64,000 bases of DNA from Sulfurimonas lithotrophica (GTDB taxonomy: Bacteria; Campylobacterota; Campylobacteria; Campylobacterales; Sulfurimonadaceae): assembly GCF_009258225.1 (NCBI RefSeq), contig NZ_CP043617.1, forward strand, positions 1,736,001 to 1,800,000, given 5' to 3'. Positions 1 to 64,000 of this stretch are shown one piece after another (the first letter of the stretch is position 1; each line of letters starts with the position of its first letter). The notes beneath the pieces were generated by a model. The model ran no database searches, had not been told where the DNA came from, and saw only the letters and a list, made by a program, of their open reading frames with translations. The translations under genes were made by a program, and so were the position numbers.

Positions 1-342
1 GTTAAAAAAGATGTCGAACTCTTAAGAAGCGTCCATAATCTTGACTATAACACTATACTGCAAAGACTTTGCGGTACTTCACTTTTTGATATATGTGTTC
101 AAATTGCCGATAAATGGGATATGCCTGAAAATATTTCAGAAATCGTATTAAGTTCATCAGGTTTGCATCCATCAAACAACCATGAGATAGATATGCTCGC
201 AAAATGGATGCATCTACTGCTTTTTTATGAGCTATCTCAGCCTATGTTTGTAGAAGCTACTTTAAATGATTTTATAGACTTTCAAATTGATTATGTCTCA
301 GATATATATGAAGAGTTTGCGCAAGTTATGGAGATAGAATGA
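1..342 (+). CDS. HDOD-domain protein, C-terminal part
   Basis: The reading frame is open from the first base of the window, so the gene begins upstream and only about 113 C-terminal residues are seen. The stretch around KWDMPENISEIVLSSSGLH is typical of the HDOD/HD-GYP-related output domain, in which a helix carrying the K-W-x-M/L-P pattern precedes the last helices. HDOD proteins are non-enzymatic signalling or chemotaxis-linked proteins. The stop overlaps the next start by four bases (ATGA), which indicates translational coupling with the STAS/CheX-like gene. The family call is moderate because the N-terminal half is missing. Confidence 0.6.
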   Translation, partial: VKKDVELLRSVHNLDYNTILQRLCGTSLFDICVQIADKWDMPENISEIVLSSSGLHPSNNHEIDMLAKWMHLLLFYELSQPMFVEATLNDFIDFQIDYVSDIYEEFAQVMEIE

Positions 343-1733
343 GAGCATTAGTTAAAAACGGAATCGGTCTTTTTTCTCCTCAAGGTTTTTTGGACGGAGA
401 CAACACTTCAACATTTCTTAGCCTTGAAGATATAGAAGCTACGGTTGAGTTAAATGTTGACATGGTATTGGTATCTTTAAAAAAAGTTATCTTTTTTAAT
501 AAAAACGGCTTGGATGTATTTGTAAAACTTTTTTCAAAAGTAAAACAATCAAAAAGCATAACGGTAGGTTTTTGTGACTTAGACCATAAAAAATATGTAG
601 CTATAACCAAGTTTTATGCAGAAAATACAAATTTTTCTATTTTTAACACTTTTGCGACCGCTTCGCTTTTTTCATCAAGTTTTAAAAACCAAAATAAAAA
701 TGTACTGCTTTTTAGTGAAGACAAATCCCAAAGAACTGCTATGGCAATAGAACTTCACGATGCAGGACACAATCCCGTAGTCTGTCAAACTATGGAAGAA
801 TTTCAAGAAAAAAGTTCTAACAAAAGTGCTTATGATAATATAATCAAAGACACTTATCTTGGACAAATGGGACAAAAAGTAGCTACCCGAGTAACGGGAA
901 ATGCAATAATCTATACAATTTCCGCTTTTTTAGATACGGAGATTGGAAATACGTTTAATATCGCATATCATAAAAACTCACTAAATGTAGGATTTAGACT
1001 TTTTATTTTCGATGCATATAAAGTCGTAAGTATGAATATTCATGCTTTAAACTTCTTTACAAGACTCGCAACAAGTGCAGCCGAATACAACGCTACTATA
1101 TGTTTTGTGGGATTAGATTCTACAAAAGTTCAGGATTCTTTTCAGGAGAACATGGAAGATGCGGGCATTATATTTTATGCTCAAATGGAAGATATACTAG
1201 GAAATAAAAAACTTTTAGAAGAATTAGGCGCAAGCAGTGCCGCTAATATTCAAAATAAAAGAACTTTAAATAAAGCTATAGTTACCAAACTGCCTGATTT
1301 TATAGATGCAACCGTAGCAACGATTGAAATGATGACAAACTCCGAAGCTGCAAAAGAAGCCGTTGAAGTAAATAAGATTGATATTAAAGAAACAGAAGGA
1401 AAAATTGCTTCTTCTATAGGTTTTTACGGAGATATCGACGGTATGGTCGTGCTTGTTTTTCCCAAAGAGATAGCTAAAAAAGCATGTGAACTTTTAATAG
1501 GTGAAAACACCGATGATATTGAGATGATTTTAGATACCTTGGCAGAACTTGTAAATATCGTAGGCGGAAAAGTGAAATCTTTACTTGGAGATCATGGTGT
1601 AAGTGTAAATATAACACTTCCAAGAACTTATCACTCTATCGATGGACTTTTAGAAGTAGCTCAAGATAAAAAAGGTGTACAGGTAGATCTCATCTTTGAT
1701 AACGAGAAATTTTTATTTTTCTTAACTAGATAA
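339..1733 (+). CDS. STAS-like / CheX-like signalling protein
   Basis: A 464-residue cytosolic protein without signal peptide or membrane segments. Residues 1-110 and about 200-300 look like STAS-type alpha/beta folds. Residues about 120-165 (NVLLFSEDKSQRTAMAIEL) resemble a degenerate receiver start. Residues about 310-464 fit the CheC/CheX phosphatase fold, with IGFYGDIDGMVVLVFPKEIA and a DTLAELVNIVGGKVKSLL helix carrying the E..N motif family. A role in chemotaxis or phosphorelay signal termination is inferred. It is translationally coupled to the upstream HDOD gene. The two inner STAS assignments rest on pattern only. Confidence 0.6.
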   Translation: MRALVKNGIGLFSPQGFLDGDNTSTFLSLEDIEATVELNVDMVLVSLKKVIFFNKNGLDVFVKLFSKVKQSKSITVGFCDLDHKKYVAITKFYAENTNFSIFNTFATASLFSSSFKNQNKNVLLFSEDKSQRTAMAIELHDAGHNPVVCQTMEEFQEKSSNKSAYDNIIKDTYLGQMGQKVATRVTGNAIIYTISAFLDTEIGNTFNIAYHKNSLNVGFRLFIFDAYKVVSMNIHALNFFTRLATSAAEYNATICFVGLDSTKVQDSFQENMEDAGIIFYAQMEDILGNKKLLEELGASSAANIQNKRTLNKAIVTKLPDFIDATVATIEMMTNSEAAKEAVEVNKIDIKETEGKIASSIGFYGDIDGMVVLVFPKEIAKKACELLIGENTDDIEMILDTLAELVNIVGGKVKSLLGDHGVSVNITLPRTYHSIDGLLEVAQDKKGVQVDLIFDNEKFLFFLTR

Positions 1734-1780
1734 AAAGACTACTTCGATATAATTCCAAAATAATTCTTAAAAGGTTTATT

Positions 1781-2425
1781 ATGATAAAGGTAGCTCCAAG
1801 TATTTTATCTGCAGATTTTGGGAATCTTCAACATGATGTTGAAGAGATATGTAATGCAGGTTGCGATTTTGTTCATGTAGATGTTATGGATGGGCATTTT
1901 GTACCGAACTTGACAATCGGTCCCGTTGTAGTTTCAAGCGTTGCAAAATGTGCTACAAAACCGCTCGATATTCATCTAATGGTTGAGAACAATACTTTTT
2001 TTGTAGATCTTTTTGCACCTTTAAAACCTGAATATATCTCTTTTCACGTAGAAGAGGAAAAGCATCCTCATCGTTTAATACAAAAAATACGTTCATACGG
2101 CATCAAGCCTGCTATTGTACTAAATCCTCATACACCGCCTGAATCAATAGAATACCTTATTGGGGATTTAGACATGATTTTACTTATGAGTGTAAATCCC
2201 GGCTTTGGAGGGCAAAGCTTCATAGAAAGTGTACTGGCAAAAGCAAAAAAATTAAATGAAATGAGAAATAAATTAAATCCAAATTGTTTAATAGAAGTGG
2301 ACGGAGGAGTTAGCGATAAAAACATACGTTCTTTAAAAGCTGTAGGTGTAGATGTCGTTGTCGCAGGAAGTTATGTCTTTAAACACGATTCAAAAGAAGA
2401 AGCTATAAAGAGTCTGCAGATATAA
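1781..2425 (+). CDS. rpe: Ribulose-phosphate 3-epimerase
   Basis: This 214-residue TIM-barrel enzyme interconverts ribulose 5-phosphate and xylulose 5-phosphate in the pentose phosphate and Calvin routes. Visible signatures are the start MIKVAPSILSADFGNL, the metal-binding HVDVMDGHFVPNLTIGP segment, the MSVNPGFGGQSFI loop and the EVDGGV motif near the C terminus. The length is normal for the family. An AAGG ribosome-binding site lies just upstream and a TATAAT -10-like element sits near 1749. The stop overlaps the trpF start as TAATG, so the two are co-translated. Confidence 0.95.
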   Translation: MIKVAPSILSADFGNLQHDVEEICNAGCDFVHVDVMDGHFVPNLTIGPVVVSSVAKCATKPLDIHLMVENNTFFVDLFAPLKPEYISFHVEEEKHPHRLIQKIRSYGIKPAIVLNPHTPPESIEYLIGDLDMILLMSVNPGFGGQSFIESVLAKAKKLNEMRNKLNPNCLIEVDGGVSDKNIRSLKAVGVDVVVAGSYVFKHDSKEEAIKSLQI

Positions 2426-3009
2426 TGAAATGTAAAATTTGTGGAATAACATCATATGAAGATGCCATGATGGCAATAAAAGCAGGTGCAGATGCACTGG
2501 GATTTGTATTTTACGAAAAATCTCCACGCTATATATCTCCCTCGGATGCAAAAAAAATAATCTCAAAACTTCCGCCGTTTGTTGAAAAAGTAGGCTTGTT
2601 TGTGAATGTAGATGCACAGGTTATAAACTCGTATATTCAAGAATCCGGTTGCACTCTAGCCCAACTTCATTTTGAAGCGACAGACTCAGTTTATGAGCAA
2701 CTTTTTGTACCGTATATAAAAGTAATACGTGCAAAAAACAAAGAGGACATTTTAAAACACTCAGACGAGTATAGACTTGTAGATGCGTATTGTGAAGCAT
2801 ACGGCGGTGCAGGAAAAAGAATAAATACAGAATGGTTTGAGGGAATTGATTGTTCTAAAATAATTTTAGCAGGCGGACTTAGTCCTAATAATGTATCATC
2901 TGTGAAAAAATACGGTTTTTACGGTGTAGATGTTAGTAGCGGAGTTGAGATAAGTCACGGTAAAAAAGACCCTAAAAAAGTAAAAGACTTTATCGACAAT
3001 GCGAAATAA
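2425..3009 (+). CDS. trpF: Phosphoribosylanthranilate isomerase
   Basis: A 194-residue TIM-barrel enzyme of tryptophan synthesis that performs the Amadori rearrangement of N-(5'-phosphoribosyl)anthranilate. Signatures are the N-terminal MKCKICGIT with the catalytic Cys, GADALGFVFYEKSPRYIS, and the C-terminal phosphate-binding segments ILAGGLSPNNV and GVDVSSGVE. It starts inside the rpe stop codon and overlaps the next gene by 11 bases. No other trp genes lie nearby in the window, so the operon is mixed-function, as is usual in this phylum. Confidence 0.95.
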   Translation: MKCKICGITSYEDAMMAIKAGADALGFVFYEKSPRYISPSDAKKIISKLPPFVEKVGLFVNVDAQVINSYIQESGCTLAQLHFEATDSVYEQLFVPYIKVIRAKNKEDILKHSDEYRLVDAYCEAYGGAGKRINTEWFEGIDCSKIILAGGLSPNNVSSVKKYGFYGVDVSSGVEISHGKKDPKKVKDFIDNAK

Positions 3010-3796
3010 AAATTTTATTTTAGACGATAAAAGTATTCATAAACTAGCTAATAAAGGTTTAGCGAGAGAACATCTAAAAGATCAACTTGGAGATGATTTA
3101 GACTTTTTTTTAGAATTATGGAAGTCACAAGGTTTAAGTGTTGAAAAGTATAGAGGTTATTACTATTTTTCTACAAAGCTTTTAAAAATTGAAGATGCTG
3201 AGTTTTGTATAGTTGATATTGAGACAAACGGTTCAAAAATAGAAAAACATCAAATTATTGAAATAGCAGCTCTGAAAATCAAAAATAATAAAATTATAGA
3301 TAGATATGAATCTTTAGTTTATACAAAAGAGATAAATATACATATTACCGAAATAACAGGAATAAAAGCTGATGATACTACAGATGCACCTGATTTGAAA
3401 AAAGTTTTATATGACTTTAAAGAGTTTTTGGGAGATGCAATATTTGTAGCACATGATGTAAAGTTTGACTATAACTTTATATCCTCTAGTATGCAAAAAA
3501 TCGGTTTACCTCCCCTTCTTAACCGCTCACTTTGTTCACTTGATTTGGCACAAAGAAGTATAGTCTCATACAGATACTCCCTCTCTTATCTGAACGAGTA
3601 TTTTAACCTTTACCCTGATGCAACGCATCATAGAGCTATGAGCGATGTTTTAACTACGTATGAGCTATTTAAACTTTGTTTGAAAAATATAGATTCGGAA
3701 ATAAAAACAGTAGAGGATTTAATAAAGTTCTCAAAACACGCAAAAATGCTGAAAAAACCGAAACTTGATCCGCTTTATAAAGAGGAAAAGAAATAA
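2999..3796 (+). CDS. DnaQ-like 3'-5' exonuclease
   Basis: A 265-residue protein with a DEDDh exonuclease domain at about residues 70-235. Exo I is IVDIETNG, exo II is the VAHDVKFDYNF segment, and exo III contains HHRAMSDVLTTYELF with the general-base His. The N-terminal 65 residues are an extra helical region seen in epsilonproteobacterial DnaQ-like proteins. It could be the proofreading epsilon subunit of DNA polymerase III or a stand-alone exonuclease, and the sequence alone does not decide this. It is the last gene of the rpe-trpF run and converges on accA. Confidence 0.85.
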   Translation: MRNKNFILDDKSIHKLANKGLAREHLKDQLGDDLDFFLELWKSQGLSVEKYRGYYYFSTKLLKIEDAEFCIVDIETNGSKIEKHQIIEIAALKIKNNKIIDRYESLVYTKEINIHITEITGIKADDTTDAPDLKKVLYDFKEFLGDAIFVAHDVKFDYNFISSSMQKIGLPPLLNRSLCSLDLAQRSIVSYRYSLSYLNEYFNLYPDATHHRAMSDVLTTYELFKLCLKNIDSEIKTVEDLIKFSKHAKMLKKPKLDPLYKEEKK

Positions 3797-3856
3797 AATG
3801 TTCCATAGGTTCAAGCTAAGGGCAAAAGAAAAATATCTAAAATAAAAGTAGTGATG

Positions 3857-3934
3857 TAATTGCAAGGCGCTTGCGAGGAAGTATACTAATAGTACATGAC
3901 GAGCGAAGCAACGCAGCAAGTGCATTGCTAATTT
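3857..3934. repeat. Imperfect intergenic inverted repeat (REP-like)
   Basis: Between the convergent exonuclease and accA genes lies a G+C-richer stretch. Its arms, 3857-3874 and about 3916-3933, are imperfect inverted copies (roughly 13 of 18 positions pair) around an inner AGTATACT/AGTAC dyad. It is unlike the AT-rich spacers elsewhere in the window. It may be a dispersed palindromic repeat or act as a bidirectional transcription stop. No second copy was seen in this window. Confidence 0.45.
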
Positions 3935-3940
3935 TATTTT

Positions 3941-4876
3941 TTATTCGCTAAAAGCGCCCATACCTGTCAGACGAGCGTAGCGTGCGCTCATACGCTCTTC
4001 TTCTGTCATAGAACGAAGTTTCGCAAGCTCATCTAAAAAGTAATCACCTATAGCTTTTGCGGCGCCGTCACGATCACGATGTGCTCCGATTAAAGGCTCA
4101 TTTATTACATCATCAATTAAATCTAACTTTTTTAAATCTGCAGATGTAATTTTCATAGCTTTAGTTGCATCTTCAACCTTAGCCGGGTCGTTCCATAAAA
4201 TTGCGGAACATCCTTCAGGCGATATAACACTAAATACAGAATAACGCATCATAGCAAACTTATCTGCAACACCGATTGCCAGTGCTCCACCTGAACCACC
4301 TTCACCTATAACGATAGAAATAGTTTCAGTTTTTAGTTCTGACAACTCTAGTAAATTTCTGGCAATAGCCTCAGATTGGTTACGCTCTTCCGCACCGATT
4401 CCAGGGTATGCACCAGGTGTGTCCACAAGGAAAAGAACAGGAATATTAAACTTTTCGGCTAATTTTGCAGCACGCAGGGCTTTTCTGTATCCTTCCGGAT
4501 GCGGCATACCAAAGTTTCTTCTGATTTTATTTTTAGTACCGCGACCTTTTTGCTCACCGATAACCATAACTTTTTCATCGCCTATATATCCAAGATAACA
4601 TAAAATAGCAGGATCGTCACGAAAGTGACGGTCACCATGAATCTCATAATTGTCACGCATAAGCAAATTAATATAATCTAAGGCATACGGTCTGTCTAAG
4701 TGACGAGCCAGTTGAAGTTTTTGAAAGTCTGATAAATTAGTGTAAATTTTCTCAACTGATTTATCAAGATTAGCTTCAAGTTCAACAACTTTATTATCAT
4801 CATGGCGAACACGTGCAGATATAATCTCTTCTTGAATAGATTTTATCTTTTGTTCAAAGTCTAAATAAGTAGCCAA
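3941..4876 (-). CDS. accA: Acetyl-CoA carboxylase carboxyltransferase subunit alpha
   Basis: A 311-residue AccA that, with AccD, moves the carboxyl group from carboxybiotin to acetyl-CoA, making malonyl-CoA for fatty-acid synthesis. Family hallmarks are [40 protein letters not shown], the oxyanion-type [11 protein letters not shown]-like stretch (here [12 protein letters not shown]) and [10 protein letters not shown]. The length matches the family. It follows fabF with a 14-base gap on the same strand and is the last gene of the accA-fabF-acpP-fabG fatty-acid cluster. Confidence 0.97.
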
Positions 4877-4890
4877 ATTAAATCCTTAAA

Positions 4891-6102
4891 TTAGATTTTT
4901 TGAAAAATCAATACGCCGTTAGTTCCACCAAAACCAAAAGAGTTACTCATAACCGTTTTAAGTTCAGCCTTTCTAGCTTTATTTGGAACATAATCTAAAT
5001 CACAGTTTTCATCAGGTGTCTCATAGTTAATAGTCGGAGGGATAATTCCATCGCGCATAGCCATTAAACACGTAACAGCTTCGATACCCCCTGCTGCACC
5101 TAAACAGTGACCAATTTGACCTTTAATAGAACTCATTGGCGGAGTAGCATCACCTAAAAGCTCTTTAACTGCTGCCGTTTCATTTTTGTCGTTAATAGGC
5201 GTTGATGTACCGTGAGCATTTACATAATCAATTTTCGGTTCACCTGCCATTTTATATGCAGCTTTCATAGCACGAGCCGGACCGTCTAGTGACGGAGTAG
5301 TGATATGATTTGCATCTCCGCTCTCACCAAAACCGATAATCTCTCCGTAAATATTTGCACCGCGCGCGACAGCACTTTCATACTCTTCGAGTACTAATGA
5401 AGCTGCACCCTCACCCATTACAAATCCATCACGATTTGCATCAAACGGACGAGAAGCCCCTTTTGGGTTATCGTTGTTAGTTGAAAGTGCTTTCATAGCG
5501 GCAAATCCACCGACACCTACACCTGTTACGGCACACTCAGCCGAAACAACAAGCATTTTATCTGCACCGTTACACATAATAGTTTTAGCAGCCTCACTTA
5601 CAGCATGAGTACCTGCAGCACATGCAGTTACAGATGAAAGGTTAGGACCTTGTGTCCCATGTTCGATTGAAACAAACCCACCAAGCATATTTACAAGTGC
5701 ACCTGGGATAAAGAAAGGAGAAATTCTTCTTGGACCGCGAGTTTCTAAAATAACAGAATTTTTTTCGATTGACGGAAGTCCACCGATACCACTTCCTGCA
5801 CTTATACCAAAACGAGTCATATCCGTATCTTCAGGTAGATTTGCATCTTCCATTGCTTCTTTTGCAGCTTTTAGTCCTAAATGGATAAATCTGTCGGCTT
5901 TTTTAACCTCTTTTGGAGGCATAACCTCTGAAGCGTCAAAGTTTTTAACTTCACCGGCAATTTTTACACTGTAATTTTCAGGATCAAATAAAGTTATCGT
6001 ATCAATTCCACATACACCGTCACAAATAGCTTTAAATGCACTCTCTTTATCATTTCCTACAGCGTTAATCATTCCAATACCGGTTACTACAACTCTTCTC
6101 AT
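4891..6102 (-). CDS. fabF: 3-oxoacyl-ACP synthase II (KAS II)
   Basis: A 403-residue condensing enzyme that elongates acyl-ACP with malonyl-ACP. The active-site Cys161 lies in SSVTACAAGTHAV. The two catalytic histidines are in VNAHGTSTPINDKNET and KGQIGHCLGAAGG, and the C-terminal SNSFGFGGTN motif is intact. The start MRRVVVTGIGMINAVG is the standard one. It lies downstream of acpP, separated by a hairpin that probably attenuates transcription, so expression below the acpP level is expected. Confidence 0.97.
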   Translation of the reverse strand: MRRVVVTGIGMINAVGNDKESAFKAICDGVCGIDTITLFDPENYSVKIAGEVKNFDASEVMPPKEVKKADRFIHLGLKAAKEAMEDANLPEDTDMTRFGISAGSGIGGLPSIEKNSVILETRGPRRISPFFIPGALVNMLGGFVSIEHGTQGPNLSSVTACAAGTHAVSEAAKTIMCNGADKMLVVSAECAVTGVGVGGFAAMKALSTNNDNPKGASRPFDANRDGFVMGEGAASLVLEEYESAVARGANIYGEIIGFGESGDANHITTPSLDGPARAMKAAYKMAGEPKIDYVNAHGTSTPINDKNETAAVKELLGDATPPMSSIKGQIGHCLGAAGGIEAVTCLMAMRDGIIPPTINYETPDENCDLDYVPNKARKAELKTVMSNSFGFGGTNGVLIFQKI

Positions 6103-6134
6103 TAAGAACTCCCAAAAAATATAAAATACTTTAT

Positions 6135-6155
6135 AAAACCAAGCTCTAAGCTTGG
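6135..6155 (-). terminator. Hairpin between acpP and fabF
   Basis: On the minus strand, 27 bases after the acpP stop, a 7-bp perfect stem (AGCTTGG against CCAAGCT at 6139-6155, 3-base loop) is followed by a run of T. It has the form of a weak intrinsic terminator that would let part of the transcription continue into fabF. Confidence 0.6.
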
Positions 6156-6182
6156 CTTTAAAAATACTTAAAATATGTTAGA

Positions 6183-6410
6183 TTATTTGCTTTCGATATA
6201 ATCTACTACATCTTTAACAGTTTGAATCTTTTCAGCTTCATCATCTGGAATTTCGATATCAAATTTCTCTTCAAGAGCCATTACTAGTTCAACAACATCA
6301 AGGCTATCAGCACCTAAATCTTCAACGAACTTTGCGTCCTCTTTTACTTCATCAGCGCTAACGCTTAACTGCTCAACTACTACTTCTTTAATATCATCTA
6401 AAAGTGCCAT
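6183..6410 (-). CDS. acpP: Acyl carrier protein
   Basis: A 75-residue acidic four-helix protein that carries acyl chains on 4'-phosphopantetheine. The attachment site is Ser36 in [18 protein letters not shown]. The length, low pI and sequence are typical. It sits between fabG and fabF, the classic arrangement. An intrinsic-terminator-like hairpin follows it. The gap to fabG is 59 bases and contains a TATAAT-like AT-rich stretch that could supply an internal promoter. Confidence 0.98.
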
Positions 6411-6469
6411 TATGACTCCTGTATTTTATTTTATATCGCAATTATAACAAACTTTCCTTAAATGAAAAG

Positions 6470-7216
6470 TTACGCCATATTCATTCCACCGTTAACTTTT
6501 AAAGTTTCGCCAGTGATGTAACTAGAATGATCACTTAATAAAAATGCCGTAGCTTCAGCCACCTCTCTAGCCTCTCCCATGCGGTTCATTGGAATTTTAG
6601 TATTAATACTCTCTTTTACGTCATCACTTAAAACTTCCGTCATCTCTGTAGCTATAAAACCGGGTGTTACGGTATTAAAACGGATACCGCTTGTAGCAGA
6701 TTCTAATGCAAATGATTTACTCATAGCAATTACTCCGCCTTTAGATGCAGCGTAGTTAGTTTGTCCTGCATTACCGGTTTCACCGATAACAGAAGCAATA
6801 TTCACAACTGAACCGAACTTTTGTTTACGCATAATCTTCATAGCTTCACGACAACCTATAAAACAAGATGTTAGGTTTGCATTTATAACACCCATAAAAT
6901 CTTCAGTTTTCATACGAAGTGCTAGTTTATCATTTGTAATACCTGCATTATTTACAAGGTATGAAAGTTCACCGTCACTGTCTTTAATAGTTTTAAATGC
7001 ATCTATAAAGGCAGCTTCATCACTCACGTCAAATCCTATAACCGCAGCTTTTCCGCCGGCAGCTTCTATCTCGTCTTTAACGGTATCTGCAGCCTCTGCA
7101 CCGCTTCTATAGTTAATCCAAACTTTTAAACCAAAACCTGCTAAAGTCTTTGCAATCTCTGCACCAATACCACGGCTTGAACCTGTAACTAAAACATTTT
7201 TTCCTGTAAACTTCAT
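6470..7216 (-). CDS. fabG: 3-oxoacyl-ACP reductase
   Basis: A 248-residue short-chain dehydrogenase that reduces 3-oxoacyl-ACP with NADPH. The nucleotide-binding GSSRGIGAEIA motif is near residue 12. The NNAG motif follows, then the catalytic Ser and YxxxK in NIASVIGETGNAGQTNYAASKGG, and a C-terminal SSYITGETLKVNGGMNMA typical of FabG. Position beside acpP and fabF supports FabG rather than another SDR. Confidence 0.95.
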   Translation of the reverse strand: MKFTGKNVLVTGSSRGIGAEIAKTLAGFGLKVWINYRSGAEAADTVKDEIEAAGGKAAVIGFDVSDEAAFIDAFKTIKDSDGELSYLVNNAGITNDKLALRMKTEDFMGVINANLTSCFIGCREAMKIMRKQKFGSVVNIASVIGETGNAGQTNYAASKGGVIAMSKSFALESATSGIRFNTVTPGFIATEMTEVLSDDVKESINTKIPMNRMGEAREVAEATAFLLSDHSSYITGETLKVNGGMNMA

Positions 7217-7250
7217 ACTTTGATTATCTCCATTTATATTAATTTTATTG

Positions 7251-8726
7251 TTATACTAGACTATGATCCATCTCTGAGGGAATCTCTATATCCATAAGGT
7301 TTAAAACAGTAGGTGCAATATTATTCAATCCGCCTGATTCAACTTTACTTACACCCTCTGCCTCAACAAAACACCATACTTTTCCGACTGTGTGGTTTGT
7401 TAAAACATTTCCCTTATCATCTTTCATCTCTTCACAGTTTCCATGATCGCTTGTCAAGATAAAGGCATAAGCTTTTTCTTTTGCTTTCTCGTAAATCTTA
7501 CCAAGTTGTGCATCTACAGTCTCAACCGCAATTTTTGCCGCTTCAAAATCTCCAGTATGCCCGACCATATCACCGTTTGCAAAGTTTACTACTACAAAAT
7601 CATACTCATCGTCCATAGCTTTTAGAACTACTTCCCCAACCTCATTTGCACTCATATCAGGTTTCATATCGTATGTTTTTACATCAGGGCTAGGTATTAA
7701 AACTCTGGTTTCATTCTCATACGGCTCATCAATTCCACCGTTTAAGAAAAAAGTTACATGGGCATACTTTTCAGTTTCAGCCGTATGAAGTTGTCTTAAA
7801 CCTTTTTGCGATATAACTTCAGCCAAAGTATTTTTCGGCGCTTCTTTTTTAAATAAAACGGGATAAGAAAAACTTTTATCATATTCTGTAATGGTAGTTA
7901 GATTTACATCTAAACGTTTTGTCTCAAAACCGCTAAAAGCACTATCGCCTATAGCAGAAACTATCTCACGCATCCTATCACTTCTAAAGTTTATCGTCAA
8001 AACACTGTCACCATCTTGCATACCCTCATAACCTTCAAATGCAGTAGGCATTACAAATTCATCCGTATCTCCTAATGCATACGAGTTTCCGATATATCCC
8101 TCGGGAGTATATTGTGTTTTAGGATTGGCATTTACTATAGCATCGTAACCAAGCTGTACTCTCTCCCATCTGTTATCTCTGTCCATAGTATAAAATCTAC
8201 CGCTGATAGACGCAATTTTAACATTTGTATTTGTATGTTTTTCAACAATTTCAAGATATTTTTGGGCTGAAGTCGGGCTTACGTCTCTTCCGTCCGTAAT
8301 AAGATGCAAAAACACCTCTTTATTTTGAGCAGCTGCCAAATCTGCTATACCCATAAAGTGTTCTATGTGAGAGTGTACCCCGCCGTCACTCATAAGTCCT
8401 ATCAGATGCAACCTGTTTGAACTACTTAGCAAAGTTTGAAAAACATCATTATCTTTTAGAGTATTTTCCTGAAGTGAGAGTGAAATCTTTACTAAATCTT
8501 GATACAAAATCCTACCGCTTCCGATGGTCATATGTCCGACCTCAGAATTACCCATTTGACCTTCGGGCAATCCTACACTAAGTCCAAAAGTATCTATCAA
8601 GGAATGCGGTGTATTTGCAAAAAGTTTGTCATAAGTCGGTTTATTTGCATTATAAAAAGCATTGTGCTCAGTTTTGGGACTGTAGCCAATGCCGTCTGTA
8701 ATAACCAATACTGCTTTTTTTGACAA
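7251..8726 (-). CDS. gpmI: 2,3-bisphosphoglycerate-independent phosphoglycerate mutase
   Basis: A 491-residue alkaline-phosphatase-superfamily enzyme that interconverts 3- and 2-phosphoglycerate using two Mn ions. The N terminus KAVLVITDGIGYS carries the first metal Asp, and the catalytic Ser is in GNSEVGHMTIGSGR. The DGRDVSP, GRFYTMDRDNRW and C-terminal TSDHGNCEEM metal-binding motifs are all present. It is the only glycolytic gene in this cluster and is divergent from mraY, with a 75-base spacer between them. Confidence 0.96.
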   Translation of the reverse strand: MSKKAVLVITDGIGYSPKTEHNAFYNANKPTYDKLFANTPHSLIDTFGLSVGLPEGQMGNSEVGHMTIGSGRILYQDLVKISLSLQENTLKDNDVFQTLLSSSNRLHLIGLMSDGGVHSHIEHFMGIADLAAAQNKEVFLHLITDGRDVSPTSAQKYLEIVEKHTNTNVKIASISGRFYTMDRDNRWERVQLGYDAIVNANPKTQYTPEGYIGNSYALGDTDEFVMPTAFEGYEGMQDGDSVLTINFRSDRMREIVSAIGDSAFSGFETKRLDVNLTTITEYDKSFSYPVLFKKEAPKNTLAEVISQKGLRQLHTAETEKYAHVTFFLNGGIDEPYENETRVLIPSPDVKTYDMKPDMSANEVGEVVLKAMDDEYDFVVVNFANGDMVGHTGDFEAAKIAVETVDAQLGKIYEKAKEKAYAFILTSDHGNCEEMKDDKGNVLTNHTVGKVWCFVEAEGVSKVESGGLNNIAPTVLNLMDIEIPSEMDHSLV

Positions 8727-8801
8727 ATTTCATCCTTTAACAAAAATTTTTGTGAGATTATACTATAATCATGCTTTTAATTTAACTAATGGATAATTAA
8801 A

Positions 8802-9863
8802 TTGCTATATTGGCTATACGAAACCTTTAATATCAACCTACTTGGATACATAACTATACGTGCCGGTGTATCTTTTTTTCTTGCTCTGTTTTTTGTCCTT
8901 TATTTTATGCCAAAATTCATCCGCTGGGCTCAAAAAACATCAAGTACCCAACCGATTAACGGCTGGGCACCTGAGCGTCATCAAGCTAAAGCATCTACCC
9001 CTACTATGGGTGGTATAGTTTTTATATCTGCTACCGTATTGGCATCTGTATTAACTATCGATTTTGCAAACCTCTACACTATCGGGGCATTGCTGACACT
9101 TATACTTTTTTCGCTTATAGGTTTTCAAGACGACTATGCAAAAATAAAAAAGAATGAAAACTTAGCAGGACTAAAAGCCAGAACAAAACTTCTTTTACAA
9201 ATAATATCTGCTCTTGTTATCGCTTGTTTCTTATGTCTTTTCGTCAACTTTAACACGGAGTTGTATATTCCCTTTATAAAAACACCAGTAATGGATATGG
9301 GTAGTTATTCCATAGTCTTATGGATTATAGTAATCATAGCCGCTTCAAATGCGGTAAACCTTACCGATGGACTTGACGGACTTGCAACCGTACCTTCAAT
9401 AACCGCTCTTTCAAGTTTTAGCATCATCATCTATATAACCGGACATGCCAAAATAAGCGAATATCTTTTACTGCCAAACTTTCAAGTTGGAGAAGTCACT
9501 ATAATCTCAACTGCACTTATGGGTGCGTTGACAGGTTTTTTATGGCATAACTGCCATCCTGCGGAAGTCTTTATGGGTGATAGCGGTTCACTCACAATCG
9601 GAGCATTTTTAGGTTACTTGGCAATTATTTCTAAGAGTGAAATCTTACTACTTCTGATAGGCTCTATTTTTGTTATAGAGACTCTTTCCGTAATCCTTCA
9701 AGTGGGAAGTTATAAACTGCGTAAAAAAAGAGTCTTTTTAATGGCACCTATTCATCATCACTTTGAGATGAAAAACTGGGCTGAAAATAAGATTATCGTT
9801 AGGTTTTGGATAATATCGGTTTTATCCAATTTGATTGCACTGATTACATTAAAGATTCGTTGA
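8802..9863 (+). CDS. mraY: Phospho-N-acetylmuramoyl-pentapeptide-transferase
   Basis: A 353-residue, roughly ten-helix membrane enzyme that transfers phospho-MurNAc-pentapeptide to undecaprenyl phosphate (lipid I synthesis). Signatures are the cytosolic loop PTMGGIVFI, FQDDYAKIKK, AVNLTDGLDGLATVP, MGDSGSLTIG and APIHHHFEMKNWAENKI. The start is a TTG codon, with a GGA-type ribosome-binding site about ten bases upstream. The stop overlaps the murD start (TGATG), so the two are coupled. Confidence 0.96.
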   Translation: MLYWLYETFNINLLGYITIRAGVSFFLALFFVLYFMPKFIRWAQKTSSTQPINGWAPERHQAKASTPTMGGIVFISATVLASVLTIDFANLYTIGALLTLILFSLIGFQDDYAKIKKNENLAGLKARTKLLLQIISALVIACFLCLFVNFNTELYIPFIKTPVMDMGSYSIVLWIIVIIAASNAVNLTDGLDGLATVPSITALSSFSIIIYITGHAKISEYLLLPNFQVGEVTIISTALMGALTGFLWHNCHPAEVFMGDSGSLTIGAFLGYLAIISKSEILLLLIGSIFVIETLSVILQVGSYKLRKKRVFLMAPIHHHFEMKNWAENKIIVRFWIISVLSNLIALITLKIR

Positions 9864-11068
9864 TGCAACAAAAAAGAGTCTCACTTTTTGGATACGGCGG
9901 TACTACCCGCTCTTTAACAAAGCTTTTTCCATCTGCCGTTTTTTATGATGACAAATGTAATAAACCATTTAAAGATGAAGATGGATTTCAAATCCGTCCT
10001 GCTTTGGAGTTTGATGAAAACTACTCGGACTTAGAGATACCAAGTCCGGGGATTCCGCCTTTTAACCAACTTATAAAAAAAGCTAAAAATATTCAAAGCG
10101 AGTATGATATTTTTTCAGATACAAAAGCTTTAAAAATCTGGATAAGCGGTACAAACGGCAAAACAACGACTACACAGATGATGCAGCATCTACTAGAGTC
10201 CAAAAATAGCGTAGCAGGCGGAAATATAGGCACACCTTTGGCAGACTTAGATACAGATGCAAAGATATGGATTTTAGAGACCAGCTCTTTTACAATGCAC
10301 TATACAAATAAAGCTACTCCAAATATATACGTACTTCTGCCTATAAAACCAGACCATTTAAGCTGGCACGGCAGTCTTGAAGAATATGAAAAGTCCAAGC
10401 TAAAACCTATAAAAGAGATGAAAGAAGGCGAAGTCGCAATCATCCCTAAAAAGTATAAAGATGTAAAAACAGCTGCTCATATAATCAGCTACGAAAACGG
10501 TAATGATTTAGCAAAATATTTTGATATAGATGCAAAAAAGGTAAAATTTGAAGGTGCTTTTTTAGTAGATGCTTTGCTTGCTATGGCAGTTGATAAGATA
10601 CTTTTTGACAGAGTTGATTATGAGAAGATAAACAGTTTTGAACTTGACCCTCACAGACAAGAAGAACTTAGAGATTCAAAAAACAGACTTTGGGTAAACG
10701 ATACAAAAGCTACAAATATAGATGCTACAGTAGCTGCTTTAGATAGATATAAAGACTCTTTTGTGCATCTGATACTCGGCGGTGACGATAAAGGTGTTGA
10801 GTTAAATGAACTTTTTGTGGCTTTAAAAAACTACAATGTAAAAATTTACAATATCGGTTCAAACAAAGACAAACTCTCAAAACTGGCAGAAGAATACGGC
10901 ATAGACTTTGTTAAATGTAAAAACTTGCTAGATGCAGTAGATAAAATAAACGCGGATTTAACACAAACCCAAATTGCCCTGCTATCACCTGCTGCCGCTT
11001 CACTTGATGAGTACAACTCATATGCCCATAGGGGAAATGAGTTTAAAGAAGCCGTCGGTAAATTATAA
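9863..11068 (+). CDS. murD: UDP-N-acetylmuramoyl-L-alanine--D-glutamate ligase
   Basis: A Mur ligase of 401 residues from the chosen start, adding D-Glu to UDP-MurNAc-L-Ala. The frame is open 57 bases further upstream, but the ATG at 9863 overlaps the mraY stop and opens directly into the Rossmann-like VSLFGYGGTTRSL, so it is preferred. The ATP loop is ISGTNGKTTTTQMM. Later motifs are LLPIKPDHLSWHGS, LDPHRQEELR and WVNDTKATN. It is shorter than E. coli MurD, as is usual in this phylum. Confidence 0.93.
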   Translation: MQQKRVSLFGYGGTTRSLTKLFPSAVFYDDKCNKPFKDEDGFQIRPALEFDENYSDLEIPSPGIPPFNQLIKKAKNIQSEYDIFSDTKALKIWISGTNGKTTTTQMMQHLLESKNSVAGGNIGTPLADLDTDAKIWILETSSFTMHYTNKATPNIYVLLPIKPDHLSWHGSLEEYEKSKLKPIKEMKEGEVAIIPKKYKDVKTAAHIISYENGNDLAKYFDIDAKKVKFEGAFLVDALLAMAVDKILFDRVDYEKINSFELDPHRQEELRDSKNRLWVNDTKATNIDATVAALDRYKDSFVHLILGGDDKGVELNELFVALKNYNVKIYNIGSNKDKLSKLAEEYGIDFVKCKNLLDAVDKINADLTQTQIALLSPAAASLDEYNSYAHRGNEFKEAVGKL

Positions 11069-11069
11069 A

Positions 11070-11627
11070 ATGACAAAAATCGCCATACTTGCTTCACATA
11101 ACGGAAGCGGATTTGATACACTTTATAAAAATGCAAAAGAGTTAAATATATCTATAGAGTTGCTAATATCCAACAATTCAGACTCAAATGCGATTCAAAA
11201 AGCAAAAAACAGAGACATTGAGAACTATGTTGTAAATTCTAAAACCGACGATAATCCCGATGCAAAGATTTACGAGCTTATTAAAAATAAAGACTGCACG
11301 TTCGTATATCTCTCAGGTTATATGAAAAAAATATCTGAGGAGATTACAAACAGTTTTAAAGTTATAAATTCACATCCTGCCCTGCTTCCAAAATACGGAG
11401 GGAAAGGGATGTATGGACACTATGTACATGAAGCCGTTATAAAAAACAACGAAAAGGTAAGCGGATGCACACTCCACTTCGTAAACGAAGTATATGACGA
11501 CGGTGAGATAATACTGCAAAAACAGATACCTGTAGATGCAGATGATACGGCAATTTCTCTTGAATCAAAAATAAAAGAGTTAGAGTCTCAAACTATCGTA
11601 GAGGGTTTTAAAAGATGTTTGAAGTAG
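11070..11627 (+). CDS. purN: Phosphoribosylglycinamide formyltransferase
   Basis: A formyl transferase of 185 residues (from the ATG one base after the murD stop) that makes formyl-GAR in purine synthesis using 10-formyl-THF. Diagnostic features are the N-terminal IAILASHNGSGFDTL and the catalytic region KVINSHPALLPKYGGKGMYG, where Asn and His act. The GCTLHFVNEVYDDGEIILQ segment carries the catalytic Asp. A longer frame reaches back to 10974 inside murD and is not credible. It overlaps the next gene by 13 bases. Confidence 0.93.
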   Translation: MTKIAILASHNGSGFDTLYKNAKELNISIELLISNNSDSNAIQKAKNRDIENYVVNSKTDDNPDAKIYELIKNKDCTFVYLSGYMKKISEEITNSFKVINSHPALLPKYGGKGMYGHYVHEAVIKNNEKVSGCTLHFVNEVYDDGEIILQKQIPVDADDTAISLESKIKELESQTIVEGFKRCLK

Positions 11628-12214
11628 CCGAGTATATAGGGATAGTTGCATTTGCAATGAGTGGTTTTTTTGTAGCAACTCGTGCTAAACTTGATCTGCT
11701 TGGCATTTTAATATCTACATTTTTAACGGCTCTGGGCGGTGGAATAATCCGTGATATCTCCGTAGATACTACACCTTTTACATTTTCACATAACTATCCC
11801 GGGATTATGGTTTTAAGCGTAATGATTTTAATGATTTTATTTAAATTTCACAAACGTAACTCTTTTGAGAATAAATCATACTTTATCTTAAGTGATTCTA
11901 TCGGACTAATTTCTTTTAGCATCAGCGGTGCAATCATCGCTATAGAACATAACCTGAATTTTACCGGTGTTCTTGCAATCTCTTTTATAACCGCAGTTGG
12001 CGGAGGGATTGTCAGAGATGTGATTTTAAACGAAGTACCTTTTGTATTTAAAACGGGGTTTTACGGTACTGTCGCATTGCTGATGGCTATATGTGTGTAT
12101 GTTTTAAATATCTTTGATTTTATAAACATTGTGACTCTGTCTTTATTGTTTATACTAGGGGTTGTTTTAAGACTTATAGCTTTTTATAAAAAATGGTCGA
12201 TTCCATTAAAATAA
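11615..12214 (+). CDS. TRIC-type (YadS/UPF0126) membrane channel protein
   Basis: A 199-residue protein with seven predicted helices and an internal duplication. Each half carries a glycine-rich TALGGGIIRDI or TAVGGGIVRDV motif, the signature of prokaryotic trimeric intracellular cation channels (PF03458). It probably conducts cations across the inner membrane, though the physiological role in bacteria is poorly defined. It overlaps the purN 3' end, so it belongs to the mraY-murD-purN run. No terminator is evident before the tRNA genes. Confidence 0.85.
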   Translation: MFEVAEYIGIVAFAMSGFFVATRAKLDLLGILISTFLTALGGGIIRDISVDTTPFTFSHNYPGIMVLSVMILMILFKFHKRNSFENKSYFILSDSIGLISFSISGAIIAIEHNLNFTGVLAISFITAVGGGIVRDVILNEVPFVFKTGFYGTVALLMAICVYVLNIFDFINIVTLSLLFILGVVLRLIAFYKKWSIPLK

Positions 12215-12247
12215 AACTCTATAAGCTAATATTCAGCCCTTAGAGTA

Positions 12248-12253
12248 TATAAT
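12248..12253 (+). promoter_or_regulatory. -10 element of the tRNA-Phe genes
   Basis: A perfect TATAAT lies 18 bases before the first tRNA-Phe. No -35 consensus is apparent, which fits the known sigma70 promoters of this phylum. It is a plausible start for a transcript carrying both tRNA copies. Confidence 0.5.
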
Positions 12254-12270
12254 TTCGACCTTTAAAAGAT

Positions 12271-12346
12271 GGCCTGTTAGCTCAGTCGGTAGAGCAAATG
12301 ACTGAAAATCATTGTGTCCTTGGTTCGATTCCGAGACAGGCCACCA
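12271..12346 (+). tRNA. tRNA-Phe (GAA), copy 1
   Basis: A 76-nt cloverleaf with encoded CCA. The acceptor GGCCTGT pairs with ACAGGCC, the anticodon stem AATGA/TCATT encloses loop CTGAAAA (anticodon GAA), and the T arm is GTTCGATTC-like. It is identical over its full length to the copy 98 bases downstream. Confidence 0.97.
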
Positions 12347-12368
12347 CTTTTAAACTTCTTCTTACAAT

Positions 12369-12444
12369 GGCCTGTTAGCTCAGTCGGTAGAGCAAATGAC
12401 TGAAAATCATTGTGTCCTTGGTTCGATTCCGAGACAGGCCACCA
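12369..12444 (+). tRNA. tRNA-Phe (GAA), copy 2
   Basis: An exact duplicate of the tRNA-Phe at 12271, including the encoded CCA. The spacer is only 22 bases and shows no separate promoter, so both are probably cut from one precursor. The bases after both copies begin ACTT..., hinting that the duplicated unit extended slightly past the tRNA. Confidence 0.97.
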
Positions 12445-12452
12445 CTTAAAAA

Positions 12453-13112
12453 CTAATCAAAAATTTCAACTATATCATCCAAACTTTGTCTGCTCTTAAC
12501 ATTTTGTTCGTTTTTTCTATATCCAAAAGCAACCATCACGGATACTCCAAATTCATTTGTATCTAAGCCTAGCTCTTTTGTCAAAAACTCTTCAGCTTTT
12601 TGTGCTTTAAAACCTTCAATAGGACATGAATCTATACCCATATATGCCGCACCGCTCATCATATTTGCCATAGCTATATACGTCTGCTTGGATGCCCAGT
12701 CAAATATAGCCCTGTCATTCTCTAGTAAATTAAAATCTTCTTTTTGAAACTTTTCATAAAACTGTCCTCTCATTTGTACTGCATCTGCAGGTAGTTTATG
12801 TATATCTTTCATCATATGTTGAATATAGTCGCTATTATAAATCATCCCTCTTTTCTTTCTTGCTAAAATGATTACAAAATGACTGGCAGTAGGTAGAGTG
12901 CCTTGAGCACCCCAAGTAAACTCTTTTATTTTCTCACGTAATGCTTTGTTTTGTATAACCAAAAACTTCCACGGCTCAAACCCAAATGAGCTTGGACTAA
13001 GTCGCCCTATCTCTAAGATATCGTTAAAATCTTTTTCACTTATTTTTTTAGTGTAATCAAACTCTTTGCAAGCATGTCTTAACATCATCGCATCTAAAAA
13101 CTTATTTTCCAT
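12453..13112 (-). CDS. NAD(P)H-dependent nitroreductase-family flavoprotein
   Basis: A nitroreductase-fold FMN enzyme of 219 residues. The N-terminal RHACKEFD and the FMN-binding LSPSSFGFEPWKFLVIQN are typical of the NfsB/YodC branch. C-terminal FGYRKN closes the family pattern. A frame extending to 13157 exists, but the ATG at 13112 has a GGAG ribosome-binding site eight bases upstream and gives the expected N terminus. The substrate cannot be told from sequence. It converges on the tRNA-Phe pair. Confidence 0.85.
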   Translation of the reverse strand: MENKFLDAMMLRHACKEFDYTKKISEKDFNDILEIGRLSPSSFGFEPWKFLVIQNKALREKIKEFTWGAQGTLPTASHFVIILARKKRGMIYNSDYIQHMMKDIHKLPADAVQMRGQFYEKFQKEDFNLLENDRAIFDWASKQTYIAMANMMSGAAYMGIDSCPIEGFKAQKAEEFLTKELGLDTNEFGVSVMVAFGYRKNEQNVKSRQSLDDIVEIFD

Positions 13113-13219
13113 AATAAACTCCATATAATAAAATTTAATTTTATCACTATTTTTCAAATAAGTTCATTTAGGTACTTTTTTTGCTAGTTTTTTATATATT
13201 ACATTTATTGGAGAGATTT

Positions 13220-13600
13220 ATGGAGTATCAAAAAGTAGATATCAATAATCCTGATGCACTGATTATTGAGGAGCTTGAAAAAGAATTTAACTTTGAACAA
13301 TATGACTTGGATGAAAAAGACATACTAAGAACAATCAAAATAAACCGCCTTTTAAAAAGATACAAAGACGTGTTTGAGAGAGAATTTGCTTTAGAGACTT
13401 TTTATGTCATAGCCAGAGCTACACCGATTAATCTAACTTCGGTTTTTCAAATCATAAACCTTGATAAGAAGAACTTTCTTGATCTTATAAAAGAGTTGAG
13501 ATACTTTGAACTAATAGACATAGATGCAGACAATGTAATAGAACTTACAAAAAAAGGGAAACAATACGCACAAGAATTAGGCGTAGATATCTTTTTATAA
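13220..13600 (+). CDS. Small winged-helix-like protein of unknown function
   Basis: A 126-residue soluble protein starting at an ATG preceded by GGAGAG. The C-terminal half (about residues 55-120) has the helix-helix-helix-beta hairpin pattern of a winged-helix domain: ETFYVIARATPINLTSVFQIINLDKKNFLDLIKELRYFE, then a hydrophobic wing IDIDADNVIELTKKGK. It may be a transcription-factor-like or protein-binding module. No known family was recognised with confidence. Confidence 0.6.
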   Translation: MEYQKVDINNPDALIIEELEKEFNFEQYDLDEKDILRTIKINRLLKRYKDVFEREFALETFYVIARATPINLTSVFQIINLDKKNFLDLIKELRYFELIDIDADNVIELTKKGKQYAQELGVDIFL

Positions 13601-13743
13601 TAATTTTTAAACACATATATCCACTACAATAAATTATGCACAATGTAAAATATCTGCAAATTACATATTTATGACAATATCTAAAATTTATTTTAGTATA
13701 AATACGTAAAATACGAAAAAATTTTACAAAAAGCAGAAAAAAA

Positions 13744-15600
13744 GTGGAACAAAACAAAATCGGCTCTAAACAAAAGATTATAATCTCCCTTATTTTAATC
13801 TTTTCATTCTTTTTTATAGCTATGATAATCAGTACGACCGTCAATTTTAGAGACTATGGTTTAAAACATGCTGAAGAAAAAGCAGAACTTACGGCAGAAG
13901 TTTTAAAGACGGGTCTTACATCTCATATGGTTAACGGTATGATGGATCACAGAGAGTTCTTTTTAAACGAGATAGGAAACCTGCATAATATAAGCGAACT
14001 TTGGGTAGCTCGCTCACCTACGGTTATTAAACAATACGGTGAAGGTTTTAACAACGAAACCCCAAGGGACAATATTGATAAAAGGGTACTTCTAAGCGGA
14101 GAAAAAAAGTCAATAACTACGGAAACTCCAAGCAAAAGTTTTTTACGCGTAACTATACCTTTTGTTGCATCCGAGTATGGAAACCCAAACTGTATGCAGT
14201 GCCATAACGCTAAAGAGGGGGAAGTCCTAGGTGTTGTAAGTATGATTATGGATACTACGGATATTCGCAGCAGCAGTTTCAAAACCATACTTTACAATGT
14301 TGCAATAACCTTTTTGGTAATTATCCTTGTTTTTATCGTAATCAACAGATTTATAAAACCGTATGTCAGTATTTTTTACTCCATTAAAAATGTTATGCAT
14401 GAGACATATAGAGGAAATTACGGAGCCAGAGTTAAAGTATATGCCAATCAAGAAAGCAGTTCGGTTGCAAGACTGTTAAACGAGATGCTTCAAAAACTTC
14501 AAACTACATTTGAAGAGTTGGACAAAAAAGTATATATATTCATAAAAAACAAAAACTATGTAAAAGACAGCGACCCGCTTAAAAATATTAACGATACTAT
14601 AGATAGATTATCGGATATTTACAAGTTCAAACAGACTATAGAAAACGATAAAGAGTTAAACGATATATATAGCAGAATTGCATTTATACTAAAAGAGAAA
14701 TTTAAACTCGATGATTTTACTATGACCGAACTAGATGTTGTAAACAAAACAAAAAAAATTGTATATACCGAGAAAAAATACAGTTGTGATATATTAAACG
14801 GAGAGTGCCGTGCAGACAGGATACATGCCAGTGTGGATTCGAGCATATTTCCTGCATCTTGTGAGAGATATTACGGCGAAGACGGAAGCGAACATATATG
14901 TACACCGTACAGCATCTCAAATGATTTAACCTTAATCTTGACTATTGTAACGACAAACAAAAACGATACGGATAGGGTAAGAGCTATTATGAGTGATATA
15001 GAAGACTATATCACTACGGCAAGACCTGCTATAGTAAGCAAGAAACTGATGCAGATTTTAAACACTATGGCAAGAGTTGACCAACTAACGGGAATGTATA
15101 ACCGTAAGTTTTTAGATGAGTTTGTAGATGTTTCTATCCCTCAGGCTCTGCGTGCAAAAACAAGCTATGCCGTTTTAATGATAGATATAGATTATTTCAA
15201 AATGATTAACGATACATACGGTCACGATATCGGGGATGAGGCTATAAGGGTAGTATCTAAAGTTATAAAAGACCAGATAAGAAAATCGGACATAGCTATC
15301 AGATACGGCGGGGAAGAGTTTTTGGCACTTTTATACAACTGCGACAAAGAGAATATTTTAAAAATTGCAGAAGCAATTAGAATAGAGTTCTCAAAACAAA
15401 AAATCCAAGCCAACGGCGAGACGTTTTCTAAAACCCTAAGTATCGGTTGTTCCCAGTTTCCGCAAGACAGTGAGAGTATTTGGAAGTGTATAAAATTTGC
15501 AGATATCTCTTTATATAAAGCAAAACGAGACGGAAGAAATCAAGTTATAATGTTTGATAAAGAGATGCTAAATGAATCGGATTTAGGTGATAGTTTTTAA
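13744..15600 (+). CDS. Membrane diguanylate cyclase with haem-binding DUF3365 sensor
   Basis: A 618-residue c-di-GMP synthase that starts at GTG. Helix TM1 (about 12-33) and TM2 (about 180-205) frame a periplasmic Tll0287-like DUF3365 domain with a covalent haem motif, CMQCH at residues 150-154, so it is a probable redox or gas sensor. A HAMP-like linker follows. Next is a cytosolic region with four Cys at about 348-390 and a C-terminal GGDEF domain with RYGGEEF. The product-inhibition I-site RKSD sits five residues before GGEEF. It should be catalytically active. Confidence 0.88.
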   Translation: MEQNKIGSKQKIIISLILIFSFFFIAMIISTTVNFRDYGLKHAEEKAELTAEVLKTGLTSHMVNGMMDHREFFLNEIGNLHNISELWVARSPTVIKQYGEGFNNETPRDNIDKRVLLSGEKKSITTETPSKSFLRVTIPFVASEYGNPNCMQCHNAKEGEVLGVVSMIMDTTDIRSSSFKTILYNVAITFLVIILVFIVINRFIKPYVSIFYSIKNVMHETYRGNYGARVKVYANQESSSVARLLNEMLQKLQTTFEELDKKVYIFIKNKNYVKDSDPLKNINDTIDRLSDIYKFKQTIENDKELNDIYSRIAFILKEKFKLDDFTMTELDVVNKTKKIVYTEKKYSCDILNGECRADRIHASVDSSIFPASCERYYGEDGSEHICTPYSISNDLTLILTIVTTNKNDTDRVRAIMSDIEDYITTARPAIVSKKLMQILNTMARVDQLTGMYNRKFLDEFVDVSIPQALRAKTSYAVLMIDIDYFKMINDTYGHDIGDEAIRVVSKVIKDQIRKSDIAIRYGGEEFLALLYNCDKENILKIAEAIRIEFSKQKIQANGETFSKTLSIGCSQFPQDSESIWKCIKFADISLYKAKRDGRNQVIMFDKEMLNESDLGDSF

Positions 15601-15609
15601 ACTATCGCC

Positions 15610-15840
15610 TTAGTTAATAAAAGCAAGTACCTCTTCTACACTTAAAACTTTTCCCGTACTTACCACTTTGCCGTCTATTACAAGTCCCGGTGTACTTACA
15701 ACCTGATACTCCATGATTTTCATCATATCATCCACTTTTTCTATTTGAACAAACTTTCCGCTTTTTGCTACAGCCTCTTTTACAACAGCTTCAAGTTGAT
15801 TACACTTTGCGCATCCGGTTCCTAAAATCTCTATTTTCAT
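15610..15840 (-). CDS. Small thioredoxin-like redox-active disulfide protein
   Basis: A 76-residue thioredoxin-fold protein with the CxxC motif GTGCAKCNQL near residue 11 and a cis-Pro region STPGLVIDG. It matches the small redox-active disulfide protein 2 family. It is the last gene of the arsR-arsC-permease run. In that context it probably supplies electrons to, or regulates, the permease or arsenate reductase. Nine bases separate it from the permease stop. Confidence 0.85.
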   Translation of the reverse strand: MKIEILGTGCAKCNQLEAVVKEAVAKSGKFVQIEKVDDMMKIMEYQVVSTPGLVIDGKVVSTGKVLSVEEVLAFIN

Positions 15841-15849
15841 TTTTTCTCC

Positions 15850-16794
15850 TTATAAAATTATGTTAAATATATAACCTATTGCTATTATCCCAAAGCCGAC
15901 TATCCCAAAAAATACAGCTATTAGTTTTAGAGAGATTATCTTTTTTAGTATCAAGGCTTCAGGAAGACTAAGTGCGGTAACCGCCATCATAAAACTTAGT
16001 GCAGTTCCAAGAAGCATCCCTTTGCTTGTCAAAACCTCAACAAGTGGCATAACACCTGCCGCATTTGAGTACATAGGTATCCCCATAAGTACGGCTATTA
16101 TAACTGCAAAAGGGTTACCCTCCCCTGTATATGACGCTATAAAATCAGTAGGTATATAGCCGTGTATCCAAGCACCCACGCCAACACCGAGCATCACATA
16201 GATATATATCTTTTTAAAAATATCTAAAGTATAACTCCATGCCTCTTTGCATCTGTCTTTAAATGTAAGTTTTACCAAATCCGCTTCAAGTTCTGCATCT
16301 ATAGGTTTTACATCGAGTAATATCTCTTTTTGCATACCCAACTTCTCTATAAGCATACCGCCAAAAATAGCTACACTTAAACCAAAAACTATATATATCA
16401 AAGTTATTTTAAAACCAAAAATTCCAAAAAGCATAGCTATCGCTATCTCATTATTCATTGGTGCAGATATAAGATAACTAAATGTTACTCCGATTGGTAT
16501 GCGGGCTTGGATAAAACCTAAAAACAAAGGGATAGCAGAACATGAACAAAATGGTGTCACTATCCCAAACAATGAAGCTGCAACATGACCGTAAAAAGCA
16601 GATTTGCCTTGCAGATGCGCACGTACGTACTCGGTATTTACCCATGTGCGTAAAAACGATACTGCAAAGATTATGGTTATAAGTAAAAACCATATTTTTA
16701 TAGTGTCGTATATAAAAAAGTGCAGTGCATCTGCCAGTTTGCCTTGAAGGTTTAAAGTGTTAAAAACAAAACTATATGAAAATTCATGCCACAC
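15850..16794 (-). CDS. ArsP/DUF318-type permease
   Basis: A 314-residue membrane protein of the PF03773 permease family with about eight helices in two halves. The cysteine-bearing TPFCSCSAIPLFLGFIQARIP motif matches the family, and the second half has GIPMYSNAAGVMPLVEVL. A cytosolic loop lies at about residues 150-185. Homologues export trivalent organoarsenicals, while others have unknown substrates. It immediately follows arsC, which supports an arsenic role. Confidence 0.82.
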   Translation of the reverse strand: MWHEFSYSFVFNTLNLQGKLADALHFFIYDTIKIWFLLITIIFAVSFLRTWVNTEYVRAHLQGKSAFYGHVAASLFGIVTPFCSCSAIPLFLGFIQARIPIGVTFSYLISAPMNNEIAIAMLFGIFGFKITLIYIVFGLSVAIFGGMLIEKLGMQKEILLDVKPIDAELEADLVKLTFKDRCKEAWSYTLDIFKKIYIYVMLGVGVGAWIHGYIPTDFIASYTGEGNPFAVIIAVLMGIPMYSNAAGVMPLVEVLTSKGMLLGTALSFMMAVTALSLPEALILKKIISLKLIAVFFGIVGFGIIAIGYIFNIIL

Positions 16795-17199
16795 TTAGCA
16801 AAGTTCCTCTTTTATAACAGGTAGCAGTTCTTGTTCAATAAGATAAAGAGTTTTTACATACTCCTCTTCTGCCTTTCCGCTTGGGTCTTCGAAACCTACG
16901 TGTATAGTTTTGACCGCTTTTGGAAACATAGGGCAAGTCTCTTTTGCATGGTCACACACAGTTACTACTAAATCAAAAGCAGTGTCTAAAACCGTCTCTA
17001 TAACTTTTGAGTGGTAATCCTCTCTCCACAAACCTCTGTGTTTAAGCAGTGCTTTGGCTGTTGAATTTACACTCCCGCTTGCTTTTACACCTGAACTTTG
17101 TGCATCTACACATTCCCCTAGTTTAGCGTTTATCAAAGCTTCTGCCATAATTGAGCGACAACTGTTTCCTGTACATAAAACCAATACATTTTTTTTCAT
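16795..17199 (-). CDS. arsC: Arsenate reductase, thioredoxin-coupled (LMW-PTP type)
   Basis: A 134-residue enzyme that reduces arsenate to arsenite. The phosphatase loop CTGNSCRS is at residues 9-16, with nucleophilic Cys9 and Arg15. The Cys pair that relays the disulfide is in VTVCDHAKETCPMF, as in the S. aureus pI258 class, so the electron donor is thioredoxin. It overlaps the arsR stop by four bases and abuts the permease. Confidence 0.93.
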   Translation of the reverse strand: MKKNVLVLCTGNSCRSIMAEALINAKLGECVDAQSSGVKASGSVNSTAKALLKHRGLWREDYHSKVIETVLDTAFDLVVTVCDHAKETCPMFPKAVKTIHVGFEDPSGKAEEEYVKTLYLIEQELLPVIKEELC

Positions 17200-17519
17200 A
17201 CTTTACAATCTCCGTTTTGGGATATTTTATTTAACTTCGGTAGTTCTATATCAAGGCATCTTATTTCATTAATTGCCTCTGTTCTAAACTTGTCAAGCGG
17301 ACTTCTTATGGAGTAGTAAGCCCATGTTCCTTTTCTATCTACCCTAATAAAACCTGCATCTTTTAAAATTTTTAGATGCCTAGAGAGGCGTGATTGAATC
17401 ATATTTAGAGAGCTTTGCAAATCACAAACGCAGCACTCGCCGTACTCATCCAAAAAACGTAAAATCAAAACTCTTGTCTCATCATTTAAAGCAGAAGCAC
17501 TTTTTAAAAAAACATCCAA
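17196..17519 (-). CDS. arsR: ArsR-family metalloregulator
   Basis: A 107-residue winged-helix repressor. The classic metal-binding motif of ArsR is present as ECCVCDL at the start of the alpha-3 region (about residues 27-33). The recognition helix is QSRLSRHLKILKDAGFI. Further Cys residues at the C terminus (CLDI, GDCKV) may add As(III) ligands. It is divergent from arsB, with operator-like dyads between them. Confidence 0.92.
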   Translation of the reverse strand: MDVFLKSASALNDETRVLILRFLDEYGECCVCDLQSSLNMIQSRLSRHLKILKDAGFIRVDRKGTWAYYSIRSPLDKFRTEAINEIRCLDIELPKLNKISQNGDCKV

Positions 17520-17550
17520 ACCAAACTCCTTTTGATTTCAAAAGTGTAAC

Positions 17551-17582
17551 ATATTAAAATTAATATATCAATATATCTTGAT
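17551..17582. promoter_or_regulatory. Probable ArsR operator dyads
   Basis: Two adjoining perfect dyads lie between arsR and arsB. They are ATATTAA-AA-TTAATAT (17551-17566) and ATCAA-N6-TTGAT (17567-17582). The second matches the form of the imperfect 12-2-12-type and ATCAA...TTGAT sites bound by ArsR proteins. One site could control both divergent transcripts. Confidence 0.6.
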
Positions 17583-17634
17583 TTAGTGATTTAATTCTGC
17601 TATAGTTCCTTAAAATATTTAGCAGGAGTTTATT

Positions 17635-18897
17635 ATGCTACTGGCCACACTTGTATTTCTTATAACTTTAATCTTTGTAATCTGGCAACCAAAAGGGCTT
17701 CAAATAGGTACTACGGCAATAGTTGGAGCTGTTGTGGCTTTAATAGTCGGAGTCGTAGATGCAAACGATGTATTTAGCGTTATAGATATAGTATGGGATG
17801 CAACTTTAGCTTTTATAGGGATAATAATTATTTCTATGATATTGGACGAGATAGGCTTTTTTGAGTACGCTGCTATAAAGATGGCAAAATTCAGTCGCGG
17901 AAACGGGCATCTGATGTTTGTATATATACTACTGCTTGGAGCGCTTGTAGCTGCGTTTTTTGCAAATGACGGTGCAGCTTTAATACTTACACCGATACTA
18001 CTTGCTAAAATGAAATACCTAAAGATGAAACCTTTGGCAATTTTCGCTTTTTTAATGGCGGGCGGTTTTATAGGTGACAGCGCATCTAACCCGCTTGTAA
18101 TATCAAACCTGACAAATATAGTAACCGTCGGGTATTTTGATATAGGTTTTGTAGAGTATGCAAAAAATATGTTCCTGCCAAATCTACTTAGTATCTTTGC
18201 ATCTATAACTATACTTTGGATTTACTTTAGAAAAGACATACCACTTAGTGTGGACGTATCGACTCTGCCTGAAGCATCCAGTGTTATTAAAAACCAAACT
18301 ATGTTTATGTTCTCATGGTTTTTTCTTGCTCTTTTAATGGTAGGATACTTTATAGGCGATATGTATAATCTTCCGGTATCTGTATTTGCTCTTGGAGGTG
18401 CACTTGTATTTTTATATATAGCAAACAGATATAAAGCCGTAAAACCTATTATGACCATAAAAGCCGCGCCTTGGCAGGTTGTATGGTTTAGCATCGGTCT
18501 TTATGTAGTAGTGTACGGGCTTAAAAATGCAGGATTTACCGATGTCATAGCATCTTGGATAGTAGGCTTAAAAACTTATGGGGATAGCATAGCCGTTATA
18601 GGGACTGGATTTTTATCTGCCATAATTAGTTCTGTTATGAACAATATGCCGACAATCATGGTTATGGATATAGCTATAGATAAAGTCGGATATGTAGGAA
18701 ATGAAGCACTTGTATATGCAAATATACTGGGATCAAACCTTGGTCCTAAGATGACGCCTATCGGCTCTTTAGCTACCCTTTTATGGCTACACGTACTTGA
18801 GAAAAAGGGTGTAAAGATTACGTGGGCTGAGTATATGAAAGTTGGACTTGTTATAACACCTCCCGTACTTCTTGTTGCACTTATAGGTTTGATATAA
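17635..18897 (+). CDS. arsB: ArsB-type arsenite efflux permease
   Basis: A 420-residue, about 11-12 helix transporter of the ArsB/NhaD ion transporter superfamily that extrudes arsenite. Typical segments are FFANDGAALILTPILLAKM, AGGFIGDSASNPLVISNLTN and SSVMNNMPTIMVM near the second half-repeat. It is preceded by AGCAGGAG and a promoter region shared with arsR. No arsA gene is present, so it would work as a secondary carrier. Confidence 0.92.
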   Translation: MLLATLVFLITLIFVIWQPKGLQIGTTAIVGAVVALIVGVVDANDVFSVIDIVWDATLAFIGIIIISMILDEIGFFEYAAIKMAKFSRGNGHLMFVYILLLGALVAAFFANDGAALILTPILLAKMKYLKMKPLAIFAFLMAGGFIGDSASNPLVISNLTNIVTVGYFDIGFVEYAKNMFLPNLLSIFASITILWIYFRKDIPLSVDVSTLPEASSVIKNQTMFMFSWFFLALLMVGYFIGDMYNLPVSVFALGGALVFLYIANRYKAVKPIMTIKAAPWQVVWFSIGLYVVVYGLKNAGFTDVIASWIVGLKTYGDSIAVIGTGFLSAIISSVMNNMPTIMVMDIAIDKVGYVGNEALVYANILGSNLGPKMTPIGSLATLLWLHVLEKKGVKITWAEYMKVGLVITPPVLLVALIGLI

Positions 18898-18926
18898 ATG
18901 TTAAATATGTATTGTCTATATTTTGG

Positions 18927-18932
18927 TATAAT
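18927..18932 (+). promoter_or_regulatory. -10 element of ssrA
   Basis: TATAAT lies about 15 bases before the mature tmRNA 5' end, in a T-rich context without a -35 box. This suits transcription of a short-leader tmRNA precursor. Confidence 0.5.
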
Positions 18933-18947
18933 ATCACTCTAAATTAT

Positions 18948-19325
18948 GGGGCTGACTTGGTTTCGACGGGACTTAGTAGCACATGATAGCATGTCGGGCT
19001 GAGCATCCCGTTACACGGCTCAACATTGTTAAACGCAAACAATACAAATTATCGCCCAGCTTTAGCAGTAGCTTAAGTTCATAACCCCTCATACGAGGAG
19101 GGCTGCTTCACTTGTGGATTCTAAATAAGCAAGGCTCGAAGTATAACCATTCATTTAGATATATTTTAGGTGTGTCTCCACTTAAGACGAACTGCCCAGA
19201 GACTCGCTTGGTGTAGTTTTGCAAGTTGTATGAAACCACAGTTAAACTAAACAACTTTTCTAAACATGTAGAAGTTATGTGTAGCTATTTTTCGGACTGC
19301 GGTTCGATTCCGCACAGCTCCACCA
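18948..19325 (+). ncRNA. ssrA: tmRNA
   Basis: A 378-nt transfer-messenger RNA that rescues stalled ribosomes. The 5' end GGGGCTGACTTGGTTTCGACGG pairs with the 3' end in a tRNA-Ala-like acceptor (GCTCCACCA) with a GGTTCGATTCC T arm. The tag frame begins at 19035 (GCA) and encodes ANNTNYRPALAVA before TAA at 19074. Its ANN start and hydrophobic end are typical of the phylum. The CCA is encoded. Confidence 0.97.
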
Positions 19326-19341
19326 ATCAAACAACTAAACC

Positions 19342-20676
19342 CTAAACGTCTTCCTCTGTTTTAACGCAATTTTTTCCACTATTTTTTGCTAGATACAGTG
19401 CTTTATCGGCTCTATGTATAACATCACTCATCTCTTCACCTTCTTTTACGACTGCAACACCTAAACTCACGCTTATATGACCGACTATATCGATTTCTGA
19501 GAGTTCTATTTCTTTTCTTAAGTTTTCAGCTATAGTTATTGCTTTATCCAAGTCAGCTGTCGGTAACAACACAATAAACTCTTCTCCACCCCATCTTGCT
19601 ACTATATCTATATTTCTAAGTGCTTCTAAAAGTATGCGGGCAACTTCTACGAGAACTTTATCGCCTATATTATGTCCGTGTGTATCGTTTATTTTTTTAA
19701 AATTATCTATATCTATCAATACAAGCGACATACTGTTATGTCTTTGTATCATCGATGCATATGAAGATGTATAAAGTTCTGAGAACTTATACCTGTTATA
19801 TAATCCGGTTAAATTATCAGTAGATGCTATAGTTTCATACTCGATTGTTTTACTTGTAAGCATAGAGTTGATTTCACGAAGTTCTTCTTGGTATTCTTTT
19901 ACGAGAGTAGCCCATTTTGAGTAAGTTAAAGATATTAAATCTTTTTGTGAAATTACACTTATAATCTTTCCCTCCTCATCAACTACGACGACTCTTTTAT
20001 AATGCTTTTTATTTATAAACTCTAAAGCCTCTTTAATAGATGCATTTCTATCTATAGACTCAACGGGAGAAGACATAAATTTTGATACTTTTACATTTAG
20101 TCTCTCTTTTTGTTTTATAAGCAGCATCAAATCTTTTGTAGTTAAAATTCCTACAGGTTTCATATCATTAACGACTAATACATGATCAAAAGAACCGTCG
20201 ATTATCTCGGGCAATATACTTGATATCAAGGCATCCTTGGATACGATTTTCATTTTTCTTCCGATTTTTAAAAAATCAATTAATCTGTAGTTATCCATAA
20301 GAGTGTGCGGGTCGATATGACTTGTAATATCGGTATGGGTTATTAAACCGTACGGAGTATTATCACTATTTATGGCACATATGTATTCCATAGGATTATT
20401 TAAGTACTCCATAGTCTCTAAAACATTAGCATCTGCTCTTATGGTCGGAATCTTTTCTAATAATAAATTTTTAAGTGGGAGATTTAAATCAAAATCATCA
20501 TTTTGAATCTTTAATACATCCGTAACAGTTAAGATTTTATATACATCATCATCCTTAACTATAACATTTCGATGGTTATGTTTTATCATAACATCCATAG
20601 CTTTAGAAATAGAATCCTCAATATCTACATGTATAATATCTGTACTGGCTACTTCTCTTATTAGTGGGAATTTCAT
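19342..20676 (-). CDS. CBS-domain diguanylate cyclase
   Basis: A 444-residue cytosolic protein. Four CBS motifs form two Bateman modules at about residues 1-120 and 130-245, which usually bind adenine nucleotides. A short helical linker leads into a GGDEF domain (about 285-440) with RWGGEEFIVLLP. The RNID motif five residues ahead provides an I-site. It probably ties c-di-GMP production to energy charge. The gene follows ssrA on the opposite strand and stands alone. Confidence 0.9.
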   Translation of the reverse strand: MKFPLIREVASTDIIHVDIEDSISKAMDVMIKHNHRNVIVKDDDVYKILTVTDVLKIQNDDFDLNLPLKNLLLEKIPTIRADANVLETMEYLNNPMEYICAINSDNTPYGLITHTDITSHIDPHTLMDNYRLIDFLKIGRKMKIVSKDALISSILPEIIDGSFDHVLVVNDMKPVGILTTKDLMLLIKQKERLNVKVSKFMSSPVESIDRNASIKEALEFINKKHYKRVVVVDEEGKIISVISQKDLISLTYSKWATLVKEYQEELREINSMLTSKTIEYETIASTDNLTGLYNRYKFSELYTSSYASMIQRHNSMSLVLIDIDNFKKINDTHGHNIGDKVLVEVARILLEALRNIDIVARWGGEEFIVLLPTADLDKAITIAENLRKEIELSEIDIVGHISVSLGVAVVKEGEEMSDVIHRADKALYLAKNSGKNCVKTEEDV

Positions 20677-20754
20677 ATATATACCTGAGTTTAAATAATT
20701 TTACATATGTTCATTATAAACAAAGATGACAAAAAATCTGTTTAAGCTTTATAA

Positions 20755-21108
20755 TTATTGAGATAAAAAGTCTTTTAAGGAGTCAATATGAGACTGATCA
20801 TGCGTATTTGATATATCTAGCAACTTGTTTTTTGCAGTGACATGACACTCCCTACAATCCTCAAAAACTTTGTGCTCAGGTATATTTTCTGGGTCTAAAT
20901 CTTGTTCTTTATGACATGAAAAACATTTGTCTCCACACTCTAAAACAGATTTTTTACTTGGAGAATGACACTTGATGCAACTAAGCATAGCATTATGCCT
21001 AGTATCTGCATCTATCCCTTTTATAAGTTTTGGATGACACGTAAAGCAGTCACCCATACTTGCATATATAGAAGTTAATAATGTAAAAATTATAAGTAAG
21101 CTTTTCAT
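20755..21108 (-). CDS. Small tetrahaem c-type cytochrome
   Basis: A 117-residue periplasmic protein with a Sec signal (MKSLLIIFTLLTSIYA). Its four haem-binding motifs are CFTCH, CIKCH, CFSCH and CRECH. Extra His residues could serve as distal ligands. The protein resembles NapB-like or cytochrome c3/c7-like electron carriers, but its partner is not shown by its neighbours (clpB and a c-di-GMP enzyme). Confidence 0.82.
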   Translation of the reverse strand: MKSLLIIFTLLTSIYASMGDCFTCHPKLIKGIDADTRHNAMLSCIKCHSPSKKSVLECGDKCFSCHKEQDLDPENIPEHKVFEDCRECHVTAKNKLLDISNTHDQSHIDSLKDFLSQ

Positions 21109-21132
21109 GGCAGAATTATAACCTATTATTAT

Positions 21133-23658
21133 TTACGAAATACTAACTTTTATCTCGTTATTTTCTATATCAAATGCTACTTTTGAGCCTTCTACTACCT
21201 TGCCTTCAAGGATTAAATCAGCTAACCTGTCTTCAACTATCTCATAAAGTGCGCGTTTAAGCGGGCGAGCACCATATACAGGATCAAATCCTGCTTCGGC
21301 TATATAAGCTTTTGCACTCTCGCTAAGACTTAACTCTATATCACGTTCTGCTACTTTTTGAGCAATTTCACGGAAGAAGATATCTACTATTCCTTTAATC
21401 TGTTCGCTTCCAAGTTCGTTAAATTTCACAATATCATCTAAACGGTTTATAAACTCCGGTTTAAATGTTGTTTTTACATTCTCTTCCGCAACATTTGACG
21501 TTAAGATTATTATAGTATTTGTAAAATCAACCGTTACACCTTTGTTATCAGTCAAACGTCCGTCGTCTAAAACTTGAAGAAGCATATTAAATACATCGGG
21601 ATGCGCTTTTTCAACCTCATCAAACAATACGACTGAGTATGGTTTACGACGAACCGCTTCTGTAAGCTGACCACCCTCTTCGTAACCTACATATCCGGGT
21701 GCTGCACCCACCAAGCGTGATACTGCGTGTTTTTCCATATACTCACTCATATCTATACGTATCATCGCATCTTCGCTGTCAAACAAAAACTTAGCCAAAG
21801 TCTTAGCCGTTTGAGTTTTACCTACACCCGTAGGACCTAAAAATAAGAAACTACCGATTGGACGGCTACTCTCACTAAGTCCCGCTTTGTTACGCTTAAT
21901 GGCACGACTTACTGCAAATGTAGCTTGTTCTTGCCCTACTACGTCTTTGTCTAACTCCTCTTTTACGTGAAGAACTTTTTGTTTTTCACTCTCAAGCATC
22001 TTATTAACAGGGATATTTGTCCAACGAGATATGATAGATGCTATAGATTCTTCATCGACATTGTTTTTAAGCAGTGTACCTGATTTTTGAAGCTGTGCCC
22101 ACTGCTCATTTATTTTTTTCTCTTCTTCAAGAAGTGACGGAATTTCACCGTACTCTATCTCGGCTGCACGATTAAACTCAGATGCCGCCTTAGCACGCGT
22201 TGCTTCACCTCTTTTAGATTCTATCTCACTTTTTATGCTTGATATTCTTCCAAAAACCTCTTTTTCAGTTCCAAACTGAGATTCTAGTTTTCTTACCTCT
22301 TCTTCAACGTCTGCAAGTTCTTTTGTTATCTCCGTTAAGCGTTTTGCATTTGATGGAGTATCTTCCATTTTCAATGCCTCTTGTTCAACATGAAGCTCGC
22401 TACTTTTACGCTTAGCATTACTTAGTGCGTGCGGTTCACTCTCTATCTGCATCTTAAGCTCGGCTGCAGCCTCGTCAATCAAGTCAATCGCTTTATCAGG
22501 TAAGAATCTGTCTGCAATATATCTATCACTTAGTTTTGCAGCTGCAACAAGTGCAGAATCGGTGATGCTTACATTGTGGTGAGTCTCTAAACGTTCTTTT
22601 ATACCGCGTAAAATCTGTAAAGACTGGTTTACAGTCGGCTCATCCAAGTTAATCGGCAAGAAACGTCTTTGAAGAGCAGCATCTTTTTCAAAATACTTTC
22701 TATACTCTTTTAGAGTCGTTGCACCGATAGTATGAAGTTCACCGCGGGCAAGTGCAGGCTTTAATATATTTGCCGCATCCATAGAACCCTCGCTAGCTCC
22801 TGCACCTACAATAGTATGAATCTCATCGATAAATAAAATAATATTTCCGCTTTGTTTTACCTCATCTATTACCGCTTTTAACCTATCCTCAAACTCACCG
22901 CGGTATTTTGCACCGGCAATAAGTGAACTCATATCCAAAGCTATAACTTTTTTATTTTGAAGTGAAGTCGGAACTTCATTATTTGCAATGCGTTGTGCCA
23001 AACCTTCTACAAGAGCCGTCTTACCGACACCCGGTTCACCTAGTAGCATCGGGTTGTTTTTAGTTTTACGAATAAGAATCTGCATCATACGTGTTATCTC
23101 TTCATCACGTCCTATTACGGGTGAGAGTTTTCCATCATGTGCTTCTTTTGTTAAATCGATTCCGTATTTATCTAAGCTGTCAAAAGTCTCATCAGCACTC
23201 TGGCTGTCCACTTTTGAACCGCCGCGTGAAGCTTCTATATTTTTTGCCAAAGCAGAAATATCTATATATTTTTTTAAAATCCCGTTAAACGGTTCTGTTT
23301 GTAAGTTGGCTAAGATATAAGTATCTACGGCTAAAAAGCTGTCTCCATTTTTAGTCATAAGACCTGCACCCGCTTCAAGTGTAGCAACAAATGCACGAGA
23401 TAGTTTTATATTTTCTTTTGATACCGAAGATGATTTAGGCAGTTTTTCAGAAACACTTCTTACATCCAACTCTATAGCCGTTTTATCTATATTCATTTTA
23501 TTAAACATCTGGTTAAGCACAGAATCGGAGTTTGTTAAAAGTGCCCATAAGAAGTGTATTGGTTCTACTTCGTTATTTTTATTATGCAAAGCTAAAGAGA
23601 GAGCTGACTCTATAGCTTGAGTCATATTATGTGTTAGTTTTTCAAAAATATTATTCAT
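21133..23658 (-). CDS. clpB: ClpB disaggregase
   Basis: An 841-residue AAA+ chaperone that, with DnaK, pulls proteins out of aggregates. The N domain spans residues 1-145. The first AAA module has [15 protein letters not shown] and the pore loop [12 protein letters not shown]. The coiled middle domain is at about 390-520, and the second AAA module has [15 protein letters not shown] and the GYVGYEEGG pore loop. There is no ClpP-binding tripeptide loop. It is slightly shorter than E. coli ClpB (857), mostly around the middle domain. Confidence 0.97.
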
Positions 23659-23736
23659 TTATAATTCCTTATAGTTTAGTATGTATTATTATATCAAGTT
23701 GAGTGACTTGATGTCAAGTATGCTAAGTATAATTAT

Positions 23737-24969
23737 TTAGAAAGAAATTAAAAATATATTTTTTCCCTCACTGTATTTGTATTCAAAGTTAAAATTATGT
23801 GCGTCTAAAATATGTTTGACTATATATAATCCAAGACCGAAACTTTGGTTTGACTTTACGTCATCCCCTTTAAAAAACGGCTCATAATAACGTTTGATTT
23901 CATAACTAAGCTTATCCCCAAAGTTTTCAAATATTATATTTTTGTTTTGTACTTTAATAAGTATTTTTTTATCCGTCGAGTATTTGATACCGTTATCAAG
24001 TAAGTTTTTTATGGCTATTGAAAAAAGTTTAAAATCTACGTTTATTTTTATATTTTCAAAATCTTTTACGACATTTTGTTCATCACACATTAAAATATCG
24101 ACTGCATTATCTATAATATCATCTAAAAAATACTCTTTTTTTTCTAATGTTTTTTTTGCAGATATCAACTCCTCTATAGATGCAAACTCGTTAATCAACG
24201 ACTCAAGTCTGTAAAAAACTTTTTGCATCTTTTTATTGTTTTGTTCATTTTGTTCAAGTTCTAGTAAAAACTTTCCTTTTGTTATCGGTGTTTTTAACTC
24301 ATGCATTATATTTCTTATAAAAACATTTCTGGATTCTTTTAGTTTTTTGAGTTTTTTTGCACTCCTGTCAAATTCATTTGCCAAAAGTGAGATTTCATCT
24401 TTTTTATCACTTGCACAAGAGATATCAAACTCTTCATCGCCGAAATTTTGAACTTTGTCCTTTAATGTTTTTAGAGGTTTAAGTTTTTTTAGTGTAGTTA
24501 TATACAAAGTCGTCATCATTATGAACATGGCAAAAAATACAAGTATGATTATATTTTGATGAATATTTCTTTCATAATGATTTTTAAGTATGTACTCACC
24601 TTTTGGTGTTTTTATATATACATAGTAGCTATTGTCAAGTTCCATATTTTTTACTAAAACTCTCGACCTTACTCTTTTTGGACTCTTAAAATATTTTGTT
24701 TTTTTATTCTCAAGTATATTTTTTTGTCGTGTTGCATCCGTAATGACTGAAAAGTTCATAAGCTCTAAATTATCAGCTAATTCTTGTGAGAAACCTCTAT
24801 GTTTGTGAGCTCTTAAAAAAACTCTTGTAGCTTCAAAATTATTTTTTTGTATAAAATACTGTTCTCTTTTTTCACTTGCAAAATATAAGATAAAAAAACT
24901 TACCAAAATTAGGATTAGGGCTATTATAAAGGTTATGCTGATTGAAAATATGATTGAATTTTTATTCAT
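23737..24969 (-). CDS. Sensor histidine kinase (ArsS/RacS-like)
   Basis: A 410-residue membrane kinase with TM1 at about 7-29, a periplasmic domain to about 140, TM2 at about 141-163 and a HAMP-like linker. The H box is IMHELKTPITKGKFLLE and the ATP-binding domain has NLLDNGIKYS and GLGLYIVKHIL. The H box resembles the epsilonproteobacterial ArsS, CprS and RacS sensors. It overlaps the response regulator by four bases. It is the third gene of the Spy-like/regulator/kinase operon, so it probably senses an envelope or metal stress. Confidence 0.88.
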   Translation of the reverse strand: MNKNSIIFSISITFIIALILILVSFFILYFASEKREQYFIQKNNFEATRVFLRAHKHRGFSQELADNLELMNFSVITDATRQKNILENKKTKYFKSPKRVRSRVLVKNMELDNSYYVYIKTPKGEYILKNHYERNIHQNIIILVFFAMFIMMTTLYITTLKKLKPLKTLKDKVQNFGDEEFDISCASDKKDEISLLANEFDRSAKKLKKLKESRNVFIRNIMHELKTPITKGKFLLELEQNEQNNKKMQKVFYRLESLINEFASIEELISAKKTLEKKEYFLDDIIDNAVDILMCDEQNVVKDFENIKINVDFKLFSIAIKNLLDNGIKYSTDKKILIKVQNKNIIFENFGDKLSYEIKRYYEPFFKGDDVKSNQSFGLGLYIVKHILDAHNFNFEYKYSEGKNIFLISF

Positions 24970-25643
24970 TCTACTAATTTATACCCCATCCCTCTTATTG
25001 TTAGAAAATGGCGTGGATTTTTAGGATTGTTTTCTATTTTATGTCTTATTCTGTTTATTATAACCGCGATGCTTCCGCTGTCTTCATCACTGTTAAACAA
25101 ATCACAACTATCCAAAATATCGTATCTTGAAACCACAAAACCTTTTCGTTTACACATTAAAGACATTATTTGAAATTCTGCTGCGGTAAACTTTATAAAT
25201 TTTCCTGCTTTTGTAATCTCTTGTTTTTCTTCATCTAAAACAAATAACTCTTTTTGTTCTTCTGCATCTTTTGATATATTTTTATTAAAACGTCTTAAAA
25301 TTGTTTTTATCCTAACCTCAAGCTCCCTTGGGTCATAAGGTTTTGGAAGGTAGTCATCGGCTCCTAACTCAAGTGCAATCACTTTATCGGTTATATCGCT
25401 TCTGGCACTAGATATAATTATGGGGATATCATACTTTGTAACCAGCTCTTTACATACTTCCAAACCATCCATACCCGGAAGAGTCAAATCTAATATGATT
25501 AAATCAAAATCTTCTAAAGCTATGGCACTTAAAGCTAAGTACGGGTCTTCAAAATTTCTAACAGATATATTGAATTTTGAGAGATACTGAATCAGCACAT
25601 CTGCTAATTCGGTATCATCCTCCAGCATTGCTATTTTTATCAA
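24966..25643 (-). CDS. OmpR/PhoB-family response regulator
   Basis: A 225-residue regulator with a receiver domain (residues 1-115). The acidic pair is EDD, the phospho-acceptor Asp is in LIILDLTLPGMDGLEV, and the conserved Lys is in LPKPYDPRELEVRI. The C-terminal winged helix (about 130-225) ends in RGMGYKLVE. It is coupled to the kinase by a 4-base overlap and preceded by the Spy-like gene, a CpxRA-CpxP-like arrangement. Confidence 0.92.
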   Translation of the reverse strand: MIKIAMLEDDTELADVLIQYLSKFNISVRNFEDPYLALSAIALEDFDLIILDLTLPGMDGLEVCKELVTKYDIPIIISSARSDITDKVIALELGADDYLPKPYDPRELEVRIKTILRRFNKNISKDAEEQKELFVLDEEKQEITKAGKFIKFTAAEFQIMSLMCKRKGFVVSRYDILDSCDLFNSDEDSGSIAVIINRIRHKIENNPKNPRHFLTIRGMGYKLVE

Positions 25644-25676
25644 CTGTTTTCCTTAAAAATATCAACCTGTATTATA

Positions 25677-26150
25677 CTACTTGTTTTGACAATTTTTAAA
25701 GTTACAATTACCGCCTTTATTTTTTTTCATAATATCTTTCATATCAAGCATCGTTTTTAAATCTTTCTTTTGCGAAGCATCTAATAGTGCATATACTTTT
25801 TCTATCATATCTGCTTTACGCTCAATTTTAGAGTCTCTTCTCTCTTTTGCCAACTTAATAAATTTATCTTTATTAAAAGAAGTATCGCTAAAAGCATTAT
25901 GAGGATTTGGAGCTTCAAGCATACTTTTTTTAACAATATCTCTAATCTTAGTTCTTTGTTCAGTACTTAAATCAAGTTTCATTACGGTTGATATGAACAT
26001 ATGCCCGCCTCTGCCTTTTTTATGTTTCATCATCTTAGACTTCATACACGTCTGTTGATTTTTTTGCTGCATCCCTCCTTGAGGATATGCTAATAGTGAT
26101 GAAGCAAGTAGTGTTGATACAGTTAAACCTAATATTATTTTTTTGTTCAT
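25677..26150 (-). CDS. Spy/CpxP-like periplasmic protein
   Basis: A 157-residue protein with a Sec signal (MNKKIILGLTVSTLLASSLLAYP). The rest is a basic helical protein with an LTxxQ-like motif (LDLSTEQRTKIRDIV), as in Spy/CpxP/CnrX-type periplasmic chaperones and metal sensors. Met- and His-containing stretches near residues 25-50 and C-terminal CNFKNCQNK could bind metal. It heads the two-component operon, so it may be its target and feedback inhibitor. Confidence 0.75.
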   Translation of the reverse strand: MNKKIILGLTVSTLLASSLLAYPQGGMQQKNQQTCMKSKMMKHKKGRGGHMFISTVMKLDLSTEQRTKIRDIVKKSMLEAPNPHNAFSDTSFNKDKFIKLAKERRDSKIERKADMIEKVYALLDASQKKDLKTMLDMKDIMKKNKGGNCNFKNCQNK

Positions 26151-26278
26151 TTTGAACTCCTTGTTAATTGATTTAAAAAGTATAGAATATACTCATTAAT
26201 ACTTTTTAAACTATAGTTTAATGAAATATTAACAGGTATATTTTGCTATAATATCACAATAAAAATTTAGGATTTTTA

Positions 26279-26956
26279 ATGTCAAATGTTTACGAAGTTA
26301 TAAATTCAAGATCTTCAAAAAGGTCTTATCTTCCAAAACCGGTTCCAAAAGATATTCAAGAAAAAATTTTAAAAGCAGCAGCTCAAACACCAAGCGGTGC
26401 TAATATGCAGCCATGGGTTACTTACGCTATCAGTGATGAAGCTGTATTGAAAAAAATTGGAGATGCCGTAATAAAAGCTATGGATGATGGTGTTGAGAAT
26501 GACCAGTTTATACAATATTATCCGATTAATTGGAAAAACCCTTACAAAAAAAGACGTATAGTTACGGGTGCGGGTCTATACCAACTTATGGGAGTAGATA
26601 GAAAAGACAACGAGACTCGTATAGAGATGTGGAAAGACAACTTTAGATGGTTTGGGGCAAAAACGGTATTTTTCGTATTTACCGATAAAGCAAATATTGA
26701 TGATTCCCAAGGCGTACTTATAGATTGTGGTGCGTATATGCAGTCTATTATGCTTTTAGCCAAAGAGGAAGGGTTAGACACTTGTCCACAAGGCTCTACA
26801 ACGGAGTTTGGACGTATAATCGCTCGCGAGTTAGATGTGCCTGAGAACTTGGCACTTCTTTACAGTGTAGTTATAGGATATGAGGATAAAGAAGCTAAGA
26901 TAAATACTTATCAGCCTGAGAGAGTTGAGCTTTCAGAAAACGTGGTTTTTATTTAA
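26279..26956 (+). CDS. Nitroreductase-family protein
   Basis: A 225-residue FMN enzyme of the nitroreductase fold. The N-terminal motif SRSSKRSYLPKPVP and the FMN site QTPSGANMQPWVTYA are typical. The C-terminal part has GLDTCPQGSTTEFGRII and the VVIGYEDKEAKIN tail seen in PnbA-like nitroreductases. It differs from the first nitroreductase in this window (12453). The substrate is unknown. Its last 8 bases overlap the convergent desulfhydrase-like gene. Confidence 0.85.
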   Translation: MSNVYEVINSRSSKRSYLPKPVPKDIQEKILKAAAQTPSGANMQPWVTYAISDEAVLKKIGDAVIKAMDDGVENDQFIQYYPINWKNPYKKRRIVTGAGLYQLMGVDRKDNETRIEMWKDNFRWFGAKTVFFVFTDKANIDDSQGVLIDCGAYMQSIMLLAKEEGLDTCPQGSTTEFGRIIARELDVPENLALLYSVVIGYEDKEAKINTYQPERVELSENVVFI

Positions 26957-27794
26957 AGTATCTCGCCAACATACTTTTATTTCCCGTTACTCCACCGCTG
27001 TGAATATACAAAACCTCTTCTTTTGTATGTTCTAGCAGTGCCTCCCACATTCCCGGTGCATACAACAAATCAAACTCAATTTTAGCATCCAACACCTTAT
27101 TATATATATCTAAAAAATTAGGATAGAGTTTTGCAAAATGATACTTCTTTTTTGGTTTTAAAATAACTAAATTTTTCGGCAATTCATCTACTAAAGAGAG
27201 CATCTGTGCTTTCAAATACTCTACATCTCCGACACAAGGTGTTGTATAAATTCTATATTCAGGAAGACTCTTTGCCAAAAATAAAGCAGTCGTACCTGTT
27301 CCGCTTGGAGTTGCCAAAGATTTAACCCCTATATTTTGTTCTCTTATCTCATTTGCCAAGACTTCAAGACCCTCCTCTGCTTCTTTAACTGCTCCCCCTT
27401 GATCGACTATATATGTTTTTGCATCAAGGTTAAATCTAATATTGGCTATTTCGTCTTTATATAGTTCATTATCTATTTCAATATGTTTCATACCCAGTTT
27501 TATAGCTTCAAAATAGTTTCCGACTTGTTGTTGTCTTTGAGAAGTAGAGAGAGGTTTTGTGTAGTATATAAACTCCCATTTTTTCAAATAACACATCTTG
27601 GCAATAGCCAACATCGCATTTGATTGAGTTCCACCGTAAGAGATGATTTTATTTAGATTTTCTTTTGGGGTTTGTAGGAGTTTATGAAGTTTACGAAATT
27701 TATTACCGCTTAGATGCGGATCTACTAAGTCGTCACGTTTTACATAAAAAGTACGCCCATCGATAATTATTTTATCAATAGGCGTAGGCTTCAT
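26949..27794 (-). CDS. D-cysteine desulfhydrase / ACC deaminase-family PLP enzyme
   Basis: A 281-residue fold-type II PLP enzyme. The Schiff-base Lys lies in HLSGNKFRKL (near residue 32). SYGGTQSNAMLAIAKM holds the substrate carboxylate-binding loop, and TPSGTGTTALFLAKSL the phosphate-binding loop. The family degrades D-cysteine or ACC, and the short length does not decide which. It sits just downstream of the ppiC-like gene on the same strand. Confidence 0.8.
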   Translation of the reverse strand: MKPTPIDKIIIDGRTFYVKRDDLVDPHLSGNKFRKLHKLLQTPKENLNKIISYGGTQSNAMLAIAKMCYLKKWEFIYYTKPLSTSQRQQQVGNYFEAIKLGMKHIEIDNELYKDEIANIRFNLDAKTYIVDQGGAVKEAEEGLEVLANEIREQNIGVKSLATPSGTGTTALFLAKSLPEYRIYTTPCVGDVEYLKAQMLSLVDELPKNLVILKPKKKYHFAKLYPNFLDIYNKVLDAKIEFDLLYAPGMWEALLEHTKEEVLYIHSGGVTGNKSMLARYFK

Positions 27795-27802
27795 AGGGAT
27801 TA

Positions 27803-28645
27803 TTATTTTATCGTAGCTTTATTTTTTAGTGCCATCATTTTAGTCTGCATTACTGATTTGAATTTTTCCATTTTCAGGCGTTGTTCAATAAAAGGTTTTA
27901 CTTCAGTAAATGCACGAGTTTTAGAAGCTTTTTTATCTTGAAGGTAGATTACGTGGTGTCCAAACTGAGTTTTTACGGGATTAGAAATCGTTCCTACTTT
28001 CATAGAAAATACTTCTTTGTTAAATTCAGGAACCATTTGACCTTGTGCAAAATAACCTAAATCTCCACCTTTAGGTCCGCTAGGTCCAGTTGATTTTGAT
28101 TTAGCTAAATCAATAAATTTATTTTCTAAATTTTTACCGCTAAGACCTTTAAGTTGTTTTACTATATCTTTAGCTTCATTTTCTGTTTTTACTAGAATAT
28201 GGCGAGCATGAACAGACTCTTTTTCGTCAAACTCTTCTTTATTGTCGTCATAATATTTTTTAACTTCTTTATTTGAAACGTTAACTTTATCAAGCTCTCT
28301 TTTTTGCCAAACTTGAATAGCAAGTTCTTTTTTAACTCTCTCAATCACTTTGGCATATTCATCTTTAAAATCCTGCGACTCCATTACACCGGTTTTTTTA
28401 GCATCTTCAAAAATCAACTCTTTAGCTACTAACTGTTCAAGTACTTGTGAACGAAGTTGTTGTTGCTTATCAGCCGGAACTTGATTAAATCTACCCTGAG
28501 TAGCCTGCATTAATTCAGAATCTACCTCTTGTTGAGTGATAGCTTTACCATTTACTGTTACCAATGTATTTGCTGCAGCAAGTGTCGATAAAATTGCCAT
28601 TGAGAATGCAACTTTTTTCAAAGAGAACGGGGTTACTAATTTCAT
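27803..28645 (-). CDS. Periplasmic parvulin peptidyl-prolyl isomerase (PEB4-like)
   Basis: A 280-residue chaperone with a signal peptide (FSLKKVAFSMAILSTLAAA). It has a SurA-like N-terminal helical region and a parvulin domain at about residues 140-240 with HARHILVKTENEA, GPKGGDLGYFAQGQMVPEFNKEVFS and FGHHVIYLQDKK. This is the architecture of Campylobacter PEB4/Cj0596, which assists outer-membrane protein folding. It is divergent from nth. Confidence 0.9.
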   Translation of the reverse strand: MKLVTPFSLKKVAFSMAILSTLAAANTLVTVNGKAITQQEVDSELMQATQGRFNQVPADKQQQLRSQVLEQLVAKELIFEDAKKTGVMESQDFKDEYAKVIERVKKELAIQVWQKRELDKVNVSNKEVKKYYDDNKEEFDEKESVHARHILVKTENEAKDIVKQLKGLSGKNLENKFIDLAKSKSTGPSGPKGGDLGYFAQGQMVPEFNKEVFSMKVGTISNPVKTQFGHHVIYLQDKKASKTRAFTEVKPFIEQRLKMEKFKSVMQTKMMALKNKATIK

Positions 28646-28721
28646 ATAAATTCCTATTTTTTAAGTCTAAAAATTTTAGTAGTAATTAGATAACAATAAA
28701 TAAACAAGCTATAATTCCACC

Positions 28722-29372
28722 ATGAAAAAAGTAAAAAAAGCGACAAAAAAAGAGATTAGTGAAATTCACAAACGATTTGTTGATAGATACAGTGATGCAG
28801 TAACGGAACTTGATTATAAAAATGCATATGAACTGGTTATTGCCGTAGCACTATCGGCTCAATGTACGGATAAACGTGTAAATGTAATTACGCCTGCTTT
28901 ATTTGAAAAATACCCTGATGCAAAAACACTTGCTGATGCAGATATAGAAGATATAAAAGAACTTATAAAATCATGTTCTTTTTTTAACAATAAAGCCAAA
29001 AATTTACTTGCTATGGCAAAAACCGTTGTTGAAGAGTTTGAGGGCGAAATTCCAATGAATGAAAAAGACTTGCAGCGTCTTGCAGGTGTTGGACAAAAAA
29101 CTGCAAATGTCGTAATGATAGAATACACAGGGGCAAACTTGATGGCAGTCGATACACATGTATTTCGCGTATCGCATCGTTTGGGTCTGAGTGATGACAA
29201 AACGGCACTTGCTACTGAAGCTACACTTGTAAAAAAGTTTAAAAACGACTTGCATGCACTGCATCAGGGTATGGTTTTATTTGGTCGGTACATATGCAAA
29301 GCTAAAAATCCAAAGTGTGCTGAGTGCTTTTTAACCGATATGTGTAAAACGACTGAGAGCTTTAAGGTATGA
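28722..29372 (+). CDS. nth: Endonuclease III
   Basis: A 216-residue base-excision DNA glycosylase/AP lyase for oxidised pyrimidines. The helix-hairpin-helix LQRLAGVGQKTANVVM contains the catalytic Lys, and the catalytic Asp is in AVDTHVFRVSHRLGL. The C-terminal [4Fe-4S] cluster is CKAKNPKCAECFLTDMC. The last 4 bases overlap the following lipoprotein frame. Confidence 0.96.
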   Translation: MKKVKKATKKEISEIHKRFVDRYSDAVTELDYKNAYELVIAVALSAQCTDKRVNVITPALFEKYPDAKTLADADIEDIKELIKSCSFFNNKAKNLLAMAKTVVEEFEGEIPMNEKDLQRLAGVGQKTANVVMIEYTGANLMAVDTHVFRVSHRLGLSDDKTALATEATLVKKFKNDLHALHQGMVLFGRYICKAKNPKCAECFLTDMCKTTESFKV

Positions 29373-29623
29373 TTTTTGCTTACAAAAGTTTTATGAGAAC
29401 AATTTTATTATTTTTATCTTTTTTTATCATAGCTACTATGTTTAGCGGATGTTTTAACAGACATGGAATTACCGCTAAATACTATTATGATTGTGAAGAA
29501 TATTATGATATGCAAGGTTACTACCATAAAGATTGCCCTAAAGAAGGGATATTAACTTATGAAGAGATAGGGAATGCCTTTAAAGAAAAAAAGAAAAAAT
29601 CTAAAAATCGAAATGTTTGGTAG
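29369..29623 (+). CDS. Small putative lipoprotein
   Basis: An 84-residue protein with a hydrophobic N terminus ending in the lipobox MFSGC. The mature part is rich in Tyr, Asp and Lys and ends in a basic tail, KEKKKKSKNRN. It starts either at the ATG in the nth stop or at the ATG at 29393, and both give a signal. The family was not recognised. It is followed at once by a nested inverted repeat. Confidence 0.65.
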   Translation: MIFAYKSFMRTILLFLSFFIIATMFSGCFNRHGITAKYYYDCEEYYDMQGYYHKDCPKEGILTYEEIGNAFKEKKKKSKNRNVW

Positions 29624-29691
29624 CACCGCCATGTAAACTGATGGAACATTCTTTTTGAATGTTCACGGAAGTTTACGACAATATGGTGGTG
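29624..29691. repeat. Nested inverted-repeat element
   Basis: Three pairs of arms are nested around a T5 loop. The outer pair is CACCGCCAT (29624) with ATGGTGGTG (29683, one G-U pair as RNA). The middle pair is GTAAACT (29633) with AGTTTAC (29670). The inner pair is GAACATTC (29644) with GAATGTTC (29657). As RNA this is a long interrupted hairpin. It may terminate nth transcription, be a small structured RNA, or be a remnant of a palindromic repeat. Confidence 0.55.
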
Positions 29692-29765
29692 TTTAAAAAT
29701 AATAAACGAGAAGGTGTTCAGCACAGCGCTTACAGAAAACTAACGACTAAATATGAAGTAAAAAA

Positions 29766-30470
29766 CTATTTTATAGCTATAAAAGTTGCAAAATTTGCCC
29801 AGCGAAACACTACCTCACAGTGTGAAAAGCCCGCATTTTTTGCCATCTTTATATTTTCTTCTTCAGAGTACGGTACAAGTACGTTCTCTAACGCTTCACG
29901 TTTTTGGGCTATCTCAAATTCGCTATAACCTTGTTTCTTTTTAAAATCATAATAATGTTCTATAAGATCTTTATTAAGTTTTGCATGATGTGAAATCACT
30001 TTTTCGCTAAATATAAATACACCCTCTTTTTTAAGTGCATCAGCTATCTTTTTTACAAGTTCTTCACGTACCAAAGGTCTTATAAATTGCAGAGTATAGT
30101 TACTGACAAAAACATTTGCCTTTTCATAATCGTATTCTAAAATATCCGCATTTAAAAGATTAATATCTACATTAAATGCATGTGCTTTTTTACCGGCTTG
30201 TTCCAGCATCGCTTCTGAGTTGTCAAGTCCTATAAGTGTAACATCTGGGTTTTGTTTGGCAATAGATATAAGCAAAGATGCAGTCGAGCAACCAAGGTCG
30301 TACATTATTCCGCCGTTTTGTAGTGCTTTTAGTACAAAAAATCTCGTCATCTCTTGAGACTCTTCGTAAAACGGTACACTACGGCTTAACATATCGTCAA
30401 ATACGGCTGCTACTTCTTCATCAAATTCAAACTGTTTTTTTATCGGTTTTGCAAATACTTTATCATTCAT
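29766..30470 (-). CDS. cmoA: Carboxy-S-adenosyl-L-methionine synthase
   Basis: A 234-residue SAM-fold enzyme that makes Cx-SAM for wobble uridine modification (cmo5U34) of tRNA. CmoA markers are the N-terminal [20 protein letters not shown], the [12 protein letters not shown] loop, GLDNSEAML and NYTLQFIRP. CmoB, its partner, is not in the window. The C terminus faces the nested inverted repeat, and the gene is divergent from the small membrane protein gene at 30528. Confidence 0.93.
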
Positions 30471-30527
30471 AATGAAATTTTAGCAAAGTTTGCCTATAAT
30501 CACTACAATATTTAACCGGAGAGCTAT

Positions 30528-30875
30528 ATGGAATTTGATATATCCACTTTAATGATGATATTTTTTATTATATTTATGATAATCAGTATGTGGAAAATCT
30601 ACGCTTTTTTACCAAATAAACAACTTGAAGACGACGATACGACTCCAGAAGCTACAAAAGATTTGATGCACCTGATGCTAAGAGTTATAAAAGAGAACAA
30701 TGGTGAGCTTACGAATGCCGAGTTGTTTGAGAAGATGCAGGAAAATGAAGAGTTTGACTCTCAAAAATTTTGGAGGTTTAATCTAAACAGACTAAATCAA
30801 TTACTTCAAAAATATTATTTGGAGAATCCAGATGCTAAAAGCATCATGGATATATATGAAGGTATAAAAGATTAA
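30528..30875 (+). CDS. Small membrane-anchored protein, function unknown
   Basis: A 115-residue protein with one N-terminal helix (about residues 7-28), then a charged soluble part. The soluble part contains a helix-turn-helix-like pattern at about 45-105 (LMHLMLRVIKENNGELTNAELFEKM). The ribosome-binding site GGAGAG precedes the ATG. Its stop overlaps the convergent fba stop by four bases. No family was recognised. Confidence 0.65.
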   Translation: MEFDISTLMMIFFIIFMIISMWKIYAFLPNKQLEDDDTTPEATKDLMHLMLRVIKENNGELTNAELFEKMQENEEFDSQKFWRFNLNRLNQLLQKYYLENPDAKSIMDIYEGIKD

Positions 30876-31954
30876 TTTCTACCTATTGCATTTAAGTCTT
30901 TAAATGCCTCTTCTACACGCTTTACTAGTGTTTCTTGTCCGGCTCTTAACCATTTTCTAGGGTCATAGTATTTTTTATTTGGTTTATCCTCACCCTCCGG
31001 ATTACCGATTTGACCTTGAAGATAGTCGTTATACTTTTCAGCGTATGCTTTTACGCCTTCCCAAGTAGCCCATTGTGTATCTGTGTCTATGTTCATTTTG
31101 ATAACACCGTAAGATATAGCTTCTTCTATTTCAGATTTTTCACTACCGCTTCCGCCGTGAAATACGAAAAATACAGGTTTAGCATCTGCGGTGTTGTATT
31201 TTTCAGCTATGTATTTTTGAGAGTTATCTAAGATTTTAGGTGTAAGAGTTACATTTCCCGGTTTATAAACACCGTGAACATTACCAAATGAAGCTGCTAT
31301 GGTAAAGTTAGGTGATACTTTACTTAACTCTTCATAAGCATACGCTACCTCTTCGGGTTGAGTATATAAAAGAGCATTATCTATATTTGTATTATCGACT
31401 CCGTCTTCTTCCCCGCCTGTTACACCTAGTTCTATCTCTATGTGCATACCTATTTTAGACATTCTCGCTAAGTATTCTTTTGAGATAGCAATGTTTTCTT
31501 CTAAAGACTCTTCTGATAGATCTAACATATGAGATGAGAAAAGCGGTTTAGCATTAGCCGCAAAATACTGTTCACCTGCTTGTAAAAGAGCATCTATCCA
31601 AGGCAATAGTTTTTTAGCAGCATGGTCTGTGTGTAAAATTACAGGCACACCGTAAGCTTCAGCCATCATATGCGTATGTATAGCTCCACTTACGGCTCCG
31701 TTGATTGCAGCTAATTCATTCTCGTTACTTAGACCTTTTCCAGCATAATATGAAGCTCCACCGTTACTAAACTGAATAATAACAGGAGAGTTTACTTTTG
31801 CAGCAGCCTCAAGCACACCGTTTATAGAATCAGTTGAAACAACATTTACAGCCGGAATAGCAAAGCCGTTATCTTTAGCATGTTGATACACTTTAAGTAC
31901 ATCTTCACCAAAAAGTACACCCGGTTTTACTATATCTAAAATTCCTTTACTCAT
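30872..31954 (-). CDS. fba: Class II fructose-bisphosphate aldolase
   Basis: A 360-residue zinc aldolase for glycolysis, gluconeogenesis and related cycles. It is of the longer E. coli FbaA type. Key segments are ILHTDHAAKKLLPWID (zinc ligands), EIELGVTGGEEDGVD, GNVHGVYKPGNV, FHGGSGSEKSEI and MNIDTDTQWA. It is transcribed alone from a promoter in the 116-base spacer shared with the divergent gene at 32071. Confidence 0.96.
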   Translation of the reverse strand: MSKGILDIVKPGVLFGEDVLKVYQHAKDNGFAIPAVNVVSTDSINGVLEAAAKVNSPVIIQFSNGGASYYAGKGLSNENELAAINGAVSGAIHTHMMAEAYGVPVILHTDHAAKKLLPWIDALLQAGEQYFAANAKPLFSSHMLDLSEESLEENIAISKEYLARMSKIGMHIEIELGVTGGEEDGVDNTNIDNALLYTQPEEVAYAYEELSKVSPNFTIAASFGNVHGVYKPGNVTLTPKILDNSQKYIAEKYNTADAKPVFFVFHGGSGSEKSEIEEAISYGVIKMNIDTDTQWATWEGVKAYAEKYNDYLQGQIGNPEGEDKPNKKYYDPRKWLRAGQETLVKRVEEAFKDLNAIGRN

Positions 31955-32070
31955 AAAAACACCTTAAAAAAATAATTATGCAATTATAATACAGACTTCT
32001 TTTAAAACAACTTTCTTAAAATAATATTTTTTATGTTAGAATACAAAAAAATATATATTAAAGTAAAACA

Positions 32071-32718
32071 ATGGATATAACTATAGAAGAATATGCTAAA
32101 CGTTTTAAAATGTCTAAAGAGATGGTTGCTTCAAAAATACGTCAAAAAAAACTTAACTATACTTCACAAGACGGAATACTTTTAATAAACGTACCGGATG
32201 AAATACCGAATGAATCAATAATACAAGAGCCTAAAGAAATTAAACAAAATGTTCAAAAAAACATTATGCAAAAAGCAACAGTTGCTACCGTACTTGGTTT
32301 ATATAAAAGGGAAAACCTATACCTAAAACAAAAAATAGAACAACTTGAAAGTAAAATAGATAAGCTTATAAACGATAAAGAACAGATGCTAAGAGACGAA
32401 AGAGATAGAATCGAAAGCATCTATACAAATAAAGACGAACAATTAAAAAATATCTTAGAACTTATGAATGAAAAAATACTTCATGAAAAAGAGCAAAAGC
32501 AAACTATTTATGAGATAGAACATTCTTTAAACAGCAGTGCAAAGATTGTTGAGCTAAAAAGCTATTTAAAAACTCTTGATTTAGAATCTTTTCAAAGAAA
32601 AAAAATTAAAAAAAGATTTGAAGAAGTATTAAACGAGGATATAAGAGTAATTGAACAAAACGGAAAAATCTACTTAGATTTTTCAAAATATGATTATAGT
32701 GATCTTTTGGCATTATAG
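32071..32718 (+). CDS. Coiled-coil protein with N-terminal HTH-like segment
   Basis: A 215-residue protein. Residues 1-35 (IEEYAKRFKMSKEMVASKIRQKKL) look like a MerR/excisionase-type helix-turn-helix. A linker follows, then a coiled coil at about 85-175, very rich in Lys, Glu and Gln, and a C-terminal helical part. The layout resembles epsilonproteobacterial DUF3972-type proteins, but that link is tentative. It lies 30 bases before the FapA-like gene and is probably co-transcribed with it. Confidence 0.6.
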   Translation: MDITIEEYAKRFKMSKEMVASKIRQKKLNYTSQDGILLINVPDEIPNESIIQEPKEIKQNVQKNIMQKATVATVLGLYKRENLYLKQKIEQLESKIDKLINDKEQMLRDERDRIESIYTNKDEQLKNILELMNEKILHEKEQKQTIYEIEHSLNSSAKIVELKSYLKTLDLESFQRKKIKKRFEEVLNEDIRVIEQNGKIYLDFSKYDYSDLLAL

Positions 32719-32748
32719 TATATAAGAAATAAAAAGGGATATTAAGCT

Positions 32749-34407
32749 GTGAAAGAGCTAACAGTCAAAACAAAAAACATTTCCCTCTCTTTAAAAAAGT
32801 ATGCTCAAAGCAATGATGCAAGTACGGATATAATAGACTTTAGCATATTAAAAACCAAGACACTTATAAGGACAACTAAAGAGAGAGATTTTGTAGAGTT
32901 TAACGAGTCTATTAAAGAGAGGTATAACTCTGAGAAGAAAATGATTGATTATCATGTCGAATTTAAACAGGTTTATACAATTAAACTTTTTGAAAAAGCC
33001 CAAGAACAATACAGCTTAAAATATGAGATAGAGTTTGACGAATTTATTGTTAATCCCAAAATTATTATTAAAACCGACTCTAATATCCCTTATAAAAGAA
33101 AAACACCAAAGGATACTTACCTTTGGCTTCTAAAAGAGATTAATAAAATAAAAGCCAAAAACAATATTTTGATTCATATTTTTGATGAGAGTTATCTGGC
33201 TAAACTAAAACTTTTTACAAAACATCTTCATGCCGGAAAGTTTAAGAAATCAATTAAATTACCTTTGATTGAAACTATCTCGCCTGATATTACACGAAAA
33301 GGTCAACTACTCCTTCACTACGAAAATAAAAAAAATCATCATCAGATTACAGAAGTAAATGCCGGTGACTTATTGATAGAATTTGCAAAACCAAAATTTG
33401 GAAAAAACGGACTGGATGCATTTGGAAACGTAATCACGAGTGAAACTCAAAAAAACTCTAAAGATTTTACTTATGATATAGATGATGAGACAATAGAAGT
33501 CAAAGAAGACAAAGATAAAAAGCAATATATAGCTAAAGTTAAAGGTTTTGTAAATTTTTCAAAAAACCTTATGTTTATAGACCATATTATTAAAAAGAGA
33601 AAATTAAAAAGAGTAGAAGATACTCTTTCCGAGCATGAAGATAACGACATAAAGGTAATAGTTTCCGAAAAGGATTCTACACAGGACAGTATAGGAGAAG
33701 GTGTAACATTAAGCAGTGAAACTATACACGTGGAAGGCTTTGTAGGTTCAAACTCCGTTTTAAATGCTACAAACCTAATAATAGACGGTGCTACGCATCA
33801 GAGTTCACGTCAAAGTGCAAAATTTGCAAAAATAAACAGGCATAAAGGGACTATTAGAGCACATCAAGCGGATATCAAACTTCTTGAAGGGGGTACTGTA
33901 TATGCGACAACCGTAAATATAGATTCTTGTTTAAACGGAACTATCTACGCAAAAGATGTAAATATAACGAATGTAAAAAGCAATCTAAAAGTATATGCTT
34001 CACATTCAATCAACATCACTTTAGTTAGCGGAGAAAATAATCTATTTAATATAGATTATAAAAAAATACCTATTCTTTCAAAAAAAATAGAGTTTATAGA
34101 CCATGATATAGAAGATCTAAAGTATCACCTAGAAGAAGCAAAAAGACATGATAAATCAAAAGTTGAAGGTATAAAGTTAAAACTCAAAGAACTGCAGGAA
34201 ATAAAAAATGATATACTCAACTCTGTCAAAGATGCACACGTAAAAATCGAAAGACCTCTTCGCGGCTTAAATACAATAATATTCTCAACTGGCGAAAACA
34301 AGGAACTCATATATAAAACAAGTTCTAAAAAGTATGGAGAATTTCATCTTGAAATTAGCGAAGAAAAGATAACCCTCAAACCTGTAAATATCTCAATAAA
34401 TCTATAA
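32749..34407 (+). CDS. FapA-like (DUF342) beta-solenoid protein
   Basis: A 552-residue protein starting at GTG after AAGGGAT. The centre (about 195-430) holds the DUF342/FapA domain, with the KPKFGKNGLDAFGN motif and a repetitive beta-solenoid (VTLSSETIHVEGFV, GTIRAHQADIKLLEGGTV, GTIYAKDVNIT). A coiled coil spans about 440-500. Homologues include a flagellar-assembly protein of Vibrio and polymer-forming proteins. No flagellar gene is nearby, so the process is open. Confidence 0.8.
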   Translation: MKELTVKTKNISLSLKKYAQSNDASTDIIDFSILKTKTLIRTTKERDFVEFNESIKERYNSEKKMIDYHVEFKQVYTIKLFEKAQEQYSLKYEIEFDEFIVNPKIIIKTDSNIPYKRKTPKDTYLWLLKEINKIKAKNNILIHIFDESYLAKLKLFTKHLHAGKFKKSIKLPLIETISPDITRKGQLLLHYENKKNHHQITEVNAGDLLIEFAKPKFGKNGLDAFGNVITSETQKNSKDFTYDIDDETIEVKEDKDKKQYIAKVKGFVNFSKNLMFIDHIIKKRKLKRVEDTLSEHEDNDIKVIVSEKDSTQDSIGEGVTLSSETIHVEGFVGSNSVLNATNLIIDGATHQSSRQSAKFAKINRHKGTIRAHQADIKLLEGGTVYATTVNIDSCLNGTIYAKDVNITNVKSNLKVYASHSINITLVSGENNLFNIDYKKIPILSKKIEFIDHDIEDLKYHLEEAKRHDKSKVEGIKLKLKELQEIKNDILNSVKDAHVKIERPLRGLNTIIFSTGENKELIYKTSSKKYGEFHLEISEEKITLKPVNISINL

Positions 34408-34583
34408 TTTTTTTTACATCTAACTTATATCTTATATTTTTTTAAAATTTATATACGGTTTTCCGTGTATTATACATAATATATATATCTTTATATCTAT
34501 TTAATACTATATAATAAACAGTTTATATAATTTTATACACTAATAAATGTTTATTTAAGTATATATTCCGTATAATCTTCCCT
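34408..34583 (+). promoter_or_regulatory. AT-rich promoter region of the HTH gene
   Basis: The 176-base spacer is extremely AT-rich. It holds a dyad at about 34452-34470 (ATACGG-TTTT-CCGTGTAT) and a TATAAT -10 element at 34571-34576, only seven bases before the ATG at 34584. No Shine-Dalgarno sequence is visible, so the HTH gene mRNA may be leaderless. Confidence 0.45.
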
Positions 34584-34817
34584 ATGCAAATTAATGATCT
34601 GTTTAATATTCTTCATAATTCAATCGAATCCCAAAACAAAGGGAGAAAAATATCTTTAAAAGATATGGCTAAATCTCTTGGGATATCTATGCGTACATAT
34701 CAAGACTGGAAACTAGGGCGTGCCAAACCTCAAGCTGCATCGGTCGTTATAAAAATGCTTGGAGAATTAGAAGATGATGAAATCATTAGAGCTGTTAGAA
34801 AGATAAATAAACTTTAG
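34584..34817 (+). CDS. Small HTH DNA-binding protein
   Basis: A 77-residue protein with a Cro/CI-type helix-turn-helix at about residues 24-55 (SLKDMAKSLGISMRTYQDWKLGRAKPQAAS). The rest is a helical tail, probably for dimerisation. It is a likely repressor or nucleoid-associated regulator. It lies upstream of a 68-residue gene and of HU. There is no Shine-Dalgarno, and the -10 box lies at leaderless distance. Confidence 0.75.
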   Translation: MQINDLFNILHNSIESQNKGRKISLKDMAKSLGISMRTYQDWKLGRAKPQAASVVIKMLGELEDDEIIRAVRKINKL

Positions 34818-34826
34818 GATTAATAT

Positions 34827-35033
34827 ATGGGTATGCTAACGTCAAATGAAAGAGATGCTTTAGAAGATGTTTTTATGTCAATTCACTCTAAAAAAAGTGT
34901 ATTTAACATTTTTAAACACTATAATGATTTATTGCAAAAATCTATAAAGCGTGCTAAATTAGGTACTAAAATAGATAAATTTTATAAATTTTTACATATT
35001 TTTATGAAAAAGAAGAAAAATTTAAGCAAATAA
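34827..35033 (+). CDS. Small basic protein, function unknown
   Basis: A 68-residue lysine-rich, mostly helical protein (NVFNIFKHYNDLL-like core, here SVFNIFKHYNDLLQKSIKRA) ending in KKKKNLSK. It begins nine bases after the HTH gene stop and probably shares its transcript. No family was recognised. It could be a DNA-binding or toxin/antitoxin-like partner, but nothing in the sequence proves that. Confidence 0.5.
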   Translation: MGMLTSNERDALEDVFMSIHSKKSVFNIFKHYNDLLQKSIKRAKLGTKIDKFYKFLHIFMKKKKNLSK

Positions 35034-35131
35034 ATAATAAAGTGTCTTCAGCTGAATTGCTTATCTAAAAGTTGGTTTTAATCAATGAGGTAAGTGATTT
35101 CGGAAAAATTTTATTAATCCAAGGGTAATTC

Positions 35132-35416
35132 ATGAATAAAGCTGAGTTTGTAGAACTAGTTCAAGCAAGTGGTGAGTATAAAACTAAAGTAGAAGCTGAA
35201 GCAGCAATTAAAGCATTTACTGAAGCAGTTACAACTGCATTAGTAAAAAAAGAAGACGTTTCTTTAGTTGGTTTTGGTAGCTTTTCTGCAGCATTACAAA
35301 AAGGTAAAAGCGGTAAAGTTCCAGGTACTAATAAAACTTACACAACTCAAGATAAAATGGTTCCAAAATTTAAAGCTGGTAAAGGTCTTAAAGACCGCGT
35401 TGCAGCTGGTAAATAA
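35132..35416 (+). CDS. hup: DNA-binding protein HU
   Basis: A 94-residue histone-like protein. The start MNKAEFVELVQASGEYKTKVEAEAAI, the SLVGFGSFSAAL strand and the DNA-minor-groove arm with GTNKTYTTQDKMVPKFKAGK are characteristic. The ribosome-binding site is AAGGGT, and the gene ends in a good intrinsic terminator. It bends and compacts DNA as a dimer. Confidence 0.95.
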   Translation: MNKAEFVELVQASGEYKTKVEAEAAIKAFTEAVTTALVKKEDVSLVGFGSFSAALQKGKSGKVPGTNKTYTTQDKMVPKFKAGKGLKDRVAAGK

Positions 35417-35421
35417 TATTT

Positions 35422-35457
35422 AAGTTGTCGCATTAGCGACAACTTATACTTTTTCTC
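35422..35457 (+). terminator. Intrinsic terminator of hup
   Basis: A perfect 10-bp stem (AAGTTGTCGC with GCGACAACTT, ATTA loop, 35422-35445) is followed by ATACTTTTTCT. It lies five bases after the HU stop and closes that transcript. Confidence 0.85.
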
Positions 35458-35468
35458 TCCCGACTTAA

Positions 35469-36902
35469 ATGAAAATCAACTTCTTTTCATTACTCTTTAA
35501 AAAAAAAGATAAAAAAAACAATCTACACATACCCGATACCATATTAATAAAAAAGTTAAAATCGGTTTGTGAAAAAAATAATTGTAAGATTTTAGAGAAT
35601 ACTACGCTGTTTCATCACTCTAGTCAAATAGATATTCCTTTGATGGCTATAGATCCAAAACGCGGGATATATATATTTGAATATAAAGATTGGACGTATA
35701 GCGATTTAGCAAATTACGAAATTAAAAAATCACACAATAACAAGCAATCTAAAAACACTTTAGCTTTTGAAAAAACAAATAATTTTATAAACACTAAATT
35801 TAATGAAATATTACATAACGATTTTGTTGATATATTTAACTATTTATTAGCCGAAAATTTAACTTTTGAAGATTATGAACATCTTGATGAAGAGAAAAAA
35901 AGTCTTCTGCCGTACGATAAAGTTATTTTTTGCGACAACGATGAAGATAATATACGAAAAAAACTTGAAAATTCAAGAGATATAAATAATAATCTTCCGG
36001 ACATAGATTTTATTATGGCAAATCTTTTGACCCAATATTTAATTTTAGACAAAAAAGATATCCATTTTGCCACTGACGAACAAAGAGCTTTTATAGATGA
36101 CCTATCCAATAATAATCATATTATTGCTTTAAACGGTTTAGCGTCTTCGGGAAAAACTACGACACTTATATTAAAAGCAATATATTTGCAACTGCTTTCA
36201 TCACAGAATAGTGTTTGTATCATCGAGCCTACTAAACTTAGTTGCGATATTGTGAAACAATCGATAATTGAGCTAATAGAATACTCGATTATAAACGTAG
36301 ATGCTACATCTATAAATGTTTTAACACCGGAAGAATTTTTAAATGCTAAAACAACAACATATGTATTTTGCGACGATGCTTCATTGATAGATGAGAGTTT
36401 AGTTGAACAAATAATCTCAAAGTGTTCAAAAGCAAAATTAAGTTTGGTAAATCCTGCAGATACTTATGAACACTTTTATAAACTAACAAAAAGCTTTCAC
36501 AATAAGATAGATATAGAATTTATACAAAAACATCCGTATGCAGCCGCTATGCAGTATATAAACTATTATTCAAACGAAAACTCTAAAACTATTCTTTGTG
36601 TTGCAAGTATAGAAACCGGTAAAAAACTAAGTGAAGATTTATCTTCATATATCAAAGAAGAAGCTGTCTTATTGGATAGTTCCAAAAAACTAATAGATCA
36701 AAAGAAAAGTTTTCTAACTCTAAGCGACTATAAAAATGTAAGTGCACAAAGGAGCGAAATAGTTATATTGCTTGATGTTTGTGATGTATCTCAAAGTGAG
36801 CTTTCTTATGCCATAAATCTGGCAAACGAGAAAGTATTTTTAATATATGAGGATGAATGTCCAAGTATAACAACTCTTAAAAAAATATTTAATAAGGAAT
36901 AA
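35469..36902 (+). CDS. NERD-like nuclease / SF1 helicase-like P-loop protein
   Basis: A 477-residue soluble protein. Residues about 25-80 have the pattern of a nuclease-related (NERD, PD-(D/E)XK-like) fold, with QIDIPLMAIDPKRGIYIFEYKDW supplying an Asp and an E-x-K. A P-loop NTPase follows, with Walker A GLASSGKTTT near residue 223 and a Walker-B-like VFCDDAS near 298. Q-motif-like DEQRAFIDDL precedes it, as in UvrD/RecD-type helicases. The C-terminal helicase motifs are weak, so unwinding may be lost. A DNA repair or defence role is inferred. Confidence 0.65.
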   Translation: MKINFFSLLFKKKDKKNNLHIPDTILIKKLKSVCEKNNCKILENTTLFHHSSQIDIPLMAIDPKRGIYIFEYKDWTYSDLANYEIKKSHNNKQSKNTLAFEKTNNFINTKFNEILHNDFVDIFNYLLAENLTFEDYEHLDEEKKSLLPYDKVIFCDNDEDNIRKKLENSRDINNNLPDIDFIMANLLTQYLILDKKDIHFATDEQRAFIDDLSNNNHIIALNGLASSGKTTTLILKAIYLQLLSSQNSVCIIEPTKLSCDIVKQSIIELIEYSIINVDATSINVLTPEEFLNAKTTTYVFCDDASLIDESLVEQIISKCSKAKLSLVNPADTYEHFYKLTKSFHNKIDIEFIQKHPYAAAMQYINYYSNENSKTILCVASIETGKKLSEDLSSYIKEEAVLLDSSKKLIDQKKSFLTLSDYKNVSAQRSEIVILLDVCDVSQSELSYAINLANEKVFLIYEDECPSITTLKKIFNKE

Positions 36903-36903
36903 A

Positions 36904-37440
36904 ATGAAAAAAATTACATTAATGGTATTGATATTACTATCAATAAATTTATATGCAAAAAATCCAATCGCAGTACTTGAAACAACGCAAGGCAAGATAG
37001 AACTTGAACTATACCCAAATATTGCACCCTTGGCAGTTGAGAACTTTATGACACATATAAAAAACGGTTACTATAACGGTATCGCTTTTCATAGGATTAT
37101 ACAAAATTTTATGATTCAAGGCGGTGATCCTACAGAAACAGGTCGCGGCGGTAAAAGCATCTGGGGAAAAAGTTTTAAGGATGAATTTAAAGATAAAACT
37201 TTTAATAAAATAGGCGTGCTTGCTATGGCAAATGCAGGTCCACACACAAACGGAAGTCAATTTTTTATTACAACGGCATTAACACCTTGGTTAAACGGCA
37301 GACATACCATATTCGGTCAGGCACTACCAAGTTCTATGGATGCACTTAGAAAATTAAATAACATAGCGACATCGGGCGGTCGTGGCGGAGATAGACCACT
37401 TGAGAGACAAGAGATTATAAAAGCTTATATAAAAAAATAA
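36904..37440 (+). CDS. Cyclophilin-type peptidyl-prolyl isomerase, exported
   Basis: A 178-residue cyclophilin with a Sec signal peptide (MKKITLMVLILLSINLYA). The core has VENFMTHIKNGYYNGIAFHRII, FMIQGGDPTETGRGGKS and MANAGPHTNGSQFFITT, with the catalytic Arg in FHRII. Export to the periplasm is therefore likely. It begins one base after the NERD-helicase gene stop, so the two are co-transcribed. Confidence 0.92.
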   Translation: MKKITLMVLILLSINLYAKNPIAVLETTQGKIELELYPNIAPLAVENFMTHIKNGYYNGIAFHRIIQNFMIQGGDPTETGRGGKSIWGKSFKDEFKDKTFNKIGVLAMANAGPHTNGSQFFITTALTPWLNGRHTIFGQALPSSMDALRKLNNIATSGGRGGDRPLERQEIIKAYIKK

Positions 37441-37516
37441 CCTTTAAGTTAGCTTTGTAACCATTTTGTAATCTTTATAAAGATATAATCACAAAATTTT
37501 TTTAGGGGTAGCAATC

Positions 37517-39166
37517 ATGGAAATGCAAACTATGGATAAACTTGAGAGAAAAGCTCTCAAAAAAAGCGGAACAGATTTATCAAGATTAGGTTTTGCTCTA
37601 TTTTTTATGATTGCGGTCCTTACATTCAGCTTCTTAAACAGTGGCGGAGTGTCTAACAATCTATTTTTAGCTGTAGCTGCATTGATTGGCGCATATATGG
37701 CAATGAATATAGGCGCAAACGATGTAGCAAATAACGTCGGTCCTGCAGTCGGTTCCAAAGCTATGACTTTAACGATGGCTATCATAATAGCTGCTGTTTT
37801 TGAAGCAGCCGGTGCAATTATCGCCGGTGGAGAAGTTGTAAAAACAATCAAAAAAGGAATTATCGACATATCTGCTTTTGGCGGTAATACCGATCCTTTT
37901 ATCTGGGCTATGATGGCTGCACTTTTAGCTGCTGCCTTATGGCTTAACTTTGCAACTGCTATGCGTGCACCTGTTTCAACTACACACTCCATAGTCGGCG
38001 GTGTAATGGGTGCAGGTATTGCAGCGGCTGGATTTAGCATCGTATCATGGGGCACTATGGGTAAAATTGCGGCTTCATGGGTAATTTCACCTGTTTTAGG
38101 CGGTATAATTGCTGCGGCATTTCTTTTTGCTATTAAAAAGACTATCGTATTTAAAGAAGACAAAGTAAGTGCCGCCAAGAAAAACGTACCTATTTTTGTT
38201 GCACTTATGGCGTGGGCTTTTGTAACATATCTAACTCTAAAAGGTCTTAAAAAAATATGGCCTAGTATAGTTGAAGTTTTAAATATGCTTCCTTTAGTAT
38301 CTATTGAAATGTCAAAAAAACCTTCATTTTTAACAGCTTTAATTTTGGGTGCTATTGTTGCAGTATTTGTTTTTATATTAGTAAAGAAAAAGCTTTCAAA
38401 AAATACTTCGGTTTTAGAAAACAATAAAGCAAGCGTTAACACTCTTTTTACTATCCCTCTTGTATTTGCAGCAGCACTTCTAAGTTTTGCACACGGTGCA
38501 AATGATGTCGCTAATGCTATTGGTCCTTTGGCAGCTATAAATGATGCCGTCGTAAACGGTGGAATATCTTCTAAGGCATCTATACCGTTTTGGGTAATGG
38601 CTGTAGGTGCTATAGGTATTGCCATTGGACTAGCACTTTATGGACCTAAACTTATTAAAACCGTAGGAACTGAAATAACAGAACTTGACCAAATCAGAGC
38701 TTTTTCTATTGCTATGGCTGCAGCTATTACAGTTATCATAGCTTCTCAACTTGGACTTCCCGTTAGTTCGACTCACATTGCTATAGGTGGTGTATTTGGT
38801 GTTGGATTTTTAAGAGAATGGTTAGATTTAAATAAAGATGAAAAACATATCTTAGAAGAAGAACTTGAAACTTTAGAAGACGAAACACAAACACTTAAAG
38901 CATATAAATCTGAACTAAAATCTTTAGATGCAAAAACTGATAAATCACCTGAGGATTTTGAAAGAATAACAATTCTTTATAAAATGATAAGCGATGAAAA
39001 AGCACTTATTAAATCAACCAAAAAAATAATCAAAAAAACCGAAAAAATTCAATATGTAAAAAGAGATGCAGTTAAAAAAATAATCGCTGCTTGGCTTATT
39101 ACAGTTCCTGCCGCGGCAGTATTATCTGCGATGTTATTTTTTACCATAAAAGGTATTATGATATAA
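37517..39166 (+). CDS. PiT-family inorganic phosphate transporter
   Basis: A 549-residue membrane transporter of the PiT (PF01384) family. Both family repeats are visible: MNIGANDVANNVGPAVGSKAM in the first half and SFAHGANDVANAIGPLAAI in the second. Both contain PVSxTH motifs, PVSTTHSIVGG and PVSSTHIAIGG. Between the last two helices lies a charged cytosolic coiled loop of about 90 residues (about 435-525). It probably imports phosphate with H+ or Na+. The minus-strand frame across it is a shadow. Confidence 0.93.
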   Translation: MEMQTMDKLERKALKKSGTDLSRLGFALFFMIAVLTFSFLNSGGVSNNLFLAVAALIGAYMAMNIGANDVANNVGPAVGSKAMTLTMAIIIAAVFEAAGAIIAGGEVVKTIKKGIIDISAFGGNTDPFIWAMMAALLAAALWLNFATAMRAPVSTTHSIVGGVMGAGIAAAGFSIVSWGTMGKIAASWVISPVLGGIIAAAFLFAIKKTIVFKEDKVSAAKKNVPIFVALMAWAFVTYLTLKGLKKIWPSIVEVLNMLPLVSIEMSKKPSFLTALILGAIVAVFVFILVKKKLSKNTSVLENNKASVNTLFTIPLVFAAALLSFAHGANDVANAIGPLAAINDAVVNGGISSKASIPFWVMAVGAIGIAIGLALYGPKLIKTVGTEITELDQIRAFSIAMAAAITVIIASQLGLPVSSTHIAIGGVFGVGFLREWLDLNKDEKHILEEELETLEDETQTLKAYKSELKSLDAKTDKSPEDFERITILYKMISDEKALIKSTKKIIKKTEKIQYVKRDAVKKIIAAWLITVPAAAVLSAMLFFTIKGIMI

Positions 39167-39176
39167 GTATGCTTAT

Positions 39177-39647
39177 ATGAAAAATAAAATTATAAAATAC
39201 ATCAAAGAATTTTTACTTTTTATAGTTGTAATGATAATATTTGCAAATATCATAAGTTTTTACAAGGCAAGCGACTTAAATAAACTAGCTTTAGACATAA
39301 ACTATCCATACGATAAAAACAAGCCCATCCTTGTACATATTTGGGCTTCGTGGTGTCCTACATGTAAAATGGAAGCTTCAAATATACAATCTATCTCACG
39401 AGATTATCAGGTTTTAACCTTTATTGTAAAATCGGGCTCCGATGCAGATATAAAAAAGTATATGATAGAAAATGATTTTGATTTTAATACCATAAACGAT
39501 GAGGACGGTTTTTTTGCAGAGAAGTTTAATGTAAGTGCATACCCGACTACTCTTATATACAATAAAAACCAAGAACTAGTTTTTAGTGAAGTCGGATATA
39601 CAAGTACTTTAGGCTTAAGACTAAGAATGTGGTATGCTAGCCTTTAG
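39177..39647 (+). CDS. Membrane-anchored thioredoxin-like protein
   Basis: A 156-residue TlpA/ResA/ScsD-like protein. One N-terminal helix (about 9-30) anchors a periplasmic thioredoxin domain with the active site [12 protein letters not shown] and the cis-Pro in SAYPTTLIY. It is likely a disulfide reductase or oxidase of the periplasm. It starts ten bases after the phosphate transporter, and its 3' end overlaps the convergent channel gene by 11 bases. Confidence 0.88.
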
Positions 39648-40434
39648 ATTTCAATAATTCTTTTAACTCTCTAATTTCTGTTCTAAGTGCAAATATTTGT
39701 TCATTTGTACTTATCTCACTAACATGAACTTCATCTATAATATGTGAGTTTTCATCCTTATTTATCTCAGCCATTGCATCTACGACTATAGCTACTATTA
39801 AGTTAATCATTACAAATGTCACTATAAATATAAACGGAACAAAAAACACCCATGCAAGAGGATAAACTTCCATAACGGGACGCACTATTCCCATAGACCA
39901 AGATTCTAGTGTCATAATTTGAAACAGAGTATAAAACGAAGCGCCAAGTGTTCCAAACCATTCAGGAAACTTCTCACCGTAAAGCTGTGTAGCCATAATC
40001 GCAAATATATAAAAGAACAGACTCATAAGTGCTGCTATCGATATCATACCGGGAATCACACTTATAAGTGCAGAAACAATTTTACGCATCTGAGGTACTA
40101 CGGTTATAAGTCTAAAAAGCCTTAGAACCCTTAGTATTCTAAATATCTCAAAACCGGCATTTGCAGGTACTAGAGAGATTACGACTACTGAAAAATCAAA
40201 TATACTCCAAGGATCTTTGAAAAAAGAAAGTCTGTAAACATAGATACGGAGTAATATCTCTATTGTAAATATAGATATTACCAATATATCAAATATTCCT
40301 ATATAAACGCCAAAATCTGCAGTAAAACTTTTTGAAGTTTCCAGCCCCATTGTTATACCGTTAAGTATTATTAAACCAATTATAAAGTTTTGAAACTTTG
40401 AACTATCAACAAAAGTTTTAATACTTGTGTACAT
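39637..40434 (-). CDS. NaChBac-type voltage-gated sodium channel
   Basis: A 265-residue, single-domain six-helix ion channel. The S4 voltage sensor carries Arg at every third position (R99, R102, R105, R108 in [13 protein letters not shown]). The pore has the selectivity filter TLESW at residues 175-179, the exact form of the bacterial Na+ channels. A cytosolic C-terminal coiled coil follows (about 235-262), as expected for tetramer assembly. It is not in an operon with the neighbouring respiratory genes. Confidence 0.92.
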
Positions 40435-40538
40435 ATTTGCATCCTAAAATTTTTTGGAATATTAGCAAAAAAAATAAAATGAAAGATATATAAATATATT
40501 TTAGTTGAAATTAAAAGGAAGGGTTAAAAATCAAAGGA

Positions 40539-43500
40539 CTAGCCTTTGATTTTTACTTTGTAAGCTTTGTCAGATAAAGGTACCCACGGACGTTTAATAT
40601 GTTGTGGACGACGTAGTGTATCTTTTTCATTTAAAGGACGAGTTAAATCATCTCTCCATCCTTGGTAAATTTTGAAGTTATTTTCATAGTTTACATGAAT
40701 ATCACCTATTTTATCTCCAGGCTGAGACGGTTCAAGGATAACTTTTTGGTGCCAACAATGCATACCTGAAATTGGATCAGGGTGAGCAGCCGCAACTGCA
40801 TTTTGCCATGAACCACTTAAACCATCCCACCAGATATTTCCGCTGTCACGGTTGTAATCTGCAAATCTCTCAGAATGAAAAGGTGTAATACCCTTAGTAT
40901 ATTTAAGTTTACCCTCTTTACCATCCATAGATAACTCGGCAGTAGGTACACCAAAGCTGTTAAGACCGCTTGTACCGTCATAATCTTCGATTTTAATTTG
41001 TCCGGCTGCACTACCTGCATTTTTAGGTGAGTGAGCCATAAATTTAGGATCGGTCATATCACGTTTAATAGGCTGAGAATCAACTTTACCGTCAGTTACA
41101 CCGTTTGGAATAGTTACAGAATTAACTAGCTTCCATCTACCACCGTGGTGTGAACAAGCTAGAGTACCAGGAAGTACACCCTCTGTTGGAACTGCCATAG
41201 CTACAAAGTAACCGGATTCTAATCCTGTAACAGAATCCACGATTCTTACACGGATAGCATCACCGCGCTTAAATCCTTGACGTTTTGCATCAGGAGTTGA
41301 TATCCAAATCGGATCATGGTTTTGTGAAATCTCCATTAAGTGTTTAGAGTTAGCAGAACGTGTATGGATGTTATACGGTAATCTAAATACAGTATTTAAC
41401 GCATACGAGTTCTTTTCAGTCATATAAGAGTGATCTACATGAGAAACGATATGTTTCATCTCTTTTTTCTCTTTTGGAGTTCTTGGGTAGAACGGAATTG
41501 CATATTCAGGCCATTTCCAATCATCAGCTAACCACTCACAGAAGAAGTCAAGTTTTTTATCTAATGTTGCAAAACCTTCCATTTTCTTACCGTCTATCTC
41601 AATACCGATAGATTTTTTCTTACCATGAGATTCAGCTGTCATTACACCTGTGCGTTTGTCTGTATGTACATGTTTTTTCTCATATTTATGACCGTGAGAG
41701 ATATAGTGTGTACTAGTTTCTTTAATCTCTTTTTCTTGTGCAGAATAGATTTTGTTTTCTTCCATCCAAGCACCGTGATCACGCATATACTCATATACAG
41801 GATATTCAGAATTTTTATAACGCTCATCCGATGTAGCAGTAGCTTTAAGATTTGGTAAGTTGTCACCAAATGCCGCATCGTACCATTCAGCGATTGTAAC
41901 AGGTTTACCAGGGTTCTTTTTAGACTCCCACATTTTTTTGATACCGAGTTTTCCGGTTGGATCAATATAGTTAACACACATATCAAACCAGAACTCGTTC
42001 TCTTCCCAAACTTCACCAAGACCGGCTTTGATATGAGCTTCAAGAGTTGCACGAGCAGGGTTATTTGGCTTCCATCCAGCTTTCTCTAACGCTACACGCA
42101 TTACAGGCTGACGGAAACTAGTCCAACGAGCAGGCATAGTAGCCTCAGAGTGTTGATCATGTCTCTCACCGGCTAAACCAACAGGTAATACATAATCAAC
42201 ATACCAGTTAGTCTCAGACCATACAGGTGAAAGGTTGAAGGTAAGCTCCATTTTATTTTCATCTTTAATAGTATCAATCCATCTGAAACCATCCGGATTA
42301 ATCCATACAGGATTATACATACGAGGAATCCAAACTGAGAGCTTTTCAGGAACATTAAGACCCTTATCTTGCCACTTTTTCTGCCACTCTGTATCTGCTA
42401 AAAGATGCGGTAAGAGAAATGACAACTCATAAGTTGACAGTGGCCATTCAGGCGGCCAAGTAAGTTCGTTATATACATCTACTTTAGGAATATTTGAACC
42501 ACGTTTACCTTGTCCAACTGTTGCAGAACCACCTTTACCGGCTACAGATATAACATGGAAGTGGTGGAAGAATGTACCACCCTCAGGTCCTATAGCTCCA
42601 CGAAGTGCCAATGGTAAGAAACCTGTACGACCACTCATCCAACCACCACGGTTACCCGCAGCTGTTGCACGCCAGAAGTATGTTGATACTGATGTACCAG
42701 CCCAGATGAACATATCGTATAACTGTTCTAATTTATATGCAGGAACATGAGTCTCTTTAGATACATGCTCTAGTGTATATGGTTGATACATCTCAGTAAT
42801 AGTATCTAGGAATGCATCAAAAGTATTTTTCTTAGGAGCCTCTTTTATATAACCTTTCTCTACCATGAATTTTAGGTAGTCTTTATTGTCCATCATAACT
42901 TCCCAGTTTAGCCACTTTTTAACAAATGCTTTATCAACTTTACCCTCATTTAAAATTCTTTGAGCAAGATATAAATAAATTAAAGGTTCAGTTCCTGGCC
43001 ATGCAGCAATCCACATATCAGCCATACCGGCAGAGTTAGACATACGTGGATCCATAACTACAAGTTTTGCACCCTTAGCTCTTGCATCTGCAATAAATGA
43101 AGCAGATTGTTGGAAATAGTGACCTGCATCTGCTGCGTGAGAAGAGTTTAGGAATATAAGCTTGGCATTAGCCCAATCCGGTGAACTTCTATCATCGTTA
43201 GCCCATTGGATAGTCGGTGTACGACCACCTGATGAACAGATATTCGTATGTGAGTTAAATGCATCACAACCTAGTGTATGCCATACTTTACCGGTAAAAC
43301 CATTCTCGTTTGGACGACCAACATGAAACATTACAGTTTTTTTAGATAACTCGTCACCTTTAGCTAAAGTATCTCCCATCTTTTTACCGATAGTAGTCAT
43401 AGCCTCATCCCAAGTAGTACGTACCCATTTACCCTCACCACGAGCAGAACCAGGCGCACGTTTAAGTGGGAATGCTATACGATCGGGATCATACATTTGG

Positions 43501-43931
43501 CTTTGTGTAGCATAACCTTTTGCACAGTTACGTCCACGAGAAGCAGGATGTAGAGGATTACCCATATACTTTTTAACGGTAAAAGTCTTTTTATCAATCC
43601 AAGCGGTTAAACCACAAGATGCCTCGCAGTTTGAACATGCAGTCGGTATAATTGCATAATCATAAGCCTCAATACCATTAGGATTTGAATCACTTTTCAC
43701 ACCGTGACGGTCAATTCCTCCGCGTTTCCAATCTTCACCGCTCAACTCTGAAAAACTACCCCATTCTTCCATAGGCGGATAAAAAGATAATGAATCCGGA
43801 GTGTTTGTAAACTTTGAGTCATTTACAGACTCGGCAATTGCATCTGTCGTAAATACACCTTTTGCAATCGCAGCACCTGCAACAGAAAATGCAGCGCCTT
43901 TTAAAAATGTTCTTCTACTTTGTAAATACAT
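40539..43931 (-). CDS. Molybdopterin oxidoreductase catalytic subunit (Psr/Soe/Ttr type)
   Basis: An 1130-residue DMSO-reductase-family subunit, exported by Tat (SRRTFLKGAAF at residues 5-15). The N-terminal [4Fe-4S] site is C99-x2-C102-x3-C106-x29-C136. C232 in SHTNICSSGGR is the probable Mo ligand. The bis-MGD-binding pieces include VVMDPRMSNSAGMADMWIAAWPGTE and the C-terminal molydopterin-binding region. It is the last gene of a B-C-A operon with the Fe-S and NrfD-like subunits. The size and subunits fit sulfite, tetrathionate or polysulfide enzymes, and the substrate is not certain. Confidence 0.85.
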   Translation of the reverse strand: MYLQSRRTFLKGAAFSVAGAAIAKGVFTTDAIAESVNDSKFTNTPDSLSFYPPMEEWGSFSELSGEDWKRGGIDRHGVKSDSNPNGIEAYDYAIIPTACSNCEASCGLTAWIDKKTFTVKKYMGNPLHPASRGRNCAKGYATQSQMYDPDRIAFPLKRAPGSARGEGKWVRTTWDEAMTTIGKKMGDTLAKGDELSKKTVMFHVGRPNENGFTGKVWHTLGCDAFNSHTNICSSGGRTPTIQWANDDRSSPDWANAKLIFLNSSHAADAGHYFQQSASFIADARAKGAKLVVMDPRMSNSAGMADMWIAAWPGTEPLIYLYLAQRILNEGKVDKAFVKKWLNWEVMMDNKDYLKFMVEKGYIKEAPKKNTFDAFLDTITEMYQPYTLEHVSKETHVPAYKLEQLYDMFIWAGTSVSTYFWRATAAGNRGGWMSGRTGFLPLALRGAIGPEGGTFFHHFHVISVAGKGGSATVGQGKRGSNIPKVDVYNELTWPPEWPLSTYELSFLLPHLLADTEWQKKWQDKGLNVPEKLSVWIPRMYNPVWINPDGFRWIDTIKDENKMELTFNLSPVWSETNWYVDYVLPVGLAGERHDQHSEATMPARWTSFRQPVMRVALEKAGWKPNNPARATLEAHIKAGLGEVWEENEFWFDMCVNYIDPTGKLGIKKMWESKKNPGKPVTIAEWYDAAFGDNLPNLKATATSDERYKNSEYPVYEYMRDHGAWMEENKIYSAQEKEIKETSTHYISHGHKYEKKHVHTDKRTGVMTAESHGKKKSIGIEIDGKKMEGFATLDKKLDFFCEWLADDWKWPEYAIPFYPRTPKEKKEMKHIVSHVDHSYMTEKNSYALNTVFRLPYNIHTRSANSKHLMEISQNHDPIWISTPDAKRQGFKRGDAIRVRIVDSVTGLESGYFVAMAVPTEGVLPGTLACSHHGGRWKLVNSVTIPNGVTDGKVDSQPIKRDMTDPKFMAHSPKNAGSAAGQIKIEDYDGTSGLNSFGVPTAELSMDGKEGKLKYTKGITPFHSERFADYNRDSGNIWWDGLSGSWQNAVAAAHPDPISGMHCWHQKVILEPSQPGDKIGDIHVNYENNFKIYQGWRDDLTRPLNEKDTLRRPQHIKRPWVPLSDKAYKVKIKG

Positions 43932-43944
43932 TTATATTTTCTCC

Positions 43945-44847
43945 TTAACTCATCGGTAATAATTGTGGAATCATTAACCAAACATGTTTAACTACCCACA
44001 GACCTGCTATTGCTAAAATTGCAGCAAGTTTTAAAATACTAGCACTATTGTTAGTTCTAGCTAATAGAATAAGACCCATCGGGATTAGATAAGCTATCCA
44101 TTGACCCAACCAGAACATAACCGTATATGGACCGTCACCTTTGATGTACTCAAGTACTGCAGCAACTTCTTCGGCTTTCATTGGACCAAAGATATATTCA
44201 GCCATATACATAACAAATGACATAAATGCACTTAATCCAAGAACTACGCCTAATGTCCTTTGAGCTTTTTCATCTAATTTGTTACCGCCAAGTAAAATCA
44301 TAGCTGCAGAACCGGATAATAAAGCTGCTAAAATCATCTGAGCAGTTTCAGTCGGCATCTGCCATAATTCACGCGCAGTACATTGACTCATTAGAGCTGC
44401 CGTATACATAGTTACCGGGATAGCTAAAATAACTACAGGAATTAATAACTTATCATATTTTGCATCATCTTTTTTGAAAGCAAAAAATGCAAGCAAAAAT
44501 AATAAACCGACAAAAATAGTAGCCATCCATGCACCGATAGTAATAGCCGATGTTACATGTGGATAGAAAAAGATATGCCACATTCTAAAAGGCTGATGTA
44601 AATCTGCCAATGTAAACAATAAAAAGATATGAATAAATATAATCGATACTACAGTAGTAGAAAATCTTAAATTTTTAGCCGATTCCGGATGTTTTCTAAG
44701 TAATAAGAAAAGCATAAAAATAACACCCGTACCTATAGATTTTGCCCACATATTAACCGTAACCAGCCATGGCCATACAGTACCGGGAATTGCTACATCT
44801 AAAGTAACCACAGCATTTGTAGCTGCTAAAATTTCATGTGCTGCCAT
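43945..44847 (-). CDS. NrfD/PsrC-like membrane subunit
   Basis: A 300-residue integral membrane protein with about eight to nine helices, the quinone-linked anchor of the molybdoenzyme. It has the long hydrophobic N terminus after VTLDVAIPGTVWPWLVTVNMWAKSIGTGVIF and the LADLHQPFRMWHIFF loop that is conserved in NrfD proteins. It begins in the stop region of the Fe-S gene (1-base overlap) and precedes the Mo subunit by 13 bases. Confidence 0.9.
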   Translation of the reverse strand: MAAHEILAATNAVVTLDVAIPGTVWPWLVTVNMWAKSIGTGVIFMLFLLLRKHPESAKNLRFSTTVVSIIFIHIFLLFTLADLHQPFRMWHIFFYPHVTSAITIGAWMATIFVGLLFLLAFFAFKKDDAKYDKLLIPVVILAIPVTMYTAALMSQCTARELWQMPTETAQMILAALLSGSAAMILLGGNKLDEKAQRTLGVVLGLSAFMSFVMYMAEYIFGPMKAEEVAAVLEYIKGDGPYTVMFWLGQWIAYLIPMGLILLARTNNSASILKLAAILAIAGLWVVKHVWLMIPQLLPMS

Positions 44848-45485
44848 TAGTGGTGCCCTCCTACCGGTAATGTTGTTATTTTATTAAATAAAGAATGACC
44901 TTCAACTCTATGAGATGCTAAAGGATTTAAGTTAACATTTCCTCCACTTGTATAATAGTGATGAGGGTTAGTTCCTTTTTCAGGTTTTCTAACTTGTACA
45001 TTACTTTGGTTTTTACCGATGTATTGAGAGATATTTGATGTCGGATCATCTAAGTCACCGAAAATATTAGCTTGAACAGGACACGCTACAACACATGCAG
45101 GCATCATAGATGAAGCTACACGGTGAGCACAATATGTACATTTATCGGCAGTTTGTGTTTGAGGGTCTATATAGATAGCACCGTAAGGACAAGCCATAAC
45201 ACAACCGGCACAACCGATACAGCGTTCCTTATCAATGTTTACAATACCGTTTTCAAGATAATGAAGTGCAGATACCGGACAGATCCTCTCACAAGGAGCA
45301 TTTTCACAGTGGTTACATCTAAGAGGCGTAAAAGTTCTCTTTGTCTCAGGGAAAGTTCCCACATCTACATATTTAACACGAAGTCTCCATGTACTAAGCG
45401 GAACTTCATTTTCCACTTTACATGCGATTTCACAGCCCTTACATCCCATACAAAGATGTAAGTCAACCAGGAAGCCTAATTGCAT
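44847..45485 (-). CDS. Four-cluster ferredoxin-like Fe-S subunit (PsrB/TtrB type)
   Basis: A 212-residue electron-transfer subunit with four [4Fe-4S] sites: CMGCKGCEIAC, CNHCENAPCERICP, CIGCAGCVMACP and CTYCAHR...CVVACP. No signal peptide is seen, so it probably travels across the membrane with the Tat-exported catalytic chain. It is the first gene of the three-gene operon. Its promoter would lie in the 316-base spacer upstream. Confidence 0.93.
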   Translation of the reverse strand: MQLGFLVDLHLCMGCKGCEIACKVENEVPLSTWRLRVKYVDVGTFPETKRTFTPLRCNHCENAPCERICPVSALHYLENGIVNIDKERCIGCAGCVMACPYGAIYIDPQTQTADKCTYCAHRVASSMMPACVVACPVQANIFGDLDDPTSNISQYIGKNQSNVQVRKPEKGTNPHHYYTSGGNVNLNPLASHRVEGHSLFNKITTLPVGGHH

Positions 45486-45801
45486 ATATACTCCTTTAAC
45501 CTTATGTAATTTTAATATTTATAACTACTAATAATCTGTTTGAAAAGCCCCACTTATAATGCTTTAAAGGTCTTTCAACTATCGAAAATACTACCCTAGT
45601 GAAACTTAAATAAGATATAAATACGTGATATTTTTTTGATAAAATCCATATTGTGTAGTTTTGAAAATATAAGATAAATATATATATTGGTAATATTTGT
45701 GACAAGAATAACTATTATAAGGAGTATATAATTTAGTTAAAATTTGGGAAATTTAATATGGAAGAGTATAAAAATACTCTTCTTAGTAATCTATCTTTAG
45801 A
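45486..45801. other. 316-base spacer upstream of the molybdoenzyme operon
   Basis: No gene is supported here. A 67-codon minus-strand frame at 45502-45705 has no ribosome-binding site or family features. The stretch is AT-rich and should hold the promoter of the Fe-S/NrfD/Mo operon. A TTGATA half-site lies near 45635, but no full TTGA-N6-TCAA dyad was found. It ends with a hairpin at 45761. Confidence 0.6.
45761..45782. terminator. Perfect hairpin downstream of the DUF2231 gene
   Basis: GAAGAGTAT and ATACTCTTC form a 9-bp perfect stem with an AAAA loop, 19 bases past the stop of the minus-strand DUF2231 gene. There is no strong T run on the minus side, so termination is plausible but may be weak. 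Confidence 0.5.
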
Positions 45802-46281
45802 CTAATCGTCTTGAACTATAAACTCTTCAGGATCATCTAAACAATCCATACCATCCGAATGTTTTTCAACATGAGCTCCGTAAGTATATGTAAGTTCGCC
45901 ACCCATTTTACCTTGGTAAAGAACACCGCCTGCCACTATTGCAACAAGTATAATTGAAAATATCTCTATCTTGAAGTTTTTCTTTTTACAGCCGTAAAAC
46001 TTAACTAATGCAGCTATACCCATAGTTATAGCTAAAAATATTCCTAAGTTTTTATGCTGAACTAAAAGTTTTTGACCTTCACCTGAGATAAACATATAGA
46101 CTTCACCGCCGTCATGTTTTCCGCTAAAAAAGGCAGCTACTAAAAAAATAGCTGCAAAAACAAAAAATCTTGTTGATATCTTAGACATAAGTTCAGTAGG
46201 TTTATATAGGTATGCAGCACCTAATATAAGTGAAATTATAGGTAGTGAAACTGCAAAATGTGCCATAGCCGGATGTAACAT
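45802..46281 (-). CDS. DUF2231-like small membrane protein
   Basis: A 159-residue membrane protein with four predicted helices. The start MLHPAMAHFAVSLPIISLILGAAYLY matches the HP..HF pattern of DUF2231 proteins. Periplasmic or cytosolic HDGGEVYMF and a C-terminal acidic His-containing tail (AHVEKHSDGMDC) might bind metal or haem. It lies between the molybdoenzyme operon and hisD on the same strand. Function is not known. Confidence 0.7.
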   Translation of the reverse strand: MLHPAMAHFAVSLPIISLILGAAYLYKPTELMSKISTRFFVFAAIFLVAAFFSGKHDGGEVYMFISGEGQKLLVQHKNLGIFLAITMGIAALVKFYGCKKKNFKIEIFSIILVAIVAGGVLYQGKMGGELTYTYGAHVEKHSDGMDCLDDPEEFIVQDD

Positions 46282-46358
46282 ATTTGTATCCTTTAAAATA
46301 AAGTATATTTGTATTTTACATTTTAATTTATAGTCTTTTCTTATAAAAAATAACTAAA

Positions 46359-47651
46359 TTATTTTTCAAGCCTCACTCTGACAGATTGTTCATGTGCCGT
46401 TAAGCCTTCAGTATTTGCTATGAGTGCACACTCCTCTCCAATCTCGTTGATAGCTTTTTTACTAAATGAGATTATCGAAGTTTTTTTCATAAAGTTCTCA
46501 ACTCCAAGAGGTGAATAAAACTTAGCCGTACCGCCTGTCGGTAAAGTATGGTTTGGTCCAGCCATATAATCACCTATGGCTTCCGGAGTATAGTGACCTA
46601 AAAATATAGCACCAGCATGTTTAATAGATGCAAGTAATTCGAACGCATTATTTGTAGCTATTTCCAAGTGCTCAGGTGCTATTTGGTTCATTAAATCAAT
46701 TGCTTCATCCATATCACGAGTAACTATAATAGCACCGCGCATCTCTATAGACTTTCTAGCTATCTCTTGACGAGGTAGTTTTTTTAACCAGTCTTCTATT
46801 TTTATTTTTACGGTATTTGCCAAGTTTTGAGACGGTGTTATCAAAATTGAACTAGCCATCTCATCATGTTCTGCCTGAGAGAGTAAATCAACCGCCAAAT
46901 GGTTAGGGTTTGCACTCTCATCGGCTAATATTCCTATCTCACTCGGTCCTGCTATCATATCTATATTTACATCACCAAAAACCATTTTTTTTGCAGTTGC
47001 AACAAAAATATTTCCCGGACCCGTAATTACATCAACTTTAGGAATGTTTTCAGTCCCATAAGCCATAGCTGCAATTGCAGAAGCTCCACCGACTTTATAA
47101 ACTTCACTAACGCCACAAAGATGACATGCCGCCAAAAGAAGTTCATTTGGTTCATTATCAGGTGTAGGCGTACAAACAACTATATTTTCAACTCCTGCAA
47201 CTTGTGCAGGAATAACGTTCATCAAGAGTGAAGACGGATATGCAGCTTTTCCACCGGGGATATAAAGCCCTGCACTATCAACTGGCGTTACTCTTTGACC
47301 TAATATAGTCCCGTTTGGTTCATCGTCAAACCATGATTTTGGCTTTTGTTTCTCGTGATATGTTTTAATTCTATCATATGACAAATGAAGGGCATCTCTT
47401 AACTCGCCATCTATATTATTATAGGCATGTAGCATAGATTCCGCCGATATTTTTAAGTCTTCATCTTCTTTAGGTTCCCATTTATCGAATTTTGCAATAT
47501 GTTCAAATAAAGCTTTATTTTTATCTTTTTTAATCTCTTTAATAATATTACCGACAATCCCACTTACATTGGCAATATCCATTTTACCGCGACTTAGAAG
47601 TTCTTCAAACTCTAATTCAAAACTATTACTTGTTGAGTTTGTAAAAATCAT
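46359..47651 (-). CDS. hisD: Histidinol dehydrogenase
   Basis: A 430-residue enzyme that oxidises L-histidinol to histidine with NAD+ and Zn. Signatures are VDSAGLYIPGGKAAYPSSLLMN, VDVITGPGNIFVATAKKMVFG, DMIAGPSEIGILAD, LLSQAEHDEMASS and PNHTLPTGGTAKFYSPL. It overlaps the upstream thioredoxin-like gene by 26 bases, so it belongs to the aroK-thioredoxin-hisD run. No other his genes are present. Confidence 0.96.
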   Translation of the reverse strand: MIFTNSTSNSFELEFEELLSRGKMDIANVSGIVGNIIKEIKKDKNKALFEHIAKFDKWEPKEDEDLKISAESMLHAYNNIDGELRDALHLSYDRIKTYHEKQKPKSWFDDEPNGTILGQRVTPVDSAGLYIPGGKAAYPSSLLMNVIPAQVAGVENIVVCTPTPDNEPNELLLAACHLCGVSEVYKVGGASAIAAMAYGTENIPKVDVITGPGNIFVATAKKMVFGDVNIDMIAGPSEIGILADESANPNHLAVDLLSQAEHDEMASSILITPSQNLANTVKIKIEDWLKKLPRQEIARKSIEMRGAIIVTRDMDEAIDLMNQIAPEHLEIATNNAFELLASIKHAGAIFLGHYTPEAIGDYMAGPNHTLPTGGTAKFYSPLGVENFMKKTSIISFSKKAINEIGEECALIANTEGLTAHEQSVRVRLEK

Positions 47652-48072
47652 TATTGTCCTTTTTCTGTCTTGTTTTAAATTCTTTTTTTACGATATCTAA
47701 TGCTTTTAAAAAGTTGTTTGCATCTATAGCACCCATCACAGGTTCAAACATAGGCTCACCAGATGGTAGCAAAAACCAAATAGCCGGAGTACCGGGTCTC
47801 CAAAGTTCACGCGGCATATAGTCTCTCTCGTCTGAATAAGATACAACGGAGATAAAATCTTTATTTAGTTCTTCAACTACTCTGGCATCCCTTAATGTTG
47901 TTTCATCTAGTACTACACAATATTTACATGTATGACGCGAACTTATAAATAAAACGGGCTTATTTTGTTTTTTTGCTTTTTCTAAAGCACTGTGATAATC
48001 ATTCTCCCATTTAACACCTGTTGCAAATAGTGTAACTACACTAAATAACAAGATTACTAAAATATTACGCAT
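47626..48072 (-). CDS. Exported thioredoxin-fold protein (SoxW-like)
   Basis: A 148-residue periplasmic protein with a Sec signal (MRNILVILLFSVVTLFATG). The thioredoxin-like core has the CxxC site SSRHTCKYCVVLDE and a cis-Pro region RPGTPAIWFLLPSGEP. Such proteins reduce or exchange disulfides in the periplasm, for example in cytochrome or Sox maturation. It overlaps aroK by eight bases and hisD by 26. Confidence 0.85.
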   Translation of the reverse strand: MRNILVILLFSVVTLFATGVKWENDYHSALEKAKKQNKPVLFISSRHTCKYCVVLDETTLRDARVVEELNKDFISVVSYSDERDYMPRELWRPGTPAIWFLLPSGEPMFEPVMGAIDANNFLKALDIVKKEFKTRQKKDNNDFYKLNK

Positions 48073-48580
48073 GTTTTTTTACCTTTCTAAGAAGTTCTTT
48101 TGCACAATCATAAGCACTTTTATTCGTTACATCGATAACAATATCAGCCATTTCCAAATACTCAGGACGACGTTCGTCATATAATTCTTCAGCCAATTTC
48201 ATATCATTTAAAAGCGGTCTTTTCTTTATTTTTTTTACGGCATTTGGATGCTCTTTAATCCTTTTGATAATATTTTCAAAAGGACTGTCAAGAAGAACTA
48301 TCAACCCGATATCTTTAATATTTTTTTGCTTATAGAAACCGCCACCTGTCGATATCAATGTATTTTTTACACTTGTTTGCAACCAATGTGCTACTTTTTT
48401 TTCTAAAGCTCTAAAGTGTTTCTCTCCGTCTTCTTGAAAAATTTTTTTTATTTTTTTATTTTCCATAGATTCTATCATATCGTCGGTATCTATAGCTATA
48501 TATTCTGAGTGTTTAATTACTTCACGAGCTACACTGCCTTTTCCGACACCCATAAAACCTATAAGTATAATGTTCTTCAC
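48065..48580 (-). CDS. aroK: Shikimate kinase
   Basis: A 171-residue NMP-kinase-fold enzyme that phosphorylates shikimate in the chorismate pathway. Visible are the substrate-binding DTDDMIE, the FRALEKKV helix with the shikimate-contact Arg, STGGGFYK and the lid RRPEY-like segment (RRPLLND, ERRPEYLEMAD). The P-loop reads GFMGVGKGSVA, with Gly where Walker A normally has Ser or Thr, followed by Ser. It begins two bases after the 12-helix membrane gene stop. Confidence 0.92.
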   Translation of the reverse strand: MKNIILIGFMGVGKGSVAREVIKHSEYIAIDTDDMIESMENKKIKKIFQEDGEKHFRALEKKVAHWLQTSVKNTLISTGGGFYKQKNIKDIGLIVLLDSPFENIIKRIKEHPNAVKKIKKRPLLNDMKLAEELYDERRPEYLEMADIVIDVTNKSAYDCAKELLRKVKKHA

Positions 48581-48582
48581 AA

Positions 48583-49884
48583 CTACTGTTCCTCATGCAT
48601 CATTCCAAAAGCAGACATATCAAAATCAGGTTTTGTTTTCATAATTTTTGAATATATCAACACTGGATTAATGACATTATACTCTAAAAGTATCATACTC
48701 AAAATAAAACTCAAAGAAGATAACTCTAAAAACCGGGGATAAAAGTATGAAAACACAAAACCTATAAGTGCTAAAATATATAATACAAACTGTATGTTAG
48801 CTACTCTTTTGTCTATCATCTCATTCATTGTGGGTATATTCATATAACCTCTTGCATTTAGATGGAACCATACTAAAAAAGGGATTATTTTGTAAAGCAT
48901 CCCTATCATTATAGAGATAACAAAACCGCCACCGATTAGTACGGATACGATAACAATCATTTTATCATCTAAAAATGAATTAAACACCCATGCAAAAATT
49001 CCGAGCGTTAAAAAAATACTTGAACTTCTCCAATATAAAACAGTCACATCTCTAACGGGGCGACGGCGTTTGTTTAACTTAATCCATACAGTTGTTACAA
49101 ATGCCCAAAAAAAAAGCCCTATCCATATTTTTGCAATAAAATCATACTGCGTAAAAAAAATATTTGTAAATGCCCAAAGTATAAGTCCTATAGAAATTAG
49201 CAAAACTACACGTCTTTTACAAAATTGTTTAAATCTCGGTGCTACGTAAAACATTGGAAGTACCTGAAAAGCTACTCCTATTATTAATACACCGGCAAAA
49301 CCGAATATTGTCCAAACGCTATGAATATTGGCAAAAATATAGTGGCTGGATGCTATATTTCCACTGGCATGAGATGCCAAAAGATGTGCCCCTAAAAGAA
49401 CTGATACAAATGCAAAAAACAAACTTACGCCCATTGCCTTAACCGTAGGTGTAAAGTTAACGACTTTTTTAATTGCAAAAAGCATAGGGACTATTAAAAG
49501 TAAAAAACCTAAAGTAAGTGTACCAGAAGCTACAAAATTTAATATATGTTTTTGAAAGTATAATCCAAAAACCATTGATAACAAACCGATAACTAGAAGT
49601 ATATATGAAATTATAGTTAGTGATTCAACTTTATATATTTTTACACCGGCTAAAACAGGTAGCATCTGAGTAAGGGCTCCAAGCATCACAAAACCTAAAA
49701 AACCGACAGTTAAAGCATGTGCTATAGCTATAGTTTCATATGAAAATCTGCTTATTAATGCATCCGTCTCAGTTCCAAATATCAAAAGTCCGGCTAAGAT
49801 AGCAAATAACGGTGCCGTTAAAAAGAATCTTAGCGGAGCCGAAATCGGTGGTGCTTGATCTGTAGATAAACCTGTTAATTCCAT
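48583..49884 (-). CDS. Twelve-helix COX1/NnrS-like membrane protein
   Basis: A 433-residue membrane protein with about 12 helices. His residues sit in helices as in haem-copper oxidase subunit I, for example AIAHALTVGFLGFVMLGALTQMLPVL and ANIHSVWTIFGFAGVLIIGVAFQVLPMFYV, and later MLYKIIPFLVWFHLN. The full His ligand set of a haem-copper oxidase was not traced, so an oxidase or NO-reductase role is unproven. It lies three bases after the hemerythrin gene downstream of nosZ, which suggests a link to N-oxide metabolism. Confidence 0.6.
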   Translation of the reverse strand: MELTGLSTDQAPPISAPLRFFLTAPLFAILAGLLIFGTETDALISRFSYETIAIAHALTVGFLGFVMLGALTQMLPVLAGVKIYKVESLTIISYILLVIGLLSMVFGLYFQKHILNFVASGTLTLGFLLLIVPMLFAIKKVVNFTPTVKAMGVSLFFAFVSVLLGAHLLASHASGNIASSHYIFANIHSVWTIFGFAGVLIIGVAFQVLPMFYVAPRFKQFCKRRVVLLISIGLILWAFTNIFFTQYDFIAKIWIGLFFWAFVTTVWIKLNKRRRPVRDVTVLYWRSSSIFLTLGIFAWVFNSFLDDKMIVIVSVLIGGGFVISIMIGMLYKIIPFLVWFHLNARGYMNIPTMNEMIDKRVANIQFVLYILALIGFVFSYFYPRFLELSSLSFILSMILLEYNVINPVLIYSKIMKTKPDFDMSAFGMMHEEQ

Positions 49885-49887
49885 ATC

Positions 49888-50328
49888 TTACTCTGGTACT
49901 ATTGAATCCATCATATCAACTATTCTATCGGCATCTGCACTTAAATGCTGTTGCGCCATAGTATATAACATTTGTTCCTCTTTCATATTATGTTGTTGCA
50001 GAAGTATCATCAGCGTTTCAGTCAAACCGAAAAACTTATCCTTATCATCCGCTTCTATGGCATCTATCATTTGTTGCATTAGTGAGCGCATCTGAGTATG
50101 TTCTTGTCTCATCATCGCAGTAGGACCTTGAGTCATACCTGTCTTTTGCTCAAACTCTGCAAACATAACACGTTCTTCCATTTGGAAATGTCTCTCTGTT
50201 GCATCTATAAATTCTTGTGTAATATCTTTAGCAGCAGATAAGGATTCGTTTGCTTTTTCTTCCATAGAAGCAAATATATCATCGCATCTACGGTGATCGT
50301 TTGTTAAATATTCTTTTATTGAAGCCAT
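49888..50328 (-). CDS. Hemerythrin-like domain protein
   Basis: A 146-residue four-helix protein from the ATG at 50328 (AAGG upstream). A longer frame to 50379 lacks a site. The diiron-type His/Glu pattern is visible: LTNDHRRCDDIF, RHFQMEERVMFAEF, MRQEHTQMRSLM and LLQQHNMKEEQMLY. The family binds O2 or NO, or helps repair Fe-S centres. A TTGA-N6-TCAA-like dyad lies about 60 bases upstream. Position next to nosZ suggests a role in nitrosative stress. Confidence 0.85.
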   Translation of the reverse strand: MASIKEYLTNDHRRCDDIFASMEEKANESLSAAKDITQEFIDATERHFQMEERVMFAEFEQKTGMTQGPTAMMRQEHTQMRSLMQQMIDAIEADDKDKFFGLTETLMILLQQHNMKEEQMLYTMAQQHLSADADRIVDMMDSIVPE

Positions 50329-50387
50329 TTTAAACCTTATGTTCTTTATATTTTTGCAATTATATACAAATAAAAACAAATATATAA

Positions 50388-50401
50388 CTGACCTATATCA
50401 A
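50388..50401. promoter_or_regulatory. CRP/FNR-like dyad upstream of the hemerythrin gene
   Basis: CTGA-CCTATA-TCAA differs from the TTGA-N6-TCAA consensus of CRP/FNR-superfamily regulators (for example NssR in Campylobacter) at one base. It is 60 bases before the hemerythrin start. Confidence 0.4.
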
Positions 50402-50446
50402 TAAAGATTGTTGGAAATAAAAATTTTGTGATTAAAAAGTGTGGTA

Positions 50447-50471
50447 TAACAAAGGAATAAATCCTTTGTTA
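50447..50471. terminator. Strong hairpin after nosZ
   Basis: TAACAAAGGA (50447) pairs perfectly with TCCTTTGTTA (50462) over ten bases around an ATAAA loop, 27 bases past the nosZ stop. It separates nosZ from the hemerythrin gene, so the two probably have separate promoters. Confidence 0.6.
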
Positions 50472-50497
50472 TTTTAGTAGTACAAAAAAGATACCTA

Positions 50498-53113
50498 TTA
50501 GAATAGGTTAGCGTTTTCGTCAACCCATTTTAAGTATTCTATAATATCTTGAGTCTCTTTTTTACTCATATGCTGATTAGGCATTTTTAAGTTAAAGTAA
50601 TCAATCATAGATTTAACATATGGATCATCGTACATTTTTTCTGGATCAAGGATAAAGTCGCTTACCCATTTCTCAGCATTCTTACCGTGACGCTCAAGAA
50701 CACCAGTTAAATCCGGACCAGAACTAACTTTACCGATAACGTGACATCCACCACATCCACCTTCACCAAATGCTCTTTCACCTGCAGCTGCAGAAGCAGA
50801 TTGTTTAGTAGCTACTTTTCTTACAAGTAAGTCTTTTGCTCTAATACCAACATCGGCAGTTTTAACCATTAGCTGCCAAATCATGTTTTCAAATAAAACA
50901 GCTTTTTCGTAGTCGCCTTTTTTAGCAGCTTCGTCAGCTTTTTTCTTTTGAGCAGGAATTTGTCCATATTGGTCAAAAGCATCAGTTACAAGATCAGCTA
51001 CAACTTTATGTTTATCGTAACCGTTTTCTTTTAAGAATTTTACAACACTTTGAATAACTGCATCTGTAGCATCATTAACTGCAATTGTTTTGTCATACTC
51101 AGCTTTTAGCTCAGCTTTAGACATTGTTTTCATTTTAAGTTTTTGAGCCGACACATATTTTTTGTTAGGGTCTTTAACCATTAAATAACCCATCATCTCT
51201 AAGTGAAGTGCAGAACAAAACTCTGTACAATAATAAGGGAATACACCTTCAATATCAGCGATAAATCTCATTTCAGTAGTTTCACCCGGTTCTAATGAAG
51301 CATGTGCATCAAAATAATCAACCGTAAAACCGTGAGTCTCATCTTGTGCTCTCTCAAGGTTAGTCATATACCAGATAACTTCATCACCTTTATTTACAGT
51401 AACTCTCTCAGGGTTAATGTGAGAACGAACCAATGTAGCATAAATTTCTACTTTGTTAGTACCGTCAGCTTTTTTAGTTCTAACAATTTTTTCTTGACCT
51501 GCTAAAGTTTTACCTTTATGCATTTTACCTGTTTTAGCATTTGTACCCATTTTATATCTTACGTGTGGGTGCAGTTTCTCAGCTCTAATCGCAACAGCTT
51601 GGTGAGGCTCACCTAAAGGTAAAGGCATATCAACTAATAAGTCCATAGTTTTACCGCTTACATCGATTAACTGGTGATTTTGAGGGTGAAGCGGACCAAC
51701 ATTGTCAAATCTATCAATAGCTAACTTATTAAGTGCAATAATATATTTACCTTGAGGATCTGCTGATTTACCTTCCATACCACATAAGTGACCGATGTTA
51801 TAGTGAACATTCTCTTTATCAAGTACTTTAAGTGTTTTATAGTTCCATTTTACAACTTGTGAATCAACATAAAGTGAAGTATAAATTTCTCCATCTATAT
51901 TTGAATACTGGTTATGCAATGGCCCAAGACCTAGTTCAACTTGACCGTGTAATGATTTTTTCATATCTAAAATAGGAATACCGTAAGGATCTTTTCCTGC
52001 GTATTCTTTATTTTTGATAAGTTTTTTAATCTTACTCCATTTATAAACAGATGCGTGAGTATCTAGTTTACCACAAACAGTAATATACTCTCCGCTTGGA
52101 GATACGTCAACACCGTGAGGTGATTTTGGTTCCGGAATTAAGAAAAGTGCGTCATGTTTTACAGCTACATCCATAGGGATAACTCTATGTCCGTTTACAA
52201 CTTTTACATTTTTCTTATCTTTAGCAACTTCTGCTAATTTTTTCCAGTTATATACGTGTAAAAAGTCAGTATCGTTTCTTGACATACCAGCTTCATTTGG
52301 CGGCATACCAACTTCTATACCACCTGTATACATTTCAGAGTTAAACGAGTTTGTAAAACCCCATCCGTCACTAACGCCTTTACCTGAATCAGATAAATCT
52401 TGCATATATGGAGGCATCTCTATAGTAAAAGACTTATCTTCTTTTATGCGTCCTTCTTTATGGTTGAATTTCCACATAGTCACACCACCACGGTATGTTT
52501 CTTTGTACTCTTCAATCGGGTGGTAGTTATTATCAAACGGAGCTGCATATTGTGCCGCTTCAATAATATAATCTGAATCTTGAGTGAAGAATGCTCCACC
52601 GTGTGCAGATTTAAAAACAGGATTTACAACAATTTGTTTTGTTTCAAAGTCATGTAAATCAATGATTGCGATACGTGGATTAGCTTTATCATTAATAGCT
52701 AACCATTTACCGTCATACTTACCGTCTTTTTCAGAAATAGCCGGGTGGTGAGTATCACCCCAGTTAATTTCTCTACCTCTGATGTTACCTTGTCTTAAAA
52801 TTTTAAGAGAGTCAACATCGTAACCGTATCCTTGCCAAGGCTCCGGTGTAAATACCGCTATATATTTTAATATACGCATAGTCGGAACACCGTAAACAAT
52901 CACCTGACCTGATTGTCCACCGGAACTAAATACAATAAACTCATTTCTTCCACCAGTAGGTGTATAAGTTTTTGCAGCACGTATAACATCATTTTCAGTT
53001 AAACCACGCGCTTTCATCACTTTTTGTAGTTCACCACCTGCAGCAGACGCAACTGTCGCAGCTAAAGTAGTCCCTAAAATAAGCGAAGAAAGCTTACCAA
53101 AATGCTTAGTCAT
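50498..53113 (-). CDS. nosZ: Nitrous-oxide reductase, clade II, with cytochrome c domain
   Basis: An 871-residue periplasmic copper enzyme that reduces N2O to N2. The N-terminal signal (KLSSLILGTTLAATVASA) lacks a twin Arg, so export is by Sec, as in clade II. CuZ-type segments include GDTHHPAIS, PKSPHGVDVSPSGEY and LGPLHNQYSNIDGE. The CuA site is YYCTEFCSALHLEMMGYL. A C-terminal monohaem domain has CGGCH at 787-791 with KMPNQHM as the likely Met ligand region. No nosDFYLGH genes are in the window. Confidence 0.96.
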   Translation of the reverse strand: MTKHFGKLSSLILGTTLAATVASAAGGELQKVMKARGLTENDVIRAAKTYTPTGGRNEFIVFSSGGQSGQVIVYGVPTMRILKYIAVFTPEPWQGYGYDVDSLKILRQGNIRGREINWGDTHHPAISEKDGKYDGKWLAINDKANPRIAIIDLHDFETKQIVVNPVFKSAHGGAFFTQDSDYIIEAAQYAAPFDNNYHPIEEYKETYRGGVTMWKFNHKEGRIKEDKSFTIEMPPYMQDLSDSGKGVSDGWGFTNSFNSEMYTGGIEVGMPPNEAGMSRNDTDFLHVYNWKKLAEVAKDKKNVKVVNGHRVIPMDVAVKHDALFLIPEPKSPHGVDVSPSGEYITVCGKLDTHASVYKWSKIKKLIKNKEYAGKDPYGIPILDMKKSLHGQVELGLGPLHNQYSNIDGEIYTSLYVDSQVVKWNYKTLKVLDKENVHYNIGHLCGMEGKSADPQGKYIIALNKLAIDRFDNVGPLHPQNHQLIDVSGKTMDLLVDMPLPLGEPHQAVAIRAEKLHPHVRYKMGTNAKTGKMHKGKTLAGQEKIVRTKKADGTNKVEIYATLVRSHINPERVTVNKGDEVIWYMTNLERAQDETHGFTVDYFDAHASLEPGETTEMRFIADIEGVFPYYCTEFCSALHLEMMGYLMVKDPNKKYVSAQKLKMKTMSKAELKAEYDKTIAVNDATDAVIQSVVKFLKENGYDKHKVVADLVTDAFDQYGQIPAQKKKADEAAKKGDYEKAVLFENMIWQLMVKTADVGIRAKDLLVRKVATKQSASAAAGERAFGEGGCGGCHVIGKVSSGPDLTGVLERHGKNAEKWVSDFILDPEKMYDDPYVKSMIDYFNLKMPNQHMSKKETQDIIEYLKWVDENANLF

Positions 53114-53191
53114 CTTATTCTCCTTATTTCACACAAAGTTTAAAGTACTCTGAATGATATGAAATAGTATTACAAATTAAACTCTCATAGT

Positions 53192-53205
53192 TTGACTAAG
53201 GTCAA
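53192..53205. promoter_or_regulatory. CRP/FNR-like dyad upstream of nosZ
   Basis: A perfect TTGA-CTAAGG-TCAA dyad lies 79 bases before the nosZ ATG, in the spacer shared with nrdD. It fits the half-sites of FNR/NssR-type anaerobic or nitrosative regulators and may control nosZ, nrdD or both. Confidence 0.5.
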
Positions 53206-53306
53206 ATTAGATTATATTTTTTTCACGTGACAGATGCGTGACATTTTTTGTTATGGATTTCTTATTGCATTAGTTATAAACTTTTGAAAAATATTTAGGA
53301 AATGCT

Positions 53307-55409
53307 ATGGTTGAAGTTATACTGAAAAGGGACGGGTCCAAAGAAGAGTTTGCAGCTTATAAAATAGAAGATGCAATTAAAAAAGCATTTAAAAGTGAAC
53401 ATGTTACATATGATAGTGTAGTTTTCTTTAATGTATTAGATATTTTAAAAGCAAAAAGAAGTGTTGCCGTTGAAGATGTACAAGATTTAATTGAAAAAGA
53501 ACTATACAAAGCAAGATATTTTGATGTTATGCGTTCTTTTATGATCTATCGTCATACACATAAGATGCAGCGTGACTCTTTACTAGATGAAGATACTACA
53601 TATATAAGTTCAACTCAAACTATAGAAGAATACATTAACGGTAGTGACTGGAGAATAAAAGCAAATTCCAATACAGGCTATTCAAATGCAGGACTTATAA
53701 ACAATACGGCAGGAAAAGTCATAGCAAACTACTGGCTTGACAAAATCTACTCAAAAGAGGAAGGTTATGCTCATAGAAACGGGGATTATCATATCCATGA
53801 CTTAGATTGTTTGACTGGGTATTGTGCAGGTTGGAGTTTAAGAGTTCTTTTGGATGAAGGTTTTAACGGTGTACGCGGTCGTGTTGAGAGTGATGCTCCA
53901 AGACACTTTCGTGAAGCTCTTGGACAGATGGCGAACTTCCTTGGAATTTTACAAAGTGAATGGGCGGGGGCTCAGGCATTTTCGTCTTTTGATACATATT
54001 TAGCTCCTTATGTTTTTAAAGACAAGTTAGAGTATAAAGATGTTAAAAAAGCTATCAGAAGTTTTATTTACAACCTAAACGTACCGGCGCGCTGGGGGCA
54101 GAGTCCATTTACAAACGTAACTATAGACTGGACTGTACCTGAAGATTTAAAAACTCAGATACCTACATCTAAACAAAACCACCTTTTTAAAGGTTTACTC
54201 GATTCTGAACTTGAAGAAAAAGCAAAAGAACGTGGATGCGATAGTTTACAGTCTATGACTTATAAAAATTTTCAAAATGAGATGAACCTTATAAATAAAG
54301 CCTACTATGAAGTGATGACTGAAGGTGATAAAACGGGTCAACCATTTACTTTCCCTATTCCAACCGTAAATATCACGGAAGATTTTGACTGGTATGGAGA
54401 AAATACGGATATCCTTTTTGAAAATACTGCAAAAATTGGTTCTTCATATTTTCAAAACTTTATAGGAAGTCAATACAAAAGAGATGCTGATGGTAATCTG
54501 GTTGAAAATGAAGAAGCATATAAACCGGGACATGTAAGAAGTATGTGTTGTAGATTACAGCTTGATCTTAGAGAGTTACTAAAACGCGGAGGCGGTCTTT
54601 TTGGAAGTGCAGAAATGACCGGTAGTATCGGTGTTGTAACTATAAATATGGCAAGACTAGGTTTCTTGTACAAACATGATGAAGAATCACTAATAAAAAG
54701 ATTAGATGAGTTAATGGTTTTTGCAAAATCTACTTTAGAGAAAAAAAGAGTATTTATCCAAGATATGTATGATAGAGGGCTTTTCCCTTATACGGCAAGA
54801 TACTTACACAATTTTAACAATCACTTCTCAACAATCGGAGTAAACGGTATCAATGAGATGATCCGTAACTTCACAGACGATGCATTTGATATCAGTGAAG
54901 ATAGAGGGATAGAGTTTGCGACTAAAATCTTAAACCATATGAGAGATAAAATGGTAGAGTTTCAAGAAGAAACAGGAAATCTTTATAATCTTGAAGCTAC
55001 ACCTGCCGAGGGTACTACATATAGATTTGCCAAAGAGGATAAGAAAAGATACCACGATAATATTATACAGGCAGGTATGGATTCAAATATATACTATACA
55101 AATTCATCTCAAATCCCGGTTACTCTTACCGATGATCCGTATGAGGCACTTGATTTGCAAGATGAACTACAAAATAAATACACAGGAGGTACAGTACTGC
55201 ATCTATACATGCAAGAGAGAATCAGTTCAGCAGAAGCTTGTAGAAAATTAGTAAAAAATGTAATCTCAAATTACACTCTACCGTACATAACAGTTACACC
55301 GCTATTTAGCGTATGTCCAAAACACGGCTATATAGCAGGTGAACATGAGTTCTGTCCGAAGTGTGATGAGGAGATTGTACTAGAATATGAAAACAAAGAA
55401 GTTTCATAA
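53307..55409 (+). CDS. nrdD: Anaerobic ribonucleoside-triphosphate reductase, catalytic chain without glycyl-radical loop
   Basis: A 700-residue class III reductase main chain. An N-terminal ATP-cone (VILKRDGSKEEFAAYKIEDAI) precedes the ten-stranded barrel. It has the finger-loop Cys region RSMCCRLQL, the GGGLFGSAEMTGSIGVVTINM strand and YYTNSSQIPV. The chain stops just after the C-terminal zinc motif (CPKHGYIAGEHEFCPKC) and so lacks the RVxGY glycyl-radical segment, which is encoded by the next small gene. A normal NrdD carries both on one chain. Confidence 0.93.
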   Translation: MVEVILKRDGSKEEFAAYKIEDAIKKAFKSEHVTYDSVVFFNVLDILKAKRSVAVEDVQDLIEKELYKARYFDVMRSFMIYRHTHKMQRDSLLDEDTTYISSTQTIEEYINGSDWRIKANSNTGYSNAGLINNTAGKVIANYWLDKIYSKEEGYAHRNGDYHIHDLDCLTGYCAGWSLRVLLDEGFNGVRGRVESDAPRHFREALGQMANFLGILQSEWAGAQAFSSFDTYLAPYVFKDKLEYKDVKKAIRSFIYNLNVPARWGQSPFTNVTIDWTVPEDLKTQIPTSKQNHLFKGLLDSELEEKAKERGCDSLQSMTYKNFQNEMNLINKAYYEVMTEGDKTGQPFTFPIPTVNITEDFDWYGENTDILFENTAKIGSSYFQNFIGSQYKRDADGNLVENEEAYKPGHVRSMCCRLQLDLRELLKRGGGLFGSAEMTGSIGVVTINMARLGFLYKHDEESLIKRLDELMVFAKSTLEKKRVFIQDMYDRGLFPYTARYLHNFNNHFSTIGVNGINEMIRNFTDDAFDISEDRGIEFATKILNHMRDKMVEFQEETGNLYNLEATPAEGTTYRFAKEDKKRYHDNIIQAGMDSNIYYTNSSQIPVTLTDDPYEALDLQDELQNKYTGGTVLHLYMQERISSAEACRKLVKNVISNYTLPYITVTPLFSVCPKHGYIAGEHEFCPKCDEEIVLEYENKEVS

Positions 55410-55502
55410 AGCAACTAGTTGCGTGGGCACTCTGCCGAAGAGAACCATGTGTTAACATAGATGGCAGAATTACTTCTGACATCGTTATATAAAGGAGATA
55501 TC
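55410..55502 (+). promoter_or_regulatory. Structured spacer inside the nrdD unit
   Basis: The 93 bases between the two NrdD pieces contain a 12-bp palindrome at 55411 (GCAACTAGTTGC). TCTGCC (55431) can pair with GGCAGA (55463), and a CAGAA-TTAC-TTCTG hairpin follows at 55465-55478. A strong AAAGGAG ribosome-binding site then precedes the ATG at 55503. Three in-frame stops (55407, 55416, 55458) rule out simple read-through. Confidence 0.5.
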
Positions 55503-55655
55503 ATGAGTAAAAATGAAGTTTTAAAATTAATGGATGAAAAAAGACAAAAGTGTATAGTATATACAAGAGTTATGGGTTATCATAGACCTGTTGAGAGTTT
55601 TAATGTTGGGAAAACCGGAGAGCACAGGGAGCGTAAACAGTTCAAAGAGTGCTAA
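55503..55655 (+). CDS. Separately encoded glycyl-radical domain of NrdD
   Basis: A 50-residue protein from the ATG with an AAAGGAG site (an upstream in-frame ATG at 55461 has none). It contains KCIVYTRVMGYHRPVESFN followed by GKTGEHRERKQF, which is the C-terminal glycyl-radical segment of class III reductases. The Gly of RVMGY is the radical carrier. It is in the same frame as nrdD and its stop directly precedes nrdG. It presumably docks on the 700-residue chain, much as GrcA replaces the damaged end of pyruvate formate-lyase. Confidence 0.88.
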   Translation: MSKNEVLKLMDEKRQKCIVYTRVMGYHRPVESFNVGKTGEHRERKQFKEC

Positions 55656-56318
55656 ATGATATACGATATCACAAAATTCACACATCTTGATTATCCTGAC
55701 CATCTAGCTTGTATAATATGGTTTAGCGGTTGTAATATGAGATGTGATTATTGTTACAATAGTGATATCGTATTTTCTAACAAAGGACAGTACAACACAA
55801 ACGATGTCATTGAGTTTTTAAAAACAAGGGTAAATAAACTTGACGGTGTTGTGCTTAGTGGAGGGGAAGCAACAGGGCATCATTTATATCAATTTTGCAA
55901 AGATATAAAAGAGTTAGGATTTAACATAAAATTAGACACCAACGGTACAAATCCTCGTATCGTTAAAGAGTTGCTACAATTTAACTTAGTTGATTATGTA
56001 GCACTTGATTACAAAGCACCGAAAAATAAATTTACAAATATTACAAAATCATCAAAATTTAGTGAATTTGAAAAAACATTGGAACATCTTATTTATTCAA
56101 ATATAAAGTTTGAAGTTAGAACAACACTACACGCTGACTTATTGAATGAAGATGATATAAATGAAATAATAAAAGATTTAGATGATAGAGGATATAAAAA
56201 CAACTACTATATACAAGAGTTTATAGAGACACAAAAAAATATCGGTAATATAAAAGCACCGATATATAAGTTTGATAAAACTAAACTTTTAGAAAATATA
56301 AACGTTATTTTTAGATAA
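55656..56318 (+). CDS. nrdG: Anaerobic ribonucleotide reductase-activating radical SAM protein
   Basis: A 220-residue radical SAM enzyme with the cluster motif CNMRCDYC in IIWFSGCNMRCDYCYNSD. SGGEATGH follows as the SAM-binding GGE motif. It installs the glycyl radical on NrdD. It begins immediately after the stop of the 50-residue glycyl-radical peptide, so substrate and activase are co-translated. Length and motif fit NrdG of the longer, PflA-like type. Confidence 0.92.
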   Translation: MIYDITKFTHLDYPDHLACIIWFSGCNMRCDYCYNSDIVFSNKGQYNTNDVIEFLKTRVNKLDGVVLSGGEATGHHLYQFCKDIKELGFNIKLDTNGTNPRIVKELLQFNLVDYVALDYKAPKNKFTNITKSSKFSEFEKTLEHLIYSNIKFEVRTTLHADLLNEDDINEIIKDLDDRGYKNNYYIQEFIETQKNIGNIKAPIYKFDKTKLLENINVIFR

Positions 56319-56384
56319 CTTTATAAATTTGTGTCATAATATTAAAAACTTAAAACAATCATTCTAATACTATGGAGGATTTCC

Positions 56385-57779
56385 ATGGCAAAAGTCACAT
56401 CATACGGAGCAACAGAAGAGGTAACAGGGTCATGCCACATACTTGAAGTTGAGGGCATAAATATAATGATTGATTGCGGTATGTTCCAAGGAGAAGAGGA
56501 AGAACTAAATCAAGGTCCTTTTTCTTTTGACGCATCTGAGATAGATTATCTCTTACTTACTCATGCTCATCTTGACCATGTAGGCAGAGTCCCTAAACTA
56601 ATTAAAGAGGGATTTGAAGGTAAAATTTTCTCAACTGTTGCAACAAAAGAGTTGGCAAGCATCATTCTTACCGACAGTGCAAAAATTATGAATGAAGATT
56701 TTGCTACAAAGTACAAAAAAGCCGCACGTAAAGCGATAGAAAAAAAAGTATTGCCACCCTTATATGGCGCAGAGGATGTTCAAGCTACTTTTAATATGCA
56801 ATGGATAAATCCCGAATATGAAGAATATTTTGAGATATGTGAGGGTGTAAGTGCTGTTTTTAGGAATGCAGGTCATATACTAGGTGCTGCTTTTATTGAA
56901 ATATCATATATGGATGAAAATGATTCTAGAACAGTTGTTTTTTCAGGCGATATTGGCAACAACAACGGACTTGTTCTTCAAAATCTGCAAAAATGTAAAA
57001 GAGCAGATACTTTATTTGTTGAAACAACTTACGGTGATAGAAATCATAAACCACTGGATGAAACTATAGCGGAATTCAAAGAGGTAGTCGTGAACACTTT
57101 AAATGCTAAGGGAAATGTCTTGATACCTTCCTTTGCAGTTGAGAGAACACAAGAACTTTTATATGTTTTACGTGAAATGTATGAAAATAATGAACTTCCA
57201 AAATGTACAATTTTTCTTGATAGTCCAATGGCGACTAAGACAACTAAACTATATTCTAAATACTTTGAACAACTAAGTGAAGGTTGTCAAGAAAACCTAA
57301 GAGAAAACGGTGATATATTTGACTTTGAACCCCTAGTTTATACAGAGACACCTGAGGATTCAAAAACTATTAACGAAATATACGGCGGAACAATTATCAT
57401 AGCAGGAAGCGGTATGTGTAACGGTGGAAGAATCGCACGTCATTTTAAACATAGAATTTGGGATCCAAAAAATTCAGTAGTTTTTGTAGGTTTCCAAGCT
57501 GCCGGAACACTAGGTAGAGAGATAGTCGATGGAGCGGAGTGGATCAAGATTTATAATGAAGACATTATCGTAAAAGCTTCAATACATACAATAAACGGTT
57601 TTTCTGCACATGCAGATCAAAAAAGTATTTTAAAATGGATCTCAAAAATAAAAAATCTACAAAAAGTTTTTTTAATACACGGAGAAAAAGAGAGTCAGAT
57701 AAATTTTAAAAGTGCTCTTAAAGAACAGCTGGATATAGATGCGGATATAGTTCAGTTTAAAAAAAGTGTCGAATTTTAA
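56385..57779 (+). CDS. Beta-CASP metallo-beta-lactamase RNA-processing protein
   Basis: A 464-residue MBL-fold protein with the metal motif LTHAHLDHVGR near residue 63 and the later GHILGAAF and SGDIG. The beta-CASP segment has PSFAVERTQELLY, and the C-terminal metal motifs are GSGMCNGG and HTINGFSAHADQ. The family includes RNA exo/endonucleases such as the YSH1/CPSF-like group. The genomic element begins twelve bases after its stop. Confidence 0.9.
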   Translation: MAKVTSYGATEEVTGSCHILEVEGINIMIDCGMFQGEEEELNQGPFSFDASEIDYLLLTHAHLDHVGRVPKLIKEGFEGKIFSTVATKELASIILTDSAKIMNEDFATKYKKAARKAIEKKVLPPLYGAEDVQATFNMQWINPEYEEYFEICEGVSAVFRNAGHILGAAFIEISYMDENDSRTVVFSGDIGNNNGLVLQNLQKCKRADTLFVETTYGDRNHKPLDETIAEFKEVVVNTLNAKGNVLIPSFAVERTQELLYVLREMYENNELPKCTIFLDSPMATKTTKLYSKYFEQLSEGCQENLRENGDIFDFEPLVYTETPEDSKTINEIYGGTIIIAGSGMCNGGRIARHFKHRIWDPKNSVVFVGFQAAGTLGREIVDGAEWIKIYNEDIIVKASIHTINGFSAHADQKSILKWISKIKNLQKVFLIHGEKESQINFKSALKEQLDIDADIVQFKKSVEF

Positions 57780-57790
57780 ATATGTAAAAG

Positions 57791-57814
57791 ATGGTGCGAT
57801 CGGAGGGATTTGAA
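57791..57814 (+). repeat. attL: copy of the tRNA-Leu 3' end
   Basis: These 24 bases are identical to 63796-63819. They cover the CCA end, the acceptor 3' strand and part of the T arm of tRNA-Leu. They are not followed by the rest of a tRNA, so this is an attachment site and not a gene. Confidence 0.92.
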
Positions 57815-57970
57815 GACATTATTTATACTTTCATAACCTTTCCAAAAGCTAATACATATGTCAATTAGGTACTTCTTGCAAATAAATAACTTACATACTA
57901 ATAAAAAAATGACATATATAAGTGCACAAAATCTGTACATTACTTTAAGTTTAGAAAAAGGGATATAAAG

Positions 57971-58099
57971 ATGAGTTATTATAATTGTATATGTAAAAAA
58001 CAGTTGAGTTGGTCGGAAGTAAATTTTTGTAGAAGACACAAAAGTTGGTTTAATGGTAATTTGTATTGTTTTAAATGTCAAAGCAAGTATAAAAAATAA
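57971..58099 (+). CDS. Cysteine-rich 42-residue zinc-ribbon-like protein
   Basis: A short frame with an AAGGG-type ribosome-binding site eight bases before the ATG. It encodes CIC near the N terminus, a CRRHKSW middle and CFKC at the end, which could make a small metal-binding ribbon. It is lysine-rich. Similar tiny cysteine-rich proteins occur in plasmids and phages, but no family is recognised. It stands 137 bases before the cassette of three unknown genes. Confidence 0.5.
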   Translation: MSYYNCICKKQLSWSEVNFCRRHKSWFNGNLYCFKCQSKYKK

Positions 58100-58235
58100 T
58101 CTTTAATACTTGAATTTCTTTATTACAGATAATTATTAAAGTAATCTTTTAATTATTTATATTTACAATTTTCTAGTATTATATTTAAAATTATTAAATT
58201 TTTAGATTTTACAATAAGATAGGAAGTTCAGCAAA

Positions 58236-58952
58236 ATGGATAAAATTAATATTAAATATGCAATCAGTATTTTTATAGATACAGTAACATTGTCTCCAGC
58301 TCAAAAAATTATTTCTGATTTATTTAATATATTAGGAGATGGTTATTTGCCTAGCACTATTCAGGAAATGACTCATTCTGGTATTCAGAAAAGAACTATT
58401 ATGGAGAACCAAGACTTAGGAATTAAAGTCCTAATTTTAACAAATAGATTAATAATAGAACAGTACCCAAGTAATGCGAAAAGTCTTAGTTCTATTGATG
58501 ATTTTTTAAATATTTCTATACCTATTGCTGAATCAATTTTAAAAACTTTTAATAAAGAATCTAATCGTATTTCTATAATCTCAAAAATATTAATTGAAAA
58601 TATTCCTAGTTTAAATGATATATCACCTAAAGTTTTCAAATTCCCAGAAGGATATAATAAAGAGAATACCTTTGAATGGACTTGTAGACTAGCTAAAAAT
58701 GAAATAAAGACATTATCATCTAATGAAGAAAATATTAATTTTGTATCTGCAATAAACAGAGTAAAAGGAAAAATCATTAATAATGGTATAGAAGAAGATT
58801 TTGATGGCATTGATATTGATATTGACATTAATACAATTGCTGAAAATATTCACTATAGATTTAATCATGAGTCTTTAGAAGCTTTATATAAAGATATGCT
58901 TGAACTATATAAAGAACATGAAAATAGTATTTATAACTATGTTCTTAATTAG
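58236..58952 (+). CDS. Unknown cargo protein 1 of a three-gene cassette
   Basis: A 238-residue soluble protein with no signal peptide. The N-terminal half alternates hydrophobic strands and polar stretches (IKYAISIFIDTVTLS, LGIKVLILTNRLIIEQYPS), suggesting a beta-rich fold with a central helix pair. The C terminus has an acidic strand (GIDIDIDINTIAENIHYRF) and a long helix. Its layout faintly recalls the sporadic TIGR04255-type proteins, but that is not established. The start follows AGGAAG. It is the first of three closely spaced genes. Confidence 0.75.
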   Translation: MDKINIKYAISIFIDTVTLSPAQKIISDLFNILGDGYLPSTIQEMTHSGIQKRTIMENQDLGIKVLILTNRLIIEQYPSNAKSLSSIDDFLNISIPIAESILKTFNKESNRISIISKILIENIPSLNDISPKVFKFPEGYNKENTFEWTCRLAKNEIKTLSSNEENINFVSAINRVKGKIINNGIEEDFDGIDIDIDINTIAENIHYRFNHESLEALYKDMLELYKEHENSIYNYVLN

Positions 58953-58960
58953 GAAATGTC

Positions 58961-59707
58961 ATGTTTAAGTTTGTAAATACTTATGATGATAATATAAAAA
59001 ATATCGATTATAAAGAAATTAGCCTTTTTAGTGAAGATACATTCAATGAAAATAATTTTTTTAATAACAGTGAAATAAATGATTTATATGATCATACTTT
59101 TAAGAGCACTTTTGAAACTAATAATACAAACAATATTATTTCAAATTTCAAAAACTATTATGAGTATTTTTTAAGTGATATTGAATATGATAAAAAATCT
59201 TTTAGTAATATAAATAAAAACTATATTATTAAGTTTAATTCATCTTCTGTTACAAATACTAATGATGAATTAATCAAAAAAAAAGTTGTACAAGAATTTA
59301 AAGATGAGTTTACATTCTTAATAAAAAATGATGATATTGAGATTGGAAGCTACACATCAGCTGATAAATTATTGGAAGAATATTTAAATAAATATAACTA
59401 TCTTACTCAAACTGTATTAAATGAAATTTTTAATAGCCATTACAATAATATAGATTTTATTTGTAAGTTCTTATTAGTACTATCTAGAATTAAGCCTGAA
59501 AAAATAAGTTCTACTGGGTGTACTATGTCTATGGCTGCATTAAATCATAAAAGTGATGAAGTAAAAGAGTATGCATTGAGAGTTTTTGAAACATTTGCAA
59601 ATGAAGATGCACTACTTTATCTTCAAAATTCAAAAGACGATGTTTTTTGGATACAAGACTTTAAAGAAGAAATCATTAAAGATATTCAAAAAAAAATATC
59701 AAGTTAG
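58961..59707 (+). CDS. Unknown cargo protein 2, with HEAT-like C terminus
   Basis: A 248-residue protein starting eight bases after the previous stop. The N-terminal 120 residues are Asn/Asp/Phe-rich and may be partly disordered. Residues about 150-245 form regular helices (HYNNIDFICKFLLVLSRI, AALNHKSDEVKEYALRVFETF, DALLYLQNSKD), like two HEAT-type repeats. Such repeats bind proteins. No catalytic motif was found. Very low G+C indicates an origin different from the chromosome. Confidence 0.72.
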   Translation: MFKFVNTYDDNIKNIDYKEISLFSEDTFNENNFFNNSEINDLYDHTFKSTFETNNTNNIISNFKNYYEYFLSDIEYDKKSFSNINKNYIIKFNSSSVTNTNDELIKKKVVQEFKDEFTFLIKNDDIEIGSYTSADKLLEEYLNKYNYLTQTVLNEIFNSHYNNIDFICKFLLVLSRIKPEKISSTGCTMSMAALNHKSDEVKEYALRVFETFANEDALLYLQNSKDDVFWIQDFKEEIIKDIQKKISS

Positions 59708-59710
59708 CTA

Positions 59711-60295
59711 ATGTACTATATTAGAAAATACACACAAAGTTATTGGCTCAGGAATCAAGATTATTTATCAACTAATGAAATATCAGCTGAAGCTGTTACA
59801 AGAGACTTAGAAGCACGTAAAAATACTCTTTCTTTTTGGAGGGTAAACAACATAGATGATATATATGCAGGTAAAGATTTAGGTTTTTTAGCTTTTATTG
59901 GTTCTTTAAAAAGTATTGATACTACTCAAGTTATTATATTTAATGAAGATGAATTAAATAATTTCCCTTTAGAAAATAATGATGGAGATACTTCATTACA
60001 GATATCACAAGATTTTCATACTGATATTATTGATTTAAAGTTATCTTCGTTAAATATATTTGCTAAAATGTTTGCAGACAAACTTTATAATAGTAATGCA
60101 GATAAAGAGAGTTTAACAACTAAAATAAAAGCAGGTGGAAAAAAACATATTATAGATAAACTTCAAAATGATATTGATTCTCTTCCAATAAAAACATATA
60201 CAAAAACAACAATATCTGAAATTATAAATAATGCACTTCATGAAAATACATTAACAGAGGAGCAATTACCTAAACATATGAAAGATATTTTATAA
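59711..60295 (+). CDS. Unknown cargo protein 3
   Basis: A 194-residue soluble protein starting three bases after the previous stop. The N terminus (YYIRKYTQSYWLRNQDYL, EISAEAVTRDLEARKNTLSFWRV) resembles a widespread but uncharacterised companion type, seen by this reader only as a pattern memory. The middle has LGFLAFIGSL and a strand TQVIIFNEDEL. The C terminus is helical. No enzyme motif was found. Tight spacing means the three proteins are made together. Confidence 0.72.
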   Translation: MYYIRKYTQSYWLRNQDYLSTNEISAEAVTRDLEARKNTLSFWRVNNIDDIYAGKDLGFLAFIGSLKSIDTTQVIIFNEDELNNFPLENNDGDTSLQISQDFHTDIIDLKLSSLNIFAKMFADKLYNSNADKESLTTKIKAGGKKHIIDKLQNDIDSLPIKTYTKTTISEIINNALHENTLTEEQLPKHMKDIL

Positions 60296-60300
60296 AAATA

Positions 60301-60561
60301 TCAACTATCTTTTTTTATTTCATCCCAATAATTTACACCCTTAAATGACTTCTCATAAAATGCTTTTACATTTTGAACTAGTGGTAATATCCCAATATTG
60401 TGTAACATGTTTAGGTCATCAATATCTCCAAGAGCTAAGTTTCTAATCAAACGAGCTTTAGACATTTTTGTTTTATTAGCTAACTTTTCTAACTTTTCAT
60501 TTTCTTCTTCTGTTAATCTAATTTTAACTTCAATATTTCTTTTTGGTGTCTCTTTTTTCAT
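60301..60561 (-). CDS. Ribbon-helix-helix regulator / MobC-like protein
   Basis: An 86-residue protein from the ATG at 60561 (AAGG seven bases upstream). A longer frame from a TTG at 60606 would run through the operator repeats. The N-terminal VKIRLTEEENEKLEKLANKTKMSKARLIRNLAL has the beta strand followed by two helices of an RHH DNA-binding domain, as in MobC relaxosome accessory proteins. Four copies of a GGGTACTA-like motif stand next to its start, suggesting autoregulation. Confidence 0.75.
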   Translation of the reverse strand: MKKETPKRNIEVKIRLTEEENEKLEKLANKTKMSKARLIRNLALGDIDDLNMLHNIGILPLVQNVKAFYEKSFKGVNYWDEIKKDS

Positions 60562-60562
60562 T

Positions 60563-60667
60563 ATAGTACCTTTTTCTTCCAAAATAGTACCCTTTTTTCT
60601 TGACAATGTAAACCTATTTCGGTAAGATTTTGACAGTTGGGTACTAAATATATAAAATAATACCCAA
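60563..60667. promoter_or_regulatory. Operator array in the divergent RHH / ssb-like promoter
   Basis: The motif occurs four times. It is ATAGTACC at 60563, ATAGTACCC at 60584 (21 bases, two helical turns, apart), GGGTACTA at 60639 and TAATACCC at 60658. The last two form a TTGGGTA-N17-TACCCAA dyad (60637-60667). The array lies between the divergent RHH gene and the 89-residue gene and probably controls both. Confidence 0.6.
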
Positions 60668-60694
60668 TTTTATGACATTTTCAAAGGAGAAAAA

Positions 60695-60964
60695 ATGCAA
60701 GTAGGAATAGAGAGTACTTTATTATCTATACACAAAGATACAGATTTTAAAGACAAAGAAACAGGTGAAGTTATTACAGAAGGTAAATATAAACTAAATC
60801 TTTTAGTAGAAACAGAGTTAAATAATGGTGAAAAAAAGTCTGACATTATTCATGTAAGTATTCCAAACGATAAACGTGCTGAATATGAAACAAAAATTGG
60901 TAAAAAGATACAAGTCAAGTGTAATTATGTATCAAAATCTCCAGTTAGTTTCTACGTAAGCTAA
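60695..60964 (+). CDS. Small OB-fold-like, probable ssDNA-binding protein
   Basis: An 89-residue protein rich in beta strands (QVGIESTLLSIHK, YKLNLLVETEL, KIQVKCNYVSKSPVSFYVS). Its length and strand pattern match gene V-type ssDNA-binding proteins of filamentous phages. Its place upstream of the HUH replication gene supports this. The ribosome-binding site is AAAGGAG. Without a structure comparison the call remains tentative. Confidence 0.5.
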   Translation: MQVGIESTLLSIHKDTDFKDKETGEVITEGKYKLNLLVETELNNGEKKSDIIHVSIPNDKRAEYETKIGKKIQVKCNYVSKSPVSFYVS

Positions 60965-61150
60965 GAGCCACTTCGCGAAAGTTTGAACAAAGTGAAAAAC
61001 GTGAAAGTGGGAAATGGAACTTGAAATTGAACATTATATATTTACATTAGTATTGTTGCTCATACAGCTAATTGATTGCAGAAGCACATAGAGAGCCATC
61101 CGCCAAGATAAAACTCCCTATGGCGTTTCTAACGTACAAGGAAAGAAACA
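60965..61150. other. Spacer with candidate rolling-circle origin
   Basis: This 186-base gap between the ssDNA-binding-like gene and the 68-residue gene is unusually structured. CCACTTCGCG near 60968 and CGTGAAAGTGG near 61000 are imperfect inverted copies. CGCCA and TGGCG near 61100-61125 form a second inverted repeat around a 15-base loop. Such hairpins next to a rolling-circle initiator are where double-strand origins usually lie. Confidence 0.35.
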
Positions 61151-61357
61151 ATGAATGATACACAAAAAGATATTAAAAAAACTGAAATAAATCGTGAGGA
61201 TTTAGAAAAAAAGCTAGAAGAACTCAATCGAATATTATTAGGTCTAAATGCTTTTGGTAGTTTAGAGTTGACAGATTTACATCTAATTTCTAACTATATT
61301 AGAGGTGCATTTAATTACAAGTTTTTAGATGATTACTTATTAGATGATAAAGAGTAA
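61151..61357 (+). CDS. Small helical protein, function unknown
   Basis: A 68-residue charged protein, mainly two helices (REDLEKKLEELNRILLGL and TDLHLISNYIRGAF). The ribosome-binding site is AAGGAAAG. It lies five bases before the replication gene and may be an accessory factor of it. No family was recognised. Confidence 0.55.
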   Translation: MNDTQKDIKKTEINREDLEKKLEELNRILLGLNAFGSLELTDLHLISNYIRGAFNYKFLDDYLLDDKE

Positions 61358-61362
61358 TAGCC

Positions 61363-62412
61363 ATGAAAACATCAACAATGATATATCCTGCAACTACGTA
61401 TGCAGGATATGAGGAGCAAAATAAGGAGCGTCTACGACGAGCGCATCAGCGAGGAGTTAACGCGACGAATGAAGCTCCCTTGACTAATTATAAAAAAGAT
61501 GTGGACATTTTTAAAAAGTATGGAGTTTCTAAGAGTGACTTAGTGTCTGTAAAGCTCAAGATTAGAAAGCAAGAGAACTTTTTAAAATATAGCTACGTGA
61601 AAAACAACTCAACAGGTCAAGCAATACCTTTGCAAGACTGCATTATCTCATCAAATCACAATACATCAAGATATTACGCTGAGATTCAAAACCGCATAGA
61701 TACTCTACAACGTGAAGCTGAACAAGGAAACTTAACACCAGTCTTTTTAACTATCACACTACCAAGTGAGTTTCATAAGATGAAGCAAGATAAAAAAACT
61801 AAACAGCTCATTAAAAATCCCAAGTATAACAACATAGAGCCAAAAGAAGCCGTCAAAGTAATAACTAAGATGTGGGCTAAACTAAGACACGATAGATCAC
61901 TGAAAGAGCTATCTAAAAATGAGCGTATGTATTATCGTGTAAATGAGCCACACAAAGATGGTACACCACACGCACACTTTTTACTTTTCATCCCTAAAGA
62001 TAAGATAGAGAGAGTAGAAAAATCTTTTAATCGCCTATACAATCCTAAAACAAATAAGTTTGTAAAAGACATTGAAAATGCTAAAAGCTATATAATGAAG
62101 TATATAAATAAGACACTTCCAAAAGCTAAAGATGAACTCACACAAGATGATGAATATCTAAATGCTTGGTATATCAAAAATCGCATAAATAGATTTTGTT
62201 CTAGCCGTTCAACTGCTCCAATGTATCTTTATAGATTACTACACCATAGATACTCTCTATATGCTCTAACACAAGTTAGAAAAGGAAACAGCCTACAAGT
62301 ATTAGCAAGACTTGAAGATGACAAGATAATGGAAATATGGGATGATGGAGAGCTACTATTTATGCGAAGTGAAGATATTGAGATACATACCATAAAAGGA
62401 TTAGCAGCATGA
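61363..62412 (+). CDS. HUH replication initiator with two tyrosines (phage gpA-like)
   Basis: A 349-residue rolling-circle initiator. Motif 1 is VFLTITLP (about 127-134). Motif 2, the HUH metal site, is H203-A-H205 in KDGTPHAHFLLF. Motif 3 is SYIMKYINK with Tyr243 and Tyr247, the YxxxY pair of phiX174 gpA and related ssDNA-phage initiators (PF05840-like). The protein would nick its origin and start rolling-circle replication. The stop overlaps the next start by four bases. Confidence 0.82.
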   Translation: MKTSTMIYPATTYAGYEEQNKERLRRAHQRGVNATNEAPLTNYKKDVDIFKKYGVSKSDLVSVKLKIRKQENFLKYSYVKNNSTGQAIPLQDCIISSNHNTSRYYAEIQNRIDTLQREAEQGNLTPVFLTITLPSEFHKMKQDKKTKQLIKNPKYNNIEPKEAVKVITKMWAKLRHDRSLKELSKNERMYYRVNEPHKDGTPHAHFLLFIPKDKIERVEKSFNRLYNPKTNKFVKDIENAKSYIMKYINKTLPKAKDELTQDDEYLNAWYIKNRINRFCSSRSTAPMYLYRLLHHRYSLYALTQVRKGNSLQVLARLEDDKIMEIWDDGELLFMRSEDIEIHTIKGLAA

Positions 62413-62654
62413 CTGATAGAGAATTATTAATCGACATTAAAAACGAACTAGTGTATATCAAGGACGCATTTTTACAACTACCAGAGTGGTTTCCATTAAG
62501 TGAAATTGCAAGAGATAAAGGCATAAGTCGTCAATCGTTAAGAACTAAGTTACTAAGTGGCGAATTTGAGCCAGAAGTAGATTTTAAGTATCAAGGCAAT
62601 AAGATAATGATTGCGAGAAGTGCCGTTCCAAGAATCAGGAGAAAACGGCAATGA
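62409..62654 (+). CDS. Excisionase-like HTH protein
   Basis: An 81-residue protein with a helix-turn-helix segment FPLSEIARDKGISRQSLRTKLLSGEF, then a short wing (DFKYQGNKIMIARSAVPRI), like AlpA/Xis-type DNA-binding proteins. It overlaps both the replication gene and the integrase gene by four bases. A role in excision directionality is inferred from position. Confidence 0.7.
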   Translation: MTDRELLIDIKNELVYIKDAFLQLPEWFPLSEIARDKGISRQSLRTKLLSGEFEPEVDFKYQGNKIMIARSAVPRIRRKRQ

Positions 62655-63775
62655 GTTACAACAAATCTGGTGTATATGTTAGAAACAATATTATCTATGT
62701 ACAAGGCAATATAGATGGTATATTCTATCGAAAAAGCACAAAGAAAAAAGATACAAAAGCTAATCTACTTTGGGCAAAGAAAAATGCTCAAAGCGTTCTT
62801 TTACAACTAATTGGTAAAAAAGACACTACAAAGACTTATTTACTTAAAGATTTTGGTTATAAATCTTTAGAGATTAATTCATCAAATCGAAAAGAGAATA
62901 CTAATAAAGACTATTTGAAAACTTTTGAACTTCATATTGAGCCAAAATTTGGAAAGTGGGATTTAAGACAAATTAGACCTACTGACATAAAATCGTGGCA
63001 AAATGACTTAGGAAAAAAGTTATCAGGCAAAAGGATTATGAATATTCGTACTATCTTTAGAGGTATCCTGCAGGACGCTTTTATAGATGAACTAATCCCT
63101 ATAAATCCATTTGATAGAGTAAAACCTCCAAAGGTTGAAAAATCAAAAATCAATCCTTGTAGTTTAGAAGAAGTAAAAACCATTACTTCAAATGCTAATG
63201 GATGGTTTAAAAACTATTTATTAATAGCTTTCTTTACAGGGTTAAGAGTTGGAGAAATGATAGCTCTCAAATGGGAAGATATAGATTTTTCAAATGATGA
63301 AATAGATATAAAACGCTCTACTTCAAAAAGAATTATAAGCACTCCAAAAACTGCAAAGAGTATTAGAACTATTGATATGCTCCCCGTAGTAAAAAGTGCT
63401 CTTTTAGAACAGTCGTTTATCTCTAAATCTAAAAGTGAATTTGTCTTTATAAACCAATACGGTAAAAACTTTATGGACCCGACAAACTTAACTAAGCGAC
63501 ATTGGAAACCGCTCTTAGAGAAGTTAAAAATAGAATATAGAGTTTTATATCAAACAAGACATACTTTTGCTTCACTTATGCTACAACAAAGAGAAGAAAT
63601 AGGATGGGTATCTGAAATGATGGGACATACTGACATTCATACTACACTTACAAAGTATGCTAGGTTTATTCCTAGACAAAATAAAAAACGTGCTAAATTC
63701 CTAAATAATATTGATTTTGGAAGTTCAAAAAGTGCACAAAAACTGCACAAAGAAAAAAAGAAAATTTCAAAATAA
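62651..63775 (+). CDS. Tyrosine-type site-specific integrase
   Basis: A 374-residue phage-type integrase. An N-terminal arm-binding domain (1-75) and a core-binding SAM-like domain (about 75-165) precede the catalytic domain. Catalytic residues are Arg in TGLRVGEMIALKWEDI, the TRHTFASLML box with Arg and His, MGHTDIHTT with the second His, and the nucleophile Tyr in TKYARF. The usual first His of the HxxR box is not seen (YQTRH here), as in several phage integrases. It lies 21 bases from attR. Confidence 0.92.
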   Translation: MSYNKSGVYVRNNIIYVQGNIDGIFYRKSTKKKDTKANLLWAKKNAQSVLLQLIGKKDTTKTYLLKDFGYKSLEINSSNRKENTNKDYLKTFELHIEPKFGKWDLRQIRPTDIKSWQNDLGKKLSGKRIMNIRTIFRGILQDAFIDELIPINPFDRVKPPKVEKSKINPCSLEEVKTITSNANGWFKNYLLIAFFTGLRVGEMIALKWEDIDFSNDEIDIKRSTSKRIISTPKTAKSIRTIDMLPVVKSALLEQSFISKSKSEFVFINQYGKNFMDPTNLTKRHWKPLLEKLKIEYRVLYQTRHTFASLMLQQREEIGWVSEMMGHTDIHTTLTKYARFIPRQNKKRAKFLNNIDFGSSKSAQKLHKEKKKISK

Positions 63776-63795
63776 AGTGTTTTAGAGGTTTAGAA

Positions 63796-63819
63796 ATGGT
63801 GCGATCGGAGGGATTTGAA
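63796..63819 (-). repeat. attR within tRNA-Leu
   Basis: The 24-bp repeat identical to 57791-57814 covers the 3' end of the functional tRNA, so integration left the tRNA intact at this side. Confidence 0.92.
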
Positions 63820-63881
63820 CCCTCACACCGCTAGGGCACTACCCCCTCAAGATAGCGTGTCTACCGTTCCACCACGATCGC
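63797..63881 (-). tRNA. tRNA-Leu (GAG), integration target
   Basis: An 85-nt class II tRNA with encoded CCA. The acceptor GCGATCG pairs with CGATCGC, the anticodon stem CTATC/GGTAG encloses loop TTGAGGG (anticodon GAG), and it has a long variable arm and a GTTCAAATC-type T arm. The gene is intact. Its 3' end doubles as attR of the element. Confidence 0.95.
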
Positions 63882-63892
63882 AAAAAAAGAAG

Positions 63893-63927
63893 AAAAAAAA
63901 AGCCCGACTCCGAAGAGTCGGGCTTTT
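63893..63927 (-). terminator. Intrinsic terminator between atpE-like gene and tRNA-Leu
   Basis: AAAGCCCGACTC (63899-63910) pairs perfectly with GAGTCGGGCTTT (63915-63926) around a CGAA loop. On the minus strand it is followed by a run of T (63893-63900), making a strong terminator for the gene ending at 63955. The tRNA-Leu behind it needs its own promoter or read-through. Confidence 0.88.
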
Positions 63928-63954
63928 GAGGTGCATTTAGTTAAATCTTAAAGA

Positions 63955-64000
63955 TTAACCTAAATACGGGTTAGCGTAAAGTGCGATTAACGCAATTACT
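63955..64000 (-). CDS. atpE: Probable ATP synthase subunit c, C-terminal end
   Basis: Only 14 codons plus the stop lie in the window, reading VIALIALYANPYLG on the minus strand. A short hydrophobic helix ending in an aromatic and Gly/Pro tail is what the last helix of the F0 c-subunit looks like in this phylum. The rest lies beyond the window. The call is tentative. Confidence 0.5.
   Translation of the reverse strand, partial: VIALIALYANPYLG

Follow-up and report, generated by a model that had tools for sequence, protein, structure and literature searches.

The closest described systems are the one-piece class III ribonucleotide reductases (RNRs), which supply DNA precursors under anaerobic conditions, represented by NrdD of phage T4 (1h7a), Prevotella copri (8p23) and Thermotoga maritima (4u3e); these have in common with the locus described here the PF13597 fold, the zinc motif, the radical loop and the activase NrdG, and models of this locus compare with their structures at Z 26-33. 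In the one-piece enzymes the radical domain is on the same chain, and the available text of PMC9669993, PMC9531940 and PMC11226230 describes it as the C-terminus of the catalytic chain; in Sulfurimonas lithotrophica it is a separate gene product. Oxygen cleaves class III RNRs at the glycyl radical (PMC3019208), and the radical domain of P. copri NrdD has been described as dynamic, and as disordered with dATP (PMC11226230). Small free glycyl-radical proteins are known from GrcA/YfiD of E. coli and Y06I of phage T4, which complete a glycyl-radical enzyme (GRE) that is without its radical segment (PMC8683613), a role that the genes and the docked model would also allow for the peptide here; the known proteins are related to pyruvate formate-lyase (PFL) whereas the peptide here is related to NrdD, and they repair a damaged one-piece enzyme whereas no one-piece enzyme was found here. 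The authors of that work ask whether other GREs have spare parts (PMC8683613). Two chains are also found in the split RNR of Pseudomonas aeruginosa, which belongs to class II (PMC4520616), and phage RNR genes are split by introns, inteins and homing endonucleases, nrdD most often with six cases (PMC3653736). The intron- and intein-split phage genes have intervening sequences, whereas here there are none and the pieces can be unlinked. The break in the class II enzyme of P. aeruginosa is not known to fall at a radical-bearing loop. In the literature searched, from which subscription papers were mostly absent, no account of an nrdD whose radical domain is split off was found.

The window, the whole 64-kb stretch of S. 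lithotrophica DNA that was analysed, holds the following features, numbered from its first base:

50498-53113, divergent from nrdD: nosZ, assigned by a nitrous oxide reductase propeller match
53192..53205, no strand: FNR/CRP-type palindrome TTGACTAAGGTCAA, between the divergent nosZ and nrdD
53307..55409, + strand: nrdD, predicted catalytic chain of 700 aa, with ATP cone and NRDD barrel and without the glycyl-radical loop
54546..54551, + strand: Cys414-Cys415 in the finger-loop motif MCCR, read from the sequence
55314..55364, + strand: zinc motif C670-x2-H673 ... C683-x2-C686 near the end of NrdD, read from the sequence
55407..55502, + strand: stop codon of NrdD and the spacer behind it; stops in the same frame at 55407, 55416 (TAG) and 55458 (TAG)
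55491..55497, + strand: ribosome-binding site AAAGGAG of the peptide gene, from reading of the sequence
55503..55655, + strand: predicted glycyl-radical-domain subunit of 50 aa with RVMGY, from its PF13597 match and a pN/pS of 0.114
55656..56318, + strand: nrdG, radical-SAM activase of the NrdG2 type, 220 aa, from a TIGR02495 match of 197.3 bits (cut-off 131.15)

Direct reading places nrdD between an ATG at 53307 and a TAA at 55407-55409; the final 31 residues of NrdD, CPKHGYIAGEHEFCPKCDEEIVLEYENKEVS, pass through the zinc motif, whose residues C670, H673, C683 and C686 are predicted from the family to bind zinc, and the chain then ends, 14 residues past the motif, with no RVxGY. The same tail is 9-37 residues long (median 14) in 146 split NrdD sequences. 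The finger-loop cysteines correspond to the MCCR double-cysteine group described in PMC9669993. The 50-aa open reading frame (ORF), from an ATG at 55503 to a TAA at 55653-55655, contains YTRVMGYHRPVESFN, in which residue 25 (codon 55575-55577) would by analogy be the radical glycine, and the first base of nrdG, 55656, directly follows the peptide stop. The main points had been proposed in the initial annotation, namely an NrdD that ends after its zinc motif without RVxGY, a radical segment in the next cistron, in the same frame with three stops between and its own strong ribosome-binding site, and an nrdG directly behind, and each is borne out by the reading.

Profile matches place the break precisely; NrdD covers positions 2-532 of Pfam NRDD (PF13597, 562 positions) with 540.7 bits, and the peptide covers positions 530-562 with 28.6 bits (cut-off 26.2), complementary halves that agree with the break point in the initial annotation. 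The glycyl-radical loop RVxGY is thus missing from the 700-aa chain and is found on the separate 50-aa chain. NrdD residues 4-86 are PF03477; the NCBIfam model NF006126 matches NrdD with 1089 bits, and the match to TIGR02487 is broken at the equivalent point, position 549. Membership in class III is supported by the NRDD barrel with its zinc motif and by the adjoining NrdG activase. Homology of the peptide to the C-terminus of PFL was not found, NRDD being the only Pfam family listed for it up to E = 1, a range in which the HMMER filters drop most matches above about 0.1. Matches of this domain also seem to account for the PGAP label nrdD on two proteins of 58 and 66 aa (WP_013449874 and WP_011154154) from Sulfuricurvum and Cupriavidus plasmids, which are the same gene; the label is silent on a two-chain enzyme.

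The nosZ and nrdD genes share a spacer of 193 nt (53114-53306) that contains the palindrome; the pattern TTGACN4GTCAA has this single match in the window, where 0.03 are expected, and is presumably the site of an FNR-type regulator. Promoter-like matches in the region are at chance level (13 vs 14.5 expected), and a structured RNA was rejected for the spacer at 55407..55502, which has no unusual fold (z = -0.82). On the C. necator plasmid pHG1 nrdD lies near a nitric-oxide reductase gene, and on pSULKU01 near napA; counting the nosZ neighbour in the window, the split RNR thus has denitrification genes beside it in three records. The S. lithotrophica genome, rated 99.99% complete and 3.13% contaminated, holds one nrdD, one peptide gene and one class I/II large subunit; a second intact nrdD, which would have marked this copy as decayed, was not found in it.

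The association between the two pieces was followed through a sample of 397 Campylobacterota genomes, searched with both the peptide and NrdD as queries. The peptide is present in 186 genomes and NrdD matches in 207, where 188 matches are strong and 19 weak (E above 1e-100); 185 of the 188 genomes with strong matches, S. lithotrophica included, also have the peptide. The three others are G373 and G396, with nrdD cut by a contig edge, and G171, with a truncated nrdD. A different NrdD, in which a single ORF of 699-791 aa spans the full 562-position profile, accounts for 18 of the weak matches, and the free peptide occurs in none of these 18 genomes; the last weak match, G020, is only a broken nrdD remnant. 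In G395, an assembly of 100 contigs, the peptide and nrdG were found and no nrdD was. An initial survey, matching in 33 of 60 relatives, had given the first loci, with ends read for those on the plus strand. The free-peptide matches listed for the phylum sample all lie in open frames of 48-90 aa. A gene in two pieces, with a truncated nrdD in one relative (G171), is what a sequencing error or a decaying pseudogene might leave; as 185 genomes share this NrdD type and the peptide, with the listed peptides in open frames, error in the stops is excluded, and with the peptide under selection as well the combined alternative has almost no probability left. The split is not local damage, and the same arrangement, which it had been suggested to seek in other Campylobacterota, is widespread there. 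In the truncated case (G171:C1, L296) nrdD stops at 376 aa, with neither peptide nor nrdG in the 8 kb read, probably through recent loss of the class III RNR.

The coding status of the peptide is supported by a pN/pS of 0.114, computed from 59 orthologous loci with 52 different 31-codon cores, as against 2.5 and 2.8 in the shifted frames; none of the 1326 pairs of cores has a pN/pS of 1 or above. A Shine-Dalgarno 4-mer precedes the peptide start in 59/59 orthologues and is found at 12% of random places. These signatures indicate that the ORF is no chance frame and is under purifying selection.

The two genes need not be neighbours. Reading of G127, G247 and G306 showed the peptide and nrdG in one locus with nrdD elsewhere, and match tables suggest the same for G216, G409, G240 and G259; in G390 nrdD and the peptide are separated by two ORFs. 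The peptide-nrdG pair of G247 (L285, G247:C1:7000-14000) has a class I nrdA and a redoxin gene in its vicinity. Readthrough or programmed frameshifting, by which both ORFs would be joined into one chain, could draw on the 29 of 105 split loci in which the ORFs have a common frame, 21 of these with a single stop between; however, the three phases are represented by 29, 26 and 50 loci, the NrdD stop and the radical loop lie anywhere from 34 to 388 nt apart, the peptide has its own ribosome-binding site, with three stops before it in S. lithotrophica, and nrdD is unlinked in the three genomes read and its core absent from the viral records described below. Since the loci can be unlinked, readthrough is refuted as a general mechanism, and the chance that it operates at all is very small. 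An intron or intein was rejected on the same distances, use of all three frames and unlinked loci.

Outside the phylum, the split form was found on plasmid records of Cupriavidus necator (pHG1), Sulfuricystis, Bradyrhizobium, Paracoccus and Thiothrix, the nrdD match of the last being itself in two pieces, and within the phylum on a plasmid record of Sulfuricurvum kujiense; records of Actinomyces oris, Acidiphilium and Geoalkalibacter have the fused form. A scan of GTDB contigs gave at least 576 confirmed places, the best 80 of which comprise 72 split and 8 fused loci in a sample that leans to relatives of Acidiphilium because the first query row was the fused Acidiphilium core; motif-dependent classing of the same 80 gave 70 split, 7 fused and 3 unclassed. 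An even, class-wide sample of 369 genomes around Bordetella contains 38 with a match, divided into 28 split (centre genome included; in three the core is fragmented), 7 fused and 3 partial. All 28 cores without the radical loop are accompanied by the peptide, and no genome of this sample has a core ending near position 530 without it. Apparent fusions, taken from equal open-frame lengths of core and peptide in the table, were rejected after L155, L109 and five stretches from four genomes were read and all proved to be split or a free copy. The nrdDG genes of C. necator pHG1, where nrdD is split, are reported to be essential for complete denitrification, and the C. metallidurans genome paper gives nrdDG as Rmet_5137 and Rmet_5139 (PMC2864759); the peptide adjoins nrdD in C. 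metallidurans, and the number skipped between the two is therefore probably the peptide.

A tree of 112 of the 164 extracted NrdD cores (99 split, 13 fused) was built by a quick search under LG+G4; short cores, four Campylobacterota loci (L018-L021), L032-L060 and L255-L296 were omitted. Three changes of state are required, read as one split at the base of a clade of Campylobacterota and Pseudomonadota and two re-fusions, one in Actinomycetota with Maricaulis and one in an Acidiphilium/Acetobacteraceae group; the direction of change depends on rooting with fused long-branch outgroups, for which the program gave a warning, and many inner forks are unsettled. The distribution marks the split as old and present in many bacteria, and the two re-fusions are further evidence that both pieces work together.

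For structural modeling with AF2, the window frame was read through the stops and both parts were joined by an artificial linker of 32 residues. Model 1 (A2), made without fused homologues, has a pTM of 0.67 and a peptide pLDDT of 61-81 that falls to 41 at the end; its best structural Z is 31.8, and its radical loop was not matched by the structural aligner. Model 2 (A4), made with eight fused homologues over residues 100-782, has a pTM of 0.87, a peptide pLDDT of 84-95 by blocks of ten and a best Z of 33.4; given the eight fused rows and the linker, it is no independent test of binding. Model residues 26-681 align with residues 120-735 of 8p2s_B (rmsd 3.0, Z 32.9) through the radical domain, as does the alignment with 9d3x_B (Z 33.4), and VIA-align likewise passes through the radical domains of 4u3e_B and PFL 2pfl. 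Alignments with 8p27_A, 8p28_A, 8p2c_A and 8p2d_B stop at model residue 565-566, the match ending at chain residue 674-675; in the dATP form of P. copri NrdD nothing is seen after residue 676, and the radical site is Gly711 (PMC11226230), which is within the matched range of 8p2s_B. Alignment of model 2 through the radical domain implies that the peptide is able to fill the position of the C-terminus, and the free peptide may occupy that position in NrdD.

The locus very probably encodes a two-chain class III RNR made up of the 700-aa NrdD, the 50-aa radical peptide and NrdG. NrdD would contribute the ATP cone, the barrel, the substrate site and the finger-loop cysteines, and the peptide would contribute the glycyl-radical loop in place of the C-terminus of a one-piece NrdD; NrdG would put the radical on Gly25 of the peptide, which, docked in the barrel as modeled, would pass it to a finger-loop cysteine for catalysis by the pair. 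That the glycyl-radical domain is a separate protein is supported by the complementary halves of the profile, conservation under selection, co-occurrence, unlinked loci in some genomes and re-fusions in others, and by the docked model, which leaned on fused homologues. A separate radical chain could be the extreme of the mobility seen in the radical domain of P. copri. Should the enzyme indeed consist of two chains, NrdD purified by itself would be inactive for the majority of class III RNRs in both samples (185 split vs 18 one-piece genomes in the phylum sample, 28 vs 7 in the Bordetella-class sample), and the target that the activase has to reach would be 50 aa long.

As oxygen cleavage falls at the glycyl radical, damage here would fall on the 50-aa chain; a cleaved peptide would be cheaply replaced and the large chain would survive. 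The comparison with GrcA made in the initial annotation is a good functional analogy apart from one point: GrcA acts beside an intact one-piece parent, and here there is no other nrdD, and none of the 18 one-piece genomes has the peptide; with no intact NrdD in the genome, the peptide would be an obligate subunit and not a repair kit. Extra copies occur in G127, which has three in all, the two extra ones in phage-like stretches (one with DUF5675 and DUF1353 neighbours), in G390, where the second is near a gene with an Mtd domain, and once each in G512 and G784.

Phage-borne copies are more numerous. The 101 viral loci, 21 found with the window peptide and the best 80 of 176 found with a wider profile, lie on 99 contigs and comprise 84 distinct peptide DNAs. 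In the stretches scanned around them, up to 5 kb on each side and many ended by contig ends, all 101 have the peptide, while none contains an nrdD core or, on either strand, a match to nrdG; the sole nrdD matches come from the fused Geoalkalibacter query, whose radical loop matches the peptide itself. Among 71 whole viral records (the 21, plus 50 taken from the 80) the radical piece is matched in 70, with the profile running from 521-532 to 561-562, and the nrdD core in none; G443 has no match at that threshold, and in G450 a single stray match of 15 bits covers 503-529. As viral records can be incomplete, a record without nrdD is no proof for the individual virus; 0/71 is nevertheless clear. 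On many phage contigs the small radical piece occurs by itself. The Allochromatium vinosum plasmid pALVIN01 and the ANMV-1 virus also carry the radical piece without the core; in the latter (L094, 2686-3120) it is a 145-aa protein that matches the radical domain only (profile 519-562). When three free peptides were compared by tblastn with named GenBank phages (E < 0.01), the free domain was found only in the ANMV-1 virus, along with two one-piece NrdD, and one further search found none. A rule that the phage copies lie among lysis genes was rejected, as only a few of the 107 genes scanned, out of 123 same-strand neighbours, match endolysin, lysozyme or spanin families.

The phage copies have a pN/pS of 0.28, and TR, MGY, RP, N, GK, E and R of the radical loop are kept in all 84 distinct viral cores; the loop appears to be under selection, though the viral searches used loop patterns, which favour conserved loops. 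One phage copy (L071, 5049-5147) has TRCMGY in place of TRVMGY. Viral stretches scanned without nrdD or nrdG might also suggest that the peptide serves another partner, as an inhibitor or a radical carrier for a different enzyme, and is carried by phages for that reason; this is unlikely, as the residues kept in every viral core are those of the radical loop, even if the loop-motif search favours them, and in bacteria the presence of the peptide tracks this NrdD type nearly one for one.

Carriage of the peptide alone (101/101 viral stretches without nrdD or nrdG match, 0/71 whole records with the core), its pN/pS in phages and the extra bacterial copies are consistent with a GrcA-like spare part that is turned over after oxygen cleavage, the additional copies raising the supply and the benefit maintaining the split; E. 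coli YfiD and phage T4 Y06I do so for PFL (PMC8683613). Against this, no unbroken NrdD of this type exists in the split genomes, which would make the peptide indispensable from the outset. On balance the spare-part explanation is slightly favoured; it adds to the two-chain explanation and does not exclude it. The extra copies and those borne by phages raise the likelihood of the 'replaceable part' in the initial annotation. The wider proposal, that the peptide is an exchangeable trans-acting radical subunit and that phages broadly encode only this spare part, re-arming an oxygen-hit host reductase during infection, stands at even chances; if true, it would be a spare-part system for a GRE other than PFL. 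Naturally separate chains make the question raised in PMC8683613 on GRE spare parts directly testable. PHROG 4132 matches both the window peptide (E 2.4e-9) and a phage copy (E 9.9e-10); no function is assigned to this recurrent phage gene family, and an NrdD radical subunit would supply one.

Two further features concern redox chemistry. Cys17 of the peptide (55551-55553), eight residues before the radical glycine, is invariant in 53/53 Campylobacterota and 80/80 GTDB cores, and its counterpart is missing in the fused outgroups L085, L087 and L088; it possibly serves as a further zinc ligand or has a redox role. L087 (MT835493.1, a gut phage; 1462-3891) encodes a related one-piece NrdD with a C-terminal glutaredoxin domain (PF00462), which is possibly a built-in reductant.
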